26,170 nucleotides of DNA, from IMG/VR virus record IMGVR_UViG_3300047548_000846, positions 1 through 26,170 of that record. One strand, given 5' to 3'. The position numbers and the translations under genes are program-made. The stretch comes from a virus. Below the pieces are notes generated by a model. The model worked only from the letters and a program-made list of their open reading frames with translations, was not told where the DNA came from and made no database searches. This document shows positions 1 to 26,170 of this stretch, piece after piece; the first letter of the stretch is position 1; each line of letters starts with the position of its first letter.

Positions 1-1
1 C

Positions 2-88
2 CCAGAATCTATAGATTTTAACGCTATAGAATTTACACAATTTAGCCACACGGAGTGGAAACGATGGATACAACGCCTAACCCCTTAA
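2..88 (+). CDS. C-terminal end of a possible upstream gene (partial, unrecognised)
   Basis: An open frame enters from the left edge and runs 28 codons to a TAA at 86-88. The visible C-terminus ends in HTEWKRWIQRLTP and has a protein-like composition. It would overlap the next gene by 25 bases, as other genes here overlap, and the next gene's ribosome binding site would lie inside it. With only 28 residues visible no function can be assigned. The open frame could be chance; the other two + frames both stop before base 22. Confidence 0.3.
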   Translation, partial: PESIDFNAIEFTQFSHTEWKRWIQRLTP

Positions 89-894
89 ACACATGGCAGG
101 AATTCAATATTTCAAGCCTGGTTTCCATGTTTGAACGTACATTGAAATTTGGCTCTCCAGTTAAGCCACGTAATTCTCTTATATACGAAATAGGCGATTT
201 ACAATTAACTGTACACCCATCCTTCCCCTTCATGTTATTTAAGGAACGTAATTATCCTTTAAGCTATTTTCGTAAAGAAATGGCTTGGAAACTAAGCGCT
301 AATAAATATGACGACAGCATTAAAAAGCACGCTAAAATGTGGAATTCGGTTCAAAATCCGGATGGAACATTTAACTCCAATTATGGTCAGTTTTGGTTCG
401 GTGAACAGCAAGGTTTTTGGACCGCTTTACAGGAATTAATTCGTGATAAAGACAGCCGCCGAGCGGTAATCCCGATGCTGTCAAAGGACCATTTAAAACC
501 TGAAACGATAGACACCGTATGCACTGAATCAGTCGGCTTTAGAATACGTGACAATGTGCTAGTGTGTTCCGTACATATGAGGTCTAGTGACCAGATATTT
601 GGTCTCGGTACGGATATTCCAACTTTCAGTTTTCTAATGATGCTAATGCATGGTATGCTAAAATCTGTATATCCTAGTTTACATTTAGGTACTATAGTTA
701 TAACAGCCATGTCCAGCCATATTTATGAACAGCATTTCGATATGGTACGACGTATAATAGAAGCTCCATTACAAGAGTTTAGGCAAGTGGAAATGCCTAC
801 TTGTAATACAGCCGAGGCGATGTGCATAATAGCTAGCCGTGGTAAACCTATTACTACTGGTGGCCAACTAGGGGATTGGTTATATGACCAATAA
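64..894 (+). CDS. Thymidylate synthase / dCMP hydroxymethylase family enzyme, probably dCMP-specific
   Basis: A 276-residue pyrimidine-nucleotide C5 methyl/hydroxymethyl-transferase, expected to be cytosolic and folate-dependent. Visible family landmarks, numbered from the ATG at 64: NSNYG near 104-108, the phosphate-binding DSRR at 130-133, the nucleophile Cys153 in VCTESVGFRIRD, RSSDQIFG near 173-180, and SHIYEQHFD with His219 and Tyr221. The residue equivalent to E. coli ThyA Asn177, which selects dUMP, is Asp184 (GLGTDIP). As I recall it, T4 dCMP hydroxymethylase also has Asp there, and the motif around Cys153 resembles T4 gp42 more than ThyA (VCT, not PCH). The product may therefore be 5-hydroxymethyl-dCMP or 5-methyl-dCMP rather than dTMP; that is inference. 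The ATG at 64 is preferred over GTG at 55 because GGAG at 52-55 is 8 bases upstream of it. The 3' end overlaps the dCMP deaminase. Confidence 0.85.
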   Translation: MDTTPNPLNTWQEFNISSLVSMFERTLKFGSPVKPRNSLIYEIGDLQLTVHPSFPFMLFKERNYPLSYFRKEMAWKLSANKYDDSIKKHAKMWNSVQNPDGTFNSNYGQFWFGEQQGFWTALQELIRDKDSRRAVIPMLSKDHLKPETIDTVCTESVGFRIRDNVLVCSVHMRSSDQIFGLGTDIPTFSFLMMLMHGMLKSVYPSLHLGTIVITAMSSHIYEQHFDMVRRIIEAPLQEFRQVEMPTCNTAEAMCIIASRGKPITTGGQLGDWLYDQ

Positions 895-1399
895 TTCTGT
901 AGTGCGACCAGAAAGAAATAGTTACATGATGGGCTTGAGCATAGTAGCTAGCTCTAGAGCTTCATGTCCTAGACGTAAAGTCGGCTGTATTTTAGTTAAC
1001 GAACGTTACCATGTACTAGCTACTGGTTACAATGGGCCTCCGGCTGGTTTCACCAACTGCACAGAAATTAACTGTCCAGGTGCTGGCTTAAAATCAGGCG
1101 AAGGCCTAGATAAATGTCAAGCTATACATGCAGAACAAAACGCTTTGTTACAGTGTAAAGACGTGTGGACTATTCATGCGGCGTTTATAACTACGGCACC
1201 TTGTATAACCTGCATAAAGCTGCTATTGAATACCTCTTGTAAAACCATTTATTTCTTGAAAGATTATCCTCATAGTGAAAGCAAGGCCTTATGGATTTCG
1301 GCGGGTAGGGGTTGGGTTGAACTTAATACTATACATAACGACTTACAAATGATCTCAGATACGCTCTCAGACGCTCTGAACTATTGTAAAAATAGCTAG
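884..1399 (+). CDS. Deoxycytidylate (dCMP) deaminase
   Basis: A 171-residue zinc-dependent enzyme of the cytidine/deoxycytidylate deaminase family, which converts dCMP to dUMP. The catalytic HAE motif is at residues 82-84 (IHAEQNALL), with zinc ligand His82 and proton-shuttling Glu84. The second zinc motif PCITC supplies Cys107 and Cys110. The GYNGPP segment near 48-53 and the cysteine-rich stretch at 59-78 match phage dCMP deaminases, which often carry an extra structural zinc. The start overlaps the preceding gene by 11 bases and has AGGGGA at 870-875, so the pair is probably translationally coupled. Together they link two uses of the dCMP pool. The last codons lie inside a repeat element that continues to the next gene. 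Confidence 0.93.
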   Translation: MTNNSVVRPERNSYMMGLSIVASSRASCPRRKVGCILVNERYHVLATGYNGPPAGFTNCTEINCPGAGLKSGEGLDKCQAIHAEQNALLQCKDVWTIHAAFITTAPCITCIKLLLNTSCKTIYFLKDYPHSESKALWISAGRGWVELNTIHNDLQMISDTLSDALNYCKNS

Positions 1400-1448
1400 C
1401 CCGTAGGCTACTGCGCATCAACTTTTAAACGTATTAGGAGCGTTACAG
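1361..1448 (+). repeat. Dispersed inverted-repeat element, copy A
   Basis: This copy spans the end of the dCMP deaminase gene and the gap to the next gene. It starts with two ACGCTCT units (1361-1367 and 1371-1377, period 10), the second within ACGCTCTGAACTA. A palindrome-rich core GCTAGCCCGTAG follows at 1395-1406, then AACTTTTAA at 1420-1428, and AGGAGCGTTACAG at 1436-1448. The outer ACGCTC and GAGCGT are inverted. The core is found reverse-complemented in copy B, and both ends resemble copy C. Here the right end doubles as the ribosome binding site of the downstream gene. Confidence 0.55.
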
Positions 1449-1774
1449 TGAAAGTATCAAGAAAAAGAAGTATCGTCAAAAAAGTCTCCGAACCAGTTAA
1501 ATCCATTTTAGATGAAGCCTTAGAAATTATTCATGGCGATCGCGAAAAAAATTACGGAGACCCAGGTCGAAATACTAGAGCTATTGCGGATTTATGGAGA
1601 GTCCATTTAAAACATAAGTATGGGGTCGATGTACCTTTAGCCGAAGTAGACGTATGCCAATTTATGATTTACCTTAAAATGGCCCGATTAATGCATAGCC
1701 CTACTCATCGAGATAGTAAAGTAGATATTGCAGGCTATATTGGATTACTCGATAGAATTGATGCAACTAAATAA
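1448..1774 (+). CDS. DUF6378-like phage protein, function unknown
   Basis: A 108-residue acidic-core protein. After a basic N-terminus (about residues 1-17) it has EALEIIHGDREKNYGDP near 23-39, and KMARLMHSP plus DSKVDIAGYIGLLDRI near the end. I associate this pattern with a small phage family, DUF6378, often found near nucleotide-metabolism genes. The helical make-up and conserved acidic positions recall all-alpha (MazG-like) NTP pyrophosphatases, but no complete EExxE...ExxD signature is visible, so that remains a guess. It starts at GTG with AGGAG at 1436-1440, 7 bases upstream. It sits alone between repeat copy A and a terminator, which gives it the look of a separate cassette. Confidence 0.75.
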   Translation: MKVSRKRSIVKKVSEPVKSILDEALEIIHGDREKNYGDPGRNTRAIADLWRVHLKHKYGVDVPLAEVDVCQFMIYLKMARLMHSPTHRDSKVDIAGYIGLLDRIDATK

Positions 1775-1781
1775 AGTTATC

Positions 1782-1806
1782 GGCCGGAATATCCGGCCTT
1801 TAATTT
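1782..1806 (+). terminator. Rho-independent terminator after the DUF6378-like gene
   Basis: GGCCGGA at 1782-1788 pairs with TCCGGCC at 1792-1798 around a 3-base loop, giving a 7-bp GC-rich stem. The T-rich tract TTTAATTT follows. It lies 8 bases after the stop codon and closes the first + strand gene group. Confidence 0.8.
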
Positions 1807-1823
1807 GTCATAAATTAGAGTTG

Positions 1824-1852
1824 TGTACAAGAAGTAGCTTTTATGGTATAAT
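1824..1852 (+). promoter_or_regulatory. Sigma-70-type promoter for the ligase operon, with extended -10
   Basis: A perfect TATAAT at 1847-1852 is preceded by TGG, forming an extended -10. TGTACA at 1824-1829 matches four of six -35 positions at a 17-bp spacing. Transcription should begin near 1859, giving a short leader before AAGGAG at 1865-1870 and the ligase start. It lies directly after the preceding terminator, so the downstream genes form their own transcription unit. Confidence 0.75.
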
Positions 1853-1876
1853 AAATCTAATAACAAGGAGAAGTAT

Positions 1877-2935
1877 GTGGATAAAGTAACACTGTATAGG
1901 AAACATGCAACGGGCGTCGGCACATGGCGCATATTCAATATTGACAGTTTGATTCACATCAGGCACGCTACGACTATAGGAGGCTTAGAAGTTAGTCACT
2001 CTGAACTAGTTTCAGAGGGCCTCGCTGGTCGCACTTTGGCTGAACAAGTAGCGTCTCGAATTAGGTCTAGAGTGTCAAAAATGTTAGACAAAGGTTACAA
2101 ATACAGTATAGAAGAAGCTCTGGCTAGCAGTGGTAATCAGTTAGGATTTCTTCGTCCGATGTTGGCTCAGTCGATAAAGAAAGTAACCGCTGTCAACTAC
2201 AAGCAAGCTGTATTGCAGAAAAAACTCGATGGGCATCGATGCTTAATAACTAAAGATGAAGGTAAAGTCATAGCTTATAGTCGTCAAGGTAAAATCATCG
2301 ATACAATTACCCATATTACAGATCAGCTACAAGATATTCTGGAAGAAGGCGAGACCATCGATGGTGAACTATATTGTCATGGTCAATTACTGCAGACCAT
2401 TGCCTCCTGGGTTAAACGTAAGCAACCAAATACAGTGTCGCTCACATACGCAGTATATGATTGTATTGACGATGCCCCTTACATAGAGCGTCATCGCTAT
2501 TTGCAAGATAAATTAAAAGGTTTGTATCGTGTGGTAGTATTACCTTACATTCTATATGAAAATTCAGAGCAAATGCAAGCCTATCTATCTAAAGTACGAG
2601 GCCAAGGCTTCGAAGGCCTGATGTTACGATTACATGGTTATGGGTATGAGTCCGGAAAGCGAAGCGCGTCGCTCATTAAAGTGAAAGTCTTTGAAGATAC
2701 AGAAGTAAACGTGATTGGCGTAATACCTTCATCTGAAGGGTGGGCCATCTGTGTAGCTATGTACAATGGCAAGCAGTTTAACATCAGTGCGCCAGGTGAT
2801 TTCTCAGCTAAGTATGAAGTCATGAAAAACAAAGATAAATATATTGGTCGTGACTTAACTATTGAGTATAGCCATCTAACAGCAGAGGGCATTCCATTTC
2901 ACGCAGTAGCACTGCGCTGGAGGGAAGATCTGTGA
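1877..2935 (+). CDS. ATP-dependent DNA ligase with an N-terminal WGR-like region
   Basis: A 352-residue nick-sealing enzyme of the nucleotidyltransferase superfamily. Motifs in order: motif I KKLDGHR with adenylated Lys116, motif III DGELY at 162-166, motif IIIa YAVYD at 191-195, motif IV EGLMLR at 246-251 and motif V SLIKVK at 265-270. An OB-fold-like C-terminal region follows, from about 275. Residues 1-80 precede the catalytic domain and resemble a WGR-type nucleic-acid-binding domain (tryptophan in GTWRIF near 15-20, IGGLEVS near 34-40, LDKGYKYS near 70-77). The start is GTG, with AAGGAG 6 bases upstream; the ATG at 1875 is out of frame and stops after four codons. The stop overlaps the next start by 4 bases. 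Confidence 0.92.
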   Translation: MDKVTLYRKHATGVGTWRIFNIDSLIHIRHATTIGGLEVSHSELVSEGLAGRTLAEQVASRIRSRVSKMLDKGYKYSIEEALASSGNQLGFLRPMLAQSIKKVTAVNYKQAVLQKKLDGHRCLITKDEGKVIAYSRQGKIIDTITHITDQLQDILEEGETIDGELYCHGQLLQTIASWVKRKQPNTVSLTYAVYDCIDDAPYIERHRYLQDKLKGLYRVVVLPYILYENSEQMQAYLSKVRGQGFEGLMLRLHGYGYESGKRSASLIKVKVFEDTEVNVIGVIPSSEGWAICVAMYNGKQFNISAPGDFSAKYEVMKNKDKYIGRDLTIEYSHLTAEGIPFHAVALRWREDL

Positions 2936-3192
2936 TTGATATTGAAGAAGCTGAAAGATTCGCAGATGAAAATGATCGTGCCAGCCAAATAACATTACAT
3001 GCCGAAGTTGAAGCATTAGATAAACATTTAAGAGGTGTGGAAAAAGTCCCGGATTATTTCGATGGTGAAAGCTGTATAGATTGCCGAGAAGAAATCCCTA
3101 AACCTAGATTATCTACAGGGGCTTTCAGATGTTTGTTTTGTCAGACAATGCAAGAATCTATTCGTAAAATGCGAGGTCCGCATGCTCGATAA
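2932..3192 (+). CDS. Small DksA/TraR-type C4 zinc-finger protein
   Basis: An 86-residue protein with a helical N-terminal half and a C-terminal four-cysteine zinc finger: Cys48 and Cys51 (CIDC), then Cys67 and Cys70 (CLFC), with the linker EEIPKPRL and a trailing CQ. This is the DksA/TraR signature. Family members bind the RNA polymerase secondary channel and change initiation at stringent-response promoters. Plasmid TraR and phage homologues are similarly short and act without ppGpp. That this one binds host polymerase is inference. GTG start, with a purine-rich GGAGGG upstream; it overlaps the ligase stop as GTGA, so coupled translation is likely. Confidence 0.85.
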   Translation: MIDIEEAERFADENDRASQITLHAEVEALDKHLRGVEKVPDYFDGESCIDCREEIPKPRLSTGAFRCLFCQTMQESIRKMRGPHAR

Positions 3193-3331
3193 TAAACCAG
3201 CACATATAGGCAACGGGTATACGGCTGAGCAAGTCGCTGCTGGATACAAGGTGGTAGACGAACTTACTGGCAAAAGCCATGTAGCTGAGTCTATCGAAGA
3301 AGCTTTATCTCTCTTTAACGAGGAAGAATAA
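3182..3331 (+). CDS. Small protein of unknown function (49 aa)
   Basis: The ORF starts at ATG 3182, inside the end of the zinc-finger gene (11-base overlap), and ends one base before the exonuclease start. GAGG at 3173-3176 is 5 bases upstream. The product is acidic at its C-terminus (SIEEALSLFNEEE) and contains GYTAEQVAAGYKVVDELTG. I recognise no family. Support comes from the ribosome binding site, the tight fit between neighbours and the lack of any other use for this 140-base stretch. The end of this gene also carries the exonuclease ribosome binding site. Confidence 0.6.
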   Translation: MLDNKPAHIGNGYTAEQVAAGYKVVDELTGKSHVAESIEEALSLFNEEE

Positions 3332-3332
3332 C

Positions 3333-3872
3333 ATGTCAAATTACGGTATTATGCTGGACCTTGAAACAGTAGGCACCCGAGCTACCTCAGCTATAGTGAG
3401 CATCGGGGCGACGCTCATGAATCTTGAAACTCTAACCAATGAAGCTTACTATTACAAGGTGGTTGATTTAGCTAGTTCGGTTGGATTCGGGCTGACCGTC
3501 GACCCTGGCACTATTGCTTGGTGGGAGCAACAGACGGAAGAAGCACGTGCTATATTCACGACTGAAGACAAAGTTACCTTGGACGCTGCACTATTTGGAT
3601 TCATTGAATTCGTTGGTGACAAATCTGAGAAAATCAAAATCTTCGGCAACGGAGCTGATTTTGACAATGCTATATTGGCCTACGCGTACGCCAAATGTGG
3701 TATGGCCGCTCCCTGGCAGTTCTATAACAACAGATGTTACAGGACTATTAAGGCTATGTATCCAGATGTACCTAGACATAAGCCAGCCATAGCACATGAT
3801 GCGATGCACGATGCTATAGCTCAAGCACGCACTCTATTTGATATCATTAGAACTAAGTCCGTTGCGCTCTGA
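3333..3872 (+). CDS. DEDDh-family 3'-5' exonuclease
   Basis: A 179-residue single-domain exonuclease of the DnaQ/RNase T superfamily, closest in look to the Rv2179c-like / phage dexA-like group. Exo I is DLETVGT (Asp9, Glu11), Exo II is FGNGADFD (Asp109 or Asp111) and Exo III is HDAMHD with His155 and Asp160. These supply the four metal-binding carboxylates and the general base. Family members degrade single-stranded DNA or RNA from the 3' end; which one applies here cannot be read. GAGGAAG at 3320-3326 serves as ribosome binding site. It is the last gene of the ligase operon, and its stop codon lies in the left arm of repeat copy B. Confidence 0.88.
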   Translation: MSNYGIMLDLETVGTRATSAIVSIGATLMNLETLTNEAYYYKVVDLASSVGFGLTVDPGTIAWWEQQTEEARAIFTTEDKVTLDAALFGFIEFVGDKSEKIKIFGNGADFDNAILAYAYAKCGMAAPWQFYNNRCYRTIKAMYPDVPRHKPAIAHDAMHDAIAQARTLFDIIRTKSVAL

Positions 3873-3949
3873 ATTAGTTAATAAGTAGGTACGTATGCTA
3901 CTACGGGCTAGCCCCTTTTAGTTTAATTCAGACTACAACCAGAGCGCTA
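3864..3949 (+). repeat. Dispersed inverted-repeat element, copy B
   Basis: The ends are GCGCTCTGAATTA at 3864-3876 and, inverted, TAATTCAG at 3924-3931 followed after 9 bases by AGAGCGC at 3941-3947. Inside are a small AGTAG/CTACT hairpin (about 3884-3902) and CTACGGGCTAGC at 3901-3912, the exact reverse complement of the 12-bp core of copy A. The left arm contains the TGA stop of the exonuclease gene. The element fills most of the gap between the convergent gene blocks. No clear + strand terminator is visible apart from a weak GGGCTAGCCC-TTTT, so the element may serve that role. Confidence 0.55.
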
Positions 3950-3978
3950 TATAACTACTTGAGATACATTCTAATAAT

Positions 3979-4009
3979 AAAAAGAGCTCCATAGAAAACC
4001 TATGGAGCT
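3979..4009 (-). terminator. Rho-independent terminator ending the late (- strand) operon
   Basis: AGCTCCATAG at 3985-3994 pairs perfectly with CTATGGAGCT at 4000-4009 around a 5-base loop. Read on the - strand, the 10-bp stem is followed by CTTTTTATTATT. It lies about 30 bases after the Rz1-like stop and would end structural and lysis transcripts before they run into the + strand operon. On the + strand no T tract follows, so it looks one-directional. Confidence 0.88.
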
Positions 4010-4037
4010 TCGCAGCGAGCACTGCTTTAAAGCGTAT

Positions 4038-4334
4038 TTATTCTTTCTTACCTTGAATACGCTTTTCATATTCAATAATACATTGAACTAATTGGCGTTT
4101 ACCTAAAGCGCACATACCGTATTCTTTGATAATTTGGTCGTCCTGAGTAGCTATATAGCCAGGCTCACCCGATTTAGTGATCGGAAGTGGTGGGCACTGA
4201 GTTAACAGTTCTCGGCAATCCAGAGGCGGCGGAGTTGGATTGACGTATGGCTTCGTTCCGAAGATCGAGCAACCTTGGGCTCCAATTACAATTAACGTTA
4301 AAAGGCTTAAGGCGAAGCTCTTCTGCCAAATCAT
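4038..4334 (-). CDS. Rz1: Rz1-like outer-membrane spanin lipoprotein
   Basis: A 98-residue protein with a lipoprotein signal: basic start MIWQK, hydrophobic FALSLLTLIVIGAQ, then the lipidated Cys at residue 22 (AQGC-S). The mature part is proline-rich at first (NPTPPPLD) and has several further cysteines. The gene begins inside the Rz-like gene in another frame, overlaps its last 161 bases and runs past its stop. This is a familiar spanin arrangement. The ATG has AAGGAG 8 bases upstream, embedded in the Rz coding sequence. With the inner-membrane spanin it should fuse the two membranes in the last step of lysis. It is larger than lambda Rz1 (60 aa), and the lipobox has Ala at -3, a less common residue. 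Confidence 0.85.
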   Translation of the reverse strand: MIWQKSFALSLLTLIVIGAQGCSIFGTKPYVNPTPPPLDCRELLTQCPPLPITKSGEPGYIATQDDQIIKEYGMCALGKRQLVQCIIEYEKRIQGKKE

Positions 4335-4605
4335 TTGATATCTCCTTACTTATTACATTATAGTCGAATACTTCGGTAGAGCGTACTGAAGCGGCTTTAG
4401 CAGATTTCTCGTCCCACATAACATTGAACTTATTCAATGCCAGTTGAGTAGCGACCTCTTCTCTATTCTCTTCGGATACTCGCACATCGTACCCATCACT
4501 TCGCCCTTTGATATATAAACCCGCGAATAACAAAAGTACCAGGGCGAGTTTTATAAGTGGCCACCATGGGTTGATGGCCGTTAACACCGTATCAAGTCGG
4601 CTCAT
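4174..4605 (-). CDS. Rz: Rz-like inner-membrane spanin
   Basis: A 143-residue protein with an N-terminal membrane anchor (PLIKLALVLLLFAGLYI, about residues 16-32) and a hydrophilic periplasmic part with helical, charged sequence (SEENREEVATQLALNKF and a second helical stretch to about residue 95). This is the i-spanin layout. I start it at ATG 4605 because AAGGA lies 8 bases upstream; an in-frame ATG at 4614 would leave no space after the same site. The 5' end overlaps the preceding membrane-protein gene and the 3' part overlaps Rz1. Sequence identity to lambda Rz is not obvious, so the call rests on topology and the nested partner gene. Confidence 0.82.
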   Translation of the reverse strand: MSRLDTVLTAINPWWPLIKLALVLLLFAGLYIKGRSDGYDVRVSEENREEVATQLALNKFNVMWDEKSAKAASVRSTEVFDYNVISKEISNDLAEELRLKPFNVNCNWSPRLLDLRNEAIRQSNSAASGLPRTVNSVPTTSDH

Positions 4606-4930
4606 TGTTATCATCCTTACGACGGTTCTGATGATAATCCTGACGAATGTTACCAGTGCTAATATATTTCCACCAAGGAGGTAGATAGGGTGTAGTGGCG
4701 AATACCGCAGCTAAACCTATATAAAATAAAGCTCCGTACCAAGAATCCGCCCGCTGATTATACCATTGAATAAACATGAGAGGTATAGGCATCGAACCAG
4801 CGAGTACAAAACCACTTAATCGGATTATTTTAGACAGGTCTAAGTTCTTCGCCCCTAAGTCTGCAGCTCGCACAAACAGAGTAATAGAGATGATTAGTAA
4901 CGCAATAGAGCTGACGAATAATAACAACAT
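4592..4930 (-). CDS. Small membrane protein, holin or antiholin candidate
   Basis: A 112-residue protein with about three hydrophobic segments: residues 1-22 (MLLLFVSSIALLIISITLFV), about 38-55 and about 64-83 (GALFYIGLAAVFATTPYL), then a charged C-terminal tail rich in Arg, Asp and Asn. It lies between another small membrane protein and the spanins, which is where holins and antiholins are found. No specific holin family is recognised. The ribosome binding site GGAG lies within the last codons of the upstream gene, so translation is probably coupled. Position and topology support a lysis role; the precise role is inference. Confidence 0.6.
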   Translation of the reverse strand: MLLLFVSSIALLIISITLFVRAADLGAKNLDLSKIIRLSGFVLAGSMPIPLMFIQWYNQRADSWYGALFYIGLAAVFATTPYLPPWWKYISTGNIRQDYHQNRRKDDNNEPT

Positions 4931-4931
4931 G

Positions 4932-5312
4932 TTATTCTCCTTTTGGACTGATTAAAGAAAGAAGTCTATCAAAAAATTGATCTAGTTTCTTGATAAACAT
5001 AGGTATCACCCACCTGGATAACAAGGATGAAGTGATGGCTAAGGGCGAAGCGTGTTTCTCTACCTTATACCACTCGAAGCCTAGTAAATCTGGTAGAATA
5101 GATGTACAAGCTGTGCCTACAACAATACAGGCAAAAGAGATTAAGAATAACATTTTTCTGGACTCTGTATTTTGAGAAAATGCGAATCCAGCTATGGTAC
5201 CTACAAAGGCGCCAGTTATAACGTATAAAGGTTGACCGAATACTGGAATCAAGAAATCATGATTCAAGTTGTAAGCAACACCCAACGACGATATTATAAT
5301 TATAGGTAACAT
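4932..5312 (-). CDS. Small membrane protein, holin candidate
   Basis: A 126-residue protein with hydrophobic stretches near residues 2-13, 27-46 (YVITGAFVGTIAGFAFSQ) and 54-75 (MLFLISFACIVVGTACTSIL), an amphipathic helix near 88-110 and a basic/acidic tail. It is directly downstream of the endolysin gene. That endolysin lacks a signal peptide and so needs a holin to reach the wall. The start has AAGGAA 6 bases upstream, overlapping the endolysin stop. No named holin family is recognised. Having two adjacent membrane proteins suggests a holin/antiholin or holin/pinholin pair. Confidence 0.6.
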   Translation of the reverse strand: MLPIIIISSLGVAYNLNHDFLIPVFGQPLYVITGAFVGTIAGFAFSQNTESRKMLFLISFACIVVGTACTSILPDLLGFEWYKVEKHASPLAITSSLLSRWVIPMFIKKLDQFFDRLLSLISPKGE

Positions 5313-5320
5313 AAGTTTCC

Positions 5321-5767
5321 TTAGGGATATTTTGATTTTAAGAGTTCAAAATGAGGTCCGTCCCACTCGCCTCGTTCTTGTAATATACCATTTCGGTTCC
5401 AGTCCCAACCCCAACGAATGAATACCTCTAAGTCCATAGCCGCGTTCATCATATGCTTACCTATCAACCTAAAGGCATTTGCATTATTCCAGTCAATAAC
5501 GCCATTACTTATAGGAGCTAAATCTACCGCTTTACCTAAACCATCGGCTCCAGGTAAATGTCTAGAAGCTAAGGTACTCGTAACAATATTACCAGGTTTA
5601 GTACGGCCTTGAGCGTACAGCTCTAACTGGCGAGAATAAGACCTTAAGCCCTCTGTAACAATGATTCTTTGAGGGCAAGTTTCTATAGCTTTAGTCACTA
5701 CTTTAACTAAGTCTGGATGAACATGGTTAAGTTTAGCTACGCTCTTTGCATCTAATTTATTTGGCAT
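5321..5767 (-). CDS. Endolysin: M15-type L-alanyl-D-glutamate (VanY/T5-like) peptidase
   Basis: A 148-residue single-domain zinc peptidase that should cut peptidoglycan stem peptides. Visible landmarks: EGLRSYSRQLELYAQG (substrate-side helix, about 39-54), SRH with zinc ligand His70, AVDL with Asp82, and EWDGPHFEL with His139 and the likely catalytic Asp136. His70 and Asp82 are farther apart than in the usual SxHxxGxAxD motif because a short ADGLG-containing loop lies between them. There is no signal peptide or transmembrane helix, so export depends on a holin. GAGG upstream overlaps the previous stop. It opens the lysis cassette. Confidence 0.88.
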   Translation of the reverse strand: MPNKLDAKSVAKLNHVHPDLVKVVTKAIETCPQRIIVTEGLRSYSRQLELYAQGRTKPGNIVTSTLASRHLPGADGLGKAVDLAPISNGVIDWNNANAFRLIGKHMMNAAMDLEVFIRWGWDWNRNGILQERGEWDGPHFELLKSKYP

Positions 5768-5776
5768 GACTAGCCC

Positions 5777-6133
5777 TCAAATATTGAGTTCGTTAAAAGC
5801 TGATTCTTCACCAATTAAAGCCATCATATCGTTTAATGCCCCTGTAATGGCGGCTAATTTTAAGGATGCTACTTTATCAGTATCTAACGCACTACCGATT
5901 AACAAATCAGCTTTCGGACATGAAACAGTGTGCCAGCCCTCAAAAGTTCCTAGTAACGCTGATAACTTCGGAGAGGAATCTAGTTCAAGAGCGAACGCGC
6001 AAGCTGTAAACCCAAACATACTAGCCGCCGCTCCAGATGCGCGAGTAAGACGTACTGAGGCATACTGCCCATCAATGGAGTAGCCTACTTCGTCAGGTGC
6101 TAAATTTGTTAATTCAATTTGTTCAATAGTCAT
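5777..6133 (-). CDS. Conserved-looking phage protein of unknown function between J and endolysin
   Basis: A 118-residue acidic protein, mostly soluble in look: MTIEQIELTNLAPDEVGYSI at the start, an Ala/Gly-rich middle (RASGAAASMFGFTACAF), a GTFEGWHTVSCPKADLLIG segment and a helical end. No family is recognised and no signal peptide or clear membrane segment is seen. It lies immediately after J (AAGGAT overlapping the J stop region) and before the lysis genes. Genes at this site in other phages include tail-fibre chaperones, superinfection-exclusion proteins and small virion proteins. Nothing in the sequence decides between them. Confidence 0.7.
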   Translation of the reverse strand: MTIEQIELTNLAPDEVGYSIDGQYASVRLTRASGAAASMFGFTACAFALELDSSPKLSALLGTFEGWHTVSCPKADLLIGSALDTDKVASLKLAAITGALNDMMALIGEESAFNELNI

Positions 6134-6141
6134 AATAATCC

Positions 6142-6567
6142 TTAAGGTTTTTGGTTTACGTTATGTGTTGCAATTCGTAGTGATGGTGATTCACCTGCAA
6201 AGTAACTGTTATCACTAACTGAAATCTTGCTTACTAAGCGTTCTCCTACTGGCAGACAAGATACACAATTCTCCCAGCGAAGTACACCAGCCCCATCAAA
6301 TACTAGCACTTCTTTGTTAAGCATTTCAGTAATCATAGCGACTGAACCATCCCGCAGAGTCATTGGTGTGCAATCACTTGCAACAACTGCCGCACCTGAC
6401 TCAGAAACAATACGAGTACAGTTAGCTGGAACTTGGATATTGTGCTGTACTTTTTGCAGGATAGGCACTAAATCTTCTGGGTTGTCAGAAGAGCATTCAA
6501 TAAACTGACCTACTGTGACCTCACCTGCTTGTCCAAATTCATCAATCCACATATCAGAGGCGACACA
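6142..6567 (-). other. Hint (hedgehog/intein)-like domain at the C-terminus of J
   Basis: Residues 1943-2083 of J. It starts at Cys1943 directly after a GGGGDPPEEP linker. Block A-like: CVASDMWIDEFGQAGEVTVG. Block B-like: VSESGAAVVASDCTPMTLRD, in which the usual TxxH His is not seen. Block F-like: VGERLVSKISVSDNSYFAGE, and it ends with IATHN and five more residues. The order, size (141 aa) and the terminal His-Asn fit a Hint fold. There is no Cys/Ser/Thr directly after the HN, so classical splicing is unlikely and self-cleavage or a purely structural role is more plausible. Assignment is by motif reading only. Confidence 0.6.
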
Positions 6568-9500
6568 AGGTTCTTCTGGTGGGTCACCACCTCCCCCGGT
6601 TGCGGCATCTGGAACAGTAACCGAAATGGTCGTAATCCATACCACATTATCATTTCCGCTTAGGTCTAAACCATTTGTAGTTACATTCAAGGTTTTTGAA
6701 CCACCTGTAAATCCATCATCAAGATAATATAATTTATAAACAACGGTTGAGTCGCGTGTTTGGTTTACATTTGCACTGGAACTGTTGTAACTAACCGTAG
6801 CAGACCCAATCTTTAATGACGCGGCTGACATACTAAAGGATACAACAGCGGGTGATGCGCTTGTAAACGTAGCGGATGCAGACAACCCCGTCCATCTGCT
6901 CGGCTGACTCGCAATAGTTACACCGCGCAAATTTCGTTGGTCGCCAATTTGGTGACCGCTTGAACCAACGCGCAAACCCAATCTACGCACACCGCCAACG
7001 TTGTAAGAGTCCTGCATAGCAAGCCTACCGTGAACTGAGCCGTCCTCGATGTACGCCTTATCTAAATTGATAATTCTGCGGATTTCTAAGCTATTAATTC
7101 TCCAATGCATAGGCGTTGTAGTTATAACAATCGCTGAACCCGTGGGATTACTGTAATGCACCAAGGCATAAGGAATACCGTAAGCCGCATTAGCAGGAGC
7201 AACTTGCGTCATTTCAAACTCTGCATTAGCGCCTACTTGTCCTGAATGAAGCGTTGAAGGGTTTCCTAAATAGTTATCATTTTTATCAAAAAAACGTAAC
7301 CCAACATTACACACCACCGCTAAACCCGCAGGCACAACGGAGTCATAATCTTGCCTCGAAAATACTTTGATTGCAAATCTATCACCTGAACGGGCAGGAA
7401 TATAATTGTTTTTTTCGGCAACAGATTGGTATGCAGAGGAATAAGCTGGTACTGTTACGTTACCAACATTTCCTATAGCTAAACACCAGCCGTTAGTAAC
7501 GGTATTATAATTACGCCAACAAGCCATCCCAGATGTTGATGTTTCATAAGCAAACCAACCATCACAAATTTGCTCAGGCGCAATTCTATACGCTTCGGGT
7601 ATGCCCGTATAATTGTTAATGAAATGACCGTTGCCGACTAAGTTATCCCCTAATGGTTTTACTCCTCTACCATCACTGGCGGTATACTGCGCACCGTCTG
7701 CAACATACTTAGCTATAGAATAAATTTTATTTAAAAGGAGTTGTCTTGCATAATAATAATTATTAAAACTGGCTTTAAAGTTGGTTCTATTTATATTGGT
7801 TTTTGCAGTTATGTTGTTCCAAGCCGGTGATAAACTGTTTAAATAATTATTTAAATCCGTTTTTGTGGTTTGCCAAGACCACCGTTCCGTAGTTATGCCA
7901 TAACTTGCCGCTTGTGCATCAATGCCAGCATATTCTGCATCAATATCGGTAAATTCTCTAATCACTTGTATTTTTTCAGACTTGCTTAACACACCATCTG
8001 CGGAAATGTCTGCTAATTCTGCGTTTGCTGTATTAGCATTTGACTGAGCTGTATTTGCGGCAGTTTGGGCATTGTTTGCGGCGTCATGTGCCGCTTGTGC
8101 CGCTTTACCGTCTGAACCAGCAGACCACGGTGATAGTTCTGTTTGATTTACTTTAGCTTCACCAAAATAGGTTCGAGAAATAAAAAGATACGAATCTGAA
8201 CCTGAATTACATTTTGATTTTCTAACATCCATCCTAACCGTTACAGCACCAGCTGGTGCGGTTACTATCATGCCTCGTTTGTCGTAACTTGATAAAAACT
8301 TACCACCTGAAATGTCATAAGTAGAGGTCAAACTTCCGACTTCTGAAATATACACGCCTGCCGAATCATAAAAAATAGCATTTACATGATAATTGCAACG
8401 GTGATTACCGAAATATCCAAACATCTCATAACGTTTACCAGCTACGACATTAAATGCTCCTAATGAAAAATCCGTATGCCCTGGAGAACCAGTCCCTACA
8501 ACTGTTTCTTGTAAATAAGCCGTATTTTCACCTGTTAAAGTCCAGTCAGCTGATAGGTTATAGCCAACTGTATAAGTGCTTCCAGATGGATTCCAAGCCA
8601 TAATTATAGCATCCGCTCCCGAAAAAAATTGAGAGTTAAGCATTTGATTACTAGACTGTGGAGATACTAGTGCGGTATTTGCTGTACCCTGCGCACCGTC
8701 TGCAATAGTTTTTGCGGTTGCATAAATCTTATTTAAAAGGGTCTGTCGCGTGGAATATACATCGGCAAACTTGGTACGGAACGTAGTCCCTACTATGGTT
8801 GTATTGCCACTTAAATTTGACCACAAAACAGGAGATGTTAAGGTAGCCAAGTAAGTAGTAAAGGCGGAAACCGCAGTATCGTAAGCCGTTTTTTCAGTAG
8901 TAATACTATAGGCTGTAGCTTGAGCGTCAATACCTGCCTGCTCCTGCGTGATAACGTCCCTATCTTGAATTACCCGTGGTTTCTCGTCCGGAGTCAATAC
9001 AGAATCCGAAGCAATATTAGCTAAATCAGCATTTGCGGTATTTGCGGCAGTTTGGGCATTATTTGCGGCAGTTTGGGCATTATTTGCGGCAGTTTGGGCA
9101 TTTCCAGCCGCTACATTTGCGGCATACCAATCTTGCGCCAATATCCAACTTGGGTGACTATACACATACATCTTGTTGTTATCGTCAGTGTCTATCCAAA
9201 TATCACCGTTGTCTACTGCGGTTTTACCTGTCGGCGCGGAACTTTGATAATGCACTAACGCTTTACCATCTGCCGTAGATTGGGCTGTTTGAGCTGAGTT
9301 AATAGCGGCGGCAATTTGACTATCTTGGGTTACTATCCAAGAGCCGCTTCTGTATGTGTAAATCTTATTACCATCATCAGTGTCAAACCAAATATCGCCT
9401 TCGTACATACCTGTGGCAGGTGCGGTAGTCTGGTAAAACGTTTTAATAGCTCCGTCAGCCGCCGCTTGTGCTGAAGAAGCAGAAGCTAAAGCGGCGGAAG

Positions 9501-12393
9501 CATTCGACGCAGCCGTGTTAGCTGTAGATTGAGCTGCATCGGCTAAAGCTTTAGCCGATGCCACTATCTTATTAACCAAAACCTGTTTAGCTAAGTATAC
9601 ATCCTGGAATTTAGTGCGGAATGTGGAACCTACTATATCTGTAATGCCCGCTAAATCAGAGTATAAAAATGGTTGCGTTAAAGTGTTAAGATACGTAGTA
9701 AGAGTCGTAATGGAGTTAGAATAAGCCGTCTTTTCCGTAGTAATACCATACGATGTAGCCTGAGCTTCTAAACCGGCTTTTTCACCTAATATAACATTGT
9801 AATCGGCTAAAACCGAACTCTTTTCAGTTGGAGTTAATATATCATCCATATCTACGCCCACAACCGTTAAGCTGTCGGTTATAGCTTCGGATTTAGCCCC
9901 TTTATCTGTTACGGAATACACGCTGACATATACAGTGTCACCTGCTTCGATAGTATCAATATCGAAAGAAGTGGCTGTGGATTTAGGTCGTGGAATCCAA
10001 TTACCTTCGTTTATTTTATAGCTAGATTCAAAATCAGGTCGAACACCATTTACAGGTGGTGAATCCCAGGATACAATGACTTTAGAAAAGCTTCGGCCTG
10101 CTGAGTTTACGATTGATTCGGATACAACTAAACCTGTAGGAATTTCAGGTTGCAAAATCCTAGGCATATGAAGGCTATAATTTGGAATGGTTAAAGGCGT
10201 ATTAGATTCGATTAAAGCAAATTTATCCGGATAGGTCCTTAAAGCTAATATAGTAAATATAGCTCCGTCATCTTCAGGCGTGATACCTATGGTTTTAAAA
10301 GTTTGAGGTACCGCGCTTGAACTAGAGATTATCCATACTGTGTCAGGTAAAGGTGCTAAGCTAAAAGCCAGGGAAACTTCCAGCACCGTATGAGTGCCAG
10401 CTCCAGTTACAATGTTTCGAGTTTCTAAACCTCCAGCTGGATTAACTACAGTTAAAGAATAACCAGTGGTTATAGTTATAGGTGAATCTATAGTGACGTG
10501 GGTCGTAGTGGCGGCAACTAATCGACCACCACGACGTTCTCCAGTAATAACAGGGTCTGATATAAGTATAATATCGCCTGGCAATGGAATGTTGCCATCT
10601 AGACCGACTTTAAAATTAACTAAATCTGTTTCAAATCGCTCGGTATAAATTAACCAACGACCTACGCGCCGAGCTTGACCTTGAGAGGTGCAACCAATAG
10701 CGTATATATCTGTAGGTCGCACGACGCCCATTTCAGCAATAGATTCATCATCCGCCACATACTCTACTTTAGTACGGTATCGGTCCGCAGGGTCATTCCA
10801 AGTGACCAAAGCCACGTTATGACGAACTTTAATGGAAGATCCGGTATAGTTAAACATACCGTCTACTACGTTGGCTTGTGTAAAATGGTATACAGGGTCA
10901 GACGGGCGATCAGCGATAGGTGTAATAGTGCCTGCGCCCCAATACGTCATAGCTCTAAATACAGCCGCTAACGAAGTTATTAAAGCATAAGCATCTTTAG
11001 CATCTTGAATATACGTATTACATGTATATCTAGGCTCTAAGCCACCTATACCATTAGGCACTAGCTCATCACAGTATTGAGCTATAGAGTACAACGCCCA
11101 TTTATCCATTGATTCTGGAGTAATGTGTTGGCCTGCTCCGTAACGATTATTAGTACATAAATCGTAAAAAATCCAAGCTGGATTATTGGACCATTTAACT
11201 ACAAATAACCCGTCCCATATACCTGAGTAAATACGAGTTATAGGGTCGTAATTAGACGGTACCTTAATTTTTAACCCTCGTATATGATAGCCACGAGTAG
11301 GTATCGCTGGAAATTGCTTAGAAGCCATTCGTAAAGCCACTAAAGCTGAATGCGGATAACTTAACTTCTCGTCGACTATTTCAGTATAAGAATCCCAGAA
11401 AGTGGAGTTCTGCAGGGATACGGATAAGCTGTCAGCGGTGATTCGCGTTACTTTTATAATATATGGAGAAGGTCCAAACGCTTTTAAATTAATTACATGT
11501 GAGCGCTTATATCGGCTGGTCGTTTTACCTGTAACGGTTGCTACAGGTTGAGGAGAACCAGTAGCCTGATTTACTATATTTACAGTTCCAGGTATGGCTT
11601 CATTAGTGCTTACCAATACAGCCCTTAATTCATATATAGCCAAAGGTACATTTAAAATCTCGATGAACTTAGACCGATAGCCAGCTTGAAGATTAATTAA
11701 AGGTTCGAATACACTAGAAGAACCTTGAGATAACACTTTGGATTCGCCGGCTACTGACCAGGTTGAAGCAGAACCTAACACGCGATACTCCAACCTTACC
11801 GTAGTAGCTGTGGATGTAGTAGCTTGATTAGGGGTGTAGTGAATAGCCGCACGAATATATGAAGTAGGAATAACAGTATTTAAGCCGGTGAAATTAACCC
11901 AAGATCCGCCACCTATATTAGCGTCTACAAACGCGCCTCCATTAGATGATACAGAGATTTTATATTGTACAGTAGTACCTTTAAGGTCACCGTTAGAAGT
12001 GTTTTGCAACGATAAGGTAGGGATACCGATACTAACTCGAATCCTATCTACGTCTGGATTCGAAATAGACCGGCTAATAGGTAAAGCTTGCTCCACCTGA
12101 ACGCCTACAGCCACTTCAGATTCAGTACCAGATATCATACCGATAGAAGCTTGGCCTGCGGTACCCACACGAGTTTCTACAGTGACGCCATCAAAATTAA
12201 ACGTACCGTCATTATTTTGAAGCTGAATATCATCGAAGAAAATCGACTTCATATCGGCTACTAGGCCTTCGATTTCGCCTTCACTAATTAAATCTAAAAT
12301 GCTAGCAAAGTCGTCTGAAGCCAAGTCATCCGGAGATTCAACCGGAGCACGTGGGGCTGCGCTTTTACTACCACCTGAACCTCTAATACTCAT
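6142..12393 (-). CDS. J: Tail tip attachment / host-specificity protein J, with C-terminal Hint-like domain
   Basis: A 2083-residue central tip protein (lambda gpJ type) that closes the tail tube and contacts the receptor. The N-terminal about 740 residues match the gpJ hub (ILDLISEGEIEGLV near 32-45; GLKIKVPSNYDP; DLCTNNRYGAG). An FN3-like domain follows (about 745-850, GLVVSESIV to YVSVYSVTDKGA). Then come three tandem helical modules, each starting LTPTEK/LTPDEK/LSKSEK and ending near LLNKI...A(D)GAQ (about 851-960, 1132-1235, 1467-1570). Between modules 1 and 2 are Ala-rich coils and two GDIW(F/I)DTDD motifs; jelly-roll-like domains follow modules 2 and 3. After a Gly/Pro linker, residues 1943-2083 look like a Hint domain. 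The ribosome binding site is weak (AGG), with the start just after the stop of I. The C-terminal half should govern host range. Confidence 0.93.
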   Translation of the reverse strand: MSIRGSGGSKSAAPRAPVESPDDLASDDFASILDLISEGEIEGLVADMKSIFFDDIQLQNNDGTFNFDGVTVETRVGTAGQASIGMISGTESEVAVGVQVEQALPISRSISNPDVDRIRVSIGIPTLSLQNTSNGDLKGTTVQYKISVSSNGGAFVDANIGGGSWVNFTGLNTVIPTSYIRAAIHYTPNQATTSTATTVRLEYRVLGSASTWSVAGESKVLSQGSSSVFEPLINLQAGYRSKFIEILNVPLAIYELRAVLVSTNEAIPGTVNIVNQATGSPQPVATVTGKTTSRYKRSHVINLKAFGPSPYIIKVTRITADSLSVSLQNSTFWDSYTEIVDEKLSYPHSALVALRMASKQFPAIPTRGYHIRGLKIKVPSNYDPITRIYSGIWDGLFVVKWSNNPAWIFYDLCTNNRYGAGQHITPESMDKWALYSIAQYCDELVPNGIGGLEPRYTCNTYIQDAKDAYALITSLAAVFRAMTYWGAGTITPIADRPSDPVYHFTQANVVDGMFNYTGSSIKVRHNVALVTWNDPADRYRTKVEYVADDESIAEMGVVRPTDIYAIGCTSQGQARRVGRWLIYTERFETDLVNFKVGLDGNIPLPGDIILISDPVITGERRGGRLVAATTTHVTIDSPITITTGYSLTVVNPAGGLETRNIVTGAGTHTVLEVSLAFSLAPLPDTVWIISSSSAVPQTFKTIGITPEDDGAIFTILALRTYPDKFALIESNTPLTIPNYSLHMPRILQPEIPTGLVVSESIVNSAGRSFSKVIVSWDSPPVNGVRPDFESSYKINEGNWIPRPKSTATSFDIDTIEAGDTVYVSVYSVTDKGAKSEAITDSLTVVGVDMDDILTPTEKSSVLADYNVILGEKAGLEAQATSYGITTEKTAYSNSITTLTTYLNTLTQPFLYSDLAGITDIVGSTFRTKFQDVYLAKQVLVNKIVASAKALADAAQSTANTAASNASAALASASSAQAAADGAIKTFYQTTAPATGMYEGDIWFDTDDGNKIYTYRSGSWIVTQDSQIAAAINSAQTAQSTADGKALVHYQSSAPTGKTAVDNGDIWIDTDDNNKMYVYSHPSWILAQDWYAANVAAGNAQTAANNAQTAANNAQTAANTANADLANIASDSVLTPDEKPRVIQDRDVITQEQAGIDAQATAYSITTEKTAYDTAVSAFTTYLATLTSPVLWSNLSGNTTIVGTTFRTKFADVYSTRQTLLNKIYATAKTIADGAQGTANTALVSPQSSNQMLNSQFFSGADAIIMAWNPSGSTYTVGYNLSADWTLTGENTAYLQETVVGTGSPGHTDFSLGAFNVVAGKRYEMFGYFGNHRCNYHVNAIFYDSAGVYISEVGSLTSTYDISGGKFLSSYDKRGMIVTAPAGAVTVRMDVRKSKCNSGSDSYLFISRTYFGEAKVNQTELSPWSAGSDGKAAQAAHDAANNAQTAANTAQSNANTANAELADISADGVLSKSEKIQVIREFTDIDAEYAGIDAQAASYGITTERWSWQTTKTDLNNYLNSLSPAWNNITAKTNINRTNFKASFNNYYYARQLLLNKIYSIAKYVADGAQYTASDGRGVKPLGDNLVGNGHFINNYTGIPEAYRIAPEQICDGWFAYETSTSGMACWRNYNTVTNGWCLAIGNVGNVTVPAYSSAYQSVAEKNNYIPARSGDRFAIKVFSRQDYDSVVPAGLAVVCNVGLRFFDKNDNYLGNPSTLHSGQVGANAEFEMTQVAPANAAYGIPYALVHYSNPTGSAIVITTTPMHWRINSLEIRRIINLDKAYIEDGSVHGRLAMQDSYNVGGVRRLGLRVGSSGHQIGDQRNLRGVTIASQPSRWTGLSASATFTSASPAVVSFSMSAASLKIGSATVSYNSSSANVNQTRDSTVVYKLYYLDDGFTGGSKTLNVTTNGLDLSGNDNVVWITTISVTVPDAATGGGGDPPEEPCVASDMWIDEFGQAGEVTVGQFIECSSDNPEDLVPILQKVQHNIQVPANCTRIVSESGAAVVASDCTPMTLRDGSVAMITEMLNKEVLVFDGAGVLRWENCVSCLPVGERLVSKISVSDNSYFAGESPSLRIATHNVNQKP
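8053..8073 (-). repeat. Distant identical copy of the 21-bp J repeat
   Basis: This 21-mer is identical to each of the units at 9040-9102. It lies 987 bases (329 codons) from the first unit there, so recombination between them would remove one whole module in frame. Confidence 0.88.
9040..9102 (-). repeat. Three perfect 21-bp tandem repeats inside J
   Basis: The + strand unit ATTTGCGGCAGTTTGGGCATT occurs at 9040-9060, 9061-9081 and 9082-9102 without a mismatch. On the coding strand each unit encodes seven residues of an Ala/Asn/Gln coiled segment (AQTAANN). An identical fourth copy lies at 8053-8073. Being multiples of 3, gains or losses of units keep the frame. Confidence 0.9.
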
Positions 12394-12399
12394 GATAAA

Positions 12400-13089
12400 T
12401 TATACCTGACGTGATTGAGACGAATCATTGAAACCAGTACCGCCGCCATAACTAAAACCTACAGTAGCACCTGTACTACTACCTACTACTTCTACGTCTG
12501 AAGACATAAAACCACTGCTAATGCCTGCGGATATAACAGCTGAACCTGCCATTACTTCGCCATATGCAATAGGCACTCTATGGCCTTGGGCTATAGTATT
12601 AACTGCGCCGTTAAATTGAGTATTAGGCGTATTTTCAGATTTTTCATTTTTCATAGATGGAGGACTAGGCGCTAACATTTGGGCTATGCCGCCTACCAAC
12701 ATAGATGCGCCGAATTTCATTAAAGATGTTCCCCAAGTTTGACCATAACCAAAGAAGGCGATAGCGCCTACTATGATTAATACCACACCTAAGATAGCCT
12801 GTAATACCCCACCCTTCTTGGAACCTCTAGTAGCCGGAGCTAAAATGTATTCAGATGAATTGTATACGGCTAATTCATCTTTGCCGATAGACTTACGACC
12901 AGTTATAAAATGATATTCACTTCCAGGCTTTGATAATTCAGCTCGGAACCCGGCAAATAGCGCCGATAGTGCTTTGATAGCTTCAGCAGGGCTTTTTACC
13001 GCTAAAGTGTGTTGATAACCAAATTTTCGACCTAAACGGCCGAGTAATTTAATTACCTTTAAATCGGAGTTTAAGGACTGTTCGGTCAT
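12400..13089 (-). CDS. I: Tail assembly protein I
   Basis: A 229-residue lambda gpI-type protein, needed to build the tail tip but, in lambda, not kept in the finished tail. The N-terminal part (VIKLLGRLGRKFGYQHTLAV, then SPAEAIKALSALF) matches the family. A hydrophobic region at about 94-114 (GGVLQAILGVVLIIVGAIAF) and a second at about 121-140 follow, then a Ser/Gly-rich tail with VNTIAQGHRVPIAYGEVMAGS. The start overlaps the end of K by 41 bases, so its ribosome binding site lies inside K. The order K-I-J is the lambda order. Confidence 0.88.
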   Translation of the reverse strand: MTEQSLNSDLKVIKLLGRLGRKFGYQHTLAVKSPAEAIKALSALFAGFRAELSKPGSEYHFITGRKSIGKDELAVYNSSEYILAPATRGSKKGGVLQAILGVVLIIVGAIAFFGYGQTWGTSLMKFGASMLVGGIAQMLAPSPPSMKNEKSENTPNTQFNGAVNTIAQGHRVPIAYGEVMAGSAVISAGISSGFMSSDVEVVGSSTGATVGFSYGGGTGFNDSSQSRQV

Positions 13090-13777
13090 GATAGTATCCA
13101 GTGTAAACCTCTTTACATGATATTCTATGGTATAAATGGTGCAGAATGTTGTTATTGCCTACGTAAATAGCCCCGTGATTAACTGTATCTGAGGCTATGT
13201 TCATTAGTAATACATCACCGATTTTAATAGCTTCGGTTGACGGTAACTTATAAAATCCGGCGGATTCATAATTATCGATATATAAATTCTCGCCTTTAGC
13301 CCACCACTCGTCTTGTCTAACAAAGTCTGGTAATATAATACCGGACATTTGACGGTAATAATCACGAATTAAAGTGAAGCAATCCACTAAACCATGTGTA
13401 AAAGAACGTCCAACTAAAGGTAATTCACCTTCAGCGGCCAATACGGTTATGTCCATGTCTGAACTTAAATCTAGTGTTTGTAAACCTAAAATCCACCAAG
13501 TTAATCCGCTAGATTTATGAGATATTAAATCTACATTGCTAGGTTTCGATGATTGATTAGGGTGTGAATGAATAATACCTACAACTTCGCCATTACATTC
13601 CGCATCGAAATAATCATTCGGATGTATCTCAAAATCATTTAAGGTATCACTAGCCACATTCTCACACACATGTAATCTAGGCTTTCCTTTAAAGACGTAT
13701 ACTAATGAACAAGCTTCGTGAGGATAAGCGGCTATAGCTACAGCACGAAATTCTTGTAAAATAGATTCATAACTCAT
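13049..13777 (-). CDS. K: Tail assembly protein K: JAMM peptidase plus NlpC/P60 domains
   Basis: A 242-residue two-domain protein. The N-terminal JAMM/MPN metallopeptidase domain has Glu21 (YPHEACSLV) and the zinc motif HSHPNQSSKPSNVD with His70, His72, Ser80 and Asp83. The C-terminal NlpC/P60 domain has catalytic Cys133 (GLVDCFTLI) and His201 (NHGAIYVG). All key residues of both active sites are present. In lambda, K takes part in tip assembly; the NlpC/P60 part may also cut peptidoglycan during DNA entry, which is inference. The start overlaps the stop of L as ATGA. Confidence 0.92.
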   Translation of the reverse strand: MSYESILQEFRAVAIAAYPHEACSLVYVFKGKPRLHVCENVASDTLNDFEIHPNDYFDAECNGEVVGIIHSHPNQSSKPSNVDLISHKSSGLTWWILGLQTLDLSSDMDITVLAAEGELPLVGRSFTHGLVDCFTLIRDYYRQMSGIILPDFVRQDEWWAKGENLYIDNYESAGFYKLPSTEAIKIGDVLLMNIASDTVNHGAIYVGNNNILHHLYHRISCKEVYTGYYHDRTVLKLRFKGN

Positions 13778-14463
13778 CGTAGTAAGCCAGCCGCCGGGAA
13801 GGCGCCTATAGGTAAATCATTATTCTCACCAAATCGTAATGCACACCCTGACAGCCGTTTGCTGCAAGCATCTAAAGCCGGATTTGAGGTAGGGGTATCC
13901 GTAAATGTAGCTACAGGACCACCTGCGTATCCACAACCGTCGCCTCTATACGCCCATATACATACGTTCGCAACGATAGGCCGTTTAGGTAAAGTTAAAC
14001 CTTCTAAATCAAGCGGAGAACCTAATTCAAACTCAACATATTCAGCGTTCTCGTTTAGCTTCTGGTTAATATAATATACATCATCAGGCAAATGAGCATT
14101 AGGGTCGGCGGTTGGGTTAATCGAATTTTCAAAATTCACCGCGTCTAAGAATTTTACTAAAGTTCTTTTACGAGTTACCTTAGCGCCAAGTAAATTATTT
14201 CCTACTAATATGGTGCTAATATAGCTATTTATATTGGACACTTTAATTCTAGGTCTAGGCAGCGCTTGGCTAGAAATATCGAATCCGTCCGCTTTTACAG
14301 GTAATGGATTATATGCTTGAGATTGCCATACGACCGCTAAATTTAACTCATTGGTACCTGCATGAAATCTGATAATTGCACCTCCTACAAGTGTAGCATC
14401 TAGCTCGAATAATTCGACCCATGAACCGGCTGATTGAGTCTGTAATTCATTAAACAAAGTCAT
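13774..14463 (-). CDS. L: Minor tail protein L
   Basis: A 229-residue lambda gpL homologue (lambda L is about the same size). The C-terminal region has four cysteines, at about 168, 177, 200 and 207 (CIWAYRGDGCGY; DACSKRLSGCALRFG), a conserved set reported to hold an iron-sulfur cluster in lambda L. The N-terminal part is beta-rich (WVELFELDAT; IIRFHAGTNE), as expected for a hub-ring subunit. It lies between M and K in the standard order, 1 base after M and overlapping K by 4. The ribosome binding site is weak, so coupling to M is likely. Confidence 0.9.
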   Translation of the reverse strand: MTLFNELQTQSAGSWVELFELDATLVGGAIIRFHAGTNELNLAVVWQSQAYNPLPVKADGFDISSQALPRPRIKVSNINSYISTILVGNNLLGAKVTRKRTLVKFLDAVNFENSINPTADPNAHLPDDVYYINQKLNENAEYVEFELGSPLDLEGLTLPKRPIVANVCIWAYRGDGCGYAGGPVATFTDTPTSNPALDACSKRLSGCALRFGENNDLPIGAFPAAGLLR

Positions 14464-14464
14464 A

Positions 14465-15178
14465 TTACAAATCCGTTGCAGTTAATGTTACGGTGGCGGA
14501 GGCCAAAATGATTCCAGCGCCATCGTCTATTTCCAGTAGCCCTGTGCAAGTTTTAGTTTGACCTGCCGAAAATTGAGATACTTGGAACGATGGATTTCCT
14601 GAAACAAGCTGCCAGGTATCTGCAGTACCTACAGACAATGTACCAGACGTATTAGTCCAACGACACCGCATTGTAGCTAGATTGCCTTTAATATACCAAT
14701 TCTGGCCACTTTGAAGAGTCCACACTATAGATGGTTGACCTATGCCAACATCTAAGGTTCCGTCGGCTTTAATCTTAATTCCGGCATAACCACCACTGGC
14801 ATGAGAGAAAGTAATAGTTCTTGGATACAAGATTGCAGATAAAGTGCTCTCAAATACCTTTTCGAACGAAGCGGCTATATCGTAGGTATTATAGCCGGCC
14901 GGGATTACATTCCATTTGCTACATGTGAATAAAGCTGAAGTACCATCTGGGTCAATCCAAGAGAACGCTATTACCCCATACCTAGCTTCTAAAAACGATA
15001 CTATACCGTTTTTCTCAGATAATGAGCGAGTATTAAAATTTAACGACCATATTTTATTTAAGTGATTTATGCCGTCAGCGCTACGTTGCGCATACCCATC
15101 GCCGAATTTAGCCATTCTAAGTCTAGCCACGTTATCAGATGAAGCGCCATAATCAGGTACATAATTAAACTCAGCCAT
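14465..15178 (-). CDS. M: Minor tail protein M with a C-terminal beta-rich extension
   Basis: A 237-residue protein. About residues 1-118 match the lambda gpM (phage_min_tail) family: VPDYGASSDNVARLRMAKFG, RSADGINHLNKIWSLNF, FLEARYGVIAFSWIDP, then a segment ending DIAASFEKVFES. Lambda gpM is about 109 residues, so residues 120-237 are an added domain. It is rich in Ser, Thr and Gly with repeated beta-strand patterns (IKIKADGTLDVG; FQVSQFSAGQTKTCTGLLEI), resembling Ig-like domains used for surface attachment. A perfect AGGAGGT at 15184-15190 lies within the last codons of the tape measure gene, so translation should be strong. It overlaps that gene by 8 bases. Confidence 0.87.
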   Translation of the reverse strand: MAEFNYVPDYGASSDNVARLRMAKFGDGYAQRSADGINHLNKIWSLNFNTRSLSEKNGIVSFLEARYGVIAFSWIDPDGTSALFTCSKWNVIPAGYNTYDIAASFEKVFESTLSAILYPRTITFSHASGGYAGIKIKADGTLDVGIGQPSIVWTLQSGQNWYIKGNLATMRCRWTNTSGTLSVGTADTWQLVSGNPSFQVSQFSAGQTKTCTGLLEIDDGAGIILASATVTLTATDL

Positions 15179-18100
15179 ATAATATACCTCCTACTCGCTT
15201 TTCTTGAATAATAGTTTCACGAACTACGTTACCAATCATTTTACCTAGTTTGGTTAAATCTTGATTAGCAGCTCCGGAAGAGGTCGTTTCAGATTGACCA
15301 GTCTCAGCATTAACTGTGACATAAATTGCGATATCGTCTCCAGAGCTACTTGACATGCCAGACATTCTGACACCTAACACGCCATCTTTGCCTCTAGATA
15401 AAGGCATAATTGCTTCAGGCCCTTTTTCGCCCATTTCGGCCATATTAAAGAAGTTATGGCCGTATACTCCACCGTTAGCCTTGAACGGCGAACCTTTAGC
15501 AAATTGCTGAATGCCGCCATCAAATACCCCACCTTTAGCGTATGGTCCGGTACCAATTCCGTCGGCCCCTGGCGATACTGAGCCTCCAGAACCAATTAAA
15601 CCTATTCCGAAATCTATTAGTGAACCTAGTATTCCACCTCCACCAGAGGAATTCATAGATGACTTCATATACTCTAATAAAGGCTTTATAACATATAGTT
15701 GAAAAATCACTTTAGCTAATTCCGACAGCATCATCGCAGCCAAGGATTTAAAATCCATTTTACCTGTGGTAATCCAAGTACTAAAAGCGTCGCTAATATT
15801 ATTGATAGAATCCAACGCTAAACTAGAGAATCTCTCAAACGGAGTACCAATGGCATCTATAGCTCCAGCCATACCGTCCTTTAAACCGGCTAAGATATCG
15901 TCCTGTTGGGAGTTAAATTGTCTCAACGCGGAAGTTACGTCAGCTTTCAATAATTTGGCTAGCTCGGCATAATTATCCTTCATCTTATCACTAGCGCCTA
16001 CGGATTGCTCAGCTATCCACAAATCAATCTCGTGTTCTTTAGTTATAACTTCCAACTCTTCTTTAGTTTTACCGTATAAGGTATTCTGGAATTCGATTTC
16101 TTTATTAGCCTGACGTAAAGATTGAGTATATCGCTCCATCTCTAACAAACGGTCTGCATCGTCTCTACCAGTAGCCGAACCGCGTAACTTGTCTTTCTCT
16201 AGGTCATTTACAAATTCGTATTTGCCACCCTTACTGAATTCTCGCTCTAAATTAGACGCCTGATTATATTTCGATTCGTAGCCTGTAGATTGAAGCTGTG
16301 CGATAGATTTCTGAATTTCCAAATTTTGCTGTAAAGTCTCATTTTCAAATTCGGTAACCTTTATAAGGTTATCTCGCTTTAAAATGAGCCCATCTAAATT
16401 TTGAGCTAAACTAATTAGATTGCCTTTTTGATCTTGAGTTAATTTAGAATATCGCTCATCAGCAGATATAAGCGTACGAACTTTATTCTCATTTTCACCT
16501 TCAATATTAGCTCGGCCAGATGCAATATTTTGGTACTCATTTTGAACATCACTTAATTCTTTTAACAAAGATGTCTGCTCTTTCAAGTATACATTTGTTT
16601 TTGACTTACCGCCTGTGGCCGAGTTAGATTTAGAGTTAGGCGCTCCAGAACTATTAAGCTCATTAACCATCTTCTCTAGATCTGCTTGAGATTGAGGGAC
16701 AAAGTAATTAGGACTTTGATTAGGATTAAGCAATGAAAACGGTTTATTCCCTGTAAACTCATTTGCTGAGCTTGAAGTAATGCTACTTAACAGAGCGTTT
16801 CCAGAAATAGTGGCTTTATTAAGTTGATTATCTCGATTAGTATCACCTAAATTTTTAATTCTAGCAGACAAAGAACCTTCGCCGCTAAGAATCGAAGCCG
16901 TATTATTACGCCATCTAGTCGAATCGGCCGCGGCTTGATCACGATTAGACATAGTCAGATTTCGCTCTGACAGAAAATTGTTGACGCCATCATTTTGCAA
17001 GCCAATTATATTGCTTATTTGCTGAATGCGTTCCATAGGCTTAGCAAAGTCTTCAGTCATAGTCAAGGATAAATCGTACCACATCTCTTTAATGACATTA
17101 ACCGCCGTCATAAATTCAGATACTAATACAGCTAATAAATCCGCTATACCTCCTACCCATCGTAACATAAATACTGAGAATTCAGTGAGTGGGCTTTGAG
17201 ATTCAGGATTAAAGTCCGTTAATACTTCACCGACCCACCGAAAAGTTTCGCCCATAGCTTGAAAGCCTATGCTTATAGCTCCAAACAGGTCTTCAATCTG
17301 AGCTACTGTGATATTTTCTAAAAATTCAGAGAATTGATTCGCTAATTCACCTACGGAGCCGCCTAACTTTTCCGCAATATCTAGTTGCTCAATCTTTTGA
17401 CGAATGACCTCAACTACTTTTATGAAGCCGTCCATAGCTCCGGATGAACCTACTTCACGATAAAACTCCGTTAAAGAGTTTTTCATGACATTCATCTTAG
17501 CCGTAAATTGAGAAGCCGCGTACTCTACTGAGCCACCGTATTCTACTTTTAACTGATTAGCTACCTTAGCCAGAAATTCGTATACGTCGATAGTACCCTT
17601 TTCGATGCCTTTACGTAAGTCAATTTCACTCATCTTCATCGCACGAGCGGCCATACCTACTGCACCAGGTAACGTATTACCTAACTGGCGTTGCAATTCT
17701 TCTAAACTTAATTTTCCTTTAGAAGCCATTTGTTGAAAGGCTTCAAAGATAAGCGTAACGTCGCGCCCTCTAGAATGCAAAACAACGGCGGCCTCTGAAA
17801 CGCCGACAAACAAGTTACGAGTTAATTCGCCACTTGTATCTACGTTTTTAAGGGCCGCGGCCAATTTAGCGTATTGAGGGATTGTAGCAGAAACTTCCAC
17901 ACCTAATCTATTAGATGTATTTAACAGGAACTCGTATTCTTTCTTAGCAGCGGCAGTAGAACCTTTAACCACATTCATAGTGGCAATAAAGCCTGTATAC
18001 ATGCGGTTAACTTCGATTAGCTTATTAGCTTGATGGCCTAATAAGGTAGTTAATCCGGCTACAGATATTCCTGCTACGGCAAACGTCTTGCCAAAAGAAG

Positions 18101-18293
18101 GTAAGAAATCGTCGAAGGATTTACGCATTTTATTGAACGAATAACCCATTTTATCAATGGATTTCGCCGATTTTGCAGCCATATTTTCTATGGCTTTAGC
18201 AATCAGGATTGATTCAGCAATGGCTTTAGAACCGTCAACCGTTACGGTAATATTAGCATCTCCGCCACCTGCTGAAATCATATCATTTGCCAT
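15171..18293 (-). CDS. Tail tape measure protein
   Basis: A 1040-residue protein that sets tail length and is expelled during DNA entry. The N-terminal part holds the tape-measure domain (about 70-270: GISVAGLTTLLGHQANKLIEV, LEELQRQLGNTLPGAVG, MKMSEIDLRKGIEKGTIDVY). The middle is long and helical, rich in Gln, Asn and Glu (about 550-830). The lambda-H-like C-terminal segment (ISDAFSTWITTGKMDFKSLA then LAKVIFQLYVIKPLLEYM, about 830-875) follows, then Gly-rich regions. At about 0.15 nm per residue the tail would be near 150 nm; this is an estimate. The start overlaps the chaperone T frame by 11 bases, with AAGGG 5 bases upstream of the ATG. Confidence 0.95.
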   Translation of the reverse strand: MANDMISAGGGDANITVTVDGSKAIAESILIAKAIENMAAKSAKSIDKMGYSFNKMRKSFDDFLPSFGKTFAVAGISVAGLTTLLGHQANKLIEVNRMYTGFIATMNVVKGSTAAAKKEYEFLLNTSNRLGVEVSATIPQYAKLAAALKNVDTSGELTRNLFVGVSEAAVVLHSRGRDVTLIFEAFQQMASKGKLSLEELQRQLGNTLPGAVGMAARAMKMSEIDLRKGIEKGTIDVYEFLAKVANQLKVEYGGSVEYAASQFTAKMNVMKNSLTEFYREVGSSGAMDGFIKVVEVIRQKIEQLDIAEKLGGSVGELANQFSEFLENITVAQIEDLFGAISIGFQAMGETFRWVGEVLTDFNPESQSPLTEFSVFMLRWVGGIADLLAVLVSEFMTAVNVIKEMWYDLSLTMTEDFAKPMERIQQISNIIGLQNDGVNNFLSERNLTMSNRDQAAADSTRWRNNTASILSGEGSLSARIKNLGDTNRDNQLNKATISGNALLSSITSSSANEFTGNKPFSLLNPNQSPNYFVPQSQADLEKMVNELNSSGAPNSKSNSATGGKSKTNVYLKEQTSLLKELSDVQNEYQNIASGRANIEGENENKVRTLISADERYSKLTQDQKGNLISLAQNLDGLILKRDNLIKVTEFENETLQQNLEIQKSIAQLQSTGYESKYNQASNLEREFSKGGKYEFVNDLEKDKLRGSATGRDDADRLLEMERYTQSLRQANKEIEFQNTLYGKTKEELEVITKEHEIDLWIAEQSVGASDKMKDNYAELAKLLKADVTSALRQFNSQQDDILAGLKDGMAGAIDAIGTPFERFSSLALDSINNISDAFSTWITTGKMDFKSLAAMMLSELAKVIFQLYVIKPLLEYMKSSMNSSGGGGILGSLIDFGIGLIGSGGSVSPGADGIGTGPYAKGGVFDGGIQQFAKGSPFKANGGVYGHNFFNMAEMGEKGPEAIMPLSRGKDGVLGVRMSGMSSSSGDDIAIYVTVNAETGQSETTSSGAANQDLTKLGKMIGNVVRETIIQEKRVGGILYG

Positions 18294-18615
18294 TTTTACC
18301 CTTCGACTTTGAGGCCCATTCTAAATAAGCCGTATCCATTTCAATTATCAACCTAACAAATAATTCGAGTGGATATGGAACTTGGAATTTATCGTAATAT
18401 GAAAATATTTCCGTTAGCATAATTGGATTAGGTCCAAATCCTACAGATCTCCTTGAACTCAATATGTTAAACGCATATATATATTCTTGGATGTCCGACG
18501 TTAACTCAGGCCTTTTTTCTAATGCCGGAGTAGGCAACCCTAAATCGTAACGTTCTTGCAATTCAGGTAAATCTCTACCCCAATCCAACTGCCAATTAAG
18601 ATAAGCCGTTAATCG
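18283..18615 (-). CDS. Tail chaperone T extension, made by -1 frameshift from G
   Basis: The frame is open from just upstream of the G stop (preceding stop at 18634-18636) to 18283. A -1 slip at 18615-18621 would join G (127 residues to Asn) to RLTAYLNWQLDWGRDL and onward, giving a fusion of about 237 residues. The T part has about 110 residues and is rich in aromatic residues and charge (LPLELFVRLIIEMDTAYLE-like helices). In lambda, gpG and gpGT recruit tube protein and coat the tape measure during assembly and are absent from the virion. The only independent start in this frame is TTG at 18588, with no convincing ribosome binding site, so I favour frameshift expression. It overlaps the tape measure start by 11 bases. 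Confidence 0.85.
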   Translation of the reverse strand, partial: RLTAYLNWQLDWGRDLPELQERYDLGLPTPALEKRPELTSDIQEYIYAFNILSSRRSVGFGPNPIMLTEIFSYYDKFQVPYPLELFVRLIIEMDTAYLEWASKSKGKNGK

Positions 18616-18995
18616 TTTCCCAACTTGTCTTCTTCACCTGCTTTAAAGTTAGCTAATTCGCTGGAAAATTCTTGAATGAACTCACGAAATTCGTCCGAAT
18701 TCTTCAAGGCGGTAGTACCGTTTTGCACAGAATAAGGTACGGTTTCGCCGTCTTTGGATTTAACATCTTTCCAATCTAGAATTACAGCTTCAGCCATCGA
18801 CTGACATAAGATATTCTTCATTTCACCTGGGTCGACGGAACCTTTTTCGATTCGACGACGATGAGGTGCCTGCAATCGAGCTAAAGCTCGTTGAAACTTC
18901 ATATTGCTAGAATGAGCCACCAAAAATTGGGAGCCTTCATATGTAACCCAAACGCCTTCATCAATGCTCGCTATTTTATCATCAAAAATAAACAT
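18609..18995 (-). CDS. Tail assembly chaperone G
   Basis: A 128-residue acidic protein (MFIFDDKIASIDEGVWVTY at the start; helical, charged EFREFIQEFSSELANF near the end) lying between the tail tube and tape measure genes, where lambda-like phages encode chaperone G. The ATG has AAGG 7 bases upstream. Its last codons hold the slippery heptamer, so most ribosomes should make G and a few G-T. A long inverted repeat (copy C) lies in its leader, between the tube protein stop and this start. Sequence similarity to lambda G itself is not evident; the call rests on order, size and the frameshift site. Confidence 0.85.
   Translation of the reverse strand: MFIFDDKIASIDEGVWVTYEGSQFLVAHSSNMKFQRALARLQAPHRRRIEKGSVDPGEMKNILCQSMAEAVILDWKDVKSKDGETVPYSVQNGTTALKNSDEFREFIQEFSSELANFKAGEEDKLGND
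18615..18621 (-). promoter_or_regulatory. Programmed -1 ribosomal frameshift site GGGAAAC
   Basis: On the coding strand GGGAAAC lies in the X XXY YYZ phase of G: the zero-frame codons are TTG GGA AAC GAT TAA. After a -1 slip the reading continues CGA TTA ACG GCT in the T frame. The G stop is two codons downstream. Lambda uses GGGAAAG at the matching place. Confidence 0.85.
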
Positions 18996-19033
18996 AATAT
19001 TACCTTATAAGTAGTTATTAAAATATGTAACCT

Positions 19034-19118
19034 GACGCTCTGATGACGCTCTGAACTAACTTAAAATTACTAAATGATGTAGCCTATGTAGTAACTTTTA
19101 ACTAGTTCAGAGCGCTAC
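19034..19118 (-). repeat. Dispersed inverted-repeat element, copy C (long hairpin)
   Basis: Two GACGCTCTGA units lie at 19034-19043 and 19045-19054 (period 11). The second starts a 26-base arm (19047-19072) that pairs with 19089-19114 at 22 of 26 positions, around a 16-base spacer. The right end continues as GCTACAG, like copy A. The element fills the space between the tail tube stop and the G start. The - strand transcript would fold into a hairpin of about 68 bases without a T tract, so it is not a simple terminator; it may limit readthrough or protect the abundant tube mRNA. Confidence 0.7.
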
Positions 19119-19121
19119 AGA

Positions 19122-20390
19122 TTAAACATCGTACTTAGTAATACGAACTTCGCACATTTCAGTGGAGTCGTACGTAGCACGATATGTACCAGCAACCTTC
19201 ATATCTTGGTCTAGGCCACCTGCTACGATTGTACCTGTTTCAAACTTAACTTTAGGTAACAGGATATCGTAATACTTAGTAGGGCTGGCTGGGTCGCGTA
19301 ATCTCCAAGATATAGAGAAGGCTGTATTGTTCAAGAAATCAGTGTATTCGGTACCATTTTCGAAGTAAATTTCAATATCACCGCTAACATCAAACTTTCC
19401 TAATGCTATACCAACGCTACCTAAAGTACCAATAGCTTTCTGGCCTCGCAAGTTATTCGCCATATTCAGGCCTAACTTCAAAATTGACGCCGTCATGGCT
19501 GAACCATTCTTTTGCAGATTTAGCAAGTTGCTTACGGAGTTCATTACATCCTTACCGGTTCCAAGGTAAGAGATAGTAGCGCCGCCATTCTGAGAAGTAC
19601 CTTGAACAGAGTTCATACCCATTAAAGTAAATGAGCCAGTCAGAATTTGACCTGGCTGGAAATCCATAGACATGCCGCCAATACGGCAACCAGTAAAATT
19701 CTGGAAAATAGGAATAGCTAAATCTTGAAAGTGTTTTTGGAAGGTGAAAGACTTCAATTCTACGCCATTGCGAATAACGGAAGTATTTGCTACTGGAATA
19801 GACGCTCCACCCGGGGTTACAGAGCCGTTATCTAACCAAGTAGTTACCACACCTACCTGAGCCAAGAAGCGCTTCGCACCGCCGATGGTACGACCGTAGA
19901 TACGATAGCCCGTTGCGCCAGCAGCTGTAGTCCAGTTAACGTTGATACCGGTATTTGCGCCAGCGGCCAATGACATTTCGGATGTAGGTAGCGATTCAGC
20001 TCCAGAAGCGCCGATAGCAGTCACTTGATAGTAATATGTGGCCGCAGTCAACGTACCAGCACCGGCGGTTAAAGCCGCAGTACCTGGAGCCGTACCACTA
20101 GGTACTACCGGCCAGGAGGTGCACAAGGCCGCCGCCAACATATCGTCGAAAGTGCTAAAAGACATTTCAAAATTAACGTCGCCAGCAACGTCTGCGTCAA
20201 CACGCACTGTATCACCGATGTTACGGTCTGCTCGAATTTCATTACTGGAGATTGAGGATTGATTGAAATTTAAAGACTCACCAGTATATCGTAATTCTTT
20301 AAAAGCAGGTGAGGCAGGGGTGGTGCCCAACACGGTTTCGATAGCATATCGAAGTGCTGTGCGATTGGAAGTACCTGGTTGAAATGGCAT
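19122..20390 (-). CDS. Major tail tube protein with inserted FN3/Ig-like domain
   Basis: A 422-residue tube subunit of the Phage_tube_2-like type: TALRYAIETVLGTTPASPAF and KELRYTGESLNF at the start, SSNEIRADRNIGDTVRVDAD near 48-67, and beta-rich tube-fold segments to the end (FEMSFSTFDDMLAAAL; FRATYDS-like terminal strands). Residues about 98-203 do not belong to the tube fold: TYYYQVTAIGASGAESLP, INVNWTTAAGATGYRIYGRT and TTWLDNGSVTPGG form a fibronectin-III / Ig-like pattern. It should project from the tail surface. The bases coding this part (about 19782-20099) look GC-richer than the flanks, hinting at separate acquisition. GAGGAGA lies 8 bases before the ATG. An inverted repeat follows the stop. 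Confidence 0.9.
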   Translation of the reverse strand: MPFQPGTSNRTALRYAIETVLGTTPASPAFKELRYTGESLNFNQSSISSNEIRADRNIGDTVRVDADVAGDVNFEMSFSTFDDMLAAALCTSWPVVPSGTAPGTAALTAGAGTLTAATYYYQVTAIGASGAESLPTSEMSLAAGANTGINVNWTTAAGATGYRIYGRTIGGAKRFLAQVGVVTTWLDNGSVTPGGASIPVANTSVIRNGVELKSFTFQKHFQDLAIPIFQNFTGCRIGGMSMDFQPGQILTGSFTLMGMNSVQGTSQNGGATISYLGTGKDVMNSVSNLLNLQKNGSAMTASILKLGLNMANNLRGQKAIGTLGSVGIALGKFDVSGDIEIYFENGTEYTDFLNNTAFSISWRLRDPASPTKYYDILLPKVKFETGTIVAGGLDQDMKVAGTYRATYDSTEMCEVRITKYDV

Positions 20391-20392
20391 GA

Positions 20393-20782
20393 CTACTCTC
20401 CTCTAAAAAAATCGGTTGATACATTAAGTTGGTACCACTCTTGAAAATTAGTGATAGGCTTCACTAACGGCGTTTTAAACGTTATACCATTAACAGTAGT
20501 TGACCTGAAAATGGAGGACACTCTATCGGCTAACTCCATAGCTCTACCACTTCCTATATTAGGCTTAATAAATATTTGAACAAATACTACGCCTGTATAT
20601 CTATATGAATGATTATCTGAACCTAAAGAAGATTGATAAGCATCCGCATTTTGTATGGATAATCGAACCCATTCATTGTAATTATTCGAATATTCAATGT
20701 TTTCGAATAGCACAGGAGTTTCGTTATCCCAATGTAACAAGAAATAGGATTCGATTGTGGATTTTTGAGTTAAATTACTCAT
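20393..20782 (-). CDS. Tail terminator protein (DUF4128-like)
   Basis: A 129-residue protein that should cap the tail tube at the head-proximal end. The pattern WVRLSIQNADAYQSSLG, YRYTGVVFVQIFIKPNIGSG and RAMELADRVSSIFRSTTVNG, with FQEWYQLNVSTDFFRGE at the end, fits the DUF4128 / lambda gpU-like fold family. It lies directly upstream of the tube gene and after the HK97-gp10-like gene, the normal site for terminators. Its start overlaps the previous stop (ATGA), and its end carries the GAGGAGA ribosome binding site of the tube gene. Confidence 0.83.
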   Translation of the reverse strand: MSNLTQKSTIESYFLLHWDNETPVLFENIEYSNNYNEWVRLSIQNADAYQSSLGSDNHSYRYTGVVFVQIFIKPNIGSGRAMELADRVSSIFRSTTVNGITFKTPLVKPITNFQEWYQLNVSTDFFRGE

Positions 20783-21147
20783 TTATTCCTCAATATAGCT
20801 ACACGTACTACGCCTTGCGGAGCCTTTTTAGAACTACCCTCCTCAATCAACTGAGCGTAAGGCTTACCATTAGTTAAGTAAATCACCGGGTTTTCAGGGA
20901 CTCTACGTAAATACTTAAAGCTTATTGGAATTGGACTACCTTCTTCGCCACCTGAATCCACCGTAGAATAATTAGGTACCGTATGAGACAAATTCCAAGA
21001 AGCTCTTAATTGGCCGGTTAAAACCGGCGTATTTATAACTACGTCTTTATATACAGCGTTTGCAATTTTAACTGTTCGTTGCTTTACAGTCGTACCAATT
21101 TTCTCACGAATCTTACGAAGTTTAACTGAGTAAGAACCTTTAATCAC
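20779..21147 (-). CDS. HK97 gp10-like neck / tail-completion protein
   Basis: A 122-residue protein with the HK97-gp10 family pattern: a basic helical N-terminus (KLRKIREKIGTTVKQRTVKI), then NTPVLTGQLRASWNLS, and IYLTNGKPYAQLIEEGSS followed by APQGVVRVA. Family members act in the neck or tail-completion region. The start is GTG, with AAGGTG a few bases upstream; no ATG is in a suitable place. It lies 1 base after the preceding gene and overlaps the tail terminator start by 4. Confidence 0.85.
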   Translation of the reverse strand: MIKGSYSVKLRKIREKIGTTVKQRTVKIANAVYKDVVINTPVLTGQLRASWNLSHTVPNYSTVDSGGEEGSPIPISFKYLRRVPENPVIYLTNGKPYAQLIEEGSSKKAPQGVVRVAILRNK

Positions 21148-21148
21148 G

Positions 21149-21517
21149 TTACACCTTTAAATAAACCGTTATCATAGGGTAACTACCACTTACAAATAAT
21201 TTTCTAACCTTATAAACCTCGTATAAGGTATCGTTAATTAATATTTTATCATTATTCATGATATTTAGGCTTGAAGAAGTATTAAACACAGAGATTTTTA
21301 AATCGTCTTCCTTAATTAAATGACCTTCTAGCTCAACCTCTGAAAAAGTTTCCACAAAATACTCTATAACCGTATCTGTATAAAATGTAACATTCTGGCC
21401 AGAGCCTACGTCATACGAACTTACAGGATTTGTTTTGAGTACCGCAGTTACCACTAAATCACCTAAGGCTTCCTTAACGGACACTAATCCTTCTTTGATA
21501 GACGTAACTAAACTCAT
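21149..21517 (-). CDS. Head-tail joining (stopper-like) protein
   Basis: A 122-residue beta-rich protein: VTFYTDTVIEYFVETFSEVE, LIKEDDLKISVFNTS, and NDKILINDTLYEVYKVRKLF, a phrasing typical of head-closure (SPP1 gp16 / stopper) proteins, which carry a DxxxxxxxxxYxVxxV-like end. It overlaps the adaptor gene by 4 bases (ATGA) and precedes the gp10-like gene, the expected place for a stopper. No Shine-Dalgarno site is clear, so coupling is likely. The assignment is mainly from order and fold pattern. Confidence 0.65.
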   Translation of the reverse strand: MSLVTSIKEGLVSVKEALGDLVVTAVLKTNPVSSYDVGSGQNVTFYTDTVIEYFVETFSEVELEGHLIKEDDLKISVFNTSSSLNIMNNDKILINDTLYEVYKVRKLFVSGSYPMITVYLKV

Positions 21518-22029
21518 GTTCGAATCAACTTTACAGAGATTACGCCACCAGAGCCGACTATATCAGAGTATCCTAAAGATGATAGAGTATTTATTACTAT
21601 TTTAGGTAATCGAGATTTAGAATTCAACACGTTGTAATTTATCTGAATGCTTCCGACCTTTAAAGCTTCAAAGTCATTTTCAGACAGCTTAAAACCATTG
21701 GCTTCTAAAATATAATAAGCCATTTCATACGTAGCAATTTTAACTTTAGACGGAATTTCTGTATTAGAGTAATAGCGTCCGCTATCATCTTCGGCGCCAT
21801 CTCTAGGCCATTTCAAAGATTGTGTATCAGAGGCAGTAGTACCGACGAATTTATAGTACGTGTCTATAATACGAGTAGACTCAATTAGCAAATTCTCTTT
21901 CACCGAATTTACGGGTGAATCTACTGTCCAAGAGCTTTTGCCAAATGATTCTAAAAAATAGGCGTCAGCTTCAGCCAACAGTGCGTAGCTGTTAGCTGAA
22001 ACTCCACCTATGGATGCGTCTAAGGCCAT
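21514..22029 (-). CDS. Head-tail adaptor (DnaT-like domain family)
   Basis: A 171-residue mainly helical protein. SANSYALLAEADAYFLESFG, LLIESTRIIDTYYKF and QSLKWPRDGAED followed by EIPSKVKIATYEMAYYIL match the family annotated as putative DnaT-like ssDNA-binding protein. In phage head-tail modules this family acts as the adaptor ring beneath the portal; the DnaT name is historical. The start shares one base with the preceding stop (TAATG), so the genes are coupled. Its place between capsid and stopper genes supports the adaptor role. Confidence 0.82.
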   Translation of the reverse strand: MALDASIGGVSANSYALLAEADAYFLESFGKSSWTVDSPVNSVKENLLIESTRIIDTYYKFVGTTASDTQSLKWPRDGAEDDSGRYYSNTEIPSKVKIATYEMAYYILEANGFKLSENDFEALKVGSIQINYNVLNSKSRLPKIVINTLSSLGYSDIVGSGGVISVKLIRT

Positions 22030-22277
22030 TATTTAGGCTTCGTAGCGGTTGAAGTCAAAGAAGGTTCTTCAGACACCTTGACTTCTTTAACTTCGGAAGT
22101 TATTTTGAGTTCGCAGCCAAAATAACCGGTTAAAATAGGTTCGATAAGAGCTCCGGTAACTTCATCTACAACAAGTTTTCCGTCCGTAAATTGGTATCGA
22201 TTATTTACGATTTCTACGCCTTTTTTAATATTGCCGGCGTGTCGAGTAAAAGTATATTTTTTAGGACCTTCAGCCAT
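22029..22277 (-). CDS. Small protein downstream of capsid gene, unknown function
   Basis: An 82-residue protein: YTFTRHAGNIKKGVEIVNNR, FTDGKLVVDE, ILTGYFGCELKITS, then a Glu/Lys/Ser/Thr-rich tail. The core looks like a small beta domain. No family is recognised. Its place between capsid and adaptor is one where head-decoration or connector-associated proteins occur, but the sequence gives no proof. It lies beyond the strong capsid terminator, so it should be expressed less than the capsid gene. GAGG is about 5 bases before the ATG, and its end is coupled to the adaptor. Confidence 0.72.
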   Translation of the reverse strand: MAEGPKKYTFTRHAGNIKKGVEIVNNRYQFTDGKLVVDEVTGALIEPILTGYFGCELKITSEVKEVKVSEEPSLTSTATKPK

Positions 22278-22296
22278 AAAAACCTCGTATTAATAA

Positions 22297-22335
22297 GTAA
22301 AACAAAAGCCCTACTATTTTGCATAGTAGGGCTTT
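22297..22335 (-). terminator. Rho-independent terminator after the major capsid gene
   Basis: AAAGCCCTACTAT at 22305-22317 pairs perfectly with ATAGTAGGGCTTT at 22323-22335 around a 5-base loop, giving a 13-bp stem. Read on the - strand it is followed by TGTTTTAC after a TTTT end. It is six bases past the capsid stop. Transcripts that pass it express the connector and tail genes. Confidence 0.88.
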
Positions 22336-22340
22336 AAGGC

Positions 22341-23261
22341 TTAGTTAGTAAAACCACCCATCGAAGCTACGCCCAACTGGGAGAAGTTGGCTAGGCCGCA
22401 ATACATTTTGATACGAGTAATGGATTCGTCTTTGGTTTCAGATTCACCAATTTCAGAAACACGTAAACCAGCATTACCCAGAGCCGTAAGACCAGAAATA
22501 CCGTGCTTACCAGAGCCATCATCAAAAGTACCTGCAAAAATCGTGGTGCAAACACCAGACGCAGTACCTTGAGTTTGAGTGGTAGGAATGTAATCGTTAC
22601 GGAAGATTGGAACTCCACGATAAGATGGAACTTGGCGACCAGAAGGCAGGGTAATTACGTCACCTACAGTAGCTCCACCCAAAGAACGCAGGAGTGCGTA
22701 ATATGCACGGATGGTACGAGCTGGCATCATGAAATAATCTACTTGGCCGTCTTTATCTTTTACCAAGTCCATCAGTTCGTCCAGACGATCAAATGCTAAT
22801 ACCTGGCCGTTAGTGGCTGGAGTAATTTTTTGACCTGCTGGAATCAACGTTAACAGACCAGAGAACGAATCAGCGGTACCGTCACCATTAATCATGGTAT
22901 CTTGAAATTTGCGAGCCAGAGATTTTGCTTTAGAAGCAATTTGAACCGCTTTTTGGCTAGTGAAGTTAGAACGAGTAGCTTGAATCAAGCCGTTCACTTC
23001 AGCATCACCAATTAAAGTGGTCAATGAGCTGGTAACTGGAGTAAAGGTTGCAGCCGCCTTAGCAGTAATAGTACCACCAACACCCAAGAACTGCACATCG
23101 CCTAAAGCCAATTCACGATTGTAACCGAGGGCATTACCTTCGATTTCCATAAATGGAAAAGCTTCAAACATTGGGTTTACTGACACGATGTTCTCGATGA
23201 CACCAGTGATAAGCATGTCTTGCGAGAGTTTTGCCGATTCGGCGAGAGTAACTGAGGCCAT
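22341..23261 (-). CDS. Major capsid protein
   Basis: A 306-residue HK97-fold capsid subunit. It has the short N-arm type seen in phages with separate scaffolds (TLAESAKLSQDMLITGVIEN), then the E-loop and P-domain pattern (MFEAFPFMEIEGNALGYNRE; LIGDAEVNGLIQATRSNF; RKFQDTMINGDG; GLLTL) and an A-domain-like part (YFMMPARTIRAYYALLRSLG; PSYRGVPIFRNDYIP; TTIFAGTFDDGSGKHG; ITRIKMYCGLANF). No N-terminal delta domain or protease gene is visible next to it, consistent with the separate scaffold upstream. GGAG is 8 bases before the ATG. A promoter lies upstream and a strong terminator follows, fitting the need for high output. Confidence 0.93.
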   Translation of the reverse strand: MASVTLAESAKLSQDMLITGVIENIVSVNPMFEAFPFMEIEGNALGYNRELALGDVQFLGVGGTITAKAAATFTPVTSSLTTLIGDAEVNGLIQATRSNFTSQKAVQIASKAKSLARKFQDTMINGDGTADSFSGLLTLIPAGQKITPATNGQVLAFDRLDELMDLVKDKDGQVDYFMMPARTIRAYYALLRSLGGATVGDVITLPSGRQVPSYRGVPIFRNDYIPTTQTQGTASGVCTTIFAGTFDDGSGKHGISGLTALGNAGLRVSEIGESETKDESITRIKMYCGLANFSQLGVASMGGFTN

Positions 23262-23370
23262 GATAATTCTCCGTATGTGGGATGGACAAAAATAAACACA
23301 TTCGTCTCTCCACCGGAGGACTTAATTTTAGAATTGCAACTACGCTCCGCGCTTTAGCTATCTTGGTATC

Positions 23371-23399
23371 ATTATAAAACAAAGGATTCTAAAAGTAAA
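23371..23399 (-). promoter_or_regulatory. Candidate promoter for the major capsid gene
   Basis: On the - strand a perfect TATAAT (23376-23371) follows TTTACT (23399-23394, four of six -35 matches) with a 17-bp spacer. Transcription would start near 23364, leaving a leader of about 100 bases with a short CTCC/GGAG hairpin. Its placement directly after the scaffold terminator supports it. No experimental-type evidence is available from sequence alone. Confidence 0.5.
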
Positions 23400-23419
23400 C
23401 ACCGACTTGCGCCGGTGTT
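23389..23419 (-). terminator. Probable weak terminator after the scaffold gene
   Basis: CGGTGTT (23413-23419) and AACACCG (23398-23404) form a 7-bp stem with an 8-base loop. On the - strand TTTACTTTTAG follows. It starts about 30 bases after the scaffold stop and touches the capsid promoter's -35, so the two may be a joint switch that lets scaffold and capsid be made at different levels. Confidence 0.5.
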
Positions 23420-23447
23420 CATGGGTCCAAAATTAAGTTTATATTTA

Positions 23448-24152
23448 TTAATTACGAGTCAAACCAGCTTCAATTTTTTGAATTGGCGTCAAATTAGCCG
23501 ATTGACCTGCCGCACGAGAGCTACCGCCGCTAGCTCCGCCGCCGGATGAACTTTGAAACAAGTGTGGAGCCGTTTCTTTAAGACCTCCCATCCACTCATT
23601 AATGCTCATAGGTTGATTGGCATCTTTACCATAAATGATTTTTCCATCGCGATCTTTAGGTACAGCTGAACCGTCTTCGACTGCGAAAATACCTTTAGCT
23701 CGTAACAGAGCGTCATCTACGGCGGACGGTAACACACCGACTTTAGTAGCTGCTTCACGTACGGCATTATCAATGATTAGAACTTCCAATTTACGGTTAG
23801 CCATGGTCAGGGCTGTATCTTTTTCTTTTAATTGACCATTTAACTCAGTACGCATCTGAGTTACACGCTGTTCTACTACTTCATCGATTTTGCCAGCGTC
23901 AATTAATTGCTTTTCTTTGAGCTTTTGCTCAAGAGTAGCAAATTCTTTGTACTTAGCTGGGTCAATACCCTTGAATTGCTCCAGTTGTTTCTGAAGACTG
24001 ATATTATTACTACGGAATTCGTCCAACTTCTCCTTTCCAACTACACCATCGACAGCCAAATAAAATTTATTGTCGGCTTCGTTTTTAGTGTAGAAGCTTT
24101 TCAATGCGTCATCCACGTTATCTAACGATTCTACTACATGCTTAATACCCAT
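23448..24152 (-). CDS. Capsid scaffolding protein
   Basis: A 234-residue, highly charged, largely coiled-coil protein (LDEFRSNNISLQKQLEQFKG; LEQKLKEKQLIDAGKIDEVV; RTELNGQLKEKDTALTMANR) with a Gly/Ser-rich stretch near the end (SSSGGGASGGSSRAAG) and a short C-terminal helix (PIQKIEAGLTRN). The layout fits gp20/DUF6651-like phage scaffolds, in which the C-terminus binds capsid subunits. It lies between portal and capsid genes. AGGAG is 8 bases before the ATG. No protease gene adjoins it, so the scaffold may leave intact or be cut by an unrelated enzyme. Confidence 0.85.
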   Translation of the reverse strand: MGIKHVVESLDNVDDALKSFYTKNEADNKFYLAVDGVVGKEKLDEFRSNNISLQKQLEQFKGIDPAKYKEFATLEQKLKEKQLIDAGKIDEVVEQRVTQMRTELNGQLKEKDTALTMANRKLEVLIIDNAVREAATKVGVLPSAVDDALLRAKGIFAVEDGSAVPKDRDGKIIYGKDANQPMSINEWMGGLKETAPHLFQSSSGGGASGGSSRAAGQSANLTPIQKIEAGLTRN

Positions 24153-24167
24153 AATGCTCGCTCCTGA

Positions 24168-25544
24168 TTATACTACGGTTGTAGGTGGGTTAGCCACCGG
24201 CTTACCACTCTCTTTTTGAGGTGGGTCATTAGGGTTTACCCGTGTAGGTAAATCCCCAATTGGTTGACCAGGCGGCGGTAACAAATCGCCTCTGGATAAA
24301 TTATGAATTAAGATTTCTTTCGTAATGCCACCCTCTAAATACGATTTAACCAGCGCGTTTAACATTTGAGGTGATAAACCGGTATCCAAGAACTCCTTTT
24401 GGAGGGTTATAGATACGGAATTTTTGTCTAAGCCTTCCATGTCAGCACAGAACGCGTATGCTCTATTAATAGCCGCTTCTACAGATTGGACTACAGATCG
24501 TAGAGACGCGGTCTCAGACATATACCGTAAACGAACGGTTTCAGCTGCTTCAGAGCCCTTGCTGGAGTTGTCGATTAAGCGTGCAGATAAAGAAGCTAAT
24601 TGAGCTTGTTTTTCTACTAAAGCCCGCTCTAAACTCGCTAAGCCTTGACCTGTAAATTCCAAATAGCCTACTTTAGCTTGGTAATCTGCGATAACCCACG
24701 CGGTGCTAGAACCGATTTTTAGCACTGTCTCGGCTGGAGCGCCTAATACATAAGGGGTAGGTAAACCTGTAAAATGACGACCATGCTCCAGGTCTGCGCT
24801 AGTACGATAATGAGAAATATTGATATCCACTATATCTAAAACCGGAGGTTTTACGTCAGAAATACCTACGCCAATTGGGTTGACAAAGACGAACGGAATG
24901 TAAGTCATAGGCGCGCCAGTATTCAAAGGCGTAACTACCTGTGAATCCTGTATTTCACCGCGGTCATTTGTATCGTGAATACGTTGTACGTATACACCTT
25001 TGTCGATTACTAATTCACGGTATCGAACTTTTGAGGATGTAGCATATATATCGTTAGGATTTTCATCATAGTAAGTTTCTTTCAAAACAACGAGCGTAGG
25101 CAGTCCGTCAGCATTAGCCTTCCAGTTAATTATAGATTCAGCTGGATACATAGCTAACTTAGGTAAGCCGCCATCGATTGACCTATCAGCTAGTATGCCA
25201 TGACGACCGTTTAACAAGGTTTCTGCGATAGTGGTACTCAACACTTCATAAAATTCCGTGCCTGAATGATCTTCAAACAATGGTTTTAGTTTAGATGGAT
25301 AAACTAGAGTAGGAGGTTTTGCCATAGCCATACCGACTAAAGCGGACACCGTTTTCCCTGTAATAGAATAAAATAAAGCCCGTTCTTTATAGGCGCGATA
25401 ATCCTCTTCGGATTGCCCTGACAGTTTTGGTAGGTACTTTACGCCAGCTTCTTTTATAGCGCGCTGACCAGTATATGCGTCTCTACAACGCGCCCAATCG
25501 GATAGTCGATAGATATACTGAGGATGTTGAGATGAGACTGGCAT
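24168..25544 (-). CDS. Portal protein, DUF4055-type
   Basis: A 458-residue protein whose N-terminal part has the DUF4055 pattern: WARCRDAYTGQRAIKEAGVK, YLPKLSGQSEEDYRAYKERA and LFYSITGKTVSALVGMAMAK, followed by PPTLVYP. Later segments include ETLLNGRHGILADRS, LDIVDINISHYRTSADLEHG and a helical C-terminal region (LASLERALVEKQAQLASLSA; SEAAETVRLRYMSETASL). The end is Pro-rich (LPPPGQPIGDLP and onward). The family acts as the dodecameric DNA-entry ring in many phages. The gene starts 1 base after the large terminase stop, with AGGAG 6 bases before the ATG, in the normal order. Confidence 0.87.
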   Translation of the reverse strand: MPVSSQHPQYIYRLSDWARCRDAYTGQRAIKEAGVKYLPKLSGQSEEDYRAYKERALFYSITGKTVSALVGMAMAKPPTLVYPSKLKPLFEDHSGTEFYEVLSTTIAETLLNGRHGILADRSIDGGLPKLAMYPAESIINWKANADGLPTLVVLKETYYDENPNDIYATSSKVRYRELVIDKGVYVQRIHDTNDRGEIQDSQVVTPLNTGAPMTYIPFVFVNPIGVGISDVKPPVLDIVDINISHYRTSADLEHGRHFTGLPTPYVLGAPAETVLKIGSSTAWVIADYQAKVGYLEFTGQGLASLERALVEKQAQLASLSARLIDNSSKGSEAAETVRLRYMSETASLRSVVQSVEAAINRAYAFCADMEGLDKNSVSITLQKEFLDTGLSPQMLNALVKSYLEGGITKEILIHNLSRGDLLPPPGQPIGDLPTRVNPNDPPQKESGKPVANPPTTVV

Positions 25545-25545
25545 G

Positions 25546-26170
25546 TTATACTCCTAAAATTTTGGTTTCTCGTACAGCGGTTTGACCTTCTAAAACCTTG
25601 TATCTAACCACATCGTATAAATGGTCTTCCTGATTAGTGCCTATGTCTTCAAGAGTTTTTTCGTCGTTTTCCAAATTAGGGATAGTACGAATAGTGTGAT
25701 AACAGTTGGAGAATACGAATATTCCAGGCTTTTCCATAGGTCGCTGAACTGAATTTTTAAGCCTATCTCTAAATAAGGCTAATCCTTGAATTCTACTACC
25801 AGGTTTTTTATTTGAACGTATAAACGTAACCCCTAATTTAGACATCTCTTCGGCTACAGATACATGGCCGGGTTCACTACTAAAAATAGCGTTATCCGCT
25901 GGACCCGGCTTAACTCTAAATCCATAGCCTTCATCTTTTTCGTAATTCTTTATGCGAAAAGCTTGCTCGGAGGCCGTTAATCGCAATCCCTCGTATCGTT
26001 TGTTTGCGAAATAAAGCTCATCAATAATAAAGATAGTACCAGCAGGTACCCAGCACTCGGACCCTTCAGAGTCGATGAATTCTGTGCCATCACTTTCGGC
26101 GAACCATAATACGGCGGCGGGATTCGAACTTCCATAGTCATATCCTCTATCGATTTTCCAAGTAAAAGGG
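25546..26170 (-). CDS. terL: Large terminase subunit, C-terminal nuclease part (truncated by window edge)
   Basis: The open frame enters from the right edge and gives 207 residues to the stop at 25546. It is the RNase H-like nuclease domain: RGYDYGSSNPAAVLW with the first metal-binding Asp, FIIDELYF, GPADNAIFS with the second, and EDHLYDVVRY with the third. The ATPase domain lies outside the window. A start at TTG 25986 is not real, because the frame and the nuclease motifs continue upstream of it. Terminase precedes the portal gene as usual. The packaging type (cos or pac) cannot be told from this part. Confidence 0.93.
   Translation of the reverse strand, partial: PFTWKIDRGYDYGSSNPAAVLWFAESDGTEFIDSEGSECWVPAGTIFIIDELYFANKRYEGLRLTASEQAFRIKNYEKDEGYGFRVKPGPADNAIFSSEPGHVSVAEEMSKLGVTFIRSNKKPGSRIQGLALFRDRLKNSVQRPMEKPGIFVFSNCYHTIRTIPNLENDEKTLEDIGTNQEDHLYDVVRYKVLEGQTAVRETKILGV

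Follow-up and report, generated by a model that had tools for sequence, protein, structure and literature searches.

A predicted, divergent Hint-fold module without the block B histidine at the C-terminus of a phage host-specificity protein J and of other virion proteins

BIL domains carry the block B histidine, hedgehog Hog domains have a sterol-recognition part and no terminal His-Asn, and on phage tail fibres the Peptidase_S74-type intramolecular chaperone is a C-terminal module that processes itself. Type A BIL domains end in His-Asn and have no nucleophile at position +1; for these, a sequence of Cys1 thioester formation, C-terminal Asn cyclisation and ligation by attack of an amine on the N-terminal thioester has been proposed (PMC4031507). 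The block B histidine (His B:10) belongs to the N-terminal step, and inteins without it have been reported very rarely (PMC4031507). Such inteins can remain active via compensation, in natural as well as in engineered cases (PMC7664689; PMC6333167). The natural Tko CDC21-1 intein, for instance, has no block B histidine and uses Lys58, which lies outside of the motifs (PMC4031507). In the Ssp DnaB M86 intein, on the other hand, activity is abolished when His B:10 is lost and Gly stands at −1 (PMC6333167). A literature search for Hint- or intein-like domains of phage tail or virion proteins turned up nothing but inteins of genes such as those for terminase, ribonucleotide reductase and gyrase.

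Here, we describe a Hint-like module in a viral sequence of 26,170 nucleotides (IMG/VR record IMGVR_UViG_3300047548_000846; the whole stretch is referred to as the window). The module is part of the host-specificity or tail tip protein J, which is encoded on the minus strand (6142..12393) and comprises 2083 amino acids. The N-terminal ~860 residues are those of a conventional lambda-type J, matching PHROG 31 ‘central tail fiber J’ (E = 5.6e-243) and the Pfam domains FNIII-A_GpJ (3e-32) and Phage-tail_3 (2.6e-24), and this part has matches in about 1600 phage records. These N-terminal domains place the carrier in the J family; a match to NF049904 was below the cut-off of that model. Three similar helical repeats (DDILTPTEKSSVLADYNVI...), weakly resembling Pfam GA_3, are located at about residues 845–965, 1130–1250 and 1440–1560. 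Directly after J follows a gene for 118 amino acids (5777–6133), for which neither a PHROG nor a relative among 50,697 phage records was found. Near the lysis genes, between positions 55 and 2935, genes resembling those for thymidylate synthase, dCMP deaminase and DNA ligase were recognised by eye, which is unusual company for a lambda-type tail.

Towards the C-terminus of J, a beta-rich tip region (...GDQRNL...YYLDDGFTGGSKTL...; 6598..6969, minus strand) is common to other J-type carriers. Homologous segments are present in two of the other loci (L009 and L024), and Stenotrophomonas phage SOVA965 contains a similar segment without a Hint domain. The tip region is followed by the linker GGGGDPPEEP (residues 1933–1942; 6568..6597, minus strand), and a Gly-rich stretch likewise abuts Cys1 in most relatives of the module. 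The module itself comprises the last 141 residues of J (residues 1943–2083; 6142..6567 including the stop codon, minus strand). An initial annotation made from the sequence had delimited it as a 141-residue segment that starts with Cys after a Gly/Pro linker and closes with THN plus five residues, and the translation agrees: Cys1943, the would-be N-terminal scissile nucleophile (Cys1), is encoded at 6567–6565, and the protein ends with ATHN, VNQKP (6145..6159) and the stop codon. The other features that had been listed are present as well, among them the block F-like motif (VGERLVSKISVSDNSYFAG). As had been noted, the block B histidine is missing, since the T-x-x-H-P position reads S2006-D-C-T2009-P2010 (6364..6378), with Ser at B:7 and Thr instead of His at B:10. 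The terminal His2077-Asn2078 of block G (6160..6165) is followed by Val, in line with the earlier statement that no Cys, Ser or Thr stands at +1. Two features had been overlooked: Lys2056 (6226..6228) at block F position 4, where the gp41-1 intein has Asp, and Lys2082 at +4 of the tail, which has a counterpart in every relative.

The annotation had proposed that the segment is a Hint domain. A model built with AF2 from a 14-member alignment reached a mean pLDDT of 92.7 and a pTM of 0.88, and in a Foldseek comparison with the PDB the best 50 matches were all inteins, hedgehog or BIL structures, with the highest TM of about 0.8 to NpuDnaB and NrdJ-1. A profile of 23 family members searched against PDB sequences matched inteins throughout (E 1.8e-4 to 2.4e-3), among them gp41-1 (1.8e-4) and two CDC21 inteins (PhoCDC21 at 3.2e-4, the other at 2e-3). 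The alignments with the solved inteins place the Ser of the module on Thr B:7, its Thr on His B:10, and module position 114 on Asp F:4 of gp41-1. The S-x-x-T-P of the family hence aligns with T/S-x-x-H of inteins, which indicates that the block B histidine was replaced. Based on predicted structure and profile homology, the module at the end of J is a divergent Hint domain in a C-terminal position, with a Hint fold in the model and detectable sequence homology to the HINT superfamily. Scans with Pfam, including its Hint models, and NCBIfam revealed no model that covers the module, and a PHROGs scan of the copy in the window revealed no family. A comparison with a single PT-HINT sequence using hhalign gave nothing useful, and a RAG2 match in a single-sequence PDB search was dismissed as a chance hit. 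A model of tip domain and Hint domain together was based on three sequences only (pLDDT 45) and was not used.

In total, 42 copies were aligned, collected by tblastn, pattern scans of IMG/VR, from a Stenotrophomonas genome and sampled genomes, with additional copies taken from phages that already had one. All 42 form the C-terminus of their carrier, mostly after a Gly linker or poly-Gly. Among the carriers are J-type tips as well as other proteins of the tail or virion and proteins of prophages, and several phages have two or more carriers. The module is not specific to J, which the initial annotation had overlooked, but an add-on of many unrelated virion proteins. Among cultivated phages, the family is rare and occurs in 7 of 50,697 records, all from Xanthomonas, Stenotrophomonas or Erwinia phages; LucasX, DLP_6 and PhiXhv-12 are cultivated carriers. 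One more copy is located on a Microbulbifer plasmid. Six matches on different contigs of one bacterial genome (G326; L047–L053) are close in sequence to this plasmid copy. No partner gene downstream was common to all carriers. At two loci (L013:4495-5787 and L015), a conserved gene after the carrier contains an inserted endolysin-like domain (430 aa vs 223 aa in L011), and at two others (L021 and L016) unrelated genes intervene, which by eye resemble a transposase and a glycosyltransferase. One record (G008) contains, besides a module carrier, a conventional intein-like insertion in an apparent phage DNA polymerase (L044; G008:C1 about 4835-5005), which the family profile matches with E = 6.5e-4.

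Mean column identity of the module is 38% (23 copies), and dN/dS was below 1 in all six pairs tested (about 0.08–0.25 in five pairs, 0.41 in the sixth). Against this divergence, Cys1, His135 and Asn136 are present in 42 of 42 copies, Gly58, Ser64 (B:7), Pro68 and Gly125 in 41, and Gly108 and Val112 in 40. The recurrence of the same anatomy in 42 homologous copies together with the predicted Hint fold argues that the features of the module are not due to chance. Block B reads S/T-x-x-T/A in every copy; B:10 is Thr in 25 and Ala in 17 copies and His in none. At F:4, His, Arg or Lys was found in 32 copies and Cys in none. The residue after Asn136 is never Cys and is Ser or Thr in two copies only. 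The residue preceding His-Asn is Thr or Ser where B:10 is Thr and His where B:10 is Ala; residues 67 (T/A) and 134 (T,S/H) covary without exception in 35 copies. As this pattern follows one split into two clades, it is not counted as independent evidence.

The histidine lost in all copies, the changed F:4 and the missing Cys at +1 would also suit a Hint fold that serves solely as a scaffold, i.e. as a stable beta disc forming a terminal cap or an adhesive surface of virion proteins without any peptide-bond chemistry. A degenerate relative in PhiXhv-12 that has neither Cys1 nor His-Asn likewise favours this and indicates that the fold can outlive the chemistry. A mere scaffold would, however, have no reason to keep Cys first and His-Asn last in 42 of 42 copies of an otherwise mostly variable module, and we regard this explanation as rather unlikely. 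The relative itself is a free-standing Hint-like protein of 139 amino acids directly downstream of a carrier (L002:5423-5842; PV764601.1 55110-55529) and apparently a catalytically dead duplicate. Two further J-like proteins (L048 and L090) end in a more degenerate module that starts with Cys-Pro and still keeps HHN and a Lys tail.

Regarding the known systems, the module is closest in logic to type A BIL domains, with which it shares Hint fold, Cys1, the terminal His-Asn and the absence of a +1 nucleophile; the solved BIL structures 2lwy and 6y75 are among its best fold matches. It differs in that the block B histidine is Thr or Ala in all copies, that only a short Lys-bearing tail follows, and that it is carried by proteins of the phage particle. 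Class 1 mini-inteins (gp41-1, NpuDnaB, PhoCDC21-1) resemble it in fold, Cys1 and His-Asn, and the alignment with them stays in register through blocks B and F. Of the class 1 features, the module has the N-terminal Cys (42/42), whereas T-x-x-H in block B, with its His B:10, and a Cys at +1 are absent, F:4 is mostly basic rather than Asp, and there is neither a real C-extein nor an insertion in a conserved enzyme. Class 3 inteins, defined by a WCT motif with Cys at F:4 and no Cys1, can be distinguished as the module has Cys1 and never Cys at F:4. The Hog domain of hedgehog proteins (1at0 and 6tyy among the fold matches) is C-terminal as well, and transfer of its thioester to an acceptor serves as a working analogy; unlike Hog, the module ends in His-Asn and shows no match to the sterol-recognition part. 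Lack of the block B histidine is shared with the Tko CDC21-1 intein; in the J module, Thr2009, Lys2056 and Thr2076 are candidates for taking the place of His B:10. A polymorphic toxin Hint domain (PT-HINT) is not indicated, as only a short tail and no toxin domain follows. The Peptidase_S74-type chaperone is unrelated in fold and chemistry, and no Pfam match to it was detected in the J module.

By analogy with type A BIL domains, it is on balance probable that the module processes itself in one event of thioester formation and Asn cyclisation. The backbone carbonyl before Cys1943 would be transferred to this residue, forming a thioester, and cyclisation of Asn2078 would free the short tail. 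Resolution of the thioester by water would shed the tip and mature J. Alternatively, an amine may resolve it, for which the invariant tail Lys or the freed tail amine is the obvious candidate, so that the short tail would be kept on J or J would become linked. We infer the breakage of either bond, the order of the steps and the identity of the acceptor from this comparison. The initial annotation had suggested a self-processing or cross-linking module; the Hint identity withstood the comparison of a predicted fold with PDB structures, which the annotation itself had set as a refutation test, and the proposed activity appears plausible given the invariance of Cys1 and the terminal His-Asn in 42 copies. 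Against autoprocessing stand the loss of His B:10 from every copy and the mostly basic F:4. Moreover, many copies have Gly at −1, which in combination with the lost histidine is evidence against ordinary N-terminal cleavage. In light of the Ssp DnaB M86 result, this cleavage may be absent or depend on a trigger.

All 42 copies have 5–26 residues between His-Asn and the stop codon, and in each of these tails a Lys is located at +1 to +7. As a control, 143 further genes of these records were examined, and 28.7% of them have a Lys in their last seven residues. The probability of finding the tail Lys by chance is ~2e-9 if 16 representatives with less than 40% identity are treated as independent, which they are only partly. 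An overlapping Shine-Dalgarno sequence was rejected as its source, since SD-like bases were found in 7 of 42 tails. The tail lysine looks to be under selection. Its side-chain amine might act as the nucleophile on the Cys1 thioester, either ahead of Asn cyclisation or following it. Poly-Gly would then become isopeptide-bonded to the Lys peptide of the same chain or of a neighbouring subunit. The variable spacing is easier to reconcile with a flexible nucleophile than with a structural contact at a fixed place. However, the usual catalyst of the first thioester step is missing, the Lys may just as well have a part in binding, recognition or stability, and we know of no precedent for Lys as acceptor in a Hint domain; we therefore consider this route quite improbable. 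In a broader form, the modules would be a phage-specific Hint family that forms its thioester without the block B histidine and uses its own tail amine, the invariant Lys, as acceptor, so that a peptide or isopeptide bond would connect poly-Gly virion proteins with the Lys peptide, a neighbouring subunit or an amine of the host surface, which we regard as unlikely, too.

A further explanation assigns activity to the C-terminal half alone: Asn cyclisation would trim the tail, and Cys1 would be retained because it is needed for folding, forms a disulfide or takes part in redox control. The invariant His-Asn is compatible with this, as is a second Cys at position 50 in 31 of 42 copies. Yet the 11 copies without Cys50 still have Cys1, and it is hard to see what the removal of a few residues would serve, which makes this explanation very improbable compared to the BIL-like self-processing favoured here.

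The fold and the general scheme are already known, while the family, its placement on phage particle proteins, the lack of the block B histidine in all members and the invariant tail Lys are absent from Pfam, NCBIfam and the literature searched. Our analysis adds a Hint family at the ends of phage particle proteins that neither database covers. His B:10, which has been called the most conserved intein residue, is missing in every member, and both junction residues are kept. The predicted activity is directly testable, perhaps with public mass spectrometry data of virions (PXD008065; XacN1, PMC5852040); for XacN1 ORF231 (BBA65379.1), which has the tail VADQKM, the intact tryptic peptide would be YVTFSGGGGGGCVAATSYVTATK. 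If active, the module would be a natural test of thioester chemistry without His B:10 and a new way of maturing or cross-linking a phage tail.
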